DNA from: a bacterium
GTDB taxonomy: Bacteria; RBG-13-66-14
NCBI GenBank assembly: GCA_035528375.1
Contig: DATKYS010000051.1
Location: 20,341-84,340, forward strand
Reading direction: 5' to 3'
DNA length: 64,000 nt
The notes below the pieces were generated by a model that had not been told where the DNA came from, ran no database searches, and saw only the letters and a program-made list of their open reading frames with translations. Every line of letters starts with the position of its first letter. Positions within the stretch are counted from its first letter, which is position 1. The position numbers and the translations under genes were made by a program. This document shows positions 1-64,000 of this stretch, piece after piece.

Positions 1-1
1 G

Positions 2-259
2 GCGTACCGGAACCGTGGTCTGGCCGCCATGTTCGGCGTGGGGCTCATCCGCGACGCCAACGCCGCCGGCTTCACCTACGCCGACGCGCACCAGGAGTTG
101 GAGTTCAACACCAAGGTCCAGGCGGAGATGCTGCGCTTCGGGGCGCGGGAGTACAAGAGGATGCGTGTGTACAAGAAGGAGGTCGCGCCGGGGGGGCTGG
201 AGCGCTACGACAACGCCTTCGAGCACCACCACGGCTTCGGCGTGGATGACCCGCTGTGA
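2..259 (+). CDS. C-terminal fragment of a GNAT-like acyltransferase
   Basis: The reading frame is open from the left window edge and stops at the TGA at 257-259, so only the last 85 residues are visible. It opens with AYRNRGLAAMFGVGLI, which resembles the acyl-CoA-binding segment of GNAT proteins (R-x-x-G-x-A followed by a helix). It ends with an NTKVQAEMLRFGAREYKRMR stretch typical of the last strand and helix of GNAT-fold hypothetical proteins. The substrate cannot be told. It is followed at once by an intergenic hairpin-repeat block and faces the secreted protein at 522-1109. The fold assignment is by pattern only. Confidence 0.6.
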   Translation, partial: AYRNRGLAAMFGVGLIRDANAAGFTYADAHQELEFNTKVQAEMLRFGAREYKRMRVYKKEVAPGGLERYDNAFEHHHGFGVDDPL

Positions 260-270
260 ATTGCACGTCA

Positions 271-455
271 CCCTCGTAGGGGCCGACCTTCAGGTCGGCC
301 CGTGTTTTCCCTCTCCCTTTTAGGGAGAGGGTTGGGGTGAGGGGCGGGCGGGTGTGGACACCCGCCCCTACGTCATCGCAATCCGCGCGGCGCGGGCCGG
401 GGTGAGGGGCGAGGTAAAAAAGCAGCGGGGATTAAAGTCCCCGCCATGCATTTTA
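271..455. repeat. Intergenic hairpin-repeat mosaic A
   Basis: This gap between two convergent genes holds four hairpins. 276-302 is a GTAGGGGCCGACC/GGTCGGCC hairpin. 306-334 is a CCCTCTCCC/GGGAGAGGG hairpin. 343-371 has a GGCGGGTG/CACCCGCC stem ending in CCCCTAC. 425-444 is a GCGGGGA/TCCCCGC hairpin. Between them lie linkers that recur elsewhere, such as CGTCATCGCAAT and GGGGTGAGGG. None of it looks coding. Confidence 0.8.
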
Positions 456-521
456 ATTGACGTCGGCCAACCACCGAACCGGCGCGCATGAACGCACGGC
501 CCCGGACGACCGACCGCCGAC

Positions 522-1109
522 CTAGTGGACCAGGAACTCGAAGGAGCCCACCGCGACGGGTATCTCCTTGACCCAGGCGTACCCGCCGCTGTCGAACTCG
601 AAGGGACCGGCCAGCTCGACGTAGTAGGTGTACACGACGCGGTACGACCCGGTGACCACGACGGGCGGATCGCCCCACTCCCGGCCGCAGTTCTCGATGG
701 TCCGCACCCGGTTCTCGGCGTCCAGGCCGAACTCGCTGGGCAGGATACCCAGCATCGTGGCCTGGTCCTTGCTTCCCTTGAAGGGGCTTCCAATCTTCGT
801 CCAGGTGTAGAGCGGCACCTCGCTCCCCGGCGCGTAAACCTCCAGGCGGTGGCCCGACGAAAGCACCTTCTCCGCCCCGGTCTCCACCTTGATCAGGCCG
901 ATGTGCATGGAGTAGTTGTAGGGCAGGTAGGCGCGGGCGTAGATGGTGATGTCGGCGCCGAAAACGAAGGAGTCCCGCGTGTAGTACTCCGTCGCCGGCT
1001 TTTCCACGGTCATCGGCTGGTCGGAGAAGTAGATGACCCCGACCTTGGCGGCGAGGGCCGCGGAGCAGAGAACGAGCAGCAGGGCCGCGGCGAACTTGAG
1101 TCGGCGCAT
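522..1109 (-). CDS. Secreted protein of unknown function
   Basis: This protein of 195 residues begins with a clear Sec signal peptide (MRRLKFAAALLLVLCSAALA) and is predicted to be exported. I do not recognise the mature part. It is rich in beta-prone, aromatic segments, for example a YNYSMHIGLIK stretch and repeated valine/tyrosine strands, consistent with a small all-beta domain. The start is supported by a GGGAGGT Shine-Dalgarno eight bases upstream and by a strong promoter at 1148-1176. It appears to be monocistronic, with hairpin-repeat blocks on both sides. Confidence 0.75.
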   Translation of the reverse strand: MRRLKFAAALLLVLCSAALAAKVGVIYFSDQPMTVEKPATEYYTRDSFVFGADITIYARAYLPYNYSMHIGLIKVETGAEKVLSSGHRLEVYAPGSEVPLYTWTKIGSPFKGSKDQATMLGILPSEFGLDAENRVRTIENCGREWGDPPVVVTGSYRVVYTYYVELAGPFEFDSGGYAWVKEIPVAVGSFEFLVH

Positions 1110-1147
1110 GGCGCACCTCCCGGTGCGGTATTTACTTACGTTTAATA

Positions 1148-1176
1148 CTTATACACCCGAAAACACACGCCGTCAA
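1148..1176 (-). promoter_or_regulatory. Sigma70-like promoter for the secreted protein at 522-1109
   Basis: On the minus strand TTGACG (1171-1176) is followed after exactly 17 bases by TATAAG (1148-1153). The inferred transcript starts about 30 bases before the ATG. Confidence 0.7.
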
Positions 1177-1220
1177 GACGTTCCGTGAATTCCCCTGTGG
1201 ATGGGCCCGTGGGGTGACGG

Positions 1221-1545
1221 AAAAAAAGCGGATGTGGACACCCGCCCCTACGGGTGAGGCGTAATTTATTCGTCACCCTCGTAGGGGCCGACCGACGGCG
1301 CGCCGTTTAGGTCGGCCCGCGGGTGACCGTGGACGGTCGCCCCTACGTCACTCAATCCACGAGTCACGGGTCGCTGCATATCCCTTCTCCCTTTCAGGGA
1401 GAGGCTCGCCTACGGGTTAGGGTGAGGGTCAAGGTTGGGAACGTATAAAACGCGGCGGCCCGCAGGGGATGTATCCCACGGGGCCGCCCTACATGTATGC
1501 AGAAAGCGGCGAATAAACGGGTGGGGTACGGAGCCCCCGCCATAC
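1221..1545. repeat. Intergenic hairpin-repeat mosaic B
   Basis: The gap at 1177-1612 is filled by repeats rather than genes. 1228-1251 is a GTGGACAC-type half hairpin ending CCCCTAC. 1281-1318 is a CCGACC/GGTCGG hairpin with an extra GGCGCGCC loop. 1321-1346 is a GACCGT/ACGGTC hairpin. 1382-1405 is a TTCTCCCTTTCAGGGAGAG hairpin. 1454-1488 is a GGCGGCCCG/GGGCCGCC hairpin with a GGGATGTATCCC inner stem. 1518-1541 is a GGTGGGG/CCCCCGCC hairpin. No conserved protein-coding signal is visible. Confidence 0.8.
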
Positions 1546-1612
1546 GTTAAAACGCACAGAGGTGTATAACCGAACGGCCTAGCGCGAACTTCCACCCCCC
1601 TACCAGCCCAAC

Positions 1613-2125
1613 CTACTTCGGCAGGTTGGCCTCGATCTTGGCCCGGAAAGTCTCTTCCATCTGGGACCCGACGAGCACCTCCACCAGGTCCCCCCGGGCG
1701 ATGATGAAGGTGACCGGGATGGCCTGGTGGGCGTAGAACCTGTTGGCCTCCTCGTTAGAGGCGAATGGCTCCTCGGCGGCCAGGAGCACCGGCACGGAGA
1801 TGCCCAGGTCGTCCACCATGCCCTGGGCCAGGGCGGGCGCGGTGTCCTCGGTGACATAAATGAGCTGGAAGGGCTTGCCCTCGTACTCCTTGGCCAGCCG
1901 TAGCATGCCGGGCACCTCTACGCGGCACGGCTCGCACCAGCTGGCGAAGAAGTTGAGGAAGACCAGATCGTCAAAATAGTCGGAAAGTTTGTACATCTTG
2001 CCGTCGAGCCCCGAGGCCTCGAAGTCCACGGCGGGATTGCCCAGGGTGCCGCCGCCCCCGCCGCAGCCCGCGGCCAGGATGAGCGCGACCGCCGCCGCAG
2101 CGACGGAAAGGGTCAACTTACGCAT
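1613..2125 (-). CDS. TlpA/ResA-like thiol-disulfide lipoprotein
   Basis: This is a predicted 170-residue lipoprotein of the thioredoxin fold that would act in the periplasm on protein disulfides or cytochrome maturation. The signal sequence ends in the lipobox LAAGC (Cys21), and the active site is WCEPC (Cys64/Cys67) in a [10 protein letters not shown] context typical of the AhpC/TSA-redoxin-TlpA family. I chose the ATG at 2123-2125, since the longer frame to 2173 only adds a charged tail that overlaps rpmE. The ATG lies eight bases inside the end of rpmE, so the two genes are probably translationally coupled and share the promoter at 2505-2533. The C-terminal half keeps the IPVTFII segment containing the cis-proline. 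Confidence 0.85.
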
Positions 2126-2393
2126 CGGCCTCTCCTTCTCCCTCGGTCCCGGTTTCCTCGTCCTTCTCCTCATCCTTCTTCGCCTCGGCGCCCCTCTCCA
2201 GGCCGTACTTGCGCATGTAGCGCTCGACGCGGCCCGCCGAGTCCACCAGCTTCTGCTTGCCGGTGTAGAAGGGGTGACAGGCGCTGCACACGTCCACCTT
2301 GATCTCCTTCTTGGTGGAGCGCGTTTTGACCTGATTGCCGCAGGCGCAGGTGATGGTCGCGTCCACGTACTCGGGGTGTATCTTGGGCTTCAT
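2118..2393 (-). CDS. rpmE: 50S ribosomal protein L31, zinc type
   Basis: L31 binds the central protuberance of the large ribosomal subunit. The zinc-binding cysteines of the C+ form are present (Cys16, Cys18, Cys36, Cys39), followed by HPFYTGKQK and the conserved [10 protein letters not shown]. At 91 residues it is longer than usual, because about 20 acidic residues ([20 protein letters not shown]) extend the C-terminus. The ATG has a GGGAG Shine-Dalgarno that overlaps the stop of a short upstream frame (2396-2476). It overlaps the downstream thiol lipoprotein gene by eight bases. Confidence 0.95.
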
Positions 2394-2395
2394 GG

Positions 2396-2476
2396 CTACT
2401 CCCGTAAAATGGCCCGGTGGTGCCCCTCCGACCGGTGAACGGTGGCGAACTCCATCGCCGTCAGTTGGGCTTTCAT
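2396..2476 (-). CDS. Possible 26-residue leader ORF upstream of rpmE
   Basis: Between the rpmE promoter and rpmE, a frame opens at the ATG at 2474-2476, runs 26 codons (starting [10 protein letters not shown], ending RAILRE) and stops two bases before the rpmE ATG. It has its own GGGGGAG Shine-Dalgarno about eight bases upstream, and its stop codon lies within the rpmE ribosome-binding site. It could be a leader peptide coupling or regulating L31 synthesis, or chance. I recognise no homologue. Confidence 0.4.
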
Positions 2477-2504
2477 CGCAACACTCCCCCGGCCGGGGAG
2501 CGGT

Positions 2505-2533
2505 ATGTTAATTCAATTCAGGGCCGCCGTCAA
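2505..2533 (-). promoter_or_regulatory. Sigma70-like promoter for rpmE-tlpA
   Basis: On the minus strand TTGACG (2528-2533) is followed after 17 bases by TAACAT (2505-2510). Transcription would begin near 2498, about 22 bases before the short leader frame. Confidence 0.6.
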
Positions 2534-2541
2534 CGGACCGC

Positions 2542-3006
2542 CTAGGCGCCCGGCGTCGGGCGGGGCTCCCTGGGGTTGCCCTGGCGGGTGAAGCGGTGGT
2601 AGTCCATGTAGGAGGCCGGGTCGGCTTCGTAGTCGTCGCGGCTCTCGTAGAGAAAGGCCACGTCCTCCTCCACGCTCCAGATGTACTCCTTGCGCTGGAG
2701 AAACACACGGGTGGCCTCCTCGGCGATGTAGCAGCGGGCCGGGTCCCGGGGGTTGTCCGGCATCCCGGTGAAGACGAGCATGGACTGCCCGCGCCGCAGA
2801 ATCAATGATTCGCGCCCGACGAGGTTGATGGTGAACTCGTACCCGCCCCCGTTGATGATGAAGAAACCGGAGACATCCACCGGGAGTTCGGACACGTTCT
2901 GCAGCTCGATCCACTCCGAGTTGAACCGGGGCAGCCCCTGGGTGAGGCGGTACTCGCGGTGGGAGTCGGGGTGGATGGCGGCGATTCTGATACTGGGGCG
3001 ACGCAA
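2542..3006 (-). CDS. Lamin-tail-domain (LTD) protein
   Basis: This small protein contains one lamin-tail-like Ig-fold domain: EWIELQNVSELPVDVSGFFI matches the LTD opening (E-W-x-E-L-x-N), and GRESLILRRGQSMLVF matches the later strand. LTD proteins in bacteria are usually secreted or surface-associated, but here no signal peptide is visible. The start is a TTG at 3004-3006, seven bases after an AGGCGGAGG Shine-Dalgarno. An ATG exists at 3072 but lies upstream of the -35 box at 3064-3069, so it cannot be in the transcript. The last 40 residues carry aspartate/proline-rich segments. Function unknown. Confidence 0.75.
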   Translation of the reverse strand: MRRPSIRIAAIHPDSHREYRLTQGLPRFNSEWIELQNVSELPVDVSGFFIINGGGYEFTINLVGRESLILRRGQSMLVFTGMPDNPRDPARCYIAEEATRVFLQRKEYIWSVEEDVAFLYESRDDYEADPASYMDYHRFTRQGNPREPRPTPGA

Positions 3007-3039
3007 GCTCCGACCTCCGCCTGGTTTCGCGGAGAGGAG

Positions 3040-3069
3040 AGTGTAGCAGGGCCCGGCGGGTCTAGTCAA
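3040..3069 (-). promoter_or_regulatory. Promoter for the LTD protein, diverging from lpxK
   Basis: TTGACT (3064-3069) and TACACT (3040-3045) on the minus strand are 18 bases apart. Its position fixes the TTG start of the gene at 2542-3006. Confidence 0.55.
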
Positions 3070-3081
3070 CATTCAATCGGG

Positions 3082-3110
3082 TTGAAAGCGGCCGGGTGCT
3101 GTGCTACCAT
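3082..3110 (+). promoter_or_regulatory. Promoter for lpxK
   Basis: TTGAAA (3082-3087) and TACCAT (3105-3110) are separated by 17 bases and lie 26 bases before the lpxK ATG. Confidence 0.5.
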
Positions 3111-3135
3111 GCCGCAATAATCCAACGAGTGCGCT

Positions 3136-4158
3136 ATGTTCAACCCACCCGCCGCGGCAGCCTCTTTCGTATACGCCGTGGGCGTCCAGGCGGACCGCCT
3201 GCTGGACGGCCTGCGCGGAGGCGTCCGGACCCGGACCCCCGTGGTGAGCGTGGGGAACCTCGCGGCGGGCGGTTCGGGGAAGACTCCGCTCGTCCACTGG
3301 CTCACCCGGCGGCTGGAGGAGCGGGGGCTCGCCGCGGGCGTCGTCGCCCGGGGCTACCGGGGAAGCTGGGCGCACAGAACGGCCCGACCGGCGCTGGTCC
3401 GCGACCTCTCGGTCCAGGAGGCGGGGGACGAGGCGGCGCTCCTGGCGAAAAGGCTCCCGCGCGCCGAGGTCGCCGTCTGCCGGGTGAAGGCCCGGGCGGC
3501 GGAGCTCCTCGACCCGCTGAACCTGGACCTGATTCTGGTGGACGACGGCCTGCAGCACCGGCGGTTGGCGCGGGACTACGACATCGCGGTGTTGGAGCGC
3601 GGCGACTGGCTCGGTTACGTCGAGCGCGGCACGCGTCTGGTCCCCTGGGGAAGGATGCGGGAACCCTTCGTGCGCCTGGAGCGCGTGGACGCCGTGGTCT
3701 TCTGGGACGCGTCGGAGGAGGAGGCCCGGCGGTTGAGCCTTCGTTTCCCCGCCCCGTTGATGCTGCGCGCCCGGCGGGAGCCCGTGGAGCTCGCCCCGGA
3801 CGGCGGAGAACTTCCACCGGGCGGGTTGAGTGGGAGAAGGGTGATCGCCTTCTGCGGCGTCGCCCGGCCGACGGTCTTCTTCGACGACTTGAGGGCGTTG
3901 GGGGTGGAGCTGGTGGAGACGCGGGCCTTTCCCGACCACGCCCGCTACGACGCCCGGCGTTTCGGCGAGCTGCGCCGCCTGATGGATGCCCACCCCGGCG
4001 ACCTTCCCGTCACCACCGCCAAGGACGCGGTGAAAATACCCTCCGGGGCGCTCGACGGCCTGCGGGTCCTGGACCGGCGCGTGGTCTTCGCCGGGGAGGA
4101 CGGCGCGAGGCTTTTGGGGGAAGTCGGCGCGGTCGCGCGGAGGTGCGGACGTGGCTGA
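3136..4158 (+). CDS. lpxK: Tetraacyldisaccharide 4'-kinase
   Basis: LpxK phosphorylates the 4'-position of the lipid A disaccharide precursor at the inner face of the cytoplasmic membrane. The protein has 340 residues, the usual length. The diagnostic P-loop GNLAAGGSGKTP sits at residues 40-51, followed by ARGYRG, and DDGLQHRRLARDYDI carries the conserved D-D-G-x-Q-H motif. TTAKDAVKI near the C-terminus is also family-typical. It overlaps the following acyltransferase gene by eight bases, so the two lipid A genes are coupled. Presence of lpxK implies a lipopolysaccharide-type outer membrane. Confidence 0.95.
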   Translation: MFNPPAAAASFVYAVGVQADRLLDGLRGGVRTRTPVVSVGNLAAGGSGKTPLVHWLTRRLEERGLAAGVVARGYRGSWAHRTARPALVRDLSVQEAGDEAALLAKRLPRAEVAVCRVKARAAELLDPLNLDLILVDDGLQHRRLARDYDIAVLERGDWLGYVERGTRLVPWGRMREPFVRLERVDAVVFWDASEEEARRLSLRFPAPLMLRARREPVELAPDGGELPPGGLSGRRVIAFCGVARPTVFFDDLRALGVELVETRAFPDHARYDARRFGELRRLMDAHPGDLPVTTAKDAVKIPSGALDGLRVLDRRVVFAGEDGARLLGEVGAVARRCGRG

Positions 4159-5077
4159 GGAAGACTACAGGCCCACCCTGGGGCACCGGCTCCAGTACGC
4201 CCTGGTCTGGCTGATTTTTCTTCTGGCCAACCTGAGCCCGCGCGCCCTGGCCCGGTTCAACGCCTGGCTTTTGGGCAATTTTTTATTCCTGGTCCTCGGT
4301 CGGCGCCGGCGGATCGCCAAGGGAAACCTCCGCGATCGGCTGGGGCTGGACCGGCGCGCGGCGGCCCAAACCGCCCGCCGGAATTTCTGCCGCACCGCCC
4401 AGAATTTCGTGGACTTCATGCGCCTGCCCTACTTCACCAAAAAACGGCGGCACAGGTGGATGACCGTGGAGGGGATGGAGCACCTGCACGGGGCGCTGAA
4501 GGCGAAGGGGGGAGTCATCCTGGCGTCGGCCCACACCGGGCCCTGGGAGCTGACCTCGGCCTACCTCTCGGCGGAGGCGGCCCCCGGCGCGGCCCTGGCC
4601 ACCCGCCAGCACAACCGGCTCGTGGACGTTTTCTTGAACAAGCTGCGCGCCAAGGCCGGCCTCGACGTCATCTTCGTGGACGAGGAGCTCCGGCCGGTGG
4701 TCCGCGCCCTCAAAAAAAACCGCATCCTCTACATCCTGGCGGACCAGGACGCCGGTCCCGCGGGCGAGTTCGTGGAGTTCCTCGGCGCCCCGGCCAGCTT
4801 CCACCGCGGGCCGGCCTTCTTCGCCTACAAGCTGGGCGCCCCGGTCTGTTTCGGCTTCGCCCGCCGGGGCAAAAACGGCCACCTCCACGCGGAGATTTTC
4901 CCCGCCCTCCGCGCCGACCGCTCCGCCGACGAGGCGGCCGAGGTCCGCCGGCTCACGGTCGGGTACGCCCGCGCCCTGGAGGACTGGGTCCGGCGCTATC
5001 CCGCCGATTGGTACTGGCTGCACCGGCGATGGAAAACTAAGTCCCTTGTAAAAGACGGTCGAACGGCGTTAGAATAG
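4151..5077 (+). CDS. Lysophospholipid/lipid A acyltransferase, LpxL (HtrB) family
   Basis: This protein of 308 residues matches the lauroyl/myristoyl acyltransferase family that adds secondary acyl chains to lipid A. A hydrophobic N-terminal anchor (about residues 15-50) precedes the domain. The catalytic H-x4-E pair is His128 and Glu133 in SAHTGPWE, and the later DQDAGPAGEFVEFLG segment fits the second conserved block. The start is GTG at 4151, inside the end of lpxK. The acyl donor and acceptor cannot be read from sequence; pairing with lpxK makes lipid A the likely substrate. Confidence 0.9.
   Translation: MAEEDYRPTLGHRLQYALVWLIFLLANLSPRALARFNAWLLGNFLFLVLGRRRRIAKGNLRDRLGLDRRAAAQTARRNFCRTAQNFVDFMRLPYFTKKRRHRWMTVEGMEHLHGALKAKGGVILASAHTGPWELTSAYLSAEAAPGAALATRQHNRLVDVFLNKLRAKAGLDVIFVDEELRPVVRALKKNRILYILADQDAGPAGEFVEFLGAPASFHRGPAFFAYKLGAPVCFGFARRGKNGHLHAEIFPALRADRSADEAAEVRRLTVGYARALEDWVRRYPADWYWLHRRWKTKSLVKDGRTALE
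5046..5075 (+). promoter_or_regulatory. Promoter for the PtsN-like gene
   Basis: TTGTAA (5046-5051) and TAGAAT (5070-5075) are 18 bases apart and overlap the last codons of the acyltransferase gene. Confidence 0.5.
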
Positions 5078-5133
5078 CCCCCAACATTTCAAGCGGGAAA
5101 ACCTAAACAAACACGGGAACCGGGATCGGCGTC

Positions 5134-5607
5134 ATGAACCTCTCCGATGCGATTGAAAAGAAGGCCGTCCTCCTCGAGCTCAAGGCCGAGACCAAGGACG
5201 AGCTCCTCAAGACCCTGACCCATGCGGTCGGCCGCTCCGGCCGCGTGAAGGATTCCGCCGCCGCCCGCGAGGCCATCCTCGAGCGCGAGGAGCTTTCCTC
5301 CACCGGGATGGGCTACGGCGTGGCCATGCCCCACGCCCGGGTCAAATCGGTCACCTTCCCCGTCCTGGGCTTCGCCCGCCTCGTCAAGGGCGTGGACTAC
5401 GGCTCGGTGGACGGAGAGCCGGTCCGGCTCGTCTTCCTCCTCCTCACACCCTCCACCAACCCCGAGCTCAACGTCCAGCTCCTGGGCAAGCTCTCCCGCA
5501 TCTGTCAGCAGGAGGACAACCGCCGCCGGCTCCTGGACCTCGAGAAGATTGGCGATTTCCTCACCTTCATCCGGGAGATGGACGCGATGAACGGCATACC
5601 CGGTTAA
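5134..5607 (+). CDS. PTS EIIA domain protein, PtsN (EIIA-Ntr) type
   Basis: This is a 157-residue single-domain EIIA of the fructose/mannitol/Ntr class. The phosphorylatable histidine is His67 in STGMGYGVAMPHAR, the family signature. LVFLLLTPSTNPELNVQLLGKLSRI matches the later conserved helix region. No other PTS component is nearby, so a regulatory role such as control of transport or ion homeostasis is more likely than sugar uptake. It lies upstream of a CBS protein and two ion-type permeases, which fits a regulatory link but does not prove one. Confidence 0.85.
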   Translation: MNLSDAIEKKAVLLELKAETKDELLKTLTHAVGRSGRVKDSAAAREAILEREELSSTGMGYGVAMPHARVKSVTFPVLGFARLVKGVDYGSVDGEPVRLVFLLLTPSTNPELNVQLLGKLSRICQQEDNRRRLLDLEKIGDFLTFIREMDAMNGIPG

Positions 5608-5786
5608 CATGCCCCGCCCTCGTCAATCGCAGCCGTCCCCCGGCGCCGGGACGCCCGATGGTCGCGGCGTCATGAGCCGTAATTGCGCCCGAAGGGATAA
5701 CTGCGACCGAAGGTAATCCCGCCGGTCCGGGGCTTGAGGAGCCTACAGACCCTTTCGAATAAACGTCGTCAGTTCAAGGAGTTGCG

Positions 5787-6254
5787 ATGCCCTCCCGACA
5801 AGTGCGCGACTTCATGGTCACCGACGTCATCACCTGCCGCCGCGGTGACAAGCTGCGCGAGGTCGCCGCCCTCTTCGCCGCCAGCACCATCTCCGGCGTG
5901 CCGGTGGTGAACCGCGAGGGGAAGCTCTGCGGCGTCATCACCAAGCTCAACCTCCTGGGCTATTTCCTCCCCGAGTACCTGGAGCTCTTCGCCGACATAG
6001 ACTTCATCCAGGATTTCTCCACCCTCCAGTCGTGCAACCTGGACGTCCTCGACGCGGACCTCCTGCTGGCCGAGGACGTGATGAACTACGAGCCGCTGAA
6101 GGTGGGCCCGGAGACGACGCTCCTGAAGTGCGCGGCGCTCCTGCACAAGCACCGGGCCGACATCCTCTGCGTGGTGGACGACGGGGGGAAGCTCCTGGGG
6201 GTCATCACCGCCACGGACATCGCCCGGGCCTTCTTCGGGAAGTACACCGGGTAG
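5787..6254 (+). CDS. CBS-pair domain protein
   Basis: The 155-residue protein consists of two CBS motifs: MVTDVITCRRGDKLREVAAL...GVPVVNREGKLCGVIT at about residues 10-60, and MNYEPLKVGPETTLLKCAAL...VVDDGGKLLGVIT at about 95-150. CBS pairs bind adenine nucleotides and gate partner transporters or enzymes. The start ATG follows an AAGGAG Shine-Dalgarno. It sits 56 bases before the first permease gene, so it may sense nucleotides for that transporter; this is inference from position. Confidence 0.85.
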   Translation: MPSRQVRDFMVTDVITCRRGDKLREVAALFAASTISGVPVVNREGKLCGVITKLNLLGYFLPEYLELFADIDFIQDFSTLQSCNLDVLDADLLLAEDVMNYEPLKVGPETTLLKCAALLHKHRADILCVVDDGGKLLGVITATDIARAFFGKYTG

Positions 6255-6310
6255 CGGGTCGGGACGACCGGGAACGGCCGACGGACGACCCACGCCCTAC
6301 TCTTTTCATT

Positions 6311-7594
6311 ATGGAATCTTACGAGCCCATCTTCGCCATCGCACTCTTCGTGGCGGCCTTCGCCCTGATCATCTCGGAGAAGGTCCACCGGACGAAGGTC
6401 GTCGCCCTGGGCGCAGCCCTGCTCCTGGTGACCGGGATCGTCCCCCTGGGGGACGCCTGGCGGGAGTACATAGACTTCAACACCCTGGGCCTGCTGTTCG
6501 GGATGATGCTCATCGTGAACATCACGAAGCGCACCGGGGTGTTCGAGTTCGTCGCCCTGAGGATAGCCCGTTGGAGCGGCGGCAACTACCTGAAGGTCAT
6601 GGTCGGGTTCTCCATCATCACCGCCGTCTTCTCCGCATTCCTGGACAACGTGACGACGGTCCTGTTGATCGCCCCGATCACCCTCTACATCGCGGACCTG
6701 TTGGGCAAGAGCCCGCGGCCGCTTTTAATCGCCGAGATACTGGCCTCCAACATCGGCGGCACGGCCACCCTCATCGGCGACCCGCCCAACATCCTCATCG
6801 GCTCGGCCGCGGGGAAGGGCTTCGCGGAATTCGTGACCAACCTGGGCCCCGTTATAGTCGTAGTACTCGCGGTCATCATCCTCTACAACCGTTTCGCCTT
6901 CCGCCGGCAATTCGCCGGGGTGAGCGACGGGCACCGGATCTCCAGCTACGACGAGAAGAAGGCCATCCACGACAAGCCGCTCTTGATCAAGTGCCTGGTG
7001 GTCCTGGGGCTGACCATCGTGGCCTTCATGGTCCACGACCTCTTCGGGCTCCCCCCGGCGGTGGTGGCGCTTGTCTCGGCGGCCGTGCTCGCCTTCATCA
7101 CGAAGCCGCCGGTCGAGGAGCTGCTGCGCGAGATAGAGTGGCCCACCCTCGTCTTCTTCGCCGGTCTTTTTGTCCTGGTGGGGGGACTGAAGGCCACCGG
7201 CGTCACCACCGCGCTCGCCGGCCTCATCGCCGGTTCAACCTCGAGCGTCCTGGTCCTCAGCCTCATCATCCTCTGGGGCAGCGCGTTTCTTTCGGCCTTC
7301 CTGGACAACATCCCCTTCGTGGCCGCGATGATTCCGCTCCTGCAGGGCACCATCGCCCAACTGGGGCTGACCCAGGTCCAGGCCGACCCGCTCTGGTGGG
7401 CGCTGGCGTTGGGGGCCTGTCTGGGCGGCAACGGCACTCTGGTCGGCGCCAGCGCCAACGTCATCGTCGGCGGCATCAGCGAGAGGACCAAGGACCCCAT
7501 CACCTTCCGCAGCTACCTGAAGGTCGGCCTGCCGGCCATGCTCATATCCATGGTCATCTGCTCGTTCTACATCTACCTGAGGTACTTCTCCTAG
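6311..7594 (+). CDS. ArsB/NhaD-type permease 1 (ion transporter superfamily)
   Basis: This 427-residue polytopic membrane protein belongs to the ArsB/NhaD/SLC13-like ion transporter superfamily. The two inverted halves each carry a hallmark: FLDNVTTVLLIAP followed by NIGGTATLIGDPPNILIG in the first, and FLDNIPFVAAMIP followed by CLGGNGTLVGASANVI in the second. These are the broken helices that bind the ion. Cargo could be sodium/proton, arsenite or an organic anion. The ATG at 6311 begins directly with the first transmembrane segment; longer frames upstream run into the CBS gene. Its stop codon abuts the ATG of the second permease. Confidence 0.85.
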   Translation: MESYEPIFAIALFVAAFALIISEKVHRTKVVALGAALLLVTGIVPLGDAWREYIDFNTLGLLFGMMLIVNITKRTGVFEFVALRIARWSGGNYLKVMVGFSIITAVFSAFLDNVTTVLLIAPITLYIADLLGKSPRPLLIAEILASNIGGTATLIGDPPNILIGSAAGKGFAEFVTNLGPVIVVVLAVIILYNRFAFRRQFAGVSDGHRISSYDEKKAIHDKPLLIKCLVVLGLTIVAFMVHDLFGLPPAVVALVSAAVLAFITKPPVEELLREIEWPTLVFFAGLFVLVGGLKATGVTTALAGLIAGSTSSVLVLSLIILWGSAFLSAFLDNIPFVAAMIPLLQGTIAQLGLTQVQADPLWWALALGACLGGNGTLVGASANVIVGGISERTKDPITFRSYLKVGLPAMLISMVICSFYIYLRYFS

Positions 7595-8884
7595 ATGTGG
7601 GGTTTCCCGACCATTGCGACCCTGGCCGTCCTGGCCTTCGTCTACTTCTGCGTCGTCACGGAGAAGCTCGACAAGGCGAAGGCGGCCTTTTTCGGCGGCG
7701 TGCTTTTAATCGCCGCCGGGGTGACGTCTCTCGAGGAGGCCTGGCGGTACTTCATAGACTTCGAGACCATCGGCCTGTTGGTCGGGATGATGCTCATCGC
7801 CGGGGTCATCGGTCAGACCGGGGTCTTCCAGTTCGTCGCTCTGCGGGCGGTGCGTCTGACCCGGGGGCGCTACGGCCTCCTGCTGGTGGCGCTGTCGGTC
7901 ATCACCGCCGTCGCCAGCGCCTTTCTGGACAACGTCACCACCATCCTGTTGCTCGGCCCCGTGGCCGTATTCGCCGCCGACGCCCTGCACCACAAGCCCT
8001 ACCTGTTGTTGATCGCGCTGACGCTGGCGGCCAACATCGGCGGCACCGCCACCCTCATCGGCGACCCGCCCAACATGCTCATCGGCTCGGCCGCCGGGTT
8101 GGGCTTCCACAACTTCGTCGTAAACACCGGCCCGCCCTCCGTCCTGGCGCTGGCCGTAAGCCTCGGCTACCTCTTCGTCGCCCGGCGCGAGGAATTGAGG
8201 CCCACGGGCCGAACCATCAGCGCCGATTCCTTCGACGAAACCAAGTACATCCAGGACCGACCGACCCTCGCGGTGAGCCTGATCGTCCTGGGCCTGGTGC
8301 TGACGGGGTTCGTGGTGCTGCCCTCCTTCGGCGCCACTCCGGCCGCGGTGGCCCTGGTCGGCGCCGGGGTGCTGATGCTGGTCAACCGATCGAAGCCCAA
8401 GGAGCTGTTGGGCCACATCGAGTGGCCGTTGATATTTTTCTTCCTGGGGCTCTTCGTCATCACCGGCGCCCTGGAAAAAGTGGGGCTCATCGTCGTGGTG
8501 GGGCGCTTCTTCGCCTCGCTGACCCCGAACCCATTCTGGTTCTGCATCGCGATTCTCTGGGTCTCCTCCTTCGGCGCGGCCTTCCTCTCCGCGGTGCCCT
8601 TCATCACGGTCATGATTCCCATCACGGCCGCGGCCATCGCGCATCTGGGCCTGGGGCCCGCGGCGGCGGAGCCCGTCTGGTGGGCCCTCTCCCTGGGCGC
8701 CTGCATCGGCGGCAACGGCACGCTCATCGGCTCCGCCTGCAACATGGCCATGAGCGCCATCTCCGAGCGGACGCCGGAGCCCATAAACTTCAGGAGCTAC
8801 TTCCGTCTGGGCTTCCCGGCGATGGTCCTGGCCCAGGTCGTCTCCAGCCTCTACATCTACCTGCGCTACTTCGCGTTCAATTAA
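7595..8884 (+). CDS. ArsB/NhaD-type permease 2, tandem paralogue
   Basis: This 429-residue protein is a paralogue of the preceding gene, with the same FLDNVTTILLLGP, NIGGTATLIGDPPNMLIG and CIGGNGTLIGSACNM motifs. In the second half-repeat the usual F-L-D-N is replaced by FLSAVPFITVMIP, so the aspartate and asparagine seen in copy 1 are lost. That difference suggests altered ion coupling or a subunit role in a heterodimer. The ATG starts on the base after the stop codon of copy 1, implying translational coupling. A strong bidirectional terminator follows. Confidence 0.85.
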   Translation: MWGFPTIATLAVLAFVYFCVVTEKLDKAKAAFFGGVLLIAAGVTSLEEAWRYFIDFETIGLLVGMMLIAGVIGQTGVFQFVALRAVRLTRGRYGLLLVALSVITAVASAFLDNVTTILLLGPVAVFAADALHHKPYLLLIALTLAANIGGTATLIGDPPNMLIGSAAGLGFHNFVVNTGPPSVLALAVSLGYLFVARREELRPTGRTISADSFDETKYIQDRPTLAVSLIVLGLVLTGFVVLPSFGATPAAVALVGAGVLMLVNRSKPKELLGHIEWPLIFFFLGLFVITGALEKVGLIVVVGRFFASLTPNPFWFCIAILWVSSFGAAFLSAVPFITVMIPITAAAIAHLGLGPAAAEPVWWALSLGACIGGNGTLIGSACNMAMSAISERTPEPINFRSYFRLGFPAMVLAQVVSSLYIYLRYFAFN

Positions 8885-8913
8885 AAAAACGGGGGCCGCG
8901 GCCCCCGTCTTTA
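8883..8913. terminator. Bidirectional intrinsic terminator
   Basis: A perfect GGGGGCC/GGCCCCC hairpin with ACG and CGT ends (8889-8908) is flanked by AAAAAA on the left and TCTTT on the right. It separates the permease gene from the convergent lipoprotein gene and can serve both. Confidence 0.75.
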
Positions 8914-8926
8914 CGTCCGTATCGAG

Positions 8927-9586
8927 CTACCGGCCCGCCGTCCACGCGGCTCCGTTGCCGTAGTAGACGACGTACCACCAGTCGTAATCATCGCCATCGC
9001 CGTCGGCATCAATGGCTATGGCGCCCCAGGCGTAATCATCGCCACGGTCCTCGTAGAAGTAGACTAAGAACATGTTGTCCGCGTCATCAAAGTCGTCGTA
9101 CCAGTCGGTGCGCACCTCGGCCGCCCAGTTGAAGTCCTCAGGGTCTACTCCGCAGTCGTCCCAGAACGAGTCCGTCTCGTACAGGGCGAACTGCATCATC
9201 TCTTCGAGCTTGTCGTTGGAGTACGATGCAATCTCGTCAATTTCGCCCCCCTGATCGCCGTAGTCGTCTCCGTTGCAGTCGCCGTCAGAATCAACTAAGA
9301 CGCTGTAGGCCGCGTCGTCGGCGTTCTGGAAGAATACAACCCAGTAAGAATCAGCCTGGGGCCGGCCCAGCATGCACTTGTCGTCGGCCCAGACGCACTG
9401 GTACAGGAAAACATGGGCGGCCGATTCCCAACTTCCCCAATGGTCCTCAGCCCAGGATTTCGCCTTGTCCAGCGCCCAGTCGAAGGCGTACTGCGTCAAT
9501 CCATCACCATCTCCATCGGTAGTCGTGGTGCAGGAGAAGAGTAGCGCCGAGGCCAGGACCAGCGTCAGAATCACTATCTTCCTCAT
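8927..9586 (-). CDS. Aspartate-rich lipoprotein, unknown function
   Basis: A 219-residue predicted lipoprotein; the signal ends in LLFSC (Cys19). The mature part is unusually rich in Asp, Tyr and Trp and contains DxDxDG-like loops (DSDGDCNGDDYGD, DADGDGDDYDWW) that resemble calcium-binding loops. I recognise no family. A CTCCTTTC complement (GAAAGGAG) lies upstream of the ATG as Shine-Dalgarno, and a promoter is visible at 9639-9667. It is monocistronic. Confidence 0.75.
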   Translation of the reverse strand: MRKIVILTLVLASALLFSCTTTTDGDGDGLTQYAFDWALDKAKSWAEDHWGSWESAAHVFLYQCVWADDKCMLGRPQADSYWVVFFQNADDAAYSVLVDSDGDCNGDDYGDQGGEIDEIASYSNDKLEEMMQFALYETDSFWDDCGVDPEDFNWAAEVRTDWYDDFDDADNMFLVYFYEDRGDDYAWGAIAIDADGDGDDYDWWYVVYYGNGAAWTAGR

Positions 9587-9638
9587 GTTTCGGCTCCTTT
9601 CAGGTGACGAGTATCAGGTTACCTCGACCAATTGAATC

Positions 9639-9667
9639 ATGCTACCAAATTTGCGGTCGCCGGGCAA
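9639..9667 (-). promoter_or_regulatory. Promoter for the lipoprotein at 8927-9586
   Basis: On the minus strand TTGCCC (9662-9667) and TAGCAT (9639-9644) are 17 bases apart. Confidence 0.45.
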
Positions 9668-9717
9668 CAAAAAAGGTGTCGCGCAGACGCCGCCCGGTTC
9701 CCGGTCCGGGTTGCGCT

Positions 9718-10018
9718 GACGTAGGGCAGGGATTTTAATCCCCACCGCGGTTTCTACGTTCCCAAACTTCACCCTCACCCTAACCCGTGCCTCGTATTCG
9801 CGATGATGTAGGGGCGGGTCTTTAGACCAGCCCGCGGGCCGACCTGAACGGCGCGCCGTCGGTCGGCCCCTACGTTTGGTAAATGAGGAAACGGGCGACC
9901 GTGGACGGTCGCCCCTACGGGACGGATTCGCGGTTGGACGTAGGGGCGGGTGTCCACACCCGCCCGCTCCCCCCTCCCCGGTCCGTAAGCGCGCTTCCCC
10001 CAGAGGGGGGAGGGAGTG
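9718..10018. repeat. Intergenic hairpin-repeat mosaic C
   Basis: Six hairpins are packed between the lipoprotein promoter and the end of feoB. 9721-9745 is a GGGA/TCCC type. 9808-9835 has GGGTCT/AGACC. 9836-9871 has CCGACC/GGTCGG with a GGCGCGCC loop. 9893-9918 has GACCGT/ACGGTC. 9940-9965 has GGGTGT/ACACCC. 9967-10018 is a CCCCTCCC-type element with GTCCGTAAGCGCGCTT between its arms. No gene is seen here. Confidence 0.8.
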
Positions 10019-10025
10019 GACACAT

Positions 10026-12416
10026 TCACAGCCAGAGAGAACCGACGAGCCGGGTGAGCCCCGCCGCGAGCCAGGCCAGTACGGTGAGGTACGCCGCGGT
10101 GAAGGCCACCCAGCGCCACTTCCCGGTCTCCCGTCTTATCACCGCCAACACCGCCACGCAGGGTACATAAACCAGGACGAAGACCATGAGTGAAAGGGCG
10201 ACCAGCCAGCCTCCGCCGCCGGTGCGGGCGTCCCATTCCTCCTTCAGGCGTCCCTGCAGCGGGGCGGTTCCCGCATCGCCCCCGCTCTCGGAGTAGAGCA
10301 CGCCGAAGGTCCCCACGACGACCTCCTTGGCGGCGAAACCGGCGACGAGTGCTGACGATACCTTCCAGTCGAAACCCAGCGGTTCCATCACCACCGAAAC
10401 GCCGCGGCCGATGACGCCCAGCGGGGTGTGGTAGAGCCTTTCGGCCTCACGGTCGGCCTCGATTCCGGCCAGCCGCGAGCGGTGGGCATCCCGTGCGGCG
10501 AGAAGTTTTCCCGCGGCGTCGAGGAGGGAGTCCGCCCCCGTGGCGGTCGGCATGACCGCAGTTCCCAGGCCGGGCAGGCGCGGCGCCGATTCCAGCGCCT
10601 CCAGACGGTGTACCGCCGCCATCAGCGGCGCATCGTTCTCCAACTCCGGCAGGAAGCCGTCGCCGGTCGCGGCGGAGCCCTCCGCCGGTCCGAGACCGAG
10701 CGACGCGGCCACCGCGGTCTGCTCCTCGACGTACTCCGCGTCCGCCCCCGCGATCGAGCCATCGAACTTTCCGCCGTCCTCCGGCTCCAAGGGGAAGGCG
10801 GTGAGCGCCCAGATGACGATCATGGCCAAAAGAATCACCGTCCCCGCCTTGCGGATGTACATCCAGGCCCGGTTCCAGGCGTGCAGGAGCACCGCCTTCA
10901 CCGTGGGCGCGTGGTACGGCGGGAGCTCCATGACGAAGGGGACCTGCTCCCCCTTGAGGACGGTGGAGCGCAGAACCTTGGCGGCGACGACCGCCAGGAC
11001 GATGCCCAGGGCGTAAACGGCGAATATTACGGTCCCCGCGTAGCGCGCCGGGAAGAAGGCCCCGGCCAAAAGGATGTACACCGGTAGCCGCGCGCCGCAA
11101 CTCATCAGAGGCACCGTCAGAATCGTCACCAGCCGGTCCCGGGGGTTCTCCAGCGTCCGGGCCGCCATCACCGCCGGCACCGTGCAGCCGAAACCGATGA
11201 CCATGGGGATGAAGCTCTTGCCGTGCAGCCCCAGCCGGTGCATGAGCCGGTCCATGACGAAGGCGCCCCGGGCCATGTACCCCGAATCCTCCAACAGCGA
11301 AATCATCACGAACAGCAGGAGGATGTTGGGCACGAAGACCAGCACCCCGCCCACGCCGCCGATGATCCCGTCCGCCACCAGGGACCGGACGAGCCCCGCC
11401 GGGATGAGCGTGTTCGCCAGGCCTCCCAGCCAGCCGAACAGCCCGCCGATGACGCCCATCAGCGGCTCGCCCAGCCGGAATGTGACCTCGAAGGTGAGCC
11501 AGAGGACGACGGCGAAGATGGGCAGGCCCCAGATGCGGTGGGTGAGGACGTGGTCTATCTTCTCCGCCGTTTTGACGCGCCCCTCGACGTTGCGGGTCAA
11601 GGTCTCGCGGATGGCCCCGGCGGCGAATCCGTAGGCCGCCTCGACGAAGTGGTCCTCGGGATCGTGGCCCAGGAGGCTCCGCAGGCGCTCCCGGGATTCC
11701 TCCACCAGCTTCGCCAGCGGTTTGCCCGCTTCACCGAGACGAGCCAGTCGGCTTTGGTACTCGGCGTCGGACTCCAGGAGCTTGACCGCCTGCCAGCGCG
11801 GCGGCCCGCCCAGGAAGGCCTCGGGGTGCTCCTGGAGAAATCCCTCGACCCGGGCGATCTCCCGTTCCAGGTCCCGCCCGTAGTGGACGTGGACCTCCTT
11901 GCGCGGCTCGTCGGAGGTGAACACCCGGACCACCGCCGCGAGGAGCTCGTCCAGGCCGCGCCTCTTCACGGCGACGACACCGACTACCGGGCAGCCCAGA
12001 AGCTCCGCCAGCGCCGCCGTGTCCAGCGTGTCCCCCCGCGACTCCACCACGTCCATCATGTTCACCGCCACCACCAGCGGCAGGCCGAGCTCCAGGAGCT
12101 GTGTGGTGAGGTAGAGGTTGCGCTCGAGGTTGGAGCCGTCGAGGATGTTAACGATGACGTCGGGCTCGCCCGAGGTGATGAAATCCCGGGCCACGAGCTG
12201 GTCCGGGGTGAGGGGGGAGAGGGAGTAGGTGCCCGGGAGGTCGGTTATTTCGAGGTCGAAGCCATCGAAGACGCGCCGGCCCATGCGCCGCTCGACGGTC
12301 ACGCCGGGCCAGTTGCCCACCTGCTGGTGGCCGCCGGTCAGCGAGTTGAAGAGCGCCGTCTTGCCGCAGTTGGGGTTGCCGGCGATGGCGACCCGGATGG
12401 TTCTGCCGTCGGCCAT
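10026..12416 (-). CDS. feoB: Ferrous iron transport protein B
   Basis: FeoB is the inner-membrane Fe(II) permease with an N-terminal GTPase domain. The G1 loop GNPNCGKT is at residues 13-20, the G3 motif DLPGTYS follows, and VNMMD supplies the G4 motif. The membrane part carries the paired Gate motifs, including GFGCTVPA and the SCGARLPVY segment with its conserved cysteine. The length, 796 residues, is slightly above average because of a hydrophilic insertion of roughly 130 residues before the last membrane helices. It is the second gene of an feoA-feoB operon. A metal-dependent repressor site is proposed upstream of feoA. Confidence 0.95.
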   Translation of the reverse strand: MADGRTIRVAIAGNPNCGKTALFNSLTGGHQQVGNWPGVTVERRMGRRVFDGFDLEITDLPGTYSLSPLTPDQLVARDFITSGEPDVIVNILDGSNLERNLYLTTQLLELGLPLVVAVNMMDVVESRGDTLDTAALAELLGCPVVGVVAVKRRGLDELLAAVVRVFTSDEPRKEVHVHYGRDLEREIARVEGFLQEHPEAFLGGPPRWQAVKLLESDAEYQSRLARLGEAGKPLAKLVEESRERLRSLLGHDPEDHFVEAAYGFAAGAIRETLTRNVEGRVKTAEKIDHVLTHRIWGLPIFAVVLWLTFEVTFRLGEPLMGVIGGLFGWLGGLANTLIPAGLVRSLVADGIIGGVGGVLVFVPNILLLFVMISLLEDSGYMARGAFVMDRLMHRLGLHGKSFIPMVIGFGCTVPAVMAARTLENPRDRLVTILTVPLMSCGARLPVYILLAGAFFPARYAGTVIFAVYALGIVLAVVAAKVLRSTVLKGEQVPFVMELPPYHAPTVKAVLLHAWNRAWMYIRKAGTVILLAMIVIWALTAFPLEPEDGGKFDGSIAGADAEYVEEQTAVAASLGLGPAEGSAATGDGFLPELENDAPLMAAVHRLEALESAPRLPGLGTAVMPTATGADSLLDAAGKLLAARDAHRSRLAGIEADREAERLYHTPLGVIGRGVSVVMEPLGFDWKVSSALVAGFAAKEVVVGTFGVLYSESGGDAGTAPLQGRLKEEWDARTGGGGWLVALSLMVFVLVYVPCVAVLAVIRRETGKWRWVAFTAAYLTVLAWLAAGLTRLVGSLWL

Positions 12417-12479
12417 GAGTCCCGCGGGAGGAAAAAGGAGAGGCCGATCCCTCCCCCTATCAGAAAAACGAACGGGCCG

Positions 12480-12779
12480 CTAATCCACCCGGCGCACGTC
12501 CACCTTGCGGGCCAGGCCCCGGCCCAGGGCCAGGCGGGTGTCGCCGATGGAGATGATGAGGGGGTAGATTTCCTCCACGACGGCCCGGACGCCCGGCGCC
12601 AGTCCCAGCTCGCAGAGCCGTTGCCGCGCCATGCGCCCTCCGTAAACGGCGACCACCTCGAAGGCGTCGCCGGGGGCCAGGTCCTCGATGAAGAGGGCCT
12701 CGCCGGGTCGCCTCTCGACCACGCGACCGAACCCATGATGCCTGCCGAAGTGTTGCGGGGCGCCGTGGTCGTGTCTCAT
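12480..12779 (-). CDS. feoA: Ferrous iron transport protein A
   Basis: FeoA is a small cytoplasmic SH3-like partner of FeoB. The protein has 99 residues: a His-rich N-terminal extension (MRHDHGAPQHFGRHHGFGR) precedes the FeoA domain (LAPGDAFEVVAVYGGRMARQ, LCELGLAPG, ALGRGLARKV). The His-rich tail could bind metal. It lies 63 bases upstream of feoB on the same strand and directly downstream of the promoter at 12814-12842. Confidence 0.9.
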   Translation of the reverse strand: MRHDHGAPQHFGRHHGFGRVVERRPGEALFIEDLAPGDAFEVVAVYGGRMARQRLCELGLAPGVRAVVEEIYPLIISIGDTRLALGRGLARKVDVRRVD

Positions 12780-12812
12780 TTAATCCGCCCTATTGAGAGC
12801 CAGTCTCATTCA

Positions 12813-12834
12813 TAGTCTAGCCTAAATTAGATTA
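12813..12834. promoter_or_regulatory. Candidate DtxR/IdeR-type operator in the feoAB promoter
   Basis: TAGTCTAGCCT/AAATTAGATTA is an imperfect 22-bp palindrome with 7 of 11 positions matched. It resembles the TTAGGnTAGnCTAA style of DtxR-family iron or manganese repressors and covers the spacer and -10 region of the feoAB promoter. The resemblance is visual; no regulator gene is in the window. Confidence 0.4.
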
Positions 12835-12842
12835 AATGTCAA
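12814..12842 (-). promoter_or_regulatory. Promoter for feoAB
   Basis: On the minus strand TTGACA (12837-12842) and TAGACT (12814-12819) are separated by 17 bases, 35 bases before the feoA start codon. Confidence 0.65.
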
Positions 12843-12889
12843 TAGGAGGGCGGAATGGCCCCCCGCCTTAACGGGTGAGGCGCGATTCC

Positions 12890-13092
12890 GCTACATACTC
12901 GTAGGGGCCGACCGACCGGCCGGTCCTTTTTTCAAAGGTAGCCCTCACCCTGACCCTCTCCCACAGGGAGAGGGAAAACTTTCCCACGCTCTCCCCGTTA
13001 TCTTTCGCGGATGCGCCTCCCCCAAATGTAGGGCGGCCCCGTGGGATGCATCCCCTGCGGGCCGCCCTACATCATCGCAGCTTTGGGGTGAG
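12890..13092. repeat. Intergenic hairpin-repeat mosaic D
   Basis: The roughly 310-base gap between feoA and nqrE holds a GTAGGGGCCGACC-type unit at 12900-12926, a CCCTCTCCCACAGGGAGAG hairpin at 12952-12973 and a long GGCGGCCCC/GGGCCGCC hairpin with a nested GGGATGCATCCC stem at 13028-13070. No coding signal is visible. Confidence 0.75.
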
Positions 13093-13152
13093 GGCTGCCT
13101 TTATAAAAAACGGGCGCCCCAACGGACTCCCGCGCCAATCCTCCGCCCCGGC

Positions 13153-13725
13153 TCAAATCAGCCCGGTGAGCCCGATGAAGGCCATCGCCATGATGCCGGC
13201 GGAAATCATCGTTATCCCCGGCCCCTTCAGCCCCGCCGGGATGTCCGACTTCTCTATCTTCTCCCGGATGCCCGCCAGCGCGACGATCGCCAGCATCCAC
13301 CCCAACCCCGACCCGATCCCGTACCCCACCGTCTCCAGGAATCCGTACCCCCGCAGGACCATGAACAGGCTCACCCCGAGGATGGCGCAGTTCACCGTGA
13401 TCAGCGCCAGGAACACACCGAAGGAGGCGTAGAGGTCGGGGGAGAACCGCTCGATGGCCAGCTCGAGCACCTGGGTGATGGCCGCGATGACCACGATGAA
13501 GATGATGAACTGGAGGTGCTCCACGCCGAAGGGCACCAGCAGGTAATGCTGGATGGCCCAGTTGGCCGCCGAGGTCAGCGTCATCACCAGCGTCACCGCC
13601 ATCCCCATGCCGAAGGCGGTTTTCACGTCCCGGCTGACGGCGATGAAGGGGCACATGCCCAGGAAGTTGGTGAGGGCGATGTTGTTGGTGAAGGTGGCGG
13701 CGAAGAGGACGACCAGCGCTTGCAT
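13153..13725 (-). CDS. nqrE: Na+-translocating NADH:quinone reductase subunit E (NqrE/RnfA family)
   Basis: NqrE is an integral membrane subunit of the sodium-pumping NADH:quinone reductase. The 190-residue sequence has six hydrophobic helices and both conserved half-repeats: TNNIALTNFLGMCPFIAVSR near the N-terminus and LALITVNCAILGVSLFM in the middle, which hold the membrane-embedded cysteines thought to bind a 2Fe-2S centre with NqrD. RnfA is a close relative, but nqrF in the same locus favours Nqr. It is the last gene of the minus-strand cluster, two bases after a TolB-like gene. Confidence 0.9.
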   Translation of the reverse strand: MQALVVLFAATFTNNIALTNFLGMCPFIAVSRDVKTAFGMGMAVTLVMTLTSAANWAIQHYLLVPFGVEHLQFIIFIVVIAAITQVLELAIERFSPDLYASFGVFLALITVNCAILGVSLFMVLRGYGFLETVGYGIGSGLGWMLAIVALAGIREKIEKSDIPAGLKGPGITMISAGIMAMAFIGLTGLI

Positions 13726-13727
13726 GG

Positions 13728-14771
13728 CTATTCCCCCTTGACGGCGGCCCAGGCTGGCTCGCCGTCGTAGCTCTCGTTTTCCGTAAGCCGGATTTCCACC
13801 GGAAGCTCGGATTCGGCCCCGCTCCCGAACAGGATTATCTCAGAGGAAGGGTCGCCCACGTCGGCCGTCTGGCCGATGAACCAGTCCCCCCCGGCGGGAT
13901 CGGGCGCGAGGTTGAATCGGTCCGGCTCCAGGGGCCGGGAGGAAAGAACCGTCTCCGTGGGGGCGTCCATCCGGGCGCCGTACATCAATTCCCCCTCCCG
14001 GTACGGGACGAGGAGAGTGCCGTCGGGGAAGCGGCGGAGCGGGCCGAAAACCTCGTCCCCCGGGGTGGCGAGATCCGAGTTCGCCAGGGCGTCATGAACG
14101 AAAACCAACCCGGCGGTGAAGGGCGACACCAACTCGGACCAGGGTTCGTAGACGCAGACCACACCGAAGCCCGCCACGTGGACCGGCCAGCGGTAGTCTC
14201 CCGGCTCCAGGCTCTGCGGCTCCAAGACCCCGCGCTCCAGATCGTAGTAGTAAACTGCGAAACAGTTCCGCCGCCCGGACAGGTGCTCCAGCTCCTCGGT
14301 GCTCCCCGCGAAGAGCCCCACCGCGCCGTAGTCAATGGCCTCGTAAGAGGAGAAATAAATCCGCTCGCCGTCGGCGGACCACGAGAGGTCGTTCTCGACG
14401 CCGGGGGTGTCGGTCAGCTTGTCCCAGACGCGGTCCCGCCCGGTATTGTTCAGGTCCATCAGGTAGAGGTCGGGCTGTCCGTACATCTCGCTCACCCAGG
14501 CCAGGTAGCGCCCGTCCGGTGAGAGGGCGGGGGACCGGTCCGCGCACGTGTTGTAAGTAATCCGGTCCGGGAGACCCGTGTCCAGGTCCATCACGTAGAT
14601 TTCGAGGTCGCCTTCGCAATCGGAGACCCAGGCCACGCGGCCGGCCAGTCCGTTCTCGGCGCAGAGGGCGGCTATCCCCTCGCCGTTGGAGGCCAGGGCC
14701 GGTTCGATTTTATCCTGCACCGCCGACGCGGCGGTCAACATCGCCAAAAGGCAGAGAAACACCGGTTTCAT
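13728..14771 (-). CDS. Secreted TolB-like (PD40) beta-propeller protein
   Basis: This 347-residue protein has a signal peptide (MKPVFLCLLAMLTAASA) and PD40/TolB-type blades: RSPALSPDGRYLAWVSE and DLSWSADGERIYFSS with preceding DLYLMDL and EIYVMDLDTG. Such propellers act as periplasmic interaction scaffolds. I chose the ATG at 14771, directly at the signal peptide, over the one at 14783. It is wedged between nqrF and nqrE, two bases before the latter, with no known role in the Nqr complex. Confidence 0.75.
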   Translation of the reverse strand: MKPVFLCLLAMLTAASAVQDKIEPALASNGEGIAALCAENGLAGRVAWVSDCEGDLEIYVMDLDTGLPDRITYNTCADRSPALSPDGRYLAWVSEMYGQPDLYLMDLNNTGRDRVWDKLTDTPGVENDLSWSADGERIYFSSYEAIDYGAVGLFAGSTEELEHLSGRRNCFAVYYYDLERGVLEPQSLEPGDYRWPVHVAGFGVVCVYEPWSELVSPFTAGLVFVHDALANSDLATPGDEVFGPLRRFPDGTLLVPYREGELMYGARMDAPTETVLSSRPLEPDRFNLAPDPAGGDWFIGQTADVGDPSSEIILFGSGAESELPVEIRLTENESYDGEPAWAAVKGE

Positions 14772-14861
14772 CGCACCGTCCAAAAGGTATCGCTCGCGGC
14801 GAAGGTCATTGAATCAACGAAGCTCGACCTCGCGGAACCGGGGTGCAGCGCCCCGCGCTGC

Positions 14862-15956
14862 CTAGCCGAATTTGTCGAAGTGTATCCGGCCTTCCGGGAC
14901 GCCCTTCTCGATGAGCTCGGCGGTGAGGGAGTTGACCACCACCGGCGCCCCGCACAGGTAGTACTCGTCGTCCGCGTGGCCCTCGAAAAATTTGCCGAAG
15001 AACACGAGGTCCATGCGCCCCCACTCGCCGCCCCAGTCCTTCTCCTCATCGGCCGACAGCACCGGGATGTAGTGGAACTTGGGGTTCTTCTCCCACTCTC
15101 CGATGTCCGTCTCGCCGTAGAGGTCCCCCTTCACGCGGGCGCCGAAAAAGAGAAAAACCTCCACCTCCGGGTCGCTCGCCAAAATGTCCGGGATCAGGCT
15201 GCGGAAGGGGGCCAGGCCGACGCCGGTGGCCAGGCAGACGGCGTTGCGCCCCGAATGGGCGTAGAGGAATTCGCCGTAGGGCCCGGAGAATTTCACCGGG
15301 TCGCCCTCCTTCATGTTGTGCAGGTAGTTGCTGGCGACGCCGAGTGCTTCGAGGCGCACGTTGAAGGAGACGGTCTCCCGCAGGCTGGGCAGGCTGGACA
15401 TGGAGTAGGCGCGGTAGACCGCCTCACCGGTCTCGGGGTCCGGGGCCTGTATCTGGACGTACTGCCCGGCCTTGAACTTTATCTGCGGCGGGTCGCTGAG
15501 CCGGAAGGTCAGCTCCTTGATGGCCGGCGTCACCAGCTCGGCCCGCTCCAGCACCGCCTCGTACTCGCTTATTTCAAAATACTGCGACGGAATTTCGACC
15601 CGCATGTCGTTGCGGACCTTGACCTGGCAACTCAAGCGCACGTTCCTGGCCATCTCCTCGTCGGTGAGTACGATTTTTTCCGTGGGCAGGTACGGCCCGG
15701 CGCCCTCGGTGACCACCAGCTTGCAGTAGGCGCAGGTCCCCTTCCCGCCGCAGGCCGAGGGGATGAAGTACTTCTGCTGGAAGAGGGTGTAGAGGAGCGA
15801 GTTGCCGCCCCTGACCGAGAGCTCCTTGTCCCCGTTGAGGGTGAGGGTGACCTGGCCGTAGTCGGCCAAAAATTTGTCGGCCAGGGCGAGGATGAGCCCC
15901 AGGGCGAGGGCTATCCCGCCGATGACCGCCGCCGAGGTGAGGATGATGGGGAGCAT
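14862..15956 (-). CDS. nqrF: Na+-translocating NADH:quinone reductase subunit F
   Basis: NqrF is the NADH dehydrogenase subunit that feeds electrons into Nqr. The order is one N-terminal membrane helix (residues 5-28), a 2Fe-2S ferredoxin domain with Cys69, Cys75, Cys78 and Cys110 (ACGGKGTCAYC...SC), an FAD domain with RAYSMSS, and an NAD domain with ATGVGLAPFRS and YLCGAP. At 364 residues it is shorter than the usual about 400. This subunit is absent from Rnf complexes, so it fixes the identity of the locus as Nqr. Its position before nqrE, not after, is unusual. Confidence 0.93.
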   Translation of the reverse strand: MLPIILTSAAVIGGIALALGLILALADKFLADYGQVTLTLNGDKELSVRGGNSLLYTLFQQKYFIPSACGGKGTCAYCKLVVTEGAGPYLPTEKIVLTDEEMARNVRLSCQVKVRNDMRVEIPSQYFEISEYEAVLERAELVTPAIKELTFRLSDPPQIKFKAGQYVQIQAPDPETGEAVYRAYSMSSLPSLRETVSFNVRLEALGVASNYLHNMKEGDPVKFSGPYGEFLYAHSGRNAVCLATGVGLAPFRSLIPDILASDPEVEVFLFFGARVKGDLYGETDIGEWEKNPKFHYIPVLSADEEKDWGGEWGRMDLVFFGKFFEGHADDEYYLCGAPVVVNSLTAELIEKGVPEGRIHFDKFG

Positions 15957-15985
15957 ATACCTCTAATACCGGCTGACGTGAGTTC

Positions 15986-16627
15986 TCAAGGCTCGGAGAA
16001 GACGACCGTCGTTCCCTCTGGTGGCTCCTCGCGGAGGGATTCGGCGATTTTTTCGAAGTCCGGCGCGTCGGCCGCCAGGACGCCCACCACCAGGAAAAGC
16101 CTACTCACCCCCGTGGTCTCCACGCCCTCGGTTTCGGCGAAGAACCCGCCGGTCTGAACCACCACCGAGTGGAGGGAGCCCGACATCCGCCCGGAAGTCA
16201 CCGGCGCGCTCCAGCAGTGCCCCTCCACCGCGGCCGTGTCGTACTCGCCGCCGGTGAAGCGGTGCGTCACCGTGTACGCCACGTCACGGTCCACCCACTC
16301 GTCGCCGGAGACGCCGAAATAGACGTGAACCGAGTAGGGCTCCCGCGCCGGATCGTACTCGGGAACGGGCGGCAACTCGATCTCTATCTCGCTCCCGGCC
16401 TCCACCGGCCCCAGGGCGAGGGGGAAGACGTATCCCGCGGCGGGATCGCCGTCCAGGAGGGCCGCCTCTTCCCACACCACCCCGTCGAGGATGATGAAAT
16501 CGTCGTAGCGTTCCAGGTACGCCGAGTAGTATTCATTCTCCAGGGAGGTCCAGAAGTCGGGGCCGCGCACGTCGGCCGCCGAGCCGAGAACCAGAAGCGT
16601 CACGAGAATGAGGCCGATTCCCCGCAT
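15986..16627 (-). CDS. Secreted protein of unknown function within the nqr locus
   Basis: A 213-residue exported protein; the signal peptide MRGIGLILVTLLVLGSAA follows an AGGAGGG Shine-Dalgarno, which sets the start at 16627 although the frame is open further upstream. The mature part looks all-beta, with alternating valine/tyrosine strands (YSVHVYFGVSGDEWVDRDVA) and a late segment SRLFLVVGVLAADAPDF. I do not recognise a family. It lies between the membrane glycosyltransferase and nqrF. Confidence 0.7.
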   Translation of the reverse strand: MRGIGLILVTLLVLGSAADVRGPDFWTSLENEYYSAYLERYDDFIILDGVVWEEAALLDGDPAAGYVFPLALGPVEAGSEIEIELPPVPEYDPAREPYSVHVYFGVSGDEWVDRDVAYTVTHRFTGGEYDTAAVEGHCWSAPVTSGRMSGSLHSVVVQTGGFFAETEGVETTGVSRLFLVVGVLAADAPDFEKIAESLREEPPEGTTVVFSEP

Positions 16628-16667
16628 GTTCCCTCCTAAGCCGCCCGGGCGCGCAGCCCACTCCCCC

Positions 16668-18035
16668 TCAACGCCCCGTCCCGGACGGTGCGGATGACGC
16701 CGTTTCCGCGGCGCCGCGCGCATCCGTAAACCGCCGCCTGAGAAAGTAAACGCTCATGCCGATCAGGTACACAGTGATGGAGGACACCACGAACAGCAAA
16801 TAAGCCGGCTTGTAAACCCCCAGGCGGTTGGCGAAAAAGGCCGCCGCCTCGACCAGGGGCCAGGCGAGCAGGACGATGCCGGCGAAGGACCACCTTTCGC
16901 GCCGCACGTTATCGGCCGTAACCAGGGCCAGGGGCAAAATCAAGAAAATCAGGTAGGTAGGCCATGTCACCGCGTTGAGCAGAAATACGGCCAACAGAAT
17001 CACGATGTACTCGTTGAGCCGCCGGCGCGGTTCGCGCGGTTCGCGCCGGAACGCGACCATCAGCGGGACCAGCAGAGCCAGGCGCAGCGCCTTATCTATC
17101 CAGGAGAAGACCGCCGGCGGGACGTTCAACAGGTTGACGCCGGGTGCCCCGGCCCCCTCCGGGGCGACCAGGTAGCGCGCCAGCGCGCCTGAGAGCGAGA
17201 CGTTCTTGTCGTGATAGACCAGGTAGTGAACCCCTTGGCTGCCGAACATCGTCGGTTGGAGAAAGTTGACGTAATACTCGTTGTATAAGGCCAGCGTTCC
17301 ATCCCATCCGCGGATCAACACCGGCAGCAAGCCGTTGAACACCAAGAAAACGATCACCGCGCCCACCGCGATCCTTGCGCGTTTGTGGAGCAGAAAGTAC
17401 AGGACGAAGAGCGCCGGGGCGAGCTTCACCGCCACCGCCATTCCCAGGAGGATACCGGCGCTCCAATCCCGCTGTTTCTCCGCCATGACCAAGCCGCCCA
17501 GGACGAGGGCCATCAACAGGATGTTCGCCTGCCCGTAGATGAAGAGGTTGCAGAACCAGTAATGCGCCGTACACAGAAGCGGCAGGCCGATGACGACGAA
17601 CAGGCGGCTCCCGACGAGCGCCGGATCGGCGTTGCGGAGCAGGCGGTAAACGAGGGACAGGCAGAGCAGCGTGAGACCGAGGTTGACGAGCCCAAAGGCG
17701 ACGTAGAAGGCCGACGGGGGCAGCCATGCGATCAGACCGAGCAGGACGACGAACGCGGGGGGATATAAGTATCCCCACTGCCCGGGCTCGTAGACCCGCC
17801 GGCCGGCGTAGAAGTCGTTGGCGGCCCTGTAGAAGATGGACAGGTCGTTGTCGCTTCCCAGGTTCACGCGCACCAGGGAGGCCAGGCTCAGGTAACAGAA
17901 GGCGGCGACGGCTACGGCGCCGAGGATTATCCAGAGCCGGTAAATCGGTCTGACGCTCCAGGATTCCTTCACCCACGCCCAAATGTGGGCGAAGAGACCC
18001 GTCGCAGCCGAATCACCCAGTCGTCGTTCGACCAT
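16668..18035 (-). CDS. Integral-membrane glycosyltransferase, GT87 (DUF2029) family
   Basis: This 455-residue protein with about ten transmembrane helices matches the polyprenyl-phosphate-mannose-dependent GT87 family. The first periplasmic loop holds the hallmark D-x-x-x-x-Y region (GSDNDLSIFYRAANDFYAGR) followed by YLYPPAFVVLL, and later NILLMALVLGG and GMAVAVKLAPALFVLYFLL segments fit the family. It would transfer a sugar on the outer face of the inner membrane; the acceptor is unknown. It begins seven bases after nqrD, so it is probably cotranscribed. Confidence 0.8.
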   Translation of the reverse strand: MVERRLGDSAATGLFAHIWAWVKESWSVRPIYRLWIILGAVAVAAFCYLSLASLVRVNLGSDNDLSIFYRAANDFYAGRRVYEPGQWGYLYPPAFVVLLGLIAWLPPSAFYVAFGLVNLGLTLLCLSLVYRLLRNADPALVGSRLFVVIGLPLLCTAHYWFCNLFIYGQANILLMALVLGGLVMAEKQRDWSAGILLGMAVAVKLAPALFVLYFLLHKRARIAVGAVIVFLVFNGLLPVLIRGWDGTLALYNEYYVNFLQPTMFGSQGVHYLVYHDKNVSLSGALARYLVAPEGAGAPGVNLLNVPPAVFSWIDKALRLALLVPLMVAFRREPREPRRRLNEYIVILLAVFLLNAVTWPTYLIFLILPLALVTADNVRRERWSFAGIVLLAWPLVEAAAFFANRLGVYKPAYLLFVVSSITVYLIGMSVYFLRRRFTDARGAAETASSAPSGTGR

Positions 18036-18042
18036 GCGTCAC

Positions 18043-18678
18043 CTACGCCGTTGATTTGCCGAGGTCCCTTTTCCTCGCGGCTCCATCCTGGACCGTGCGG
18101 ATGACCCAGATGTATGTCCCGAGCATGAAGAAGGCGCCGGGGGCCATGACCATTATCACCCACGGCTCGAATCCCGGCCCGAGGACCGGAATCCCCGCCA
18201 GCGTCCCGAAGCCCAGCAGCTCCCGGAAAATTGAAATTATCAACAGGCTCATGGCGTAGCCCAGGCTCACCCCGGCGGCGTCCAGAATGCTGGGCAGGGG
18301 CTTGTTGTTCGAGGCGAAGGCCTCGGCCCGGCCCATGATGATGCAGTTGGTTATTATCAGCCCCACGTACGGCCCGATGGCCTTGGAAACCGTTGGTACG
18401 AAGGACTTTAACGCGATGTCCACCATGATGACGAAGGCGGCGATGATGAGCGTGTAAACCGCCATGCGGATGCGCTTGCCGGTGACGTTGCGCACCAGGC
18501 TCACCAGAAACGAGCTGCACACGGTGACGAAGACCACGGCTGCGCCCATCGCCACGGTGTTTATCACCTGGTTGGTCACGGCCAGGGTGGAGCAGATGCC
18601 CAGGATCATGCGGAAGATGGGGTTGTCCTCCCACAGCCCCTTGACGAATATCTTCCAGTTTTCACCCTTCTTGGCCAC
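18043..18678 (-). CDS. nqrD: Na+-translocating NADH:quinone reductase subunit D
   Basis: A 211-residue polytopic subunit, the usual length. It has the paired conserved segments GICSTLAVTNQVINTVAMG and GLIITNCIIMGRAEAFA, each with the membrane cysteine that is proposed to ligate the 2Fe-2S centre shared with NqrE. RELLGFGTLAG and the C-terminal helix GAFFMLGTYIWVIRTVQDG are family-typical. It starts three bases after the stop of the SH3-like gene and is followed seven bases later by the glycosyltransferase. Confidence 0.92.
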   Translation of the reverse strand: MAKKGENWKIFVKGLWEDNPIFRMILGICSTLAVTNQVINTVAMGAAVVFVTVCSSFLVSLVRNVTGKRIRMAVYTLIIAAFVIMVDIALKSFVPTVSKAIGPYVGLIITNCIIMGRAEAFASNNKPLPSILDAAGVSLGYAMSLLIISIFRELLGFGTLAGIPVLGPGFEPWVIMVMAPGAFFMLGTYIWVIRTVQDGAARKRDLGKSTA

Positions 18679-18681
18679 GGG

Positions 18682-20085
18682 TCACTCCTCCATCTTCGGC
18701 GGGGTGCGGCTCCAGCCCATCAACGGCGCAGCTTCTTCGTAGAACACGTCCCACTGCCCGGTGTAAACCAGGTACCAGTCTCCTTTACCGGTGGAGAAGC
18801 TCAGCACCCGGACGGACGTCCCCGCCTCCAACACCCCCGCCTCGGCGGAACCCGCCTCCGGCAGACAGAGGAGGGTCAGCGGTTCGAGCAGCTCGCCATA
18901 CGAGCCGTCCTCACACCGAACTTCGTAGAGAAGTCGGGTCAGGTTTACCGGGCTCCAGAAGTAACCCAGGGGCCGGGCGTAGTCGTTGCCCGGCGGGCAG
19001 TAGAGGGCGTAGAAGCCGGCCTCGGGAATCCAGCGGGCCTCCAGGTCCGTCGAGAACCACGTGCCGCCGGCGAGATAATCGGGCGGCGGCAGCGGGTGCC
19101 GCACCCAGTCCAGGGGACTGAGCCACTCGCGGGCCATCAGGATGTGGTCCGGCTCATCGAGGTAACTCATCACGGAGTGGTAGCGCATCACCTCCGGGGT
19201 CAGCTCCGCCCCGCCGCTGATGTAGAACCAGCGCCCGGTAGGTTCTTCCTCCCATTCGGGGATGAACGCCCATTCGGTGTAATCGTAGATGCAACGCAGA
19301 CCGTCGCCGTCCCGGATAAAGCCCAACACACGCTGTTGGGTTGAGGGAGGCCCTCCGACCGGCCTGGGGGATGAAGAGCGCGCGTCCAGGGTCAGTTGCA
19401 GCTCGGCCGCCCCGTCGCCGTTGAAGTCGCCCGCCTCCAGGCCGTAGAGGCTCCAGTTGTAGTCCCAACCGAGATATCCGGACTCCTTCTCCCGGGCGAT
19501 GAACTCCTCCGCGGGCACCTCCTCGACGCTCGTCCCCAGGAAGAAATCGGCCAGGCGCACCTCGGCGCTGAACGAGCCCTCGACCCGGAGCACCAGTGGC
19601 AGGTAATAGACGTAATCCGTATCGTAGTAGAACTGCTCGTACTCCGCGTGGATTTCCCCCGGCCCGACCCGGACCTGCTCCGGGGCGCCGTCGGAGTCCA
19701 GGTCCGCGGCGAGCGTGAGCTCCGGCTCGCCGAAGGCGTGCTCGACGACCAGGTGGCGTACGCCATCCTCCTCCCAGTAGTAGTTATCCTCCTCGGCGGC
19801 GACGTAGCCGCGGAGGTCGCCCGAGCGCACCTCGGCCCAGACGTAATCATCCGATGAGTCGTAATCCACCGCCCAGGCCAGAATCTCGACCCGGTCGCCC
19901 CGGTGGAGCAGGCCGATTTTGTTCCCGTCCACCGACGGTGCGTCGCGGACGTTGAGTGCGTCCACGTCCACCAGGGCGTACATCGGCTCCGGTTCCGGCG
20001 TTGAAATCGAATCGGCCCACCCCGGCGCGTCCAGGGCCCCGGCGGCCGCCGTCAGGCCGAGAACGATGACGGTCATCAATTTCAC
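18682..20085 (-). CDS. Secreted SH3b-domain protein within the nqr locus
   Basis: This 467-residue exported protein has a short signal peptide (MKLMTVIVLGLTAAAGALD) and an N-terminal bacterial SH3 domain (VDVDALNVRDAPSVDGNKIG, WAEVRSGDLRGYVAAEED). The middle contains an FG-GAP-like DFNGDGAAELQLTLD segment, and the C-terminus a second SH3-like region (GTSVRVLSFSTGKGDWYLVY). Binding to cell-wall or surface glycans is possible. It overlaps the end of nqrC by four bases and precedes nqrD by three, so it is embedded in the nqr operon. Confidence 0.75.
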   Translation of the reverse strand: MKLMTVIVLGLTAAAGALDAPGWADSISTPEPEPMYALVDVDALNVRDAPSVDGNKIGLLHRGDRVEILAWAVDYDSSDDYVWAEVRSGDLRGYVAAEEDNYYWEEDGVRHLVVEHAFGEPELTLAADLDSDGAPEQVRVGPGEIHAEYEQFYYDTDYVYYLPLVLRVEGSFSAEVRLADFFLGTSVEEVPAEEFIAREKESGYLGWDYNWSLYGLEAGDFNGDGAAELQLTLDARSSSPRPVGGPPSTQQRVLGFIRDGDGLRCIYDYTEWAFIPEWEEEPTGRWFYISGGAELTPEVMRYHSVMSYLDEPDHILMAREWLSPLDWVRHPLPPPDYLAGGTWFSTDLEARWIPEAGFYALYCPPGNDYARPLGYFWSPVNLTRLLYEVRCEDGSYGELLEPLTLLCLPEAGSAEAGVLEAGTSVRVLSFSTGKGDWYLVYTGQWDVFYEEAAPLMGWSRTPPKMEE

Positions 20086-20714
20086 GGCGTCCCCCCCTTC
20101 GCCGCGGCGAGAAAGGCCGCGATGCCCTCGTTCAGCAGCTTTTCGAGCGATTTCGAGGTCTGGGTGGCCCCGGTGATGGCCGCCACCTCGTAGGGCTTGT
20201 CGGGGGCCTGGTAGGCCACGAGGCCCACGTAGCCCGGCGCCGGGCCCAGCGGCAGGTCGTCGAACTTTTGCAGAAACTCCGGCTCGGCGATCCGCCCCCC
20301 CAGCCCCGGCGTTTCCCCCTGCTCCAGGACCCGCAGGCGGTAAATATTTTTGTAATCGGGCGTCAGGGCCACCAGGACTTTAATCACGCTCCACAGGCCG
20401 CTCCCCGAGGCCTCGAACGCCACGCCCAGCTCCTTCCCCGCGTCGTCGTAGCCCCGGTAGAGCGTCATCCCGCCGGTCTGGTCCTTCTTGACGTGCTTGG
20501 AGTAAATTTCGTCCACCCGGGCGGGCGGGAGCTCCACCCCGGGGTCGGCCAGGCCGAAAACCTCGATGACGCGGCGGTTGAACAGGCGCGCCTTCTGCTC
20601 GTCTATCACCGGCTTGGTGTAGGCGTAGAGGGCGGTCAGGGCCGAGGCCACCAGCACCGAGGCGGCGACGAGGAAGAGGACCATGAAGGGCCGCGAGTCT
20701 TTATTGAAGGGCAT
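20082..20714 (-). CDS. nqrC: Na+-translocating NADH:quinone reductase subunit C
   Basis: NqrC carries a covalently bound FMN facing the periplasm. One N-terminal helix (about residues 12-30) anchors a domain whose C-terminal flavinylation motif TGATQTS lies at about residues 181-187; the modified threonine would be Thr184. GLGGRIAEPEFLQKF and GYVGLVAYQAPDKPYEV are family-typical. At 210 residues it is shorter than most NqrC. Its start codon lies inside the last codons of the AT-rich gene at 20701-21117. An ApbE flavin transferase would be needed but is not in the window. Confidence 0.9.
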   Translation of the reverse strand: MPFNKDSRPFMVLFLVAASVLVASALTALYAYTKPVIDEQKARLFNRRVIEVFGLADPGVELPPARVDEIYSKHVKKDQTGGMTLYRGYDDAGKELGVAFEASGSGLWSVIKVLVALTPDYKNIYRLRVLEQGETPGLGGRIAEPEFLQKFDDLPLGPAPGYVGLVAYQAPDKPYEVAAITGATQTSKSLEKLLNEGIAAFLAAAKGGTP

Positions 20715-21117
20715 GTTGTTTTATCACTACGATGTTGTACGAGTAGAACTGATAGTCAGGACCAGAATACAGATTCCCGGATGATGTCCGCCTCTGTTTT
20801 CTACCTTTCTCTTGATGCTGCTTAAGCACATCCTTGTATTGCTTATAGAGGCTATCCGAAAGACCAATCAACTTTATGTCTGTAAATGACAGCAGTTCAA
20901 GCGTATCTAACTCCTCTCTGACATCGTATATCTCCCCGTAGGTTTTATTTATCCCTTTTTTGTCCGCCCAACTGGAGACGATATAGAACTCCCAACGCTC
21001 GTACAGACCGTAATAGGACCAGAAGGCGGCCTCGACGGGAATGCTGTGCTTGAGTAATGCCTTGACAATTATCGAGCCTTCCTCCCGATACTCCTTTACC
21101 AGAATGTTCTCAACCAT
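20701..21117 (-). CDS. Partner protein of the HEPN gene, unknown family
   Basis: A 138-residue cytoplasmic protein, clearly richer in A+T than its neighbours. Segments such as PVEAAFWSYYGLYERWEFYIVSS and the C-terminal YNIVVIK recall a widespread family of uncharacterised proteins that I associate from memory with HEPN genes. It has no signal peptide or membrane helix. It overlaps the upstream HEPN gene by 22 bases and the downstream nqrC by 14, so the three are translationally linked. It could be the antitoxin or substrate adaptor of the HEPN protein; this is inference. Confidence 0.6.
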   Translation of the reverse strand: MVENILVKEYREEGSIIVKALLKHSIPVEAAFWSYYGLYERWEFYIVSSWADKKGINKTYGEIYDVREELDTLELLSFTDIKLIGLSDSLYKQYKDVLKQHQEKGRKQRRTSSGNLYSGPDYQFYSYNIVVIKQHALQ

Positions 21118-21509
21118 GATAGAACTCCATCGTGAGGATGTGTCACTGCCTCGAAAAGGTCTTCAGCTTCGTTTTTACTTTTCGTTGGCTCATACCTCGA
21201 ATCAGGTTTCCATTTTTTTACTGTAGCCAAATATATCGCTGTCTGGTTATTCGCTGGTCCCTCTCCCAAAGCTGCTTTATCGAATAATTTATCGAAATTA
21301 TGGGTCCAACTTGCATCCACACGTTCTTTCTCTGGGAATTCGTGTCGCCGGGTTCGTTTAGCAATTACAGCCTTCAGGGCACATTCAACGGCATACCCTA
21401 TCAAGTAATAGGCACCGACGTATCTTCTAGCTTCTAACAAAATCTGAGCATCTCTTACGCGATCAAGTGCCATTTGTTTTAAATCACTACTCATTAGTAG
21501 TGTACCCAT
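21096..21509 (-). CDS. HEPN-domain protein (putative RNase toxin)
   Basis: A 137-residue helical protein with a HEPN pattern: DRVRDAQILLEARRYVGAYY, LIGYAVECALKAVIAK and THNFDKL. It contains R-x6-H (Arg63 to His70, RVDASWTH), the catalytic motif of HEPN ribonucleases. The ATG at 21509 has a GGGGAG Shine-Dalgarno six bases upstream, inside the last codons of nqrB, and lies one base after the nqrB stop. Base composition is AT-rich. The pair looks like an acquired toxin-antitoxin or defence module in the nqrB-nqrC junction. Confidence 0.7.
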   Translation of the reverse strand: MGTLLMSSDLKQMALDRVRDAQILLEARRYVGAYYLIGYAVECALKAVIAKRTRRHEFPEKERVDASWTHNFDKLFDKAALGEGPANNQTAIYLATVKKWKPDSRYEPTKSKNEAEDLFEAVTHPHDGVLSWLRTFW

Positions 21510-21510
21510 A

Positions 21511-22524
21511 TCAAACTCCCCTCTTTCTCTTTTGTCGTTCCTTAATAAGCGAGTCCACCAGCGGGGTGAAGGTGTTGGCGAAGAGGATGGCGAAGAAGAC
21601 GCCCCCGGAGAAGCTCGACGCCGCTCGGATGATTACGACCAGAACGCCGATGAGCGCGCCCATGAGCCAGCGGCCGCCGTTCGTGGCCGGGGCGCTCACC
21701 GGGTCGGTGGCGAAGAAGAGCGCCCCGAAGAGGAGCCCCCCGCCGGCCAGGGTGAACGGAACGTCCGGGACGAAACCGGGCCAGAGGAAATGAAGCACGA
21801 GGGCGGCCAGCGACGCGGCGCCCAGGACCGCCAGCGGCGTGCGCCAGTTGACGATTTTCCGCGCGAGGAGGTAAATCCCCAAGAGGACGAGGAGAACCGC
21901 CGCCGTCTCACCCATCGCCCCGCCGGTGTCCCCCCAGAGCATCGGCCCCAGCGGCCCCTGGACGCCGGAGCCCTTGAAGGCCGCCAGGGGGGTGGCGGTG
22001 GTCACCGCGTCGGCCGCGGTCAGGTCGGGGGCCCAGCGGGCGAACCCCCCGATCCCGCCCCAGAACGGCTTCCACCAGTAGCCGGCGAAGTACGTCGGGA
22101 AGCTGATGGTCACGAAGGCCCGCCCGACCAGCGCCGGGTTGAAAACATTGCGCCCGAAGCCCCCGAAGACCTCCTTCCCGAAGAGCTGCCCCACGGCCAC
22201 CCCGATGACCACCAGCCACCAGGGGACGTGCGCCGGGAGGGTCAGGCCGAAAAGAAGCGCCGTAATCCAGAAGCTGGGGTCCATGGGCCGACGGCGGACG
22301 ATGGAGAACGCCGCGGCGGTGACCCAGCCCACGGCGTAGGCCAGGGCCAAAAGGAAGGCGCAGCGCCAGCCGAAGAGATAAACCGAGGTGAGCGCGAGGG
22401 GGAGGAAGGCCCAGGAGAACTTGGCGTGGAGCGGCAGGGGCTTGGTCCGGCCCCGGAAGAAGGGCAGGGCGTGGAGGCTTCCGCGCGCATGGTCCGCGAG
22501 AGAGGGCTTCGTAGCGTCCGCCAT
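21511..22524 (-). CDS. nqrB: Na+-translocating NADH:quinone reductase subunit B (NqrB/RnfD family)
   Basis: This 337-residue membrane protein matches NqrB/RnfD: GWRCAFLLALAYAVGWVTAA, LPAHVPWWLVVIGVAVGQLFGKEVFGGFG with NVFNPALVGRAF, and the FMN-threonine region DAVTTATPLAAFKG. The last reads T-T-A-T rather than the usual S-G-A-T. It is shorter than typical NqrB (about 410). The last dozen codons (LIKERQKRKRGV) use AT-rich codons such as AGA, AAG and ATT, unlike the rest, as if the tail had been replaced when the HEPN module arrived. It is the first nqr gene; no nqrA precedes it. Confidence 0.85.
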   Translation of the reverse strand: MADATKPSLADHARGSLHALPFFRGRTKPLPLHAKFSWAFLPLALTSVYLFGWRCAFLLALAYAVGWVTAAAFSIVRRRPMDPSFWITALLFGLTLPAHVPWWLVVIGVAVGQLFGKEVFGGFGRNVFNPALVGRAFVTISFPTYFAGYWWKPFWGGIGGFARWAPDLTAADAVTTATPLAAFKGSGVQGPLGPMLWGDTGGAMGETAAVLLVLLGIYLLARKIVNWRTPLAVLGAASLAALVLHFLWPGFVPDVPFTLAGGGLLFGALFFATDPVSAPATNGGRWLMGALIGVLVVIIRAASSFSGGVFFAILFANTFTPLVDSLIKERQKRKRGV

Positions 22525-22556
22525 GCCTCCGCCCGGGGAAGGGTTGGAATCAGTTT

Positions 22557-22586
22557 AAGCTAGGAAAAAAACGGCCCCTTTGTCAA
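22557..22586 (-). promoter_or_regulatory. Promoter for the nqr operon
   Basis: TTGACA (22581-22586) and TAGCTT (22557-22562) on the minus strand are 18 bases apart. The 16-base core TTTTTTTCCTAGCTTA is shared exactly with the promoter at 25392-25420. Confidence 0.5.
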
Positions 22587-22595
22587 GCTCGCAAA

Positions 22596-22673
22596 CCCGA
22601 ACCACCGGGGGACGGGACCCGCGGACCCTCGACATAAACCGACCCCCGCAGGCCCGAACCACCGGGGGGCGGG
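22596..22673. repeat. 21-bp direct repeat between kinase and nqrB
   Basis: CCCGAACCACCGGGGGACGGG at 22596-22616 recurs with one change at 22653-22673. It lies between the kinase stop codon and the nqr promoter. Each copy can form a small CCC/GGG hairpin. Confidence 0.5.
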
Positions 22674-22677
22674 CGCG

Positions 22678-25317
22678 TCACGCCTCGGTTTCCCCGACAC
22701 CCTCCGGCTCTTCCCCCTCCAGATCCGGCTTGTTGAAGCGGAGGGTGAAGGTGGCGCCCTTTCCGGGAGTGGAGGCCACCAGGACCTCGGCGCGGTGCAG
22801 CCGGGCCACCTGGGCCACGAAGGAGAGACCGAGGCCGGTGCCGCCCACGTCCCGCGCCGCCTTCGCCCGGTAGAACTTCTCGAAGATGTGCTCCCGCTCC
22901 TCGGGCTCGATCCCCGGCCCCTCGTCGGTCACCGACACCTCCACCGCCCGCTCGAGCTCCCGGACGGCCACGGTCACGTCGGTCCCGGCGGGGGCGTACT
23001 TGACGGCGTTGTCCAGCAGGTTCGCCAGCGCCCGGCTGACCAGGTTCACGTCGGCCAGGACGGCGCTCACGGCGGGGGGACGGTCGAGGAGGAGGGTCTT
23101 GCCGGCCTGGTTGGCGGTTATCCGCCCCAGCTCGATGACCTCCTCGGCCACCGCGCAGAGGTCCACGGGGAGGAACTGGCCCCGCCGCCGGCCACTCTCC
23201 AGGCGGCTCACGTCGAGGAACGTCTCGATGAGCTTCAACAGCTTGTCCGTTTCGGCGGCCAGGTGCCCCACGTACTCCAGGCGCTCGTCCCGGGAGACCT
23301 CCCGGTCCGCGAGGAGCTCGGCGAAGCCGCGGATGGTCCCCAGCGGGCTCTTCAGGTCGTGGGACAGGATGTGCATCACGTCGCTCTTCATCCGGTCTAT
23401 GCGGGCCAGCTCGGTGATGTCGGTGAGGGTGACGACGAAGCCGCGCAGGCCGCGCTCGTCGGCCAGGGGGGCCACCGCAAGAAGGAAGGTCATCCCCTGG
23501 ATTTTCACCGTGTCGCTGATGGCCCCGTCCACGGCATCCACCAGGAACTGGCGCAGGTTCTGCCCCGGCATGAGGGAGTATATGCTCTGACCCACCGTCT
23601 CCTTGGGTCCACGGGTCCCGTCGCCGTCGGCGAAGAGCTCCCGGGCCGCGGTGTTGGCCAGGCGGACCACCCCGTACACGCTGGTGAGCAGGATGACCTC
23701 GGCGGCGGCGTCCAGGACGTGCTGGAGCGTGAGCCGGCTGGCGGCCAGGTTCTCCTCCAGGTGGGACAGGATGTCCAGCTTGGCCTGGGTGTGCTCCCGG
23801 GTGAGGGTGGCCAGGGGCCAGGCGATCTCCCCGCCGGCGGGGCGGAAGATGCGCTTGAACTGCTGCGCGCCCGCGGTCAACAGCGCCACCTCGTTCACCG
23901 ATGGGGTCCCCGAGTAGAAGAGGCAGAGCTCGGTCCCGGCGGAGTTGTCCCGGTACGTGCGCAGCGGCGGCTCCGGCTCATCCTCGGGGTTGCCGACCTC
24001 GCCCTGCCGGAAGAGCACCTTGCCCGTTCCGTCGCGCAGCAACAGGCCGTGGAGCCCCAGGGTGTAGGTGAGGCTCGTGGCCGCCTCCGCGGCGCCGGTC
24101 ACCGGCTCCTCCCGGGAGAGCTGGTCGGAGAGGAGCAGCTCCAGGTCCATGAGACGCTTGTCCAGGGCCCGGTTGACCGATACGAGCCGGCCCAGGCTGG
24201 TGAACAAAAACGCCAGGGAGCCCGCCAGAAGGCCCGACACGACGGGGAGTAAATGGTTCGCCAGGGCGAAAACGGCCCCGGCCGCGAGGGGGTAGCCGAC
24301 GACGAAACCGATGAAAACGACGATGGAGATTTTCGGGCGGAAGCGGGCGAAGAGGTCGCCTGTCACCGCCGCCAGGACCAGGGACAGGACGATGAGGGCC
24401 CAGCGCGGCCAGACGGTGGGCTCGTCGCCCTCCAGAATCGTAGCCGCCGCGTTGGCGTGCACCTCCACCGCCGGCATGGGCGCCCGCATGGAGAAGGGGG
24501 TGATGACGGCGTCGTGCAGCCCCTCCGCCGAGGCGCCGAAGAAGACCAGCTTACCCTGGAACCACTCCGCGAGCTGGGCTTCGTCGGAGCGCAGGACGGC
24601 CACGGCGCTGTACGTCGGGAAGGTGCCCGTGGGGCCCCGGTACGTGATGTCCAACCGGTCGCTCTGGCTCACCCCGGATTCGAGGGACGCGGACAGCGGT
24701 TCGAGCCTCCCCCCGCCGAAAGCGGTGGCGGCGGCGGCGGAGAAGGCGGGGTATGAAAGGCCGCCGTAGCTCTGGTAGGCGTACAGTGTGCGGTAAACGC
24801 CGTCCAGGTCGGGAACCAGCGCCACGTGACCCAGCGAGTGGGCCTTGGCGGAAAAGGGCGCCGCCGGCGTCAGCCATCTGAGCGGCTGGCCGGGAATCGG
24901 GGAGAGGTACACCGGTAGAACGGTGACGCCCATGCCGATGGCGTCGGCCAGACGCTCGTCGGAGGCCGGGTTGTCCGGCTCCAGGAGGGCCAGGTCCAGC
25001 GCCAGGCAGGCCGGATCCGCGGAGTGAATCCGCTCGACGAGCTGCGCCAACAGACCCCGGGGCCACGGGTAGCGCCCCAGCTCCGTCAGCGAACGCTGGT
25101 CAATGGTCACCAGGGCGATTTCGGGATCGGGTTCGACCGGTCCCCGCAAGCGGAACCGCAGGTCCCGGGTGCCCACCTCGAGCCGGTCCAGGAGGCCGGC
25201 GGCGCTCAACGCCGCGGCCACGACGCCGGCCAGGAGGCCCACCGTGAACCCCCAGGAGAGGAACCGCTTTTTCTTCCCCCGATCCGCGCCGTTCATCGCT
25301 TTCTCGTCGTTTTCCAT
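22678..25317 (-). CDS. CHASE2-PAS sensor histidine kinase
   Basis: An 879-residue membrane kinase. After one N-terminal helix comes a periplasmic CHASE2 domain (RDLRFRLRGPVEPDPEIALV, SLTELGRYPWPRGLLAQLV, LVFFGASAEGLHDAVITPF). Three helices follow (ALIVLSLVLAAVTGDLFA onward), then a GAF/PAS-like region, a HisKA box with the phospho-histidine in ILSHDLKSPLGTIRG, and a HATPase with DNAVKYAP, DEGPGIEP and GGTGLGLSF. No response regulator lies beside it. A possible extended -10 (TGCTAAAAT, 25360-25365) diverges from the protease promoter. It lies 154 bases upstream of nqrB but need not be cotranscribed. Confidence 0.92.
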   Translation of the reverse strand: MENDEKAMNGADRGKKKRFLSWGFTVGLLAGVVAAALSAAGLLDRLEVGTRDLRFRLRGPVEPDPEIALVTIDQRSLTELGRYPWPRGLLAQLVERIHSADPACLALDLALLEPDNPASDERLADAIGMGVTVLPVYLSPIPGQPLRWLTPAAPFSAKAHSLGHVALVPDLDGVYRTLYAYQSYGGLSYPAFSAAAATAFGGGRLEPLSASLESGVSQSDRLDITYRGPTGTFPTYSAVAVLRSDEAQLAEWFQGKLVFFGASAEGLHDAVITPFSMRAPMPAVEVHANAAATILEGDEPTVWPRWALIVLSLVLAAVTGDLFARFRPKISIVVFIGFVVGYPLAAGAVFALANHLLPVVSGLLAGSLAFLFTSLGRLVSVNRALDKRLMDLELLLSDQLSREEPVTGAAEAATSLTYTLGLHGLLLRDGTGKVLFRQGEVGNPEDEPEPPLRTYRDNSAGTELCLFYSGTPSVNEVALLTAGAQQFKRIFRPAGGEIAWPLATLTREHTQAKLDILSHLEENLAASRLTLQHVLDAAAEVILLTSVYGVVRLANTAARELFADGDGTRGPKETVGQSIYSLMPGQNLRQFLVDAVDGAISDTVKIQGMTFLLAVAPLADERGLRGFVVTLTDITELARIDRMKSDVMHILSHDLKSPLGTIRGFAELLADREVSRDERLEYVGHLAAETDKLLKLIETFLDVSRLESGRRRGQFLPVDLCAVAEEVIELGRITANQAGKTLLLDRPPAVSAVLADVNLVSRALANLLDNAVKYAPAGTDVTVAVRELERAVEVSVTDEGPGIEPEEREHIFEKFYRAKAARDVGGTGLGLSFVAQVARLHRAEVLVASTPGKGATFTLRFNKPDLEGEEPEGVGETEA

Positions 25318-25391
25318 CCCGACCCGCCGTCGAGGCGCAGGGGGTAACCACCCGATTCCATTTTAGCACAGCGCGCCGGCGACGTATTTCC

Positions 25392-25420
25392 TTGACAACG
25401 ACCACTTTTTTTCCTAGCTT
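25392..25420 (+). promoter_or_regulatory. Promoter for the secreted C13-like protease
   Basis: TTGACA (25392-25397) and TAGCTT (25415-25420) are 17 bases apart. The transcript would have a leader of about 105 bases before the ATG at 25532. Confidence 0.55.
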
Positions 25421-25531
25421 AGTGCATGGAGAAGTCCAGCGCTGAAATCCTTCCCGGAAGGTCGTACGGTGTTGACGTATACCCTGTGGGTGCGCCCCCA
25501 CCGGTCAATGACACATTCCCTTGGGAGTAAC

Positions 25532-28171
25532 ATGAAAAAGATAGCCCTTATTTCGATCCTTCTCGTCTGCGCCGGGGCGGCCATGACACCGCAGGAGGCC
25601 GGTGGGCTCGTCATCGAGCGCGATCTCGGCGGCGTCACCGAGGCCAAGAGGGTCTACGTGTACCCCGAGAACCTCTCCGGCGGCGAGATCGAGTTCTGGC
25701 ACCACTCGATCACACTTCCCGACGAGTCGGGGTACTTCGTCTTCGTGGACGATTACCCCGCGGCCAACTGGGAACACCCCGCCCGCGCCTTCTTCGTCAC
25801 CGAGGACGGACGGATCACCATCTGGGACGTTTCCACGCCCCCCAAGTACCTCCAGGACGACCTGGTCGAGCTCACCGACGGCAGCATCTACGACGGGCTC
25901 ATTCACACCGAGTACCACATCCCCACCTTGGAGGAGGTCCAGCCCACCCGCGAGTACCTGGACAAGATAATCCCCCAGCCGGATGAGCGGGCCGGCGTGC
26001 GCTACGCGTTCCTCATGAGCGGCGGCGCCAACCAGGGCAACAACCACATCCGCTACTGGAACGACATGGCCTCCATGTACTGGACGCTCATCAACATCTA
26101 TGGCTACGACGAGAACGACATCTTCGTCCTGATGTCCGACGGTGACAACCCGGGCGTTGATCGCTCCGACGGCACGAACTCGCCCCTGGACCTCGACGGC
26201 GACTCGGACGACGACTACCACGACCCCTGCACCCGGACCTACGTCTTCCAGTACTTCAACGACCTCGAGGCCCTGTTGACGTCCGAGGACAGCCTCTTCA
26301 TCTTCACCACCGACCACGGCGGGAGCGGTTCCTACCTCAACCTGTGGAACTTTGAGTCGCTCTGGGACTACGAGTTCGCCGACGAGCTGGACGACATCGC
26401 CTTCTCCCAGTGCATCATCACCATGGAGCAGTGCTACTCCGGCGGCTTCGTAGACGACGTGGACGATATACCCAACGTGGTCATCTCCACGGCCTGCTCG
26501 GCCAGTGAGTCCTCCTGGGCCATGCCTCCCAACTACTACTACGACACCTACGTGTACTTCTGGACGGCGGGCGTAAACGGTGAGTTCCCCGGCTGGCCCG
26601 TGGACATGGGCGGCGGGACGGCCGACGCCGACTCCGACGACGACGGCACCGTGACCGCGCACGAGGCCTTCATCTACGCCGAGGCGGAGGACTTCTCATC
26701 CGAAACGCCGCAGTACTGCGACGTCTCCGGCATCGGCGAGGAAATCAGCCTCTGGGGCGGCGGGCTCGGGCCCCGCATCCGCATGACATCCTACGAGGTG
26801 CTGGGCGACGAGGGCGACGCGCTCCTGGTTCCCGGCGAGGATGCCGACATATCCCTCACCCTGAAGAACACGGGCGGCGAGACAGCCACCAATGTGGTCG
26901 CCGTCCTCTCCTCCGATGACACCGACATCGAGGTCACCGTGGACGAGATTGACTTCGGCGACCTCGATCCCGACGAGGAGACGGAGGGGCCCAACCCCTT
27001 CGAAATTACAGTTTCCAGCTTCGCCGACGATCCCGGCGTCTACTACCTCGGCTGCGATGTCACCGCGGACGGCGGAATCCAAGAAACCTTCACCATCATG
27101 GTCACCGTGGGTTCCGAGTTCGGCTTCTTCGACGACATCGAGGACGGCGAGGGCGACTGGGCCCACTCGGGTGACGTGGACCTGTGGCACATCGAGGACT
27201 ACCGCGCCCGCTCACCGGAATATTCATGGAAGTGCGGCGGCGAGGATGACGGGAACTACGAGCCCAACATGGACTGCTACCTCTACTCCCCGATGATTCT
27301 CGTCGGTCTGGAAAACCCGCAGCTCGACTTCTGGACCTTCTACAAAATCGCTCCCGGAGGCGACGGCTGCAGGCTCGAATTCGGCGACGACGCCCGTACC
27401 TGGGAGGAGCTGGAGGTGTACTACGGCACCCAGCAGGATTGGCTGCAGGAGACCTTCGACCTCACCGACTACGCCGGCGTCATCGGCCAGTTCCGCTTCA
27501 ACTTCTTCTCCAACGGTTCGACCGAGCGCGAGGGCTTCTACTTCGACGACTTCGAGGTCTCGCCGCCCGACGTGGGCATCGCGCTGGTTGATTTCACCGT
27601 CGGGTCCACCGACGCGGGAGCCCTGGTGTCCTGGACCCCGGGCGACGGCGACACCACCGTCGGATTCAGCATTTACCGCCAGGACGGCGTTCTCGTTGAC
27701 TCCATGGTCCTGGCGACCGGAGACCGCAACCCGCTGGTTCCGCTGAACTCCACGCCGATTCCCGGCGGCAGCTCCAGCTACCGCTACCTGGACTCAGACG
27801 TGACCTCCGGCGGCGACTACCTCTACTACCTCAAGGCCACCGACTCCGACGGGACCCTGTCCCTCTTCGGACCGGTCGAGTTCCACTACGACGCCGAGGC
27901 CGGCTCGCGGACGACCAAGTTCGACGCGCCATTCCCGAATCCCGCCTCGGGCGAGGTGACCTTCGCCTTCAGCCTCGCCGTTGACGGCCGGGCCTCCCTG
28001 GCGGTGTACGACCTCGCCGGGCGCCGGGTGGCCACGCTGGTGGACACCGACCTCGTCGCCGGGCGGCACGAGATAGGCTGGGACGCCTCGGGTATCGCCT
28101 CGGGCGCTTACATCATCCGCCTGGTAACCGAAGGGCGCACCCTGAACCAGCGCCTGGTCATCAGCCGGTAG
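25532..28171 (+). CDS. Secreted C13/caspase-like cysteine protease with FlgD-like C-terminal domain
   Basis: An 879-residue exported protein: signal peptide MKKIALISILLVCAGAA, then a propeptide-like region. The C13 (legumain/gingipain-like clan CD) domain has catalytic His262 in TTDHGG and Cys301 in MEQCYSGGF, spaced as expected. Acidic DxDxDG loops (LDLDGDSDDDYHD, DADSDDDGTVTAHE) look calcium-binding. A CARDB-like domain, a carbohydrate-binding-like domain and a type III-like domain follow. The C-terminal 80 residues (FPNPASGEVTFAF, YDLAGRRVATL, SGAYIIRL) are FlgD-like, as in type IX sorting signals. The ATG at 25532 follows GGGAG. Confidence 0.85.
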   Translation: MKKIALISILLVCAGAAMTPQEAGGLVIERDLGGVTEAKRVYVYPENLSGGEIEFWHHSITLPDESGYFVFVDDYPAANWEHPARAFFVTEDGRITIWDVSTPPKYLQDDLVELTDGSIYDGLIHTEYHIPTLEEVQPTREYLDKIIPQPDERAGVRYAFLMSGGANQGNNHIRYWNDMASMYWTLINIYGYDENDIFVLMSDGDNPGVDRSDGTNSPLDLDGDSDDDYHDPCTRTYVFQYFNDLEALLTSEDSLFIFTTDHGGSGSYLNLWNFESLWDYEFADELDDIAFSQCIITMEQCYSGGFVDDVDDIPNVVISTACSASESSWAMPPNYYYDTYVYFWTAGVNGEFPGWPVDMGGGTADADSDDDGTVTAHEAFIYAEAEDFSSETPQYCDVSGIGEEISLWGGGLGPRIRMTSYEVLGDEGDALLVPGEDADISLTLKNTGGETATNVVAVLSSDDTDIEVTVDEIDFGDLDPDEETEGPNPFEITVSSFADDPGVYYLGCDVTADGGIQETFTIMVTVGSEFGFFDDIEDGEGDWAHSGDVDLWHIEDYRARSPEYSWKCGGEDDGNYEPNMDCYLYSPMILVGLENPQLDFWTFYKIAPGGDGCRLEFGDDARTWEELEVYYGTQQDWLQETFDLTDYAGVIGQFRFNFFSNGSTEREGFYFDDFEVSPPDVGIALVDFTVGSTDAGALVSWTPGDGDTTVGFSIYRQDGVLVDSMVLATGDRNPLVPLNSTPIPGGSSSYRYLDSDVTSGGDYLYYLKATDSDGTLSLFGPVEFHYDAEAGSRTTKFDAPFPNPASGEVTFAFSLAVDGRASLAVYDLAGRRVATLVDTDLVAGRHEIGWDASGIASGAYIIRLVTEGRTLNQRLVISR

Positions 28172-28191
28172 CGGCGCGGCAATTGCAGATA

Positions 28192-28222
28192 AAACGGAAC
28201 CCAGTACGGGTTCCGTTTTTTT
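28192..28222 (+). terminator. Intrinsic terminator of the protease gene
   Basis: AAACGGAACCC and GGGTTCCGTTT form a ten-base stem around a short loop and are followed by a run of T. Confidence 0.8.
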
Positions 28223-28260
28223 CTTGAAATTCTTGTGAATGTGGTATAATATTTACCACA
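28221..28260 (+). promoter_or_regulatory. XRE-ImmA promoter with a palindromic operator
   Basis: A consensus TATAAT at 28245-28250 lies 18 bases after TTCTTG (28221-28226). The perfect inverted repeat TGTGGTA-N7-TACCACA (28240-28260) straddles the -10 box, an ideal site for autorepression by the XRE protein encoded just downstream. Confidence 0.6.
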
Positions 28261-28295
28261 GACACTTGAACAGACAACATAGTAATGGAGGAGCT

Positions 28296-28661
28296 ATGTT
28301 CGGTGACTTCGTAAAGGCGCAAAGATTGGCGTTGGATTTGAGCCTACGCCAATTTTGCCAGAAGCTGGAACTGGATCCCAGCAACTGGAGCAAGGTCGAG
28401 CGCGGGATTCTTCCGCCGCCCAAGGATGAGGTATTTCTGGAGCGGTTGGCAAATTTACTGCAAATCGAAATTGGCTCACCGAAGTGGCAAGAGCTCTCCG
28501 ACCTGGCGCATGTTGACCGGGGAGAGATCCCAGGGTATGTGATGCAGGATGAGGAGCTAGTTAAATTGCTGCCCGTCTTTTTCAGGACCATTGACAGCAT
28601 CAAACCCACTAGACAAGAGATAATCCAACTGCTGGAGAGCATTAAGGAGGCGCATAAATGA
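28296..28661 (+). CDS. XRE-family HTH regulator (antitoxin-like)
   Basis: A 121-residue protein with an N-terminal helix-turn-helix (MFGDFVKAQRLALDLSLRQF, KLELDPSNWSKVERG) typical of Cro/C1-type repressors. The ATG at 28296 has a GGAGGAG Shine-Dalgarno; a longer frame begins inside the operator and is rejected. It overlaps the metalloprotease gene by four bases (ATGA). XRE plus ImmA/IrrE pairs regulate phage or mobile-element genes, or behave as toxin-antitoxin systems. The gene is less GC-rich than its surroundings. Confidence 0.85.
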   Translation: MFGDFVKAQRLALDLSLRQFCQKLELDPSNWSKVERGILPPPKDEVFLERLANLLQIEIGSPKWQELSDLAHVDRGEIPGYVMQDEELVKLLPVFFRTIDSIKPTRQEIIQLLESIKEAHK

Positions 28662-29272
28662 GCTTTCAATTCATGTGTCCCTTCATCAGAAAGGAAGAGC
28701 TTTGGGGGAGGGCGGAAGATATTCGGACCACTTACCTAGTGGACTATAAATTACCTATTGATAGCGAGCTGATATGCGAAAAGGCAGGCTTGGATGTAGT
28801 ACCAACAGCTATGCCGAATGTATTCGATTGTTGCATCATTGTAAGTAGAAATGAGTTATGTGTTAGTCTGAATAGATATTTAGATGACCGTAACGAAAAT
28901 CGTCTTCGTTTCACTTTTGCGCACGAATTGGGGCACTTCATCTTACACCGGAGCATTCTTGAAGAGTTAAGTCTGCAAACGATAGATGATTATCTGGAAT
29001 TCTTGGATGCAGAGCAAGATGAAGCGTATTTACGTTTTGAGTTTCAAGCCAATGAATTTGCAGGGCGTCTGTTAGTGCCTAGAGACCTGCTTCAAGAGAG
29101 ATTCGAAAAGCTAATAAGCTCGATTCCGTCTGACCAACGGGCATTTGTTGCAGATAATCTTGACTACCTAAAAACCGTGGCGAGCGAAAAGATTTGTGTC
29201 GAGTTTGGTGTTTCCCCAAGAGTCATAGCAATAAGGCTCGAACGCGAAGGGTTGTGGCCTCCCAGGTTGTAG
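28658..29272 (+). CDS. ImmA/IrrE-family zinc metallopeptidase
   Basis: A 204-residue protein with the H-E-x-x-H zinc motif at residues 89-93 (FTFAHELGHFILHRS) and a downstream FQANEFAGRLLVP that supplies the third zinc ligand, as in ImmA/IrrE (COG2856). Such peptidases cleave XRE-type repressors; the overlapping upstream gene is the expected target. The DNA is AT-rich for this genome. No integrase or phage gene is beside it. Confidence 0.88.
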   Translation: MSFQFMCPFIRKEELWGRAEDIRTTYLVDYKLPIDSELICEKAGLDVVPTAMPNVFDCCIIVSRNELCVSLNRYLDDRNENRLRFTFAHELGHFILHRSILEELSLQTIDDYLEFLDAEQDEAYLRFEFQANEFAGRLLVPRDLLQERFEKLISSIPSDQRAFVADNLDYLKTVASEKICVEFGVSPRVIAIRLEREGLWPPRL

Positions 29273-29325
29273 AGGGAAATGCTTCACTTCCAAACCGGCT
29301 CGATAAGTAAGCTCTTTGTTAATAA

Positions 29326-29444
29326 ACGGGCGGACCTAAAGGTCCGCCCCTACGTCATCGCAATTCATACGGCGCGGGCCGGGGTGAGGGTCGGGGTCTT
29401 GAACGTGATATGGGCGGGGTACTCAAGCCCCCGCCCTACGCGCT
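29326..29444. repeat. Intergenic hairpin-repeat mosaic E
   Basis: 29328-29353 is a GGGCGGACC/GGTCCGCCC hairpin ending CCTAC. 29411-29439 is a GGGCGGGG/CCCCCGCCC hairpin with loop TACTCAAG. They are joined by the recurrent linker GTCATCGCAATTC and a GGGGTGAGGG stretch. The block separates two convergent genes. Confidence 0.75.
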
Positions 29445-29478
29445 TCATCTACCCCCACCGGGGTTGGACACCGACCGC

Positions 29479-31065
29479 CTACTCGGCAGGCCCCTCCGCC
29501 CGCGGTTCCAGAATCAGCCGCTCCCGGGGGTAATCGAAGATCACGGCGGCGAAGCGAACGAGAAAGGGCAGCCCCAGCAGCGCGTCGGCGTCCATGACGG
29601 ACAGCGGCCCCCCGGCCTCGCCCAGGGTGTAGGTCACCCGGGGGTCGTCCACCCGCCAGAACGAAGGATGTACGCCCGTCGCCGGTTGAGCGCCGACGAG
29701 GTAGTAATCCGCCTGCCGTAAGAGCGCCCCCATGATCCCGCCGAGCCCCGTCAGGCTCATGAAGGTGTAATCCCCGGGCTGCGCCCCCGAGAGGTCCATC
29801 AGCCGGCCCGCGCTGCGCGGCAGGACCAGGAGCTCCAGCGGCGACCCCGAATCCAGTATGAAGGAAAGGCCGCCCACCCCCTCCAATTCGCCCGGGACCT
29901 GCGGCAGCCGCCCCGGCAGGTGTATCGGGACCACCACCGCCCCCGGGGGGACCACGGGCTCCGCACCGGGCGGCAGGAGCTCCAGGGTGCCGGCCTCCAC
30001 GTCCAGCCGCGCCGGGACCTGACCCAGCAGATCGTAACCGATCAGCCCGTCGAAGGGGGCGACGAGGCTCAACAGGAACGACGGCTCCCCGATGACCACC
30101 GTCTGCCCCTCGAGTGTCACCGGCCCGATTACGAGCCCGTCCACCACGGCCACGCCGTGCCCCGTGGCGTCGTTGCCCAGGGAGACGACCAGGCTCTCGC
30201 CGACGGGGACGAGCCCGAGTTTTTCAGCGACATCGGGCCGAAGGTAGCTTATCGCCGCGCCGGAATCCACCGCGAGCTCCAGCTCGAGGCCGCCCACGGT
30301 CGCCGACGCCAGGAGCATACCACCCGCCAGGCGCAACGGGATGGTGCGCTCCGCGCTCTCGTCGTAGACCAGGCCCGAGGGCTCGGGCGGGGTCAGGTCC
30401 ACCTCCCCGGGGTCCAGCTCCCGGAACTCCGCCCGCTCGAGCTCGTAGGCGGGGGAATCGCCGGGGTTCACGGAGACGGTGCGGGAGAGGTGCGGCGCCC
30501 CGTCGCCCGGCTCGCCGAAGCCCGCGTACCAGATACGTTCGTCGAAGAACACCTCGGCCCCGGACAGGCGCCCGTCGGGCTCCAGGGTGAGCCTGAGCAG
30601 CGCCCCGTCCCAGTTTAAAATCACCTCGCCCTCCGGCCCGAAGGAGGGTTCGAGCTCCAGGTAGGCCCCGCTCAGGAACAGGGCGTTGATCGCCGCCTCC
30701 TCGTTCTCGCGGGGGGAGAGGCGGCGGACGGCGCCCCCCGTGGTCTTTTCCAATCCCCCGTCCGGCGACCAGACGACGAGCCCCTGGTCGGGACCGCTGA
30801 GCGGGATGATCCGGAAACCCTCCAGCGAGCCGTCCTCCCCGAGGCGGTACTCCAGCTCCGACTCGGTGAGGTACCCCAGGACGTCCGTGGTGAAGATGAG
30901 GCTCCCCGCGCGGGGGAGCTCCCCCCGTCCCAGGACGAGCCGTTGGTGAACCTCCCAGAGGGCCCCGGCGTCGCCGGCCCCTTCGCACCCGGGAAGCCAC
31001 GCCGCCGCCAGCGCCAGGGCGAGGGGGAGGGACAGGGCGTTCCGCTGGAGAGTCTTTCCCGTCAT
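29479..31065 (-). CDS. Lipoprotein with duplicated aspartyl-protease (retropepsin-like) domains
   Basis: A 528-residue predicted lipoprotein; the signal ends in AAWLPGC. Two retropepsin-like halves are visible: the first D-S-G site is in LELELAVDSGAAISYL, with the flap-side GLIGYDLLGQVPARLDV, and the second site is in LSFILDSGSPLELLVLP, with ALLGLPFLVRFAAVIFD. Together they could form a pepsin-like monomer. The N-terminal third is a separate domain that looks like a fatty-acid or lipoprotein-carrier-type beta sheet. It follows a related protein seven bases upstream, so both are likely one operon. Confidence 0.8.
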   Translation of the reverse strand: MTGKTLQRNALSLPLALALAAAWLPGCEGAGDAGALWEVHQRLVLGRGELPRAGSLIFTTDVLGYLTESELEYRLGEDGSLEGFRIIPLSGPDQGLVVWSPDGGLEKTTGGAVRRLSPRENEEAAINALFLSGAYLELEPSFGPEGEVILNWDGALLRLTLEPDGRLSGAEVFFDERIWYAGFGEPGDGAPHLSRTVSVNPGDSPAYELERAEFRELDPGEVDLTPPEPSGLVYDESAERTIPLRLAGGMLLASATVGGLELELAVDSGAAISYLRPDVAEKLGLVPVGESLVVSLGNDATGHGVAVVDGLVIGPVTLEGQTVVIGEPSFLLSLVAPFDGLIGYDLLGQVPARLDVEAGTLELLPPGAEPVVPPGAVVVPIHLPGRLPQVPGELEGVGGLSFILDSGSPLELLVLPRSAGRLMDLSGAQPGDYTFMSLTGLGGIMGALLRQADYYLVGAQPATGVHPSFWRVDDPRVTYTLGEAGGPLSVMDADALLGLPFLVRFAAVIFDYPRERLILEPRAEGPAE

Positions 31066-31072
31066 CGGTTTT

Positions 31073-32968
31073 TTACCAAATCTCCTCGGTCGTCATGCGT
31101 AATTCCAGCTCCTCCCCGCCGCGCAGGACGGTGAGGGTTCGCTCGGTGCCCGGCTCGGCCGCCGACCACTCGACGAGATCCAGAGCGGTGAGGATCTCGA
31201 GAGGCACGCCGTCAAGGGCCAGGACGACGTCGCCCTCGAGGAGCCCCGCCCGCTCCGCCGGGGAATTTTCCCAGACGACGACCACCGTGCCGCCCGCCGT
31301 GGTGAATCCGAGGCGGTTGGGGGGAACGCCTTCCCCGAGACCGTCGGAGCCCACCTCGAGAATCAGCCGCCAGTCGGGGTAGTCCAGCGTCACCCGCCGG
31401 AAGCGCCGAAGAACGTCCTGCCCGATGTTCCCCAACTCCCGGCTGCGGGCCAGCGCCCCTTCCGTCTCGCCGGTCAGCACCGCCAGGGGCTCGGGGATGC
31501 TCACCGACCCCAGACGCAACTCGCCCGACTTCACCAGCCGGTGGAAGTTCGCCCCGCCGAAGCCGCTCACCAGCTGCGGCCGCCAGTCCGGATAACGCTC
31601 CTCGAGGCCGTACTCCTCCACCGTCGGGCGGTAAACGGTGGTGTAGTTCAGGTTCCCCAGGTCGAGGGCGAAGTAGCCCCGGACGCCGTCGAGCTCCGCC
31701 TCCACCGCGGGGATGCCCTCGTCCAGCCGGAGCGGCAGAATCTCGATGACGCCGGGCTCGGGCTCCGGCGGCACGTAGGTCTCCGGGTCGTAAATCGTGA
31801 GCGCGGACTCCGCGTAATCTATCTCGACCACGGTCCGGGCGAAGAGCTCGTAGCCCAGGATTCCGCCCCATTCCCGGCCGAAGTGCCAACCGAATACGGA
31901 GAGGTCCGCCGTCGCCAGGGTCGGCTCCTCGAAGGTCAGGCCGCCGATGGTCAGGCTGTCGGCCTGCAGGATGCCGACCTCCCCCAGGCCGCCGGTCCCG
32001 ACCCCCGCCCCGGTGCCGACAGTGGTGATGCCCAGTTCCTCGGCCACCGGCGTGGACAGGACGCTCATCGTGGCCCCGCTGTCCAGAATCATCCACACCG
32101 GCTCCCCGTTCACCAGGGTCGGGACGAAGATGGCGTCGCCGGTGAACTCAACGGGCACCCGAACCCGGTCCTCACCCTCCGGGAACACCAGGCGCGCCCC
32201 GACCGGCGGGAGGAAGAGGGCCGGGTCCACCGGCTCGTCGAGGGCTACGTCTTCCATCGTCTGGTCAATCGTGAGGGGCAGCCCCGTGAGGGTGGTGTGG
32301 AAGCGGGAGGGAAGACGGAGGCCGGAGAAATCTCTGACATCCGAGCACGTCGTGACGTGGACGATCCCGTCCAGCTCGGAGGTGATGCGGCGCAGGGAAC
32401 CGTCGCCGGAGTCCAGGTGGTAGCGCCGGGGGTGGAAGGGGAGGCCGCCGGACACGGGACCGAAGTCCAGCACGTCGCAGGGGGCGCCGTCCACATCCTC
32501 GACACCGGCCCAGGCCACGGAAAAGAGGGCCGGGTCGGGGTGACAGTAGAGGAGGGCGTCCATGACCAGAGAGGTGGTGTAATCCGCGAGCTCGACACCG
32601 GCCAGCTCCCGGACCTCGCCGTTGGAAGCGGCGATCCAGCCCCCCTCGGGCGTGATGAGCACCAGCTCGTGCAGGGGACCGAGGGTGACCTCGCTTCTGT
32701 AGTAAATCCCCCGGATGAAGTCCCCGGCGTCGCAGGTCCCGTCGGCGTTCACCGCGGGCTTCTCCGCCGGCAGGACCACCAGGATTTCGGAAAAACCCTC
32801 CATCCCGCCCGAGGCGATGGTCCCCGAGTAGCGGATGGACTCCAGCGATTCCCAGATGGCGTCCACGCCGAGGGATTCCCGGTGCAGGGCGAGGGCGTCC
32901 TGCGCCTCCCCGGCGCCGGCGGCCATGACGAGGGACAGAACAAAGACCAGCGTGGCGATCCGGCGCAT
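31073..32968 (-). CDS. Secreted aspartyl-protease-like protein with C-terminal PDZ domain
   Basis: A 631-residue exported protein (signal MRRIATLVFVLSLVMAAGAG). It contains a retropepsin half with D-S-G in PVWMILDSGATMSVLS and GGILGYELFARTVVEID, and a second half where the catalytic site reads YFALDLGNLNYTTV, D-L-G instead of D-S/T-G. A PDZ domain closes the protein (GGTVVVVWENSPAERAGLLE, DVVLALDGVPLE). The same architecture, with a divergent second site, occurs in uncharacterised retropepsin-like proteins. It is transcribed first, from the promoter at 32999-33027. Confidence 0.8.
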   Translation of the reverse strand: MRRIATLVFVLSLVMAAGAGEAQDALALHRESLGVDAIWESLESIRYSGTIASGGMEGFSEILVVLPAEKPAVNADGTCDAGDFIRGIYYRSEVTLGPLHELVLITPEGGWIAASNGEVRELAGVELADYTTSLVMDALLYCHPDPALFSVAWAGVEDVDGAPCDVLDFGPVSGGLPFHPRRYHLDSGDGSLRRITSELDGIVHVTTCSDVRDFSGLRLPSRFHTTLTGLPLTIDQTMEDVALDEPVDPALFLPPVGARLVFPEGEDRVRVPVEFTGDAIFVPTLVNGEPVWMILDSGATMSVLSTPVAEELGITTVGTGAGVGTGGLGEVGILQADSLTIGGLTFEEPTLATADLSVFGWHFGREWGGILGYELFARTVVEIDYAESALTIYDPETYVPPEPEPGVIEILPLRLDEGIPAVEAELDGVRGYFALDLGNLNYTTVYRPTVEEYGLEERYPDWRPQLVSGFGGANFHRLVKSGELRLGSVSIPEPLAVLTGETEGALARSRELGNIGQDVLRRFRRVTLDYPDWRLILEVGSDGLGEGVPPNRLGFTTAGGTVVVVWENSPAERAGLLEGDVVLALDGVPLEILTALDLVEWSAAEPGTERTLTVLRGGEELELRMTTEEIW

Positions 32969-32998
32969 CGGTCCGACTCCCGCGTTGACGTTTCGGTT

Positions 32999-33050
32999 AG
33001 ATTAAAGGCGCCCCGGGGCCTTGTCAAGCTGCGCCCCGCGGCGGTAAACT
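32999..33050. promoter_or_regulatory. Divergent promoters sharing a -35 palindrome
   Basis: The palindrome CTTGTCAAG supplies both -35 boxes: TTGACA on the minus strand (33022-33027) with TAATCT 17 bases on (32999-33004), and TTGTCA on the plus strand (33021-33026) with TAAACT 18 bases on (33045-33050). They serve the PDZ protease-like gene and queH. Confidence 0.45.
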
Positions 33051-33057
33051 CGCCTCG

Positions 33058-33573
33058 ATGGACGTCCTCATCCACATCTGCTGCGGCATCTGCATCCTCG
33101 AGCCGCTCCGGGACCTGCGCGGCGAGGGGCACGACGTGCTCGGGGTGTGGGTCAACCCGAACATCGAGCCGGCCGCCGAGCACGACCGCCGCCTGGACGC
33201 CCTGGGGACCGTCGTCCGGGTCGAGGGGCTGCCGTTGGTGCGCCTGGACGCGCCGGAGTTTTCGCCTCCCGCGGCGGAGCCCTCCGACGAGCGCTGCGGC
33301 TATTGCTACCGCCTGCGCCTCCTCCCCACGGCCCGCCTCGCCGCCGAGTCCGGCGCCGCCTTCACCACCACACTTTTATTCTCCCGCCATCAGCGCCACG
33401 AATTGATAAAAAGCGTCGCGGAACAGGTGGCCGCCGAGACCGGGGCGGAGTTCCTCTACCGTGACTGGCGGCCGCTCTTCGCCCGGGGCCAGAGCCGGGC
33501 CCGGCGGCTCGGCATCTACCGCCAGCGCTACTGCGGCTGCCTGCCCAGCCTCGACGCCCGGCTGAAGGAGTAG
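33058..33573 (+). CDS. queH: Epoxyqueuosine reductase, QueH type
   Basis: QueH performs the last step of queuosine tRNA modification, reducing epoxyqueuosine. The 171-residue protein has the family cysteines: Cys8-Cys9 in LIHICCGIC, Cys80/Cys83 in DERCGYCYRLR, and Cys159/Cys161 in QRYCGCLPS, which hold the 4Fe-4S cluster, the second metal and the catalytic pair. It is a single-gene unit with a leaderless-like start only eight bases after its -10 box. Other queuosine genes are not in the window. Confidence 0.93.
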   Translation: MDVLIHICCGICILEPLRDLRGEGHDVLGVWVNPNIEPAAEHDRRLDALGTVVRVEGLPLVRLDAPEFSPPAAEPSDERCGYCYRLRLLPTARLAAESGAAFTTTLLFSRHQRHELIKSVAEQVAAETGAEFLYRDWRPLFARGQSRARRLGIYRQRYCGCLPSLDARLKE

Positions 33574-33835
33574 GGCGGGATTTTACCCCCACCGCTACCT
33601 CTACGAAATCCCCCGTATGCGCGTTGCGATGACGTAGGGGCCGACCTTTAGGTCGGCCCGTTCTTCAAAGGCAACCCTCACCCTTTATCCCGCTCCCACG
33701 GGGAGAGGGGGGCCGCTTCACCCCTCACCCCGGCTATATCCCAAACGTAGGGCGGGGATTTTAATCCCCGCCGCTTTACCCCCCACCCCAACCCGTAAGC
33801 GCGCTTCCCCCCAGAGGGGGGAGGGGACCGCGGGA
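33573..33835. repeat. Intergenic hairpin-repeat mosaic F
   Basis: The convergent gap between queH and hicA contains a GTAGGGGCCGACC/GGTCGGCCC hairpin (33634-33660), a CCCTCACCC...GGGGAGAGG element (33678-33711), a GTAGGGCGGGGA/TCCCCGCC hairpin (33747-33773) and a CTTCCCCCCAGAGGGGGGAG hairpin (33803-33833). No gene is seen here. Confidence 0.75.
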
Positions 33836-33868
33836 CGACTTCACTTCTTCGTCCAACCGTCAACTCTT

Positions 33869-33893
33869 AAAAAAAACCGGCCGCAGGGCCGTT
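33869..33893 (-). terminator. Intrinsic terminator of hicBA
   Basis: On the minus strand ACGGCC-CTGC-GGCCGG forms a GC-rich hairpin followed by eight T. Confidence 0.65.
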
Positions 33894-33912
33894 CTCTTTT
33901 ACAGGCTCTCGT

Positions 33913-34098
33913 TCAAGGTTGTGGAATCCCCAGGTCGGCGCATATCTTCTTCGCCAATGTATCGCTGATCCCGGTGTGCCTGGGGACCGTGGACATCTTT
34001 CCCGTCGTCGCATTCACGAATACGCTGTGCTTACCACCCTCGCGTTTCAGAAGGCACCCGGACCCGATCAAATGCTGGATCAGATCCCGGCGTTTCAT
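33913..34098 (-). CDS. hicA: HicA family mRNA-interferase toxin
   Basis: A 61-residue protein of the HicA double-stranded-RNA-binding fold. MKRRDLIQHLIGSGCLLKRE, then GGKHSVFVN with the catalytic histidine, and TVPRHTGISDTLAKKI match the family closely, and the length is typical. HicA cleaves mRNA and tmRNA when free of its antitoxin. The gene overlaps hicB by four bases, and a terminator follows. The order is hicB first, as in many type II systems. Confidence 0.92.
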   Translation of the reverse strand: MKRRDLIQHLIGSGCLLKREGGKHSVFVNATTGKMSTVPRHTGISDTLAKKICADLGIPQP

Positions 34099-34316
34099 GC
34101 CGTCAGCTGCAAGGGTTCCCGGATAACCTCAGTATTCTCCAATCGTTTTTCCGCTTCCTCCCGGTAGCACTCCAGCAACAGCCGGACCGCGTCGAGAAGA
34201 TTCTCCCGGGCCTCTTCGAGGGTCGCGCCCTGGGTGTTCGCGCCGGGAAGCTCTTCCACGAAGGCGATATAGCCTTCCGGCACTTTCTGAAAAACAGCGG
34301 TCAGCTGCACTTTCAT
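34095..34316 (-). CDS. hicB: HicB family antitoxin
   Basis: A 73-residue HicB partial-RNase-H-fold antitoxin: FQKVPEGYIAFVEELPGANT and GATLEEARENLLDAVRLLLE are the canonical blocks. The ATG at 34316 has a GGAGCGGAG Shine-Dalgarno; an ATG 48 bases upstream is less well placed. It lacks the extra C-terminal DNA-binding domain of longer HicB proteins, so autoregulation may need another factor. A TATACT box lies upstream near 34360. Confidence 0.9.
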   Translation of the reverse strand: MKVQLTAVFQKVPEGYIAFVEELPGANTQGATLEEARENLLDAVRLLLECYREEAEKRLENTEVIREPLQLTA

Positions 34317-34385
34317 CTCCGCTCCTCCATCCGCCGGACGAAACCTGGGTACAGTATAGCTCATTTTTCAACCAAGCGGCTGGTT

Positions 34386-34468
34386 TTACCCCTCACCCTA
34401 GCCCGTAGGCGAGCCTCCCCCCAAAGGGGGGAGGGGACAAGCGACCCTCACCCCAGCCCGTTCCGACA
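34386..34468. repeat. CCCTCACCC-type repeat G
   Basis: A CCTCCCCCCAAAGGGGGGAGG hairpin (about 34411-34432) is preceded by CCCCTCACCCTAGCCCGTAGGCGAG and followed by CCCTCACCCCAGCCCGTT. It sits between hicB and the gpsA promoter. Confidence 0.6.
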
Positions 34469-34480
34469 AACGGCCCCGGT

Positions 34481-34509
34481 TTGACTCACCGCGGGGCGGG
34501 GGCTATAAT
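34481..34509 (+). promoter_or_regulatory. Promoter for gpsA
   Basis: TTGACT (34481-34486) and a perfect TATAAT (34504-34509) are 17 bases apart. Confidence 0.75.
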
Positions 34510-34539
34510 GCCCCGGCGGTCAGCCTTCGCGGGGGATTT

Positions 34540-35547
34540 GTGAAACTGCCCGATAAAATCGCCGTCATGGGGGCCGGGAGCTGGGGCACCGCCCTGGCCA
34601 TCGCCTTCGACTACGCGGGCGTCCCGGTCACCCTCTGGGCCCACACACCCGCCCTGGCCGCCAAACTCTCCCTGCACCGGGAGAACGTGGACTACCTCCC
34701 CGGCGCTCGGCTGCCCGATTCGATAAAAATCACCGATGACATCGCCGAGGCGGCCCGCGGCGCGGGGACGGTCTTCTCCATGGGGCCGACCCAGTTCGCC
34801 CGCGACGTCATCACCCGCTTCAAACCGTACCTCACCAAGGGCGCCATCGTCGTCAACGCCGCCAAGGGCATCGAGCGCACCAGCCACCAGACGATGACCG
34901 AGCTGGCCGAGGAGGTGCTCCCCGACCGGTTCCACAAGCGGCTGAGCGTGCTCTCGGGGCCGAACTTCGCCGAGGAGGTGGCCCAGGGGCTCCCCGCCGC
35001 CGCCGTCATCGCCAGCCGCTCCAAGGCCGCCGCCCGTTGGATCCAGCAGAAGCTATCCTCCGACCGCCTCCGCCTCTACACCTCCAACGACCCCATCGGC
35101 GCCGACATCGGCGGCTCGATGAAGAACATCTTCGCCATCGCCGCCGGGGCCATAGACGCCCTGGGGCTGGGGGACAACGCCCGCGCCGCGCTCATCACCC
35201 GCGCCCTCGTCGAGATAGCCCGCCTGGGCAAGGCCGTCAGCGCCAAGGGAAAAACCTTCAAGGGGCTCTCCGGCCTGGGCGACCTCCTCCTCTCCTGCTC
35301 CAGCCCCAAGAGCCGCAACTACAACGTGGGCTACCGCCTGGGGCGGGGGGAGAGCCTGCGGGACATCCTGGCCGACATGGTCCACGTCGCCGAGGGTGTG
35401 CCCACCACCGTTGCCGCCACGGCCCTCGCCGAGCGCCACAAAATCGAGCTCCCCATCACCGCCGAGGTCTTCCGGATGCTATACGGGGAGAAGAGCCCCG
35501 CCGACTGCGTCCGCGACCTGATGACCCGGGAGCTCAAGCCCGAGTAG
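34540..35547 (+). CDS. gpsA: NAD(P)+-dependent glycerol-3-phosphate dehydrogenase
   Basis: GpsA reduces dihydroxyacetone phosphate to sn-glycerol 3-phosphate for phospholipid synthesis. The 335-residue protein has the Rossmann motif GAGSWGTALA at residues 11-20, KGIERTSHQTMTELAEE, LSGPNFAEEVAQGLPAA, the GSMKNIFAIAAGAIDALGLG block with the catalytic lysine, and SGLGDLLLSCSSPKSRN. The start is GTG at 34540, 31 bases after the -10 box. It is monocistronic and followed by a repeat block. Confidence 0.95.
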   Translation: MKLPDKIAVMGAGSWGTALAIAFDYAGVPVTLWAHTPALAAKLSLHRENVDYLPGARLPDSIKITDDIAEAARGAGTVFSMGPTQFARDVITRFKPYLTKGAIVVNAAKGIERTSHQTMTELAEEVLPDRFHKRLSVLSGPNFAEEVAQGLPAAAVIASRSKAAARWIQQKLSSDRLRLYTSNDPIGADIGGSMKNIFAIAAGAIDALGLGDNARAALITRALVEIARLGKAVSAKGKTFKGLSGLGDLLLSCSSPKSRNYNVGYRLGRGESLRDILADMVHVAEGVPTTVAATALAERHKIELPITAEVFRMLYGEKSPADCVRDLMTRELKPE

Positions 35548-35559
35548 TCGCGACCTTTC

Positions 35560-35912
35560 CCTAAATGTAGGGCGGGGACTTCTGTCCCCGCCGCCGGCCC
35601 CGACCCTCACCCCGGCCCGTCGGCGAGCCGCTCCCTAGAAGGGAGAGGGGGCCGTCGCACCCTTTATCCGCGCCTGCGATAACGTAGGGCGGCCCCTCTG
35701 CGGGCCGCCGCGAATTGCAATGACGTAGGGGCCGACCGACGGCGCGCCGTTCAGGTCGGCCCGTCTCGACATGGTGCCCGTAGGGCGGGGAACCGAGAGA
35801 AGCGAGCTATGCGAAGCAAATCCTTTCCCCGCCGTTTTCACGTTCCCGGCCCCGACCCTCACCCTATCCCTCTCCCTAAAAGGGAGAGGGGGTCGTCCGC
35901 GGGCGTCTTTTT
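35560..35912. repeat. Intergenic hairpin-repeat mosaic H
   Basis: The convergent gap behind gpsA contains hairpins at 35568-35592 (GCGGGGA/TCCCCGC type), 35684-35710 (GGCGGCCC/GGGCCGCC) and 35724-35763 (CCGACC/GGTCGG with GGCGCGCC loop). At 35780-35836 a GGCGGGGA arm and its partner TCCCCGCC are split by about 40 bases containing GAGAGAAGCGAGC. CCCTCTCCC-type elements lie at 35600-35650 and 35855-35893. No gene is seen here. Confidence 0.75.
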
Positions 35913-35931
35913 GTTCCCCCCGAGTATCGGA

Positions 35932-37035
35932 TTAAAACTCCGCCTTGACGGCGCCCCAACTCGTCTGCACCACGTTGAGCTCCTCGGTGGTAAAGCTCCA
36001 GACGAAGTCGTATCTCATCTCACGACCGGTACGATCCGCCAGGCAACCGTCCACGGTGCAGGTGATGAGGTCCACCGGCAGGTCCTCGTCGGGGGTGAAT
36101 GTGCAGACGACATCGGTCCAGTCGCTGTCATCAATCACGAGCGTTCCCGGAATCTCGCCCGCGGGCCGGGGATTACAGCTCGTCGAGAGGGAAGACGAAC
36201 CGGCGCGCAGGGCTCTGTCTCCCGATCGCCGCGACTGGTCCTCCGCCGTGAAGACTATCGTGGAAACTTCAATTCCAAACATCCCGCTGCAACAGTGGAA
36301 CACGATGTCCCTGCCCACCGGCACGTCGGATTCCCCGTCATCGGGGTCCATGCCCTCCACCCAAGGTCGGGGGGAGGTATCGTACCCTATCGCGAATTTG
36401 ATGGCGTTGTTGTAGAGCACCCAGCCGTCGCCGTCCCAAAAGTGGTAGTCACCGGGGCACAGGTTGACGGCGGCAGCGAAGCACCATTCACTGACCGCCA
36501 CCATGTCGGTGCCGTTTTCCAGGTCGGCGATCCAGATAGCGCCGCTCTCCGTCGAGATGTACTGCCAGTAGTTGATGTGGGAAATGCTCGAAACGCCGTC
36601 CATGATGCCCCAGTAATCTTCGTAATCGCCCAGGCGGGTGCTGGAGTGATAGGTGTAGCCGCGGGTCAGGGGGCAGTAGTCAGGGTCGCTGGCGTAACGG
36701 CCGGCGATGCCCCAGCTGCCCGAGTCGTGAGCGAAGCAGCAGGATACGACGCCGCCGTAGTAGTCTAAGTAGTCGGCCAGGTTATTCCCGAAGGCCGTGG
36801 GGTCGTCGTAGGCGTAGTTGCTCCACGTGAAGACGACGCCGTAATCGTTCAGGGTGTCCATGCTGGGGGTGGTCGTGGTGCAGTCCAGGAATGTAACGCT
36901 GTCGTAGTAGGGGTCGCCGCCGATGTAGGTTTGGGCGTCCGAGGTTGCGCCGGGGTCGGTGTGGCAGATCAAGATGTCGTACCGCCCCGCGATAGCCGCG
37001 GTAACGACCACCAAGACTAACAACGCTCTTCGCAT
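35932..37035 (-). CDS. Secreted protein, amidotransferase-like fold plus Ig-like domain (copy 2)
   Basis: A 367-residue exported protein (MRRALLVLVVVTAAIAG). The N-terminal part (YDILICHTDPGATSDAQTYI, GNNLADYLDYYGGVVSCCF) looks like a class I glutamine-amidotransferase/ThuA-type fold; this is inference. The C-terminal part is a Big_5-type Ig-like domain (MDPDDGESDVPVGRDIVFHC, CTFTPDEDLPVD, FVWSFTTEELNVV). It is a paralogue of the gene at 37070-38179; the last 20 residues are almost identical. A 34-base gap with an AAAGGAGGA Shine-Dalgarno joins the two as one operon. Confidence 0.75.
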   Translation of the reverse strand: MRRALLVLVVVTAAIAGRYDILICHTDPGATSDAQTYIGGDPYYDSVTFLDCTTTTPSMDTLNDYGVVFTWSNYAYDDPTAFGNNLADYLDYYGGVVSCCFAHDSGSWGIAGRYASDPDYCPLTRGYTYHSSTRLGDYEDYWGIMDGVSSISHINYWQYISTESGAIWIADLENGTDMVAVSEWCFAAAVNLCPGDYHFWDGDGWVLYNNAIKFAIGYDTSPRPWVEGMDPDDGESDVPVGRDIVFHCCSGMFGIEVSTIVFTAEDQSRRSGDRALRAGSSSLSTSCNPRPAGEIPGTLVIDDSDWTDVVCTFTPDEDLPVDLITCTVDGCLADRTGREMRYDFVWSFTTEELNVVQTSWGAVKAEF

Positions 37036-37069
37036 TTTCTCCTCCTTTGGTTGAACGTTCCCGGATTAT

Positions 37070-38179
37070 TTAAAACTCCGCCTTGATGGCCCCCCAACTC
37101 GTCTGCACCACGTTGAGCTCCTCGGTGGTAAAGCTCCAGACGAAGTCCTCCTCCATCTCGATATCGTAGCGGTTGGCCAGGCCGGCGGCGACGGTGCAGG
37201 TGATGGCGTCGTCGCCGTTCAGCGGATCGGCGGGGGTGAAGGTGCAGACGACATCCCTGGGGTCGGTGTCGTCCAGGTCCAGGTCGCCGGCGATCGAGCG
37301 GGCGGACTCGAAGTTGGCGCTGATGGCGGCGCTGGCGCTCACCGCACGGCCACCGGAGAGGGTGGTGTCGCGGGCGGTGAAGTCAATCGTATCCAGGTCA
37401 ATGGCGAAGAAGTCATCCACGCAGTGAAAGACGATGTTGGTGTCCACCGGCACGCCGGTGTCCCCGTCGTCGGGGTCCATGCCGGTCACGTAAGGCGGAT
37501 CATTCGGTATCCAGTAGTTCGTGAGCACGTTCTCCCACAGTTGCTGCTCCTGGCCGCCGCCGATGAAGCTCTCATACAGGCCGGTGACGACACCCATGCC
37601 GTTCTCCGCCTCCAGAATACCAGCCTGGCCGGCGGTCTCGGTCGCGGTCCAACCGGTCACCGGGTGAGCGGTGGTCCACGGGTAGCGGTGGTGATAGACG
37701 CTTAAGCCCCAGCCGTGGTCGTCCAGTGTCCACGAGGTGATGCCATAGGTGAAGGCGTGGCCCAGATCCCAGCAGTAGTGGGACGCGGTGAAGACCATCG
37801 AGGTCGGGTTGCCGACCCCCATGGCCGTCTCGAGGGCGTCGTTGTAGCTGCCGTGCGCGTACCAGTCGAAGTAGTGCAGCTTTGCGAAGTCGTTGTACCA
37901 GTTCGTCAGGGCGGTGTAGTCGCTGGTGGTGTAGCTGGTGTAGTTAATTGCGGCGACGATGCACATATCCCAGTCGCCGCCTGTCAGGCTGGATATGAAG
38001 GTGGACCAGGTGCTGCCATCGTAGTACGTGGCGGAGCAACTCGGCCACAGGTCGCTTATCGCGCTGGAGAGGTAGCTGCCGCCGTACGCAGTGTCGTACT
38101 TGACGATTATGTTGTCGGGGTCCTGCCCCATCGAAGCCAGTACCAACAGAGACCACAGTATTATCAACGCCTTGCGCAT
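37070..38179 (-). CDS. Secreted protein, amidotransferase-like fold plus Ig-like domain (copy 1)
   Basis: A 369-residue exported protein (MRKALIILWSLLVLASM) with the same layout as its neighbour. The N-terminal domain is rich in Tyr, Trp and Thr (FISSLTGGDWDMCIVAAIN, DYTALTNWYNDFAKLHYFDW), followed by the Ig-like domain (MDPDDGDTGVPVDTNIVFHC, CTFTPADPLNGDDAITC, FVWSFTTEELNVV). Both lack a FlgD-like tail, so their final location is unclear. An AAGGAGG Shine-Dalgarno precedes the ATG. Confidence 0.75.
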   Translation of the reverse strand: MRKALIILWSLLVLASMGQDPDNIIVKYDTAYGGSYLSSAISDLWPSCSATYYDGSTWSTFISSLTGGDWDMCIVAAINYTSYTTSDYTALTNWYNDFAKLHYFDWYAHGSYNDALETAMGVGNPTSMVFTASHYCWDLGHAFTYGITSWTLDDHGWGLSVYHHRYPWTTAHPVTGWTATETAGQAGILEAENGMGVVTGLYESFIGGGQEQQLWENVLTNYWIPNDPPYVTGMDPDDGDTGVPVDTNIVFHCVDDFFAIDLDTIDFTARDTTLSGGRAVSASAAISANFESARSIAGDLDLDDTDPRDVVCTFTPADPLNGDDAITCTVAAGLANRYDIEMEEDFVWSFTTEELNVVQTSWGAIKAEF

Positions 38180-38223
38180 TTCAACCTCCTTGGGTCGAAC
38201 GCCTGCGAAGTATTCAAAACACA

Positions 38224-38252
38224 GCTATAACGGCACTTCTTGAGAAAGTCCA
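38224..38252 (-). promoter_or_regulatory. Possible promoter for the Ig-like pair
   Basis: TGGACT (38247-38252) and TATAGC (38224-38229) on the minus strand are 17 bases apart, 44 bases before the ATG of copy 1. Confidence 0.4.
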
Positions 38253-38305
38253 CTCCTCCACGTAAGTAATATACCACCGTCTGCGCGGTGTGGCAAGGGG
38301 CCGGT

Positions 38306-38338
38306 AAAAAAAACGCCCGGCGTAATGCCAGGCATTTT
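38306..38338 (-). terminator. Intrinsic terminator of the acp-kbl unit
   Basis: On the minus strand ATGCCTGGC-ATTAC-GCCGGGCGT forms a hairpin with one G-T pair followed by eight T. Confidence 0.65.
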
Positions 38339-38392
38339 CCATCAAATTTACGTAACGGTTCTCCGCAAGCCTACCCAAACCTACACCACCCT

Positions 38393-38571
38393 CTTCCGGC
38401 TTGAAGCCGGCCACGGCCCCGCGAGGAGTGTTCCGGTCGTTCTCAATCCCTCCCCGCGAGCGAACGCGAACCTACATCCCATACTTCCGGCTTGAAGCCG
38501 GCCACGGCCCCGCGGGGAACGGTTCAGGTTTCTCACAATTCCGCCCCGCGAGCGAACGCGAACCTACATGC
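38393..38571. repeat. Tandem 91-bp repeat at the 3' end of kbl
   Basis: Two copies with a period of 91 bases start at 38393 and 38484 with CTTCCGGCTTGAAGCCGGCC, a 7-bp-stem palindrome. Both end in CGCGAGCGAACGCGAACCTACAT. The second copy's end is the kbl stop region, and the first copy retains a look-alike of the last four kbl codons plus stop. Confidence 0.75.
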
Positions 38572-39811
38572 CGTACTTGGCGATTATCCCGTCCTTGTCC
38601 AGGCCGAGGATGCCGTACTTATCGCCCACCTTGCGGAAGGCCTCCACGCACTTGTCAATGTGCGCCTTCTCGTGGGCGGCGGAGAGCTGGACGCGGATGC
38701 GCGCCTGGCCGTTGGGCACCACGGGGAAAAAGAAGCCGATGACGTAGATGCCCTCGGCGTACATGTCGCGGGCCATGTCGTTGGCCAGCTTTGCGTTGTA
38801 GAGCATGACCGGGACGATGGGGGTCTCGCCGGGGCGGACGCTGAGCCCGGCGGCGGTTATCCCCTCCCGGAAGTACTTTGTATTGGCCTCCAGCTTGTCC
38901 CGGCGCTCCGTGCTCTTCATGATTATCTCCAGGACCTTGAGCGAGGCGGCGGTGATGACCGGCGAGAGCGAGTTCGAGAAGAGGTAGGGCCGGGCCTTCT
39001 GGCGGCAGAGCTCCACCAGCTCCCTGCGGCCCGACACGCACCCGCCCGACGCACCGCCCAGCGCCTTGCCCAGCGTCGTCGTGATGATGTCAATCTTGCC
39101 CATCACGCCGAAGTGCTCGTGGACCCCGCGGCCGGTCTTGCCGATGAACCCCGAGGCGTGGGAGTCGTCCACCAGAATCATGGCGTCGTACTCCTCGGCC
39201 AGGGCCACCATCTCGCCCAGGGGGCACATATCGCCGTCCATGGAAAAAACGCCGTCGGTGACGATGAGCCGGTTGCGCTTGCCCTGGTGCTGCTCCAGCT
39301 TCTGCGCCAGGTGCTTGGTGTTCATGTGCTTGAAGGTGTCGTACTCGGCGGAGCAGAGCCGGATGCCGTCCACCAGGCTGGCGTGGATGAGCCGGTCGGC
39401 GATGATGACGTCCTCGGGGCCCAGGACGGCCTCGAAGACCCCGGCGTTGGCGTCCATGCACGACGGGAACAGAAGCGTGTCCTCGGTGCCCAGGAACTCG
39501 GTCAGTTTATCCTGCAGCTCGCGGTGGATGTCCTGGGTGCCGCAGATGAAGCGGACCGAGCTCATGCCGTAGCCGCGGGTGTCCAGGCCTTTGTGGGCGG
39601 CGGCGATGACCTCGGGGTGGCTCGAGAGGCCGAGGTAGTTGTTGGCGCAGAAATTTAAAACCTTCTCCTGAGCCGCGCCCTCGGGGTACTCCACGGTGAT
39701 TTCCGCGTCCTGGGGCGAGCAGATGAACCGTTTTTCCTTGTAGAGGCCCTTGCTCTTGATCGCTTCTATTTCCTCGGCGAATCCGGCGCGGGACACCTTC
39801 GAGTAGGCCAT
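38564..39811 (-). CDS. kbl: Glycine C-acetyltransferase (2-amino-3-ketobutyrate CoA ligase), alpha-oxoamine synthase family
   Basis: A 415-residue PLP enzyme of the alpha-oxoamine synthase family that condenses an acyl thioester with an amino acid. NFCANNYLGLSSHPEV, GYGMSSVRFICGTQDIHREL, the PLP aspartate block LVDDSHASGFIGKTGRG and the Schiff-base lysine in TTLGKALGGASGG are all present, and the sequence is closest by eye to Kbl. No threonine dehydrogenase is adjacent. Instead an acyl carrier protein lies immediately upstream, which leaves open an acyl-ACP-using role such as a serine palmitoyltransferase-like reaction. Confidence 0.88.
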   Translation of the reverse strand: MAYSKVSRAGFAEEIEAIKSKGLYKEKRFICSPQDAEITVEYPEGAAQEKVLNFCANNYLGLSSHPEVIAAAHKGLDTRGYGMSSVRFICGTQDIHRELQDKLTEFLGTEDTLLFPSCMDANAGVFEAVLGPEDVIIADRLIHASLVDGIRLCSAEYDTFKHMNTKHLAQKLEQHQGKRNRLIVTDGVFSMDGDMCPLGEMVALAEEYDAMILVDDSHASGFIGKTGRGVHEHFGVMGKIDIITTTLGKALGGASGGCVSGRRELVELCRQKARPYLFSNSLSPVITAASLKVLEIIMKSTERRDKLEANTKYFREGITAAGLSVRPGETPIVPVMLYNAKLANDMARDMYAEGIYVIGFFFPVVPNGQARIRVQLSAAHEKAHIDKCVEAFRKVGDKYGILGLDKDGIIAKYGM

Positions 39812-39859
39812 GACTCCTCCTGACGAAAAGAGGTGGCGTTTTTTTTATAGATGAGTGCG

Positions 39860-39905
39860 TAGGCCGTCCCCTCCCCCCTTGGGGGGAGGGTTAGGGAGGG
39901 GGGTC
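39860..39905. repeat. CCCTCCCCCC-type hairpin between acp and kbl
   Basis: CCCCTCCCCCCTTGGGGGGAGGG followed by TTAGGGAGGGGGG forms a strong hairpin in the 96-base acp-kbl gap. Confidence 0.6.
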
Positions 39906-39907
39906 CC

Positions 39908-40162
39908 CTACTTGGCCTGGAACTTCTTCACCAGCGCCACGATGGAGTTCACCGTGTCGAAGGCCTCGGGGGTGGCCTCCTCGTCGGGGAGCTTGATGTC
40001 GTACTTCTTCTCCAGGAAGACCTTGAGGGAGACCATGGAGAAGCTGTCCACGATTCCGCTGGAGATGAGCGGCGTATCGTCATCTATTTTGATGTCGTCG
40101 TCCTCGTCAACGTATTCGCCGATGACGTACTCGCGGACGGTATCGTGCATCTCGCGGGACAT
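39908..40162 (-). CDS. Acyl carrier protein
   Basis: An 84-residue acidic four-helix carrier protein. The phosphopantetheine site is Ser40 in GIVDSFSMVSL, and the acidic helix DEDDDIKIDDDTPLISS precedes it. It is more divergent than the fatty-acid AcpP, whose site reads D-S-L, and suggests a dedicated carrier. Its gene lies 36 bases after the STAS-like gene and upstream of kbl. A holo-ACP synthase is encoded 3.2 kb upstream on the same strand. Confidence 0.88.
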   Translation of the reverse strand: MSREMHDTVREYVIGEYVDEDDDIKIDDDTPLISSGIVDSFSMVSLKVFLEKKYDIKLPDEEATPEAFDTVNSIVALVKKFQAK

Positions 40163-40198
40163 GGGCGTTCCTTTCAGATTTAATATCTATGTTAGAAG

Positions 40199-40519
40199 TT
40201 AACTTTCATCTATCTCAATCAAGTTAACTGCTTCCTGTTTTAGTCTGGAGCTTATTATTTGATTCATTAAATTGTAATCGTTTTTATCCATTTTTTTAAC
40301 TTTAAGTCTATTTTTTACCTCACATAAAGGTAACGACATCACCAATAAGCCAAATGCTTCATCAAGAAAAGAAACTGAAGCGATAATTAACCCTTCAAAG
40401 TCCAAAATAATAACTTCACCCTTAGGCCATCGGCCTATAATAGCTTCTCTAACTGCTTTCCCTGCATCACGCGTCGCAACCCACTGACCAGCAGTTATTT
40501 TCTTAATTGAAAAGATCAT
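40199..40519 (-). CDS. STAS-like (DUF4325) domain protein
   Basis: A 106-residue protein whose centre EVIILDFEGLIIASVSFLDE matches the STAS-like DUF4325 pattern (D-F-x-G-x-x-x-x-S-x-S-F-x-D-E). The start at 40519 has a GAGGAG Shine-Dalgarno and lies within the last codons of the ATPase gene, giving a 17-base overlap. The DNA is very AT-rich. Paired with a GHKL ATPase it looks like a partner-switching or ATPase-effector module, but the signal and target are unknown. Confidence 0.8.
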   Translation of the reverse strand: MIFSIKKITAGQWVATRDAGKAVREAIIGRWPKGEVIILDFEGLIIASVSFLDEAFGLLVMSLPLCEVKNRLKVKKMDKNDYNLMNQIISSRLKQEAVNLIEIDES

Positions 40520-41366
40520 CCGAAATCTCCTCGAAAAGTGTTTGTTCATCTGTATAGACTAGAGGGATAATTATATAAATAGTAACGCCTTTTACATAAG
40601 CAGTTAATTTTTTCACGATTCTACGTGTTTTCTTTTTTTGTTTTTCATATGTAACCATACCCAAACCAGACAAATAACTTACATTTCCATTAACGTTTAA
40701 TATACCTACCTTAATATGTTGCAGTCCCATTCCCCCAACAGCCTGTTTTCTCGTTGTAACTTGTGTTTCTACTGCTGTTTTTATTGCTTCAATATCATTA
40801 GATAAATCTTTTTTTACTGTTAACAATGAATTTAAAAACCCTATACCATAGTCTGAAATTGAAATATGAATTTGTTTTTTCTTAGAGTAAATTTGACCAC
40901 ATACAACACACCCAAACGGTGATTCACTATGGTCTTTTACATTCGTTGTTAATTCATTCATACATAATTGAGTTATAAATAATATATTATCATGCAAATA
41001 AGGAACTTGGTCCTTAATTATCTCTAAATATTCTAACACTTTCTGCTCATAGTGTTTACTAATAGGAGTAAGTTCGAATGTAGTTCTATTCAACTTCCTT
41101 GTTGTAGCTTGACCATAAAATCCACTTGATTTTAAATATTCTCTAGTTCCTTGTGACCTTGGTTCAATTATATACAATCTTTTAAAATTCCTGAAATATT
41201 GTTTTATTGAATGATATAATAGAGATATTGCAAATGGTTTAATACTTAGTACATTACTAAAATCCAGAGTTACTTCATCTTTGGTTTCTGATAATTCATT
41301 ACATCTTTTTATCATTGCATCCACAAAATGAATACTTAAATGTGAATGAAACTTTATTGTTTTCAT
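40503..41366 (-). CDS. STAS-like/GHKL ATPase fusion protein
   Basis: A 287-residue cytoplasmic protein. The first 90 residues look STAS-like (EVTLDFSNVLSIKPFAISLL). A GHKL (histidine-kinase/Hsp90-type) ATPase follows, with N-box NELTTNVKDH (137-146), G1 box DYGIG (172-176) and G2 box GGMGL (211-215). No phospho-acceptor histidine domain is visible, so it resembles anti-sigma-type kinases. The ATG at 41366 has an AAGGA Shine-Dalgarno; a TTG six bases earlier is less likely. The DNA is about as AT-rich as anything in the window, and the gene has its own promoter. Confidence 0.8.
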   Translation of the reverse strand: MKTIKFHSHLSIHFVDAMIKRCNELSETKDEVTLDFSNVLSIKPFAISLLYHSIKQYFRNFKRLYIIEPRSQGTREYLKSSGFYGQATTRKLNRTTFELTPISKHYEQKVLEYLEIIKDQVPYLHDNILFITQLCMNELTTNVKDHSESPFGCVVCGQIYSKKKQIHISISDYGIGFLNSLLTVKKDLSNDIEAIKTAVETQVTTRKQAVGGMGLQHIKVGILNVNGNVSYLSGLGMVTYEKQKKKTRRIVKKLTAYVKGVTIYIIIPLVYTDEQTLFEEISDDLFN

Positions 41367-41380
41367 AATCAAATTCCTTT

Positions 41381-41396
41381 TAAAAAGTGCTTTTTA
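41381..41396. promoter_or_regulatory. Palindrome next to the ATPase ribosome-binding site
   Basis: TAAAAAG-TG-CTTTTTA is a 7-bp-arm inverted repeat about 15 bases before the ATG. It could be an operator or a weak hairpin affecting translation. Confidence 0.35.
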
Positions 41397-41413
41397 GTAA
41401 AGTGTATACAAAA

Positions 41414-41459
41414 CCCCACTGAAGACTTTCAGGCGAACCTGGAAGTTGGTCCAGTGGGG
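41414..41459 (-). promoter_or_regulatory. Leader hairpin (possible attenuator) of the ATPase/STAS cassette
   Basis: On the minus strand CCCCACTG pairs with CAGTGGGG, and inside it CTTCCAGG pairs with CCTGAAAG around a TTCG loop. TTTTG follows. The hairpin lies between the promoter (41475-41503) and the start codon, so it would be in the mRNA leader and could terminate transcription prematurely. Confidence 0.55.
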
Positions 41460-41474
41460 AGGAAGTACGGACGT

Positions 41475-41531
41475 AGTATAGACCGATTCATCGGGTTTGT
41501 CAAGTTTGTCGGGTTTGTCAGGTTTGTCAAG
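41475..41531 (-). promoter_or_regulatory. Promoter of the ATPase/STAS cassette with tandem -35-like repeats
   Basis: TTGACA (41498-41503) and TATACT (41475-41480) on the minus strand are 17 bases apart. Upstream, four 9-bp units of the form TTTGTC(A/G)(A/G)G on the plus strand (41496-41531) give the series TTGACA, CCGACA, CTGACA, TTGACA on the minus strand. Confidence 0.65.
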
Positions 41532-41568
41532 GGAGGCAGGCAGTGGCCTCTTGTTGCCGCCTTCGGGG

Positions 41569-41588
41569 CAAGGGGCTTAAGCCCCTTG
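41569..41588. repeat. 20-bp perfect palindrome
   Basis: CAAGGGGCTTAAGCCCCTTG is a perfect palindrome just downstream of acsA. A near-identical palindrome (CAAGGGGTTTAAACCCCTTG) occurs upstream of uvrA. Confidence 0.6.
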
Positions 41589-41607
41589 TATTACCGTCCG
41601 CAGGGTG

Positions 41608-43353
41608 TCAATCGTCTTCCAGAGTGGATAAATCCCCGACTTCCTCGCCCCACTCGAGGGCGCGGAGGTAGCGCCGCAGAATCTTCCCCGACCGCGTCTT
41701 CGGCAGCTTGTCCGTGAACTCGATTTCCTGGGGCATGGCCAGGGGCGAGAGCTTCTTGCGGATGAAGTTCATTATCGAGAGCTCGAGGTCGCCCGTGGGC
41801 TCGTAACCCGGATTGAGGGTGACGAAGGCCTTGACGACCTCCATGTTGACCTCGTCGGGCTTGCCGACTGCGGCGGCCTCGGCCACGGCTTCGTGCTCGA
41901 TGAGGGCGGATTCTATCTCGAAGGGCCCGACCAGGTGACCGCCGGTGTTTATCACGTCGTCGTCGCGGCCCACGAACCAGTAGTACCCCTCGGGGTCTAT
42001 GGAGGCCCGGTCGCCGGAGACGTACCACAAACTTTTATCCTGCCGCAGGTCGTCGGGGTCGCGGTCGTCCACGTCGCCGACGAACTTCGAGCGGTACACG
42101 TCGGGCTTCGCGTGGTAGGCGCGGAACATGGCGGGCCAGCCGGGGCGGAAGGCGATGAGCCCCACCCGGCCCGGCTCGGTCACCGGCTCGTGGGTCTTCA
42201 AATCCAGCACGGTGGCCTCGATGCCGGGGAAGGGCTTGCCCATGGATCCCGGCTTGATGGGCATTCCGGGGTAGTTGGAGATCATTATGGAGCCGGTCTC
42301 GGTCTGCCAGAAGGAGTCGTGGAAGGGCAGCCCGAAAGCCTCCTGGCTCCAGATGACGGCCTCGGCGTTCAGCGGCTCGCCCACGCTGACCAGGTGCCGC
42401 AGGCAGGAGAGGTCGTACTTTTTCACCGTTTCCGTGCCCTGGCGCATGAGGGAGCGGATGGCGGTGGGGGCGGAGTACCACACGGTGATCCGGTTGTCCT
42501 GGATGAACTTGTACCAGCGGTCGGCGCTGAAGCCCTCGTCGAGGACGCACTGGGTTATCCCCATGCTCCAGGGGCCGATGATGCCGTAGCTGGTGCCGGT
42601 GACCCAGCCGGGATCGGCGGTGCACCAGTAGACGTCGTCGTCGGTCAGGTCCAGAACCCACTTGGTGGTGATGTACTGGGCCCAGATGGAGGCGTGGACG
42701 TGCTGGGCGCCCTTGGGCTGCCCCGTGGTGCCCGAGGTGTAGTGGAGGACCGAGGGGGTCTCGGGGCCGGAGGGGAATACGTCGAAGCGTTCGAGGCGCG
42801 GGGCGGCCTCCACGTCGAAGAAAATCTCGCCGGGCTTGAGCTTGGCCTCCTCGCCGTCCACGACGATGACCTTCTCCAGGGCCGGGAGGGAATCCCGGAT
42901 TTTGCGGACCTTGCGCACGTGCTTTTGGGTGGTGAGGATGGCGCGGGTTCCGGCACTTTCCAGGCGGACATGGAGGGAGTCGTCGCCGAAGGCGGAGAAG
43001 AGCGGCTGCGCGATGCCGCCCATTTTCAAGACGCCCAGGAAGGAGAAGTAGAGGCTCGGAATCTTGTCCATGAAGATGCAGATGCGGTCGCCGGGCGCCA
43101 GGCCCTGGCCGGCGAGGAATTTGGCGAAGGCGTTGGAGTGGGCCCGCAGGTCCGCGAAGGTGTAGGCGGCCCGCCTGCCGCCGAAGCCCTCCCACACCAG
43201 GGCGGTATTAGCGCCAAGGCCGCGGTCGCAGACCCGGTCGGAGCAGACGGCGCCGATGTTCAGGGGCTCGCCCTCGGTCCAGCCCAGCTCCCGCCGGGCG
43301 ATGTCCCAGGAAAAACCTTTCAGCCTCTCGTCGTAGGAGCCGATGTTACTCAT
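41608..43353 (-). CDS. acsA: Acetate/acyl-CoA synthetase, AcsA type
   Basis: A 581-residue AMP-forming synthetase that activates a short-chain carboxylate, most likely acetate, to its CoA thioester. HYTSGTTGQPKGAQHVH is the P-loop-like AMP-binding motif, DDVYWCTADPGWVTGTSYG the acetate-pocket block, and PKTRSGKILRRYLRA the C-terminal lysine motif that can be acetylated. It resembles the shorter AcsA of Gram-positive bacteria. An AAGGAGGG Shine-Dalgarno lies eight bases before the ATG. It is 31 bases downstream of acpS, so the two are probably cotranscribed. Confidence 0.92.
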   Translation of the reverse strand: MSNIGSYDERLKGFSWDIARRELGWTEGEPLNIGAVCSDRVCDRGLGANTALVWEGFGGRRAAYTFADLRAHSNAFAKFLAGQGLAPGDRICIFMDKIPSLYFSFLGVLKMGGIAQPLFSAFGDDSLHVRLESAGTRAILTTQKHVRKVRKIRDSLPALEKVIVVDGEEAKLKPGEIFFDVEAAPRLERFDVFPSGPETPSVLHYTSGTTGQPKGAQHVHASIWAQYITTKWVLDLTDDDVYWCTADPGWVTGTSYGIIGPWSMGITQCVLDEGFSADRWYKFIQDNRITVWYSAPTAIRSLMRQGTETVKKYDLSCLRHLVSVGEPLNAEAVIWSQEAFGLPFHDSFWQTETGSIMISNYPGMPIKPGSMGKPFPGIEATVLDLKTHEPVTEPGRVGLIAFRPGWPAMFRAYHAKPDVYRSKFVGDVDDRDPDDLRQDKSLWYVSGDRASIDPEGYYWFVGRDDDVINTGGHLVGPFEIESALIEHEAVAEAAAVGKPDEVNMEVVKAFVTLNPGYEPTGDLELSIMNFIRKKLSPLAMPQEIEFTDKLPKTRSGKILRRYLRALEWGEEVGDLSTLEDD

Positions 43354-43384
43354 CGAGGTGTCCCTCCTTGGGGCGGCTCGAGTA

Positions 43385-43768
43385 TCAATCCCTGCTCTCC
43401 AGCACGACCACGGCGGCGGCGGAATGGCGGTTGTGGGTCAGGGTGAGATGAATTTTCGTAATCCGCAGAGACCGGACCATCTCGGTGGCCCGACCGCTGA
43501 AGAGGAGGGAGACCGCGCCCGACGGCTCCCGCACCACCTCGACCATCTTCCAGCGCATGCCCTGGGCCAGCCCGGCGCCGAGGGCCTTGAAGGCCGCCTC
43601 CTTGGCGGCGAAACGCGCGGCGAAGTGCTCCCAGTACCGCGCTTGGGAGCGGCAGTACTTCACCTCGGCCGGGGTGAAGACCTCCTCGGTGAATTCGAGG
43701 CCCCCCTCGTGGTGACCGCGCCGGAAGCGCTCCACCTCGACCAGGTCTACGCCTATGCCCTTGATCAT
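43385..43768 (-). CDS. acpS: Holo-[acyl-carrier-protein] synthase
   Basis: AcpS transfers 4'-phosphopantetheine from CoA to acyl carrier protein. The 127-residue sequence has both magnesium/CoA signatures: GIGVDLVEVERF at the N-terminus and FAARFAAKEAAFKALG in the middle, and THNRHSAAAVVVL closes the fold. It begins a minus-strand series acpS, acsA, then the AT-rich cassette, acp and kbl. The nearby acp is its obvious local substrate. Confidence 0.93.
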   Translation of the reverse strand: MIKGIGVDLVEVERFRRGHHEGGLEFTEEVFTPAEVKYCRSQARYWEHFAARFAAKEAAFKALGAGLAQGMRWKMVEVVREPSGAVSLLFSGRATEMVRSLRITKIHLTLTHNRHSAAAVVVLESRD

Positions 43769-43865
43769 TATTATCCGGGATTGGAATGTTGCCGGGGAAC
43801 TATCTTACCGACTGCGCCGCCCCTTGTCCAGTTCCTTCCGCGAGGGGAAGTTGCGTATATGGCAA

Positions 43866-44090
43866 CGTAGGGCGGGGAATCCGTTCCCCGCCGCTTTTAT
43901 TCCTCACCCGACTTGCGATGGTGTAGGGGCCGACCATTATGTCGGCCCGCCCCACACCCTAGCCCGTAAGCGCGCTTCCCCCAAGAGGGGGGAGGGGACA
44001 CACGGGCCGACCTAAACGGCGCGCCGTCTGTCGGCCCCTACGTTTGGCAATCGTGGAAACGGGCGGCCGCGGCCGTCCCCCCCGAGGCGC
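43866..44090. repeat. Intergenic hairpin-repeat mosaic J
   Basis: The roughly 330-base gap upstream of acpS contains hairpins at 43867-43893 (GCGGGGAA/TTCCCCGC), 43923-43950 (CCGACCATTATGTCGG), 43955-43998 (GTAAGCGCGCTTCCCCCAAG type) and 44004-44041 (CCGACC with GGCGCGCC loop, ending CCCCTAC). A GGGCGGCCGCGGCCG stretch lies at about 44060. No gene is seen here. Confidence 0.75.
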
Positions 44091-44096
44091 CGCCGA

Positions 44097-44927
44097 TCAG
44101 TCCTCCCGGAGCTCCGGCGGGACCGGCAGCCCCTCGCGGATGTAGTCCTTGGCCTCGGGCTCGTAGTCCAGCATGTAGGAGTAGTCCTTGCCGCTGAAGT
44201 CGCTGATGACGAGGATGGCCACGCGGCGGACCTCGATATCGGGGCTCTGGAGGTAATCATCCAGGAAGTTGACGCCGAACTGGCCGCCGGCTGAGAAGAT
44301 GACCGGGGCGTAGGACATGGCGCCGGGCCGGCGCTCGCGGATGGCGGAGACGAGCGCGGCGTACGCCTCCTCCCCGGCGCCCTGGAGACCGAGCACGGAC
44401 AGCATGGCGGGCTGACCCTTGAGGGACAACGCCCGCACCAGGCCATCCACGTGGACCTCGCCCTCCAGGTCGAAGAGGACGCAGGCCGCCGACGCGGACT
44501 CGCCGTCACCGCTCCGGGCGCAATCCCGCAACTCTTCGCGTATAACGTCCAGACCCAGGTACATGGCGACCAGCAGACGCTCCCGGGCCTCGTCGTCCAC
44601 CACCCAGCGGTAGAAAGCCAGGAGCAGGTCGAGGTTCCCCGGCAGCCCCTCGGCGAGCGCCAGGATGGGAAGCCCGTCGGCGGAAACCCGCAGCAGGGCT
44701 TCCACCCCGATTTCCTGGTCGGCGAAGCGGCTGAGGCGGTCGAGCCTCGCGCCGGCGGAGAGGGTGATGTCATCGGCGATGCGCTCCAGACCGGCGACCA
44801 GCTCGATCAGACCGACCTCCTCGACCCGCCCCGCCCAGTCGGGACTGTCGGGCTCGACGGCCAGCTCTTCAACCGTCACCGCCGCCGCCGCCAGGGGGAG
44901 CAGGAGTATTACGAGCGGGTACTTCAT
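44097..44927 (-). CDS. Secreted helical (HEAT-like) protein
   Basis: A 276-residue exported protein; the signal peptide MKYPLVILLLPLAAAAV begins at the ATG at 44927, which follows GGAGAGGG. The mature part is almost all helical, with a late DYLQSPDIEVRRVAILVISD segment that looks like a HEAT repeat, preceded by similar leucine-rich helices. Likely a periplasmic scaffold; no family is recognised. Its start overlaps the stop of the frameshifted small gene upstream. Confidence 0.7.
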   Translation of the reverse strand: MKYPLVILLLPLAAAAVTVEELAVEPDSPDWAGRVEEVGLIELVAGLERIADDITLSAGARLDRLSRFADQEIGVEALLRVSADGLPILALAEGLPGNLDLLLAFYRWVVDDEARERLLVAMYLGLDVIREELRDCARSGDGESASAACVLFDLEGEVHVDGLVRALSLKGQPAMLSVLGLQGAGEEAYAALVSAIRERRPGAMSYAPVIFSAGGQFGVNFLDDYLQSPDIEVRRVAILVISDFSGKDYSYMLDYEPEAKDYIREGLPVPPELRED

Positions 44928-45126
44928 CAATCCCTCTCCTTCCAGAGTGTGACCTTCCAGACGCCGTCGAAGCGCATCATGCAGAAAAAGCACAGGGTCG
45001 GTTCCCCCCAGTCGCCCGCGTCGTCGGTGTATAAAAGTTCGGCCTCGCAGATGACGACTCCGCCGCCGCGGAGGTCGCCAGCAGGGCGCCGCAGAGGGCC
45101 ACCTTCAATAAAACCGAATCCCGCAT
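44927..45126 (-). pseudogene. Frameshifted small secreted protein
   Basis: From the ATG at 45124-45126 a clear signal peptide (MRDSVLLKVALCGALLATSA) is read, but this frame continues into nonsense and stops at 44977. In the neighbouring frame a coherent protein tail (ICEAELLYTDDAGDW, CFFCMMRFDGVWKVTLWKER) ends at the stop overlapping the next gene's ATG. Joining the two near the CGG-rich run at about 45060 gives a plausible 65-residue exported protein. It is either a true frameshift, an assembly error in the CGG run, or programmed slippage. Confidence 0.55.
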
Positions 45127-45185
45127 ACACTTTTCCGCCGCATTCCGGGGGGATTCAACCGACAGACCCCCTCCGGTCGCCCCCG

Positions 45186-47195
45186 TTAAAGCTCGAAAAG
45201 CACGACGGCCAGCCCGGTTTCCAGGACCTCATCGGCGGCGAAGGGCACGTCCACGTAGAGCGAGACGTCCAGGTCGGCGACGCGGAAGTGGAAACCGGGG
45301 ACCAGGGAGAAGGCGTTGTAGGGCGACACGCCGTACTGGCCCTCCACGGAGAGGGAGAGCCAGTCGGTGGCGGCCCAGACGAGTCCGATGCCGCCTTCGA
45401 AGCCGCCCCCCGCCGCGAAGTCGTAGCCCAGATTACCCAGAACCCCGCCCTTGAGGAAATCGTACTGGAGGGCCAGACCGGCGGTCAGGGCCGCGCGGCC
45501 GTCGGGGGTCCCGGGGCCCAGGTCCACCGGCGGGCGGTAGTTCGCGACCTCGTCCCGCTCGGGATAGGTCGGTCCGGTGGGCAGGGCGGCGCGGGCGTAG
45601 AGGGCGTAGGCGAAATCGCCGGGCGCGGGGGGCGAGAGCTTCCCCTCCAGCGCCAGGTCGCCCATCCCGCCAAAAGTCTCGCCGCCGGAGAAAATCTGGT
45701 TCACGTAGGGCGCCTTGAGGGAGAGCTCCCCCCAGCCGCCGAGGCCGAGGGAGACGGCCAGCCAGGGCTGCACCGCCCGCTCCAGGGGTGTGTACTCCGG
45801 AACGGTGGAGCCGACCAGCCAGTCGTAGTAGTCCGCGCCGAGGGCGACGCGCATGGACCAGGGCTCCAGGCCGCGCGGCGAGACGAGGGCGTTCAGGCCG
45901 GTGCCCCCCGTGGGCCCCACCAGGCCCACCGGCAGGTCGGGGATGTGGAACACGAGGCGGTACTCCCGGGAGTTGCCCGCCGCGTCGCGGACGATCAGGG
46001 GCACCGAGCCGTCGTAGGCGCCCGTGGGCACGGTGGCCTCGAAGCCGCCGTCGCCGGAGAGGGGGACCGGCCCGGCGCCGACGACGAGGTTGGCCGCGTC
46101 CGTGGTCCGGCCCCACAGGGTGAGGGTGCGTCCGCCGCCGCCCAGCCGCCAGCCCTGAATCTCCAGGTCCGGCGGAGTGTCGTCAACGACCACCTCGAAG
46201 GAGCGCGCCGGGGAGAACTCGCCCGCCAGGCCGTTGTCGTCCAGGGCGGCCGCGCGCCAGTAGTACGTGCCGGGGACCAGCTCCAGGCGGAGGGCCTCGC
46301 CGGCGGCCGACTCGCGCTCCTCGTAGAGTCGCGTGCAGGCCGGATCGGCGGCGAGCTGGAAGTAAACGCGGATCGCCCCCGCGGGGGCCTCCCACTCGAA
46401 CACCACGCCCCGCCGGGCGTCGGCGGCGAAGACCAGGGACGCGCCGTCCCCGGGCCGAAGCAGGGATGGTTCGGCGGGGAGGGCCACCCGGGTGACGCCG
46501 TGCTCGCGGACGACCGCGCCCTCGCCGGGGCCCAGCTCGAAAGGCTCCCCGGCGGGCTCGCCCGCGAGCCGCGGCTCTACCAGCACCCGCCCGCGGAAAA
46601 CGGCTATCTGGGTCACGCCCGGGTCGGGCGACGCGACCTCGAAATCCGTCCCGCGGACGATGGCCACCGCCGTGGGTCCGCCGATGCGGAACTCCTCGCC
46701 GTCGCCCAGGATCGCGTCCAGCACCGCCCGGACCCGCCCGTAGAGGAGCTCCAACAGGGTCGAGCTCGCGTCCGCGCTCCGGACGGACCCCTCGAGGCGC
46801 AGGCCCGTCGAGGGGGCCAGGATGACCCGGGCGCCGCCCACCGATAGCTCCGCGGTGGAGAGCTCCCCCGTGCGCGCAGTGTCGCCGGGGGCCACGGCTG
46901 TGTCGGGGTGGAGCGGCTCGAAACCGCCGTGCTCACGGCCGACTACGACGTGACCGTCGCCCGCCACCAGCTCCGCCCACCCCACCTCGGGACCGGGGAG
47001 CGTCAGCCGCTCGCCGGCCTGGGGGTCGCGACCGGCCAGGTCCTCGTTCACCGTCAACAAGAGGCGCCAGAGACCGGCCTGCCCCATGGCGCGCTCCGCC
47101 AGCGCCTCCAGGGTCTCCCCGGGGCGCAGGACCGCTTCCTCGGCGAAGGCCGCGGTCAACAGGCAGAGCGCCAGCGCTGGTATGAGAAAACGCAT
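45186..47195 (-). CDS. LysM-FecR-type surface protein with C-terminal beta-barrel-like region
   Basis: A 669-residue exported protein (signal MRFLIPALALCLLTAAFA). In order: a LysM-like domain (LRPGETLEALAERAMGQAGL), a FecR-type domain (DGEEFRIGGPTAVAIVRGTDFEV), a fibronectin-like domain (GTYYWRAAALDDNGLAGEFS) and a bacterial Ig-like segment. The last 230 residues of alternating strands (LSLKAPYVNQIF, GGVLGNLGYDFAAGGGFEG) end in VVLFEL, consistent with an outer-membrane barrel. The ATG at 47195 is fixed by the promoter at 47221-47248. Confidence 0.75.
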   Translation of the reverse strand: MRFLIPALALCLLTAAFAEEAVLRPGETLEALAERAMGQAGLWRLLLTVNEDLAGRDPQAGERLTLPGPEVGWAELVAGDGHVVVGREHGGFEPLHPDTAVAPGDTARTGELSTAELSVGGARVILAPSTGLRLEGSVRSADASSTLLELLYGRVRAVLDAILGDGEEFRIGGPTAVAIVRGTDFEVASPDPGVTQIAVFRGRVLVEPRLAGEPAGEPFELGPGEGAVVREHGVTRVALPAEPSLLRPGDGASLVFAADARRGVVFEWEAPAGAIRVYFQLAADPACTRLYEERESAAGEALRLELVPGTYYWRAAALDDNGLAGEFSPARSFEVVVDDTPPDLEIQGWRLGGGGRTLTLWGRTTDAANLVVGAGPVPLSGDGGFEATVPTGAYDGSVPLIVRDAAGNSREYRLVFHIPDLPVGLVGPTGGTGLNALVSPRGLEPWSMRVALGADYYDWLVGSTVPEYTPLERAVQPWLAVSLGLGGWGELSLKAPYVNQIFSGGETFGGMGDLALEGKLSPPAPGDFAYALYARAALPTGPTYPERDEVANYRPPVDLGPGTPDGRAALTAGLALQYDFLKGGVLGNLGYDFAAGGGFEGGIGLVWAATDWLSLSVEGQYGVSPYNAFSLVPGFHFRVADLDVSLYVDVPFAADEVLETGLAVVLFEL

Positions 47196-47220
47196 CGTGC
47201 AGAAATAAACCTCACACAGG

Positions 47221-47248
47221 ATTATAGCAACATTCGTTCCACGGTCAA
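47221..47248 (-). promoter_or_regulatory. Promoter for the LysM-FecR protein
   Basis: TTGACC (47243-47248) and a perfect TATAAT (47221-47226) on the minus strand are 16 bases apart, 25 bases before the ATG. Confidence 0.75.
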
Positions 47249-47437
47249 GGTCGGGTCGGAGAACCCCCGTCCCCCCGGAGCGACGGACGGGTCCCGATCC
47301 GCGCCGAAGGCCCCTTTGGCCCCCAGCCACCAGAAGAACTCAGGAACCGGCCGAAAGTTTCCCGCGTAGGGGTAGGCAATCATCCGGCACATTTTTCGTG
47401 GGGGTTCGACCCCCCGGGGGGGATTTCCCCCCCCGCC

Positions 47438-47466
47438 TTGACTCCGACGAACTTTTCATCTATTAT
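47438..47466 (+). promoter_or_regulatory. Promoter for uvrA
   Basis: TTGACT (47438-47443) and TATTAT (47461-47466) are 17 bases apart. The leader of about 73 bases contains the palindrome at 47516-47535. No LexA-type box is obvious. Confidence 0.65.
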
Positions 47467-47515
47467 TGGATGATTAAAACCGGCTCTCCACCGCTCCCAA
47501 TAAAAAAAATGGAGA

Positions 47516-47535
47516 CAAGGGGTTTAAACCCCTTG
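47516..47535. repeat. 20-bp perfect palindrome in the uvrA leader
   Basis: CAAGGGGTTTAAACCCCTTG ends ten bases before the uvrA start codon and would form a hairpin close to the ribosome-binding region, where no Shine-Dalgarno is visible. Confidence 0.6.
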
Positions 47536-47545
47536 CCACTACCAC

Positions 47546-50509
<2,964 letters not shown>

Positions 50510-50513
50510 GGGC

Positions 50514-50946
50514 CGGGTGAGGGTCGAAGCGGCCCCCCTCTCCCTGTGGGAGCGGCGCGCCGACGGGAATGAGGGTGAGGGCTACCTTAGAAAAAAACGG
50601 GCCGACCTGAAGGTCGGCCCCTACATCATCGCAAGCCTGGGCGAGGGGTGCAGCGGTCCCCTCCCCCCTTTGGGGGGAGGGCTAGGGAGAGGGGTGCAGC
50701 GGTTTCCGTCTCCCTTCCAGGGAGAGGCTCGCCTACGGGCTGGGGTGAGGGTCGGGGTTGTGAACGTGAAAACGGCGGGGATGGGAATCCCCGCCCTACG
50801 TAACGAAACACAGCAATATCACGTAGGGGCGACCGTCCACGGTCGCCCTCGGGCGGGTCTAAAGACCCGCCCCCTACGTCGTCGCAATTGACGGGGCACG
50901 GGCCGTGGTGAGGGCACGTATCACCCCCCCCCCGAGGTCGGGGCGA
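50514..50946. repeat. Intergenic hairpin-repeat mosaic K
   Basis: The roughly 510-base gap behind uvrA is the largest mosaic. It holds a CCCTCTCCC-type element (50536-50560), a CCGACC/GGTCGG hairpin preceded by seven A (50591-50624), a CCTCCCCCCTTTGGGGGGAG hairpin (50662-50685), another CTCCCTTCCAGGGAGAG element (50710-50735), a GGCGGGGA/TCCCCGCC hairpin (50774-50799), a GACCGT/ACGGTC hairpin (50823-50848) and a GGGTCT/AGACCC hairpin (50851-50876). The rest is linker. Confidence 0.8.
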
Positions 50947-50953
50947 TGGTTCA

Positions 50954-50982
50954 TTGCCCCCGGCGATTCTAACGGGTATAAT
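50954..50982 (+). promoter_or_regulatory. Promoter for the lipoprotein at 51024
   Basis: TTGCCC (50954-50959) and a perfect TATAAT (50977-50982) are 17 bases apart. Confidence 0.65.
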
Positions 50983-51023
50983 AGCCCTTCCACTGAGCTG
51001 AAACCGCGCCTGGACGCCATCTG

Positions 51024-51806
51024 ATGCTTATAACCGCCGCTCGCTCGACCATCGCGCTCCTCATCGCCGCCGTACTCCTGGCCGGTTGCGGCGGGGGCGA
51101 GGCCCCGATCCCCGAGGACGTCGGGGCGCAGCCGGTGAACGACGGCCCGTCCCCCCTCCCCGGTCCGCCGGGAGACACGGCCGAAGGCGCGGAACGTCCG
51201 AGCGTGACCTATACCTCCATCTGCACCCCTCCCGGCGGCGAGCCCTTCTCCACCGAGGTGACCCTCACCCGGTGCGCGGACTGCGCCGAGGCCTTCGAGC
51301 TCGTCTGGACCGGCGGGGGTCACGACGCCCGGGGCGTGGGGATGACCTTCGGGGAAGGTCTCTTCGCCGTGGCCCGGATCGGCCCCGGGGGACTGGTCGT
51401 CGGCGTGTACCGGCTCGAGGAGCGGGGGCTCACCGGGCGCTGGACCGGCGGCGACGGAATCGGCGCGGAGGCCATCGGCGAGGCCTCCGGCGAACCGCCG
51501 ACCCTGGGCGCGTGGCCCGAGGACGCGGTGTTCGAGGTGACCGGGGAGGGCCCCGACGGGGCGGAGTACCAGGGCTTCCTCCAGGCCAAGCCCTGGAACG
51601 GGGCGGTGGTGCTGCGCTGGACCGTGGGGGAGGAGCAGATACCCGGCGGCGCGCTTCCCGTCGGCGACTGGCTCGTGGCCGGCTTCAACCAGGGCACCTA
51701 CGGCGTCTCCGTGTACGCGAGGGACGAGAACGGCTGGCGGGGGCGGTGGTACGCCCCGGGGAACGGCGCCTTCGGCGAGGAGTCGCTGGCGCCCTACGCC
51801 GAGTGA
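51024..51806 (+). CDS. Lipoprotein of unknown function
   Basis: A 260-residue predicted lipoprotein; the signal MLITAARSTIALLIAAVLLA is followed by the lipid-modified Cys22 (LLAGC). A proline-rich linker of about 30 residues leads to an all-beta domain with regularly spaced Gly/Trp strands (GGLVVGVYRLEERGLTGRW, YGVSVYARDENGWRGRWY). The two Y-R-L/R-W repeats suggest a duplicated lipocalin- or barrel-like sheet. I recognise no family. It is monocistronic. Confidence 0.7.
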   Translation: MLITAARSTIALLIAAVLLAGCGGGEAPIPEDVGAQPVNDGPSPLPGPPGDTAEGAERPSVTYTSICTPPGGEPFSTEVTLTRCADCAEAFELVWTGGGHDARGVGMTFGEGLFAVARIGPGGLVVGVYRLEERGLTGRWTGGDGIGAEAIGEASGEPPTLGAWPEDAVFEVTGEGPDGAEYQGFLQAKPWNGAVVLRWTVGEEQIPGGALPVGDWLVAGFNQGTYGVSVYARDENGWRGRWYAPGNGAFGEESLAPYAE

Positions 51807-51809
51807 ACG

Positions 51810-51838
51810 TTGAGATCGGCGCCGAAACGGCCTATACT
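51810..51838 (+). promoter_or_regulatory. Promoter for the six-repeat knotted-type protein
   Basis: TTGAGA (51810-51815) and TATACT (51833-51838) are 17 bases apart. The leader is about 110 bases long. Confidence 0.65.
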
Positions 51839-51955
51839 TGGAACGTAACCTGGGCCCGCTACGAGCGGAATGCCCGCGGCGGCACGCAGAGGACTCGTCC
51901 TACGGAGCCGCCCTACACGTACACCGGACCCGCGACACGGGAGGGGAGGTGCGCG

Positions 51956-52291
51956 GTGAAGAAGCTCTTCGCGGTCCTGACCCTGGCGGCGTTCGCCCCC
52001 GCACCGGCGGGCAACGTCTACGTGGCCGATTACGAATCCTACGCCGACCTCAACGTCTACGTCGCGGACTACGAGTCCTACGCCGATTTGAACGTCTACG
52101 TAGTGGACTACGAGAGCTACGCCGCAGGCGAGGACGCCCTGTGGTATTTCGTGGACTACGAGTCCTACGCCGACGTGGTCATCTACTACGTGGATTACGA
52201 GTCCTACGCCGACCTCAAGGTGTACTTCGTGGACTACGAGTCCTACGCCGGCTGGAACAAGGGCCATCCATGGCAGGAACGCCTGCACTGA
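51956..52291 (+). CDS. Small secreted protein with six DYESYA repeats, DUF6150/7(1) septoil-knot-like
   Basis: A 111-residue exported protein. The start is GTG at 51956, five bases after GGGGAGGT; the signal peptide MKKLFAVLTLAAFAPAPAG follows. The mature part is six near-identical units of the form V-Y-x-V-D-Y-E-S-Y-A-D-(L/V), where D-Y-E-S-Y-A is invariant in all six; unit 3 is longer (AAGEDALWYF). The pattern, including the insertion after the third unit and the final AGWN, matches what I remember of DUF6150, annotated as a 7(1) septoil-knot fold. Function is unknown. A hairpin terminator separates it from the barrel gene. Confidence 0.75.
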   Translation: MKKLFAVLTLAAFAPAPAGNVYVADYESYADLNVYVADYESYADLNVYVVDYESYAAGEDALWYFVDYESYADVVIYYVDYESYADLKVYFVDYESYAGWNKGHPWQERLH

Positions 52292-52317
52292 TCCCCCTCG
52301 TCGGGGACCGGTTTGAC

Positions 52318-52346
52318 GGGGAACGCCGGGGGCCGTTCCCCTTCTT
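52318..52346 (+). terminator. Possible terminator after the six-repeat gene
   Basis: GGGGAACG and CGTTCCCC form an eight-base stem with an eight-base loop, followed by TTCTT. Confidence 0.45.
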
Positions 52347-52364
52347 GAACCCCGGGAATCGGCC

Positions 52365-53993
52365 GTGAGATATTCCACCGCATCGCTTTTGATAATCCTG
52401 GCCGCCTCGGCCGGGGCTCTCCCCCTGGTGGGCCTGGAGGGGGACGGGGCGGAGCTGCCCGAGCTGACCGTGCTCCGGGTGGGGGAGGAATTCGACGAGG
52501 AGCTGGCGGATCGGGCGCTCAAAGCGGCGGCGGCCTCCCTGGCCGCTGAGGGCTACCTGGACGCCCGGTTGGTGCCTTCATCGTCTGCGCGCGAGGGCGG
52601 CGTGCTGCTGCGGGTCACCCTGGAGCGGGGCGAGCGGGCCCCCCTGGGCGGGCTGACGGTGAACGGCGCCCGGGCCGTCGAGCCGCGGCTGGTCGAGGCG
52701 GCGGCGCGCACCGGCTGGCGCAGGGACGGGCCGACCGGCCTCATCCGGGCCGTGGGCGACCTCTACGCCTCGGCGGGCTACCTGAACGCCGAGGTGGCGC
52801 TGGTCGAGCCGAGACGCGCGGACGACGGGTCGCTCAACCTGACCCTTGAGCTGGCGGAGGGAGACCTCACCTGCGTGGACACGATCGAGGTCGTGGGCCT
52901 GGACGACGACGCGCAGCGCACCGCCCTGGCCGCCCTGGGGCTGGCGCGGGGCGACCCCTTGACCCCCAACGCCCTGGAGGCGGCCCGACGCCGCATGGAA
53001 CGAACGGGTTACTACGACCACGTCGCGCTCACCCTCGACGGGACGACCCTGCGGCTCGAGGTCGAGCCGGGGCGGACGGTTTACTTCGACGGCGCCCTGG
53101 GCCTCGGCGAAACGGGGGGCGAGACCGAGCTCTACGGGGAGATCCAGTTCAGCCTCGTTAACCTGGGCGGCGGGGGGCACGACCTCGCGGGGCTGTACAG
53201 ACGGACTTCTCCCGACAACGCCGACTACCGGGCGGCATACACCGAGCGGTTCCTCTTCGGCAGTCGGGCAGCGCTGGAACTAGCCTACACCGGCCTCCGA
53301 CGCGCCAACCGCCGCTCCGACGCCGGCGAGGCCGAATTGCGCCAGCCGCTGGGCGACCACCTCGAGCTCTCCATCGCCGCCCGGTTCTCCTCCGACTTTC
53401 AGGAGGGCGTCGGGTCGAGTGTCTATCTGGGCGCCGGGCTGGGGGCCCTTCTGGATTACACCGACCGGCCGCGCGACCCCACCGACGGCTTCGACCTGTG
53501 GTGCAGGCTGGAAGCCGGCCAGCGGCGCTACGATGCTCGGCGGGAGACGCCGCTCCGGGCCCGGCTGGGGGGCGACGGATTCTGGACGCCCCTCGAACCG
53601 CACACCCTCGCGCTGTTGCTGGAGGGCGGGCTGGCCGACGTCCGGCCGCCGGTGTCCCTGGACTGCTTCTACCTGGGCGGCGCGTACAGACCCCGCGGCT
53701 ACCGCAACCGCGAGCTGCCCACCGACGCGTACGCCCTGGCCACGGCCGAGTACCGACTGCGGCTGGGGGATTCGGGACGCCTCTTCGCCTTCGGCGACTT
53801 CGCCTACTATCGGCCGCTCTCCACCGCGCCCTTCACGACCCCGACGACGTGGACACGGGCCCTCGGTTACGGAATCGGCCTGGTCGTCAACCTGGGGGTG
53901 GGCAGCCTCGAGGTGGTTTACGCCCTCAACGAGGATTCGAGCCTGGACTCCGGCGTCCTGGAGGTACGGCTCGTCCTGGACCGCCTGCTGTAA
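52365..53993 (+). CDS. Omp85-family outer-membrane protein with POTRA domains
   Basis: A 542-residue exported protein, GTG start at 52365, signal MRYSTASLLIILAASAGA. About three POTRA-like units come first (LTVNGARAVEPRLVEAAA, IEVVGLDDDAQRTALAALGL). They lead to a C-terminal barrel of alternating strands with the Omp85 loop motif FYLGGAYRPRGYRNRE, where R-G-Y is the conserved lid-lock signature. The family inserts or secretes outer-membrane proteins (BamA/TamA). At 542 residues it is shorter than BamA and closer to TamA-like members. Its cargo is unknown. Confidence 0.82.
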   Translation: MRYSTASLLIILAASAGALPLVGLEGDGAELPELTVLRVGEEFDEELADRALKAAAASLAAEGYLDARLVPSSSAREGGVLLRVTLERGERAPLGGLTVNGARAVEPRLVEAAARTGWRRDGPTGLIRAVGDLYASAGYLNAEVALVEPRRADDGSLNLTLELAEGDLTCVDTIEVVGLDDDAQRTALAALGLARGDPLTPNALEAARRRMERTGYYDHVALTLDGTTLRLEVEPGRTVYFDGALGLGETGGETELYGEIQFSLVNLGGGGHDLAGLYRRTSPDNADYRAAYTERFLFGSRAALELAYTGLRRANRRSDAGEAELRQPLGDHLELSIAARFSSDFQEGVGSSVYLGAGLGALLDYTDRPRDPTDGFDLWCRLEAGQRRYDARRETPLRARLGGDGFWTPLEPHTLALLLEGGLADVRPPVSLDCFYLGGAYRPRGYRNRELPTDAYALATAEYRLRLGDSGRLFAFGDFAYYRPLSTAPFTTPTTWTRALGYGIGLVVNLGVGSLEVVYALNEDSSLDSGVLEVRLVLDRLL

Positions 53994-53995
53994 TG

Positions 53996-54024
53996 TTGAC
54001 ACACCCGCGGGGCGCCGCTATACT
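53996..54024 (+). promoter_or_regulatory. Promoter for the lipoprotein at 54069
   Basis: TTGACA (53996-54001) and TATACT (54019-54024) are 17 bases apart. Confidence 0.75.
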
Positions 54025-54068
54025 CGATCTTCGAAGCGAAACTCCAACCCCTGAAACGGAGGTCCGTT

Positions 54069-55064
54069 TTGAAAACCGCAAAATTTTTCCTGCTCTTTCT
54101 CGCCTTCGCCTTCCTCTTCGGCCTGGTCGGCTGCGAGGAGGAGGCCAAGGTGGAAGGGGAGAACGGCGAGGCTGAAGTCGTCCCCACCAAGCCGGGCACA
54201 TTCACCACGGAGCTCGGCGAGTGGGTCACCTACACGGCCCAGGACGTGGGCGAGGTCACCCTGGCTCTGGTCGGTGAGGAGGAGTTCGGGGGCGTCCCCG
54301 GCTACTGGATCGAAGTGGTCGTACCCGAGGAGGGCCAGAAGGTCGTCGTGAAGGTGCTGGTCGAGAAGGAGGCCTACGAGGAGTTCGGTAAAGAGATCGT
54401 GGAATGGCTCCAGAACCCCGAGATTCCCGAGGAAGGCATGTTGGCCGACGCCATGGCCATGCAGGGCGTGGAAGGTGAGGGCGAGGCCACGGCCGCGGAC
54501 ATCCAGACCGGCCTCGACGAGTTCAACAAGATCGTCCTGCGCCTCATCGTGGAGGCCGAGGGTCAGGCCTTCGAGATAGACATCCCCAGCTTCACCAAGC
54601 TCATCGGCGACCAGGCCGCCGCCGGCATGGAGATGGCCACCGAGATGGCCGAGGCCTACGGCGGCGAGAAGGCGGCCGAGGAAACCCCCATGCCGACCTT
54701 CGAGCTGGTCAAGAACGTCAAGGCCGAGGTCGGCGGCAAGACCTACGCCTGCGACAAAGTGGTGGTCACCCACGAGGGCGAGTCCGTGGAGATTTACTTC
54801 TCCCCCGAGGTGCCCTTCTTCGGCCTGGTCAAGGTCGTCTCCAAGGACGGGGAGCCCCTGGTTCTGACCGACTACGGCCGGTCGGGCTACAAGAGCCAGC
54901 TCACCTCCGCCGAGCCGATGAAGATCGACGCCAACGCCCTGATGATGATGTTCATGGGCGGGATGATGCTGGACCAGGGCGCCGGCGGGATGCCCGGCGG
55001 CATGGAGGGCATGGACCCCGAGATGCTCAAGGCCCTGGAGGAGTTCCAGAAGATGGGCGGCTAA
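54069..55064 (+). CDS. Acidic lipoprotein of unknown function
   Basis: A 331-residue predicted lipoprotein; the signal MKTAKFFLLFLAFAFLFG leads to the lipobox GLVGC (Cys22). The mature protein is acidic and ends in a Met/Gly-rich tail (LMMMFMGGMMLDQGAGGMPG) that could bind metal or membrane. The middle contains a beta-rich domain (KVVVTHEGESVEIYFSPEVP, FFGLVKVVSKDGEPL) similar in style to periplasmic DUF-type lipoproteins. A GGAGG-like Shine-Dalgarno precedes the ATG, and a strong terminator follows. Codon use matches the GC-rich host. Confidence 0.75.
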   Translation: MKTAKFFLLFLAFAFLFGLVGCEEEAKVEGENGEAEVVPTKPGTFTTELGEWVTYTAQDVGEVTLALVGEEEFGGVPGYWIEVVVPEEGQKVVVKVLVEKEAYEEFGKEIVEWLQNPEIPEEGMLADAMAMQGVEGEGEATAADIQTGLDEFNKIVLRLIVEAEGQAFEIDIPSFTKLIGDQAAAGMEMATEMAEAYGGEKAAEETPMPTFELVKNVKAEVGGKTYACDKVVVTHEGESVEIYFSPEVPFFGLVKVVSKDGEPLVLTDYGRSGYKSQLTSAEPMKIDANALMMMFMGGMMLDQGAGGMPGGMEGMDPEMLKALEEFQKMGG

Positions 55065-55092
55065 CCGCCCGGTTACGTCTCCGAGTGAACAG

Positions 55093-55118
55093 AGGGACCG
55101 CCCGCGCGGTCCCTTTTT
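55093..55118 (+). terminator. Intrinsic terminator of the lipoprotein gene
   Basis: AGGGACCGC-CCGC-GCGGTCCCT is a perfect nine-base stem followed by TTTTT. Confidence 0.85.
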
Positions 55119-55140
55119 AACGCCGTAGAAGTCGCCTGAA

Positions 55141-55180
55141 CGGTCTCCCTCTCCCTGTGGGAGAGGGCAGGGGTGAGGGC
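55141..55180. repeat. CCCTCTCCC-type repeat
   Basis: TCTCCCTCTCCCTGTGGGAGAGG with the usual GGGGTGAGGGC tail lies behind the terminator. Confidence 0.65.
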
Positions 55181-55248
55181 TTCCTTAGATAAATAAGGCG
55201 GGTGGATTCAACCTATGGGGAATCAACACCCGCCTGCCTTACCGTCAC

Positions 55249-55416
55249 TTATCTTTTCATATCGAGCATCGTTAATAGATATCCGAGCAATATAGATAGT
55301 GTAAAAATCAATCCAATAACTTGCCCTATAGGTGTATCATGAAATAGTATTGTGCATAGTTCGCTGATGATTATAGTGACGGTACCCAGTAGGAACAGTA
55401 ACTTACTATCATTCAT
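55249..55416 (-). CDS. Small AT-rich two-helix membrane protein
   Basis: A 55-residue protein (MNDSKLLFLLGTVTIIISEL to the C-terminal LTMLDMKR) with two hydrophobic segments, about residues 6-25 and 30-50, around an HDTPIGQ turn. It is preceded by AAGGAGG at 55430-55436, which is ideally placed for the ATG at 55422-55424. That ATG gives only M-K-T-stop, and the stop directly precedes this gene's ATG. A perfect promoter at 55524-55552 reads into it. The DNA is strongly AT-rich. It resembles a small membrane toxin or regulator, but I recognise no family. Confidence 0.6.
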   Translation of the reverse strand: MNDSKLLFLLGTVTIIISELCTILFHDTPIGQVIGLIFTLSILLGYLLTMLDMKR

Positions 55417-55523
55417 GTCTTCATATCAACCTCCTTCCGTTTAAATATATAAATGTTGGCTCATTTAATTGCGCACTATTATGTACAATAAACCGCGCCC
55501 AAGCAGTAATTCAAACCTATATT

Positions 55524-55552
55524 ATTATACCACAGCTCCAGCAATAAGTCAA
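55524..55552 (-). promoter_or_regulatory. Promoter of the small membrane protein
   Basis: TTGACT (55547-55552) and a perfect TATAAT (55524-55529) on the minus strand are 17 bases apart. The leader is about 95 bases and AT-rich. Confidence 0.75.
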
Positions 55553-55586
55553 GAGCTATTTTAATATATCCTTCCTCAAACACAAA

Positions 55587-55830
55587 TCGGGCCGACCTTA
55601 AGGTCGGCCCCTACGAGGGTGATGTGCGATTCAATCAAATTGCGTAGGGCAGGGGCTCTGTACCCCGCCCTATTTTTCAAAGGAAGCCCTCACCCCCATC
55701 CCCTCTCCCCCGGGGTGAGGGGGGCCCCACAACCCTCCGCCGCGTTTGCGATGATGTAGGGCGGCCCCTCTGCGGGCCGCCGTCCGACCCTCACCCCAAC
55801 CCTCTCCCTAGAAGGGAGAGGGGGATCGCG
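55587..55830. repeat. Intergenic hairpin-repeat mosaic L
   Basis: 55589-55614 is a CCGACC/GGTCGG hairpin ending CCCCTAC. 55643-55670 is a GTAGGGCAGGGG type. 55686-55722 is a CCCTCACCCCCATCCCCTC element. 55756-55782 is a GGCGGCCC/GGGCCGCC hairpin. 55788-55825 is a CCCTCTCCCTAGAAGGGAGAG hairpin. The block ends at the stop codon of the oxidoreductase gene. Confidence 0.75.
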
Positions 55831-55837
55831 GGCCGCC

Positions 55838-58800
55838 CTACCGCTTCCGCTGCGTCCGCAGGAACCGGATCATCTTCGGCACCGCGTGCGGCACCAGCTC
55901 CCTGACCATGTGCGGCAGCAGACGGTCCATCACACCCGGCATCAGCTCCGGCATCTGCTCGGCCATGTAGTCCGGCATGGGGACTATCCCCCCGATGCGC
56001 TCGAGCATGGTCGCCATGACCTTGGGCATCATCCCCGGCAGCAGCATCGGGAAGAGAATCGGGAACAGCGGCCGCATCAAAAAGAGCATCCCGCCGCCCA
56101 CCGGCCCCAGCCGCCCGATGAACCGCATCATCGCGCCCATGCCCAGCGGCATGGCCTTGAGCAATTCGGGCCACATGGTGTCCATGAGCTCGGCGAAGCC
56201 CTTGGGCGTCATGAGGGCGATCATCTTCTCGAAGACGGCCCACTGGCGCCGGACCTCCGGCTCGGGGTCGGGGAAATCGTAGCCGAGCTTCCCGGCGGCG
56301 AAGCGCGCCAGGTCCTGCACCTGGACCTTCACGTCCTTTTTGTCCCGGCTGACGCGGAGCTGGAACTCGCAGCAGGGGCAGAGGGCCAGGACCTTTTCGG
56401 CCCCCACGTCCACGGCCTCGTTGAGGCGCTCCTCGCCGATGTCGGCGGCCACGGGCGGGTCCTTGATGAGCGTGAGCACCGAGCCGCAGCAGTGGCCCTC
56501 CTCGCGGTTGTGCGCCATCTCGACGAAGTCAACGCCGGGCACGGCCTTTATCATCGCCCGCGGCTCCTCGTACACCCCGGACACGCGCCCGATGTGGCAG
56601 GAGTCGTGCCAGGTGACACGCTCCCTCTCGCCGCCGTTTTCCGGGAACTCGAACTCCCCGGCGGCCAGCTTCTCGGAAATAATCTCCGAGTAGTGCCGGG
56701 TCTTTATGTCGTACTCGACGCCCAACTCCTTCGCCCAGCCGGCGTAGTGGTGGCGCCACATCATGTCGCAGGCCGGGCAGGAGGTGACCACCGTTTTCGC
56801 GCCGGTGGCCTTGACCGCCGCGATGTTCTTCCGCACCGTTTCCAGAAAAACGTCCCACTTCCCGGCCACGAGCATGGGCGTGCCGCAGCAGTTCTCCACC
56901 TCGCCCAGGGTGGTGAAGTCCACCCCCGCCTCGTCCAGAAGGCGCACCGTGGCCTGGGCGATGTCGTGCTCGACGTAGCTGGCGGTGCAGCCGGCGAAGT
57001 AGACGATCGGGGCCTTGACGCCGGGGCCGTGCTTGGCGGCCAGGTCCTCGGGGAACCAGTCGGCGCGGTTCTTCCGATACCCGGCCCAGATGTTCCCCTG
57101 GGCCGTGGTGGCGGCCCCCATCACCTCGAAGGGCGGGAAGGTCATCCGGCCGTCGTCCTGGATGAGCTTTCCACGCAGCTTCATCCAGGCCGGCTCGATG
57201 GGCAGCGACGCCGAGCAGCGCAGGTTGCACAGCTCGCAGGTCGTGCACACCAGGAAGGTGTCCACCATCGCCTGGTCCCACTTCACCTTGCCTTCCATCA
57301 TCCGACGGAGCCAGTACCATTTGCCGCGCGGGCTCTGGCTCTCCCACCCCCGGCCGTAGAACTGGTCGCAGGCGTCCACGCAGTAGCCGCACTGGGAGCA
57401 GGAGTAGGCGTACCAGGCCACGTCGGCGGGGATGCCCCGGACCGGCTTCTTCGGCCGCTCGCCTATCTCAACGGAAACCCCGTTCCCGAGGGCCCGGACC
57501 AGCGGCTCGAAAAACCCGGCCAGGCCCATGAACACCCCCACCAGCCCGTTGGACAAAACCTTGCGCGGGTTCAGGAGCCGTTTGGGGTCCGCCTCGCGCT
57601 TCGCGCCCCTGAGCCTTTTGACCTTTTCGGCCCCCAGAATGCCGTCGGCCAGGCCGGCGAAGTAGAGGCCGGTGGCGTAGGGACGGCCGCCGTGACGCCG
57701 CGCGATTTTCATTATCGAGAGTGACAGGGCGAAGAGGAAGGTGTAGCCGAAGCGCCGCTCGTCCGCGGGGATGAAGCCGAGAATCACCGCCTCCGGCACG
57801 CCGCCCCGGCCCTCGCGGATTATCACCGCCTCCTTGACCACCGGCTGCCGGAGCTTTTCCTCGATCTCGGTCATCACGTCGCCCAGATTTTTCAACGGAA
57901 CGACCACCTCGGCCGGGACCAGGGACGGACCGAGCCGCTTGACCACCATCAGGTTGAAGCGGTTCCCCCACTCGTGCCGGGCGATTTTATCGGAAAGTAT
58001 CTCGGCGGAGCACTCGGGGTGCGGGGTGTCGAAGTAGGCGTGGATGCGCTCGGCGTCGCGCTTGCGGAAGGTGAGCGTCATGACGTAGGTCTCGGGCAGA
58101 AGGACCCGCTCCTCGACCGGCTCGCCGTGGTGCTCCCGCAGGGGGGACAGGTTTTTCAGCTTGGCCATGCGCGGGTTGATGAACATCATGGACCACACCG
58201 GCAGCCCCTCGGCCATGATGCGCTCGATGAAGCGCTGGAGGTCGTGGGCGTCGGCGCAGGAGATGGAGATGACGTCCAGCTCCTCGGCGGGCATTACCCT
58301 GACGGTCACCCGGCTGATGAAGCCCGTGGTGCCCATGGCGTCGGATACGAGATCCAAGTCGTCGCCGGCGAGCTCGCGCACCTCGCCCGAGGACAGGACG
58401 ACGCGGGCCGAGATTACGTTGTCCGCGAAGTAGCCGTACTCGTAAGCGCCCAGGCCCGCGCCCCCGTGCGCCAGCCAGCCGCCCACCGTCGAGGAGGGGT
58501 AGCTGGTGGGGTAGGTGCGCAGGGTCAGGCCTTTCGGTTTCAATTGCGCGTCGAGCTGCTCCCAGGTGATACCCGGCTCCACGGTGGCGGTGAGGTTTTT
58601 CGCGTCTATCTCGAGCACGTCCCGCATCCGGTAAAAATCCACCACCAGGCCCTTTTTGACCGGCAGGACGCCGCCGTAGCCCGAGGTGGCCTTGCCCCTC
58701 GGGGTGAGCGGGATGCCGCGCCCGCAGGCCCAGGTCACCAGCTCGACCAGCTCGGCCTCGTCCGCCGGCTGGACCACGGCGCGGGGAACGGTCCCGCCGA

Positions 58801-58933
58801 TGAGCGGCTTCAAGAGCTTGGGGACCGAGGCGATGTCGTGGCCGCAGAGCATCCGCTCGGTTTTATCGAAGGTCACCCGGCCGGGGAATCGCTCCCCGAG
58901 GTGCTCCCGTAGTTTTTTACCTAACCCTGCCAT
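55838..58933 (-). CDS. FAD-linked oxidase fused to 4Fe-4S and CCG-domain dehydrogenase, with a Met/Pro-rich tail
   Basis: A 1031-residue cytoplasmic fusion resembling GlcD-GlcF (glycolate or D-lactate dehydrogenase). Residues about 50-230 are an FAD-binding PCMH domain (GIPLTPRGKATSGYGG, STVGGWLAHGGAGLGAYEYG). Two 4Fe-4S motifs follow (CSQCGYCVDAC, CTTCELCNLRC), then paired CCG domains (CCGTPMLVAGKW, HDSCHIGRVSGVYEEP with GHCCGSVLTL). The last 100 residues are a Met/Pro-rich string (LFPMLLPGMMPKVMATML, MPDYMAEQMPELMPGVMDRL) of possible membrane or quinone contact. An ArsR-type regulator gene precedes it by 35 bases. Confidence 0.88.
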   Translation of the reverse strand: MAGLGKKLREHLGERFPGRVTFDKTERMLCGHDIASVPKLLKPLIGGTVPRAVVQPADEAELVELVTWACGRGIPLTPRGKATSGYGGVLPVKKGLVVDFYRMRDVLEIDAKNLTATVEPGITWEQLDAQLKPKGLTLRTYPTSYPSSTVGGWLAHGGAGLGAYEYGYFADNVISARVVLSSGEVRELAGDDLDLVSDAMGTTGFISRVTVRVMPAEELDVISISCADAHDLQRFIERIMAEGLPVWSMMFINPRMAKLKNLSPLREHHGEPVEERVLLPETYVMTLTFRKRDAERIHAYFDTPHPECSAEILSDKIARHEWGNRFNLMVVKRLGPSLVPAEVVVPLKNLGDVMTEIEEKLRQPVVKEAVIIREGRGGVPEAVILGFIPADERRFGYTFLFALSLSIMKIARRHGGRPYATGLYFAGLADGILGAEKVKRLRGAKREADPKRLLNPRKVLSNGLVGVFMGLAGFFEPLVRALGNGVSVEIGERPKKPVRGIPADVAWYAYSCSQCGYCVDACDQFYGRGWESQSPRGKWYWLRRMMEGKVKWDQAMVDTFLVCTTCELCNLRCSASLPIEPAWMKLRGKLIQDDGRMTFPPFEVMGAATTAQGNIWAGYRKNRADWFPEDLAAKHGPGVKAPIVYFAGCTASYVEHDIAQATVRLLDEAGVDFTTLGEVENCCGTPMLVAGKWDVFLETVRKNIAAVKATGAKTVVTSCPACDMMWRHHYAGWAKELGVEYDIKTRHYSEIISEKLAAGEFEFPENGGERERVTWHDSCHIGRVSGVYEEPRAMIKAVPGVDFVEMAHNREEGHCCGSVLTLIKDPPVAADIGEERLNEAVDVGAEKVLALCPCCEFQLRVSRDKKDVKVQVQDLARFAAGKLGYDFPDPEPEVRRQWAVFEKMIALMTPKGFAELMDTMWPELLKAMPLGMGAMMRFIGRLGPVGGGMLFLMRPLFPILFPMLLPGMMPKVMATMLERIGGIVPMPDYMAEQMPELMPGVMDRLLPHMVRELVPHAVPKMIRFLRTQRKR

Positions 58934-58968
58934 GTCGGCTCCTTTTAAAGATTCGTCGTTTAATTTTC

Positions 58969-59319
58969 CTAGATTGAGTTCCAGTCGAGGGCGCCGAGCT
59001 CCTCCCAGGTTATCTCCCTGAGGGCGGAGCTGTGCCGCTGGCGGCAGACGGCCTCGATGACGGCGCCCGCCGCCGGGTCGGTGACGTGGAAGACCACCTG
59101 GGCCCCCTCGCGGCTGCCCGAGACGACCCCGGCCGAGCGCAGCTTGGCCAGATGCTGGGCGACGGTGCTCTGGGGCCGCCCCAGGACGGCGACGATTTCG
59201 CCCTGTGTGACCGGCGAGCGCGCCAGGCCGCAGGTGATGGCCAGGCGGAGGGGGTGGGCGAGGGCGCGGAAGAGTTTTGCCGTTTCCTTGAAATCCGCCA
59301 GGGTGGGTGCTTCGGGCAC
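58969..59319 (-). CDS. ArsR-family transcriptional regulator
   Basis: A 116-residue winged-helix regulator, GTG start at 59319. FRALAHPLRLAITCGLARSP is the first helix pair, TQGEIVAVLGRPQSTVAQHLA the DNA-reading helix and GVVSGSREGAQVVFHVTDP the wing. The metal-binding E-L-C-V-C-D-L box of classic ArsR is not kept: only one cysteine is in the corresponding helix, so the ligand may be organic or redox. It is cotranscribed with the flavin/Fe-S oxidoreductase downstream and probably controls that operon. Confidence 0.88.
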   Translation of the reverse strand: MPEAPTLADFKETAKLFRALAHPLRLAITCGLARSPVTQGEIVAVLGRPQSTVAQHLAKLRSAGVVSGSREGAQVVFHVTDPAAGAVIEAVCRQRHSSALREITWEELGALDWNSI

Positions 59320-59347
59320 GGCGCGTCTCCTTTTTCGTGTTTATGCG

Positions 59348-59396
59348 ATAACCGAATAACCGGATTTAGTGTAGACGAAAATTGAACATCTGTCAA
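59348..59396 (-). promoter_or_regulatory. Promoter and candidate operator of arsR-oxidoreductase
   Basis: TTGACA (59391-59396) and TACACT (59368-59373) on the minus strand are 17 bases apart. Just downstream of the -10, ATAACCG occurs twice in direct repeat with 8-bp spacing (59348-59354, 59356-59362), a possible operator. Confidence 0.5.
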
Positions 59397-59404
59397 GGGA
59401 AGAA

Positions 59405-59640
59405 TGAAAACGGCGGGGACTGAAATCCCCGCCCTACATTCACCGGCAATGCCGATTCGTCGTAGGGGCGACCGTCCACGGTCGCCCGCGGGCGGACCTA
59501 AAGGTCCGCCCCTACATCATCGCAACGAGGCGAGGGCTGGGGTGAGGGTCGAGGCCGGGAACGTGAAATCGGCGGGGTTAGGAAACCCCGCCCTACGAAA
59601 TTTGTTTGAATCTCGCGTCACCCTCGCAGGGGCCGACCGT
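59405..59640. repeat. Intergenic hairpin-repeat mosaic M
   Basis: Hairpins occur at 59412-59437 (GCGGGGA/TCCCCGC), 59462-59487 (GACCGT/ACGGTC), 59490-59515 (CGGACC/GGTCCG) and 59571-59596 (GGCGGGGTT/AACCCCGCC). A half-unit at 59628-59640 (GGGGCCGACCGTCA) runs into the stop codon of the next gene. The gap of about 320 bases holds no gene. Confidence 0.75.
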
Positions 59641-59912
59641 CAATCCTTGAACAGCCACCACTTCAGCTCTTCGGGGTCGGTATCCGGCTTCTCGGCGTAG
59701 CGCCGCGCGGCGCGGAAGATGTAGAGCGTGCAGGAATCAACCTGTTTCCCCCGCAGCTTGCACAGTTTTTCGAAAAGTTCCTCGGGCGTCTGCCGCGTGA
59801 GGTCGAACACGCCGCGGATTCCCAAATCGTAAAGGTCCTCGGCTGTCCGGGGGCCCACGCTGGGAATCTTTACCAACTCCCGCAGAACCTCCACCTTCAT
59901 CGGTCTGTGCAC
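59640..59912 (-). CDS. Helix-hairpin-helix protein, Cdd1-like (pathogenicity-locus family)
   Basis: A 90-residue protein with one HhH DNA-binding motif (LVKIPSVGPRTAEDLYDLGI) followed by DLTRQTPEELFEKLCKLRGK and the closing DPEELKWWLFKD, the pattern of the small Cdd1/TfoX-like HhH proteins. I chose the GTG at 59912, five bases after GGAGGG; ATG starts at 59924 and 59900 are alternatives. Such proteins are thought to bind nucleic acid non-specifically; no enzymatic residues are visible. The gene ends within a truncated repeat unit and is 41 bases downstream of the methyltransferase gene. Confidence 0.82.
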   Translation of the reverse strand: MHRPMKVEVLRELVKIPSVGPRTAEDLYDLGIRGVFDLTRQTPEELFEKLCKLRGKQVDSCTLYIFRAARRYAEKPDTDPEELKWWLFKD

Positions 59913-59953
59913 GGTTCCCTCCATGAGGACGATTTGTCGGGGATGTTAAAGGG

Positions 59954-60694
59954 TCAATCGTCGGCCGGCCGGCGGGCCGATAGCATCAGCTCGTAGTCGT
60001 CGCAGGTGACGGGGAGGCGGTTCCACGCGCCCGCGGTGCCGCCCCAGACGCCGAGCACCTCCAGCCCCGCCAGGCGGGCGAGGAGGAGGAGCTCCGGCGC
60101 CGTGTAGCTGCGCTCCAGGAGCCGCACCGACCCGCCGCCCTCCACCTCGAGGTTGAACGTCTCCACTAGGGCGGCCGGGTCGTAGTGCCCGGCGGCGACC
60201 TCGTCCGTGCCGACCCCACGGATGTAGCGCAGGGCGCTGAGGGCGTTCGCCAGGAGCCTCCCGCCGGGGACGAGCGCCGCGGCCATCCGCCCCAGGAGCG
60301 CCGCCCCTTGCTCGAGGGGGTCGTCGGCGTAGGAGAGGAGCCCGAAGGCACCCTCGCAGATTGAAATCACGGCGTCGAAGGGCCCCGGGGGCAGCCCGCG
60401 GGCGGCATCCATCCTCACCAGGTCGAGCTCCACGCCGGCCTCCGCGGCCGCGCGCCGGGCCTCGGTCAGCATCCCTTCCGAAATGTCCACCCCGGTCACC
60501 CGGAACCCCCGCCGGGCCAGCTCCACCGCGTGACGCCCGGTGCCGCAGCCCACGTCCAGGACGCTCATAGGCGGCGCGAGGCCCAGCTCGGCGACGATGA
60601 ACTCCACCTCGGCCGCGGTGTGGGCGGTGAACGGCTCGCGGTGATAGGCGGCGGCGTGGGCGTCGAAGTATTTCTGCCACTCGTTCCCGTCCAT
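59954..60694 (-). CDS. Class I SAM-dependent methyltransferase
   Basis: A 246-residue Rossmann-fold methyltransferase: VLDVGCGTGRHAVELARRG is the SAM motif I, GVDISEGML the acidic motif II and DAVISICEGAFGLL motif IV. The substrate is unknown; the overall pattern resembles small-molecule rather than RNA methyltransferases. It starts two bases after the polX stop codon, so it belongs to the operon SGNH hydrolase, polX, methyltransferase. Confidence 0.87.
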   Translation of the reverse strand: MDGNEWQKYFDAHAAAYHREPFTAHTAAEVEFIVAELGLAPPMSVLDVGCGTGRHAVELARRGFRVTGVDISEGMLTEARRAAAEAGVELDLVRMDAARGLPPGPFDAVISICEGAFGLLSYADDPLEQGAALLGRMAAALVPGGRLLANALSALRYIRGVGTDEVAAGHYDPAALVETFNLEVEGGGSVRLLERSYTAPELLLLARLAGLEVLGVWGGTAGAWNRLPVTCDDYELMLSARRPADD

Positions 60695-60696
60695 AC

Positions 60697-62403
60697 TTAC
60701 CGGTTCCTCTCTCCGCGGCGGGCCGCCAGCCAGTCCGAAAGGTCGGGCAGTTCCCGGGTGTTCAGGACATCGGCGGCGGTAAGCCAGGCCTTGCGGGCGA
60801 TGCCCACCCCGAGGGCCACGGTATCGAACATCTCGGCCCGGTGGGCGTCGGGATTGAGCGCCACGGGTATGCCGAGCTCCCTCGCCCGGCGCAGGACGCG
60901 CCAGTCGGCGTCGAAGCGGTGGGGGCTCGTGTTCAGCTCCAACGCGACGCCGCGCTCCGTCAGCGCCGCCAGCACCCGATCCCAGTCCAGCTCGTAGCCC
61001 TCACGGGCCAGGAGCAGCCGCCCGGTGGCGTGGCCCAGCATCGTGGTGAACGGGTTTTCTATCGCCGCCAGGACGCGCGCGGTGGCCTTCTCCCGGGGCA
61101 TGCGCAGGCCCGCGTGGACGCTGGCGATGACGAAATCCAGCCGCCCCAGAATCTCTTCGGGATAGTCCAGGGAGCCGTCGGCCAGGATATCGGACTCGAT
61201 CCCGGCCAGGAGGCGGCACGGCCGACCGCGGTCGTTCAGGCGTGCGATTCGGTCCGCCTGCGCGGCGAGGTCCTCGACGGAGAGCCCCCCGGCGTAGAAG
61301 GCCGAGCGCGAGTGGTCGCTGACGCCGATGTAGGCGTAGCCCAGCTCCCCGCCGAGCTTGGCCAGTTCCTCAAGACTTTGCGTCCCGTCGGAGGCGGTGG
61401 TGTGGACGTGGAACACGCCGCGGATGTCCGCGGTTTCGAGGAGTTTTGGTAAATTACCCCGAGCCGCCGCCTCGATCTCGCCAAGGCCCTCGCGCAGCTC
61501 CGGCGGGACGAAGTCCAGCCCCAGCGCCCGGTACACCTCGCCCTCGTCGTCGAGTTCCAGGGCGTCCAGGTCCAGACCCCTCTCCCGGGCCAGCCCCCGG
61601 AGACCGTCCACGTGGGCCGCCGAGCCGGTGGCGAGGACCAGGTGGGTCCCCCAGCGCCCCACTTCGGAATTGCGCAGGTCCACCTCGGTGCCGAGGTAGT
61701 CGAACCGGAGCCCGCCTTCGTCGCCGGTCCTCAAGCCATCGGCCCAATCGGTGCCGCGCAGCGCGTCGGTGAAAACCTCCTTCTCACCCGAGGCGAGCCG
61801 GACGAGCAGGTCCACGTCGCCCGCGGTCTCGGCGAGGCGGCGGATACTCCCCGCGACCGCGCAACGCTCCACACCGGGCAGGTCGGAAATTTTACCGTGG
61901 AGGTCGTCGGCCAGGGCACGCGCCTCCGGGTACAGCCGCCGCTCCCGGTAGCGGTTCAACCGCCCGATTCCGGCCAGCACGTTGGCCTGGATTTTCGGAC
62001 CGAAGCCGGGCAGCTCCACCAGCCGGTTCTCCAGGCAGGCGTACTCCAGCTCGCCGGGGTTGGTCGTCCCCAGGGTCTCCCACAAGAGTTTGACCCGCTT
62101 CGCGCCGAGCCCCTCGATTTCCAGCATCTCGAAGAGGCCGGACGGCAGCTTCGCCAGCCGCTCCTCGAGCTGGGGCAAACGGCCGGTGGCGACGAGCGCA
62201 GCGACCTTCTCCACCAGGGCCTTGCCGAAGCCGGGGAGCTCCCCCAGCCGCCCCTCGGCGAGGAGCTTCTCCGCCGGCTCGGCGAGCCCGTGGAGCGTCC
62301 GGGCGGCCCCGTGGTAGGCGCGGGCCTTGAACGGGTTCTCGCCCAGGAGCTCCGAGGCCGTCCCGAGCCGCTCTATCACGGAGGCTATCTCGCGGTTGTC
62401 CAC
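60697..62403 (-). CDS. polX: DNA polymerase/3'-5' exonuclease PolX
   Basis: Bacterial PolX fills short gaps in base excision repair. The 568-residue protein has the N-terminal HhH regions (NPFKARAYHGAARTLHGLAE, GRLGELPGFGKALVEKVAAL), the polymerase-X nucleotidyltransferase core with metal aspartates in ETAGDVDLLVR and TEVDLRN, and a C-terminal PHP domain (GVFHVHTTASDGTQSLEELA, GVSDHSRSAFY, LELNTSPHRFDADWRVLRRA) carrying the histidine and aspartate metal ligands. All catalytic motifs appear intact. It begins six bases after the SGNH gene stop. Confidence 0.95.
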   Translation of the reverse strand: MDNREIASVIERLGTASELLGENPFKARAYHGAARTLHGLAEPAEKLLAEGRLGELPGFGKALVEKVAALVATGRLPQLEERLAKLPSGLFEMLEIEGLGAKRVKLLWETLGTTNPGELEYACLENRLVELPGFGPKIQANVLAGIGRLNRYRERRLYPEARALADDLHGKISDLPGVERCAVAGSIRRLAETAGDVDLLVRLASGEKEVFTDALRGTDWADGLRTGDEGGLRFDYLGTEVDLRNSEVGRWGTHLVLATGSAAHVDGLRGLARERGLDLDALELDDEGEVYRALGLDFVPPELREGLGEIEAAARGNLPKLLETADIRGVFHVHTTASDGTQSLEELAKLGGELGYAYIGVSDHSRSAFYAGGLSVEDLAAQADRIARLNDRGRPCRLLAGIESDILADGSLDYPEEILGRLDFVIASVHAGLRMPREKATARVLAAIENPFTTMLGHATGRLLLAREGYELDWDRVLAALTERGVALELNTSPHRFDADWRVLRRARELGIPVALNPDAHRAEMFDTVALGVGIARKAWLTAADVLNTRELPDLSDWLAARRGERNR

Positions 62404-62409
62404 TTGTGC

Positions 62410-63876
62410 TCAGGCGCGGAAGAGGCTGATGACGCCTCCGACGCGCTCCCAGATTTTGCCCAGGTGCTCCCCGGCGCTCAACAGGTCCGCCCAGAGCCGC
62501 GGCGGGTTTTCCAGAAGCTGGTCCACCGCCCGTACCCGCTCCCAGGGCACCCGGACCTCCTCGGGCGAAAGCGGTTTACCACCCGCGTCGCGGAACTCCA
62601 CCCCCTCCTCGAGCATGGCCCGGACGAAGAGCTCCGCCACCAGGGCGAAACCGGTGATGGTGCCGTGGAAACAGTCCAGGGAGACCAGGCCGCCTCCGGT
62701 GCGCCGCCCCTGGGCGTCGGAGCGGAAGAGCTCCATCCTCGGGGGGGGCTGGAGCCCGAGGAGCGGATGGTCGTCGCCCAGAAAACGCCGCAGGTGGGCG
62801 TCGGGGGTGTACTCGCCGCGGCCGACCAGCCCGTTCAAGAATCCCGCCAGGTCCACCACCCGCCAGCCACGCTCCCGGGCCACGGCGCGGATGACCTCGT
62901 TGTAGGCGTCCTGGCACTCCTCGACGCGCAGGACATCCTCGGCGGAAAGGAAGCCGAACCTCTCCCGGGAGGGGTTCTCATCGCGGAGGTAGAAATGGAC
63001 GTAGTACTCGTGGTGCTCGCCGCGGGGTCCGCGGTTGCGGGGCCCGGCGCCCCGGATCAGGGGGGAGTCGGTGACGTAGGGCAGCGTGGCCGCGAAGACC
63101 CGCGCCTTAGTTTTTTCACTCATCCGCTCCGCCAGCCGCCGGTAGGACGCCTCGAAGGCCCTGGGGTGCCACAGGCTGAACTCCTCGACGAGATCGGGGG
63201 TGGGCGGCTCGGGGCCGGTCTCCACCACCTCCAGCCGGGTGACGACCCCCGCGGCGTTGTTCAGGCCCACGACCAGAATCAGATTCTCGATGGGGCCCTG
63301 AAGCTCCTCGATCCGGCCGAGCCAGTCCACCAGGGTCGCCTCGTTGAGCTCGCCGCGCGCGGAGGGATTCAGGACCCGCCGGGCGGCGCGGTAGGCCGCC
63401 GACGAGGGGAACTTCTCCATGAACTCGGACCTGTCGTCCCACCGGCGCTCGCGGATGAGCCTGTCGCAATGCTTCCCGTTCACGGTGAAGAGGTCCTCCA
63501 CGGTAAAGCCGAAGCAGGCCAGGAGGTGGTAGGGGCCGGGGTAGCTGCGGGCCAGGGCGCCGAAGCCGTGCTCGTAGTACTCGTCGCGCTCCTCGAGCCA
63601 CTCCTCCACCGCCGGCTTGGCCGCCAGGAGCCAGTCCACCAGGTCCAGCCCGGGCCCGCCGAGGGTGAAGTCCAGGTCGTGGAGCAGCCGCTCCAGGTTC
63701 AGCGGCATCCCGCCCAGGCCGAAGTGGGGGACGCAGAAATCGAAGCCCTCGCCCGCGCCCACCGTCAGGCCCAAGGTGCGTGCCACCATAGCCGGGAAGC
63801 TCCAGCTCGTCTTCCACACCGCCCCGGAGCTCACCCCCTGGGCCAGGGAATCGCCGAGCGCCACCAATCGGGGCAT
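62410..63876 (-). CDS. SGNH/GDSL-family hydrolase
   Basis: A 488-residue cytoplasmic-looking esterase/lipase. The nucleophile is Ser10 in MPRLVALGDSLAQG (block I), the oxyanion asparagine is likely in LILVVGLNNAAG, and the catalytic Asp and His lie in SLDCFHGTITG (D-x-x-H, block V). The start at 63876 has AGGAGGT seven bases upstream; a longer frame from 63975 is rejected. It is much longer than simple GDSL enzymes (about 200) because of insertions. A possible extended -10 (TGTTAGAAT, about 63908-63915) precedes it, heading the operon with polX. Confidence 0.82.
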   Translation of the reverse strand: MPRLVALGDSLAQGVSSGAVWKTSWSFPAMVARTLGLTVGAGEGFDFCVPHFGLGGMPLNLERLLHDLDFTLGGPGLDLVDWLLAAKPAVEEWLEERDEYYEHGFGALARSYPGPYHLLACFGFTVEDLFTVNGKHCDRLIRERRWDDRSEFMEKFPSSAAYRAARRVLNPSARGELNEATLVDWLGRIEELQGPIENLILVVGLNNAAGVVTRLEVVETGPEPPTPDLVEEFSLWHPRAFEASYRRLAERMSEKTKARVFAATLPYVTDSPLIRGAGPRNRGPRGEHHEYYVHFYLRDENPSRERFGFLSAEDVLRVEECQDAYNEVIRAVARERGWRVVDLAGFLNGLVGRGEYTPDAHLRRFLGDDHPLLGLQPPPRMELFRSDAQGRRTGGGLVSLDCFHGTITGFALVAELFVRAMLEEGVEFRDAGGKPLSPEEVRVPWERVRAVDQLLENPPRLWADLLSAGEHLGKIWERVGGVISLFRA

Positions 63877-63981
63877 GGAACCGACCTCCTGTCTCCGACG
63901 CGAACCCATTCTAACAAAAAGTACCACTCGGCGGCGGGGCGCCTGGAAAAGAAGGGTGTGGTACGAATCCCGCATTTACAT

Positions 63982-64000
63982 CGTAGGGGCCGACCTTCAG
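63982..64000. repeat. Truncated hairpin-repeat unit at the window end
   Basis: CGTAGGGGCCGACCTTCAG matches the first half of the hairpin at 276-302 and is cut by the window edge. Confidence 0.7.

Follow-up and report, generated by a model that had tools for sequence, protein, structure and literature searches.

A DUF6150 repeat protein of Candidatus Coatesbacteria is probably an exported, ring-wound 7_1 knot with coordinated repeat motifs

The gene at positions 51956-52291 (forward strand) of the 64,000-nucleotide stretch analysed here (the window) encodes a new member of the known family DUF6150 (PF19647), in a genome of Candidatus Coatesbacteria. Overall, the evidence is best explained by a real exported protein that is likely wound into a ring as a 7_1 knot, with the motifs of its six repeats matched by selection. 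What is new is the coordinated switching of these motifs across the family, together with sequence-level support for its strand order.

The gene encodes 111 amino acids from a GTG start at 51956, the original prediction having been right on reading frame, strand and coordinates, as the translation confirms. A Shine-Dalgarno-like GGAGGGGAGG (51940-51949, forward strand) lies 6 nt 5' of the start codon, and a sigma-70-like promoter, TTGAGA-17-TATACT (51810-51838, forward strand), matches the consensus at 10 of 12 positions; one such promoter-like site was found 5' of the gene versus 0.1 expected from shuffled sequences, a comparison of consensus matches only, in line with the gene's proposed own promoter. 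Residues 1-18, MKKLFAVLTLAAFAPAPA (51956-52009, forward strand), have the sequence pattern of a signal peptide, with A-P-A preceding G19 at the putative cleavage site; a simple test (hydrophobic core plus A-x-A) detects a candidate signal peptide in 87 of 89 relatives as well, consistent with the secretion signal originally proposed. In the translation, the core DYESYA recurs at residues 25-30 (52028-52045) and from residues 38 (52067-52084), 51 (52106-52123), 67 (52154-52171), 80 (52193-52210) and 93 (52232-52249), all on the forward strand; its serine is encoded by AGC in the third repeat and by TCC in the others. The six tandem units with an invariant core are thus as first described, except that the unit spans 13 residues (39 nt) and not 12. 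Units 3 and 4 are spaced by 48 nt, corresponding to a 3-residue insertion that alignments and spacing place within the link AGEDALWYFV (52124-52153, forward strand). The C-terminal GWNKGHPWQERLH (52250-52288, forward strand), ending in AGWN and carrying a GW that is nearly invariant in the family, would provide the seventh, closing strand position. Measured against the orthologous genes of two sister species (L037 of Candidatus Coatesbacteria RBG_13_66_14, 89% identical, and L015), the mature protein shows a dN/dS of 0.14-0.36, which indicates that the gene is real and under selection; together with six perfect in-register hexamers, this purifying selection excludes chance.

Family membership is clear: hmmscan against Pfam gives 41.3 bits (E 1.6e-10) over profile positions 8-90 of 98, versus a curated gathering cut-off of 27 bits. 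The copy of Pfam used names PF19647 only as DUF6150, the label '7(1) septoil knot' coming from public annotation, and the literature searched contains no publication naming DUF6150 or PF19647. Six units, an insertion after unit 3 (family-wide in the form (N/E)DxLW(Y/F)) and an AGW ending are common to relatives in two family alignments and 80 GTDB loci, and the putative signal peptide is shared as well, so that the layout noticed first is the standard layout of the family; the original prediction was right both in what it observed and in the family it named, including the insertion and the AGW ending as family traits. DUF6150 is present in 8 of 14 genomes of the window organism's phylum, in 36 of 42 genomes of the phylum of Fermentibacterota/Aegiribacteria, and in 20 of 395 evenly sampled Bacteroidota, reaching 47/348 and 179/349 genomes in the orders of two Bacteroidota loci. 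Members also occur on a few IMG/VR contigs, and no match was found in the phage or plasmid collections searched. The putatively viral IMG/VR contigs L117-L120 carry DUF6150 genes with signal peptides, the same divergent gene being present on L118-L120.

The genome of the window contains further copies. A second clear one (L002:1465-1692, contig C92) carries the motif DAEYQA and has four units, versus six in the sister-species copy L008, reflecting either an in-frame loss of two units or an assembly collapse; a genuine four-unit protein with its closing strand would be compatible with a (2,5) knot of five strands. Another sister-species copy (L011), as far as its contig extends, shows three units preceding the insertion. 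A third, divergent copy (L003:1501-1800, contig C112; also L012) scores 11 bits, under the Pfam cut-off; in two genera of the family it directly follows, on the downstream side, a gene for a Clp/Hsp100-type ATPase. Elsewhere in Coatesbacteria, one genome harbours three tandem DUF6150 genes (L009, L014, L019; also L038), whose prevailing motifs differ from gene to gene (DYEYQA, DYESQA, DYESGA), each kept through the six units of its gene.

The repeats of a given protein resemble each other more than they resemble those of other proteins. At motif positions 2, 4 and 5, repeats of one protein agree at 0.97, 0.98 and 0.90, versus 0.88, 0.72 and 0.70 for repeats of different proteins, and the same-numbered repeat in another protein has no agreement advantage. 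Corrected for chance, agreement at these three positions is ~0.7-0.8 irrespective of the distance between repeats, with values of ~0.74 and above in 201 non-redundant proteins. Of 197 non-redundant members with readable codons, 119 carry the same residues at these three positions throughout their six repeats, and perfect uniformity of the whole hexamer was found in 7 of 88 members of the first sample, so that the impression of unusually uniform repeats in the window protein is correct only in part. Where five or more repeats of a protein match, 22 different motifs are seen, so the motif has switched at least 21 times; a parsimony count on a tree of poor resolution, from which the motif columns were left out, gives 42 switches. 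The best reading of these sequence patterns is that selection keeps the ring of repeats matched.

Structure prediction points to a specific fold. AlphaFold2 with a 71-sequence alignment returned, in one of five models, a mean pLDDT of 86.8 (core ~97) and a fold in which short helical turns separate the six strands; the other four models had ~40, and a single-sequence run (pLDDT 38) was discarded. Compared with the PDB by Foldseek, this model has as its best four matches only entries of Q9PR55 (8IWA, 8IWB, 8JRM), at TM-scores of 0.28-0.39, in agreement with the knotted family fold originally proposed. VIA-align superposes the model, at a moderate Z of 6.3 and an rmsd of 2.3 A, on 62 residues of Q9PR55 (23-84), a segment that includes the reported knotted core, residues 27-83 of the predicted 7_1 knot (PMC9278004), which crystallography has since confirmed (PDB 8IWA; PMC13352647; PMC11223836). 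A fold search of BFVD with the model returned noise. At the sequence level, neither the window protein nor a profile of the 71 members (up to E 10) retrieved a Q9PR55 chain from the PDB, and an IMG/VR member gave chance matches only. AlphaFold is known to ignore topological barriers (PMC10672856). Judged from the model, the window protein probably shares the 7_1 knot of Q9PR55.

An independent line of evidence comes from coevolution between repeats. A (p,q) torus protein turns by p*360/q degrees per repeat (PMC10598012), and a (2,7) arrangement implies the ring order R4-R1-R5-R2-R6-R3-(closing strand), in which ring neighbours are 3 or 4 apart in sequence. This idea was formed on the first 88 proteins, before many further sequences were fetched, partly because position 5 in L015 divides the repeats into a Glu set (R1, R4, R5) and a Tyr set (R2, R3, R6), two contiguous blocks on the ring (chance ~0.1). 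When ring adjacency was tested by plain agreement between repeats, the signal was weak at position 5 (p 0.014 for all sequences, 0.047 for new ones) and nothing was seen at position 2; mean-field direct coupling analysis was run next, on 343 sequences (effective number 134). Of the 15 couplings between repeats at position 5, the top five coincide exactly with the five pairs having |i-j|=3,4; the permutation p is 2/720, the minimum of the test, for all 343 sequences and equally for the 246 outside the set on which the idea was formed. Other settings of the analysis give p 0.003-0.006, and the old 97 sequences give 0.036; four of the five pairs are among the top five in a six-variable model, and all 200 cluster bootstraps return a positive neighbour excess. 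Orders like those of a 5_1 knot, a 9_1 knot or a solenoid give no signal at this position. The ring signal is absent in Fermentibacterota alone, and the other motif positions show at most a trend (all phases pooled, p ~0.1 at default settings). The position-5 couplings thus provide moderate and independent support for the 7_1 ring order, as a readout of strand neighbours that is silent on over- and undercrossings.

Two alternatives bear on topology and on the origin of the repeat likeness. It is unlikely, in our estimation, that the protein has a simpler topology (a 5_1 knot, or an unknotted solenoid or barrel) and that the AlphaFold2 model and the match to Q9PR55 overstate the knot: homologues may indeed differ, as in the predicted pair P73136 (5_1) and Q9PR55 (7_1) (PMC9278004), and both the four poor models and the low TM-scores would fit such a scenario, but the position-5 couplings follow |i-j|=3,4 rather than the |i-j|=2,3 of a five-strand knot or the |i-j|=1 of a solenoid, Q9PR55 entries are the sole structural matches, and the six full units, with the GW strand closing the ring, suffice for seven positions. 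Recent duplication or gene conversion between units, instead of selection, would also produce tandem units with identical motifs, and the four-unit paralogue in the same genome, compared with six units in relatives, suggests that units can be lost. The codons make this improbable: synonymous codons differ between units, a given repeat is nearer by these codons to its counterpart in other species than to the other repeats of its own protein in five of five groups, one codon per position is used throughout in only 4 of 119 uniform proteins, and TCN and AGY are mixed for the same serine in 31 of 72. Such differing codons between repeats argue that selection, not DNA copying, keeps the repeats alike.

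Other alternatives concern what the protein does. Motif uniformity might serve internal packing only, in an envelope protein that is a passive, highly stable structural component or filler and binds no ligand, a possibility to be taken seriously even if we would not bet on it. Agreement irrespective of repeat distance at positions 2, 4 and 5 would be expected in that case, as would a small, usually single gene with no conserved partners; the whole-ring states seen at position 5 (Q, Y, R, E, D, K, G), on the other hand, exceed the needs of packing, and paralogues in one genome carry different motifs. Much less probable is a joint role in outer-membrane assembly with one or both of the flanking gene products, a lipoprotein (51024-51806, forward strand) and an Omp85/POTRA outer-membrane assembly protein (52365-53993, forward strand; POTRA 2e-10, Omp85 3.2e-7). 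Relatives of the lipoprotein (weak NCBIfam match to LIC10280, 9e-7, below cut-off) flank both DUF6150 copies, upstream of the one in the window and downstream of the second (L002:1763-3157), and the order uvrA-lipoprotein-DUF6150-Omp85 is kept in L037 and L015. Yet this association was seen in one genus, neighbours in other phyla are unrelated, the gene order differs at the second copy, and the window gene has its own promoter-like site. No gene neighbour is conserved across phyla or family-wide; an apparent uvrA/ABC cluster in five loci was rejected, as it consisted of unrelated ABC proteins except for one new uvrA.

Returning to the ring-wound 7_1 knot, the data strongly suggest that each 13-residue unit carries the chain 2/7 of the way round a ring of seven positions, giving a (2,7) torus knot. 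The chain would wind twice round the torus, filling the ring in the order R4-R1-R5-R2-R6-R3 before the C-terminal strand, and position-5 residues of ring-neighbouring repeats would touch, so that like is selected beside like. The whole ring would then change motif together, as among DYESQA, DYESYA, DYESRA, DAEYQA, DSKYDA and others, and paralogues would exchange ring chemistry as a whole. Symmetry may be broken by the insertion that follows unit 3 and by the differing termini, which would impose a unique register despite identical motifs. As to function, we tentatively propose, as the likeliest role, a very stable, protease-resistant periplasmic or cell-surface protein whose ring of six identical side chains faces a repetitive ligand or an envelope partner.

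More generally, we lean towards viewing DUF6150 as a widespread exported family of (2,7)-torus-knotted repeat proteins, in which ring contacts would force motifs to switch jointly, coevolution would read out strand order, and near-identical repeats would persist in a deeply knotted chain, where a designed analogue misfolded. Few protein knots rival the 7_1 knot in complexity, and the literature consulted describes a single example confirmed by experiment; this family offers hundreds of small (~95 residues), exported, repeat-built relatives with repeats identical at the motif. Through it, the avoidance of register errors by identical repeats, the use of a knot outside the cytoplasm and the reporting of knot topology by coevolution become testable, the joint motif changes of six near-identical repeats representing a natural test of how knotted identical-repeat proteins fold.

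Compared with its own family, the window protein shares the six 13-residue units, the (N/E)DxLW insertion, the AGW ending and the signal peptide; the commonest motif is DYESQA, while the window protein and L037 have Tyr at position 5 in all six units. Q9PR55 of Ureaplasma, the only PDB match of the predicted fold, has ~20% identity in the structural alignment, in which 62 of its residues align to an 84-residue span of the window protein, which implies fewer units or turns in Q9PR55, or shorter ones. Q9PR55 reportedly resists urea and ClpAP. Secretion is absent from the descriptions of it that we found, whereas the window protein carries a putative signal peptide. P73136, a 112-residue homologue of Q9PR55, is related in fold by prediction, its predicted 5_1 knot being simpler (PMC9278004), a likeness taken here from its description. 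Finally, the de novo designed knotted circular tandem repeat proteins kcTRP3 and kcTRP5 were likewise built as a (2,q) torus knot from q repeats of identical sequence, and a designed five-repeat knot misfolded, for which the authors suspected, in part, the exact identity of the repeats (PMC10598012); those proteins are helical and designed, whereas DUF6150 appears to keep its identical motifs by selection.
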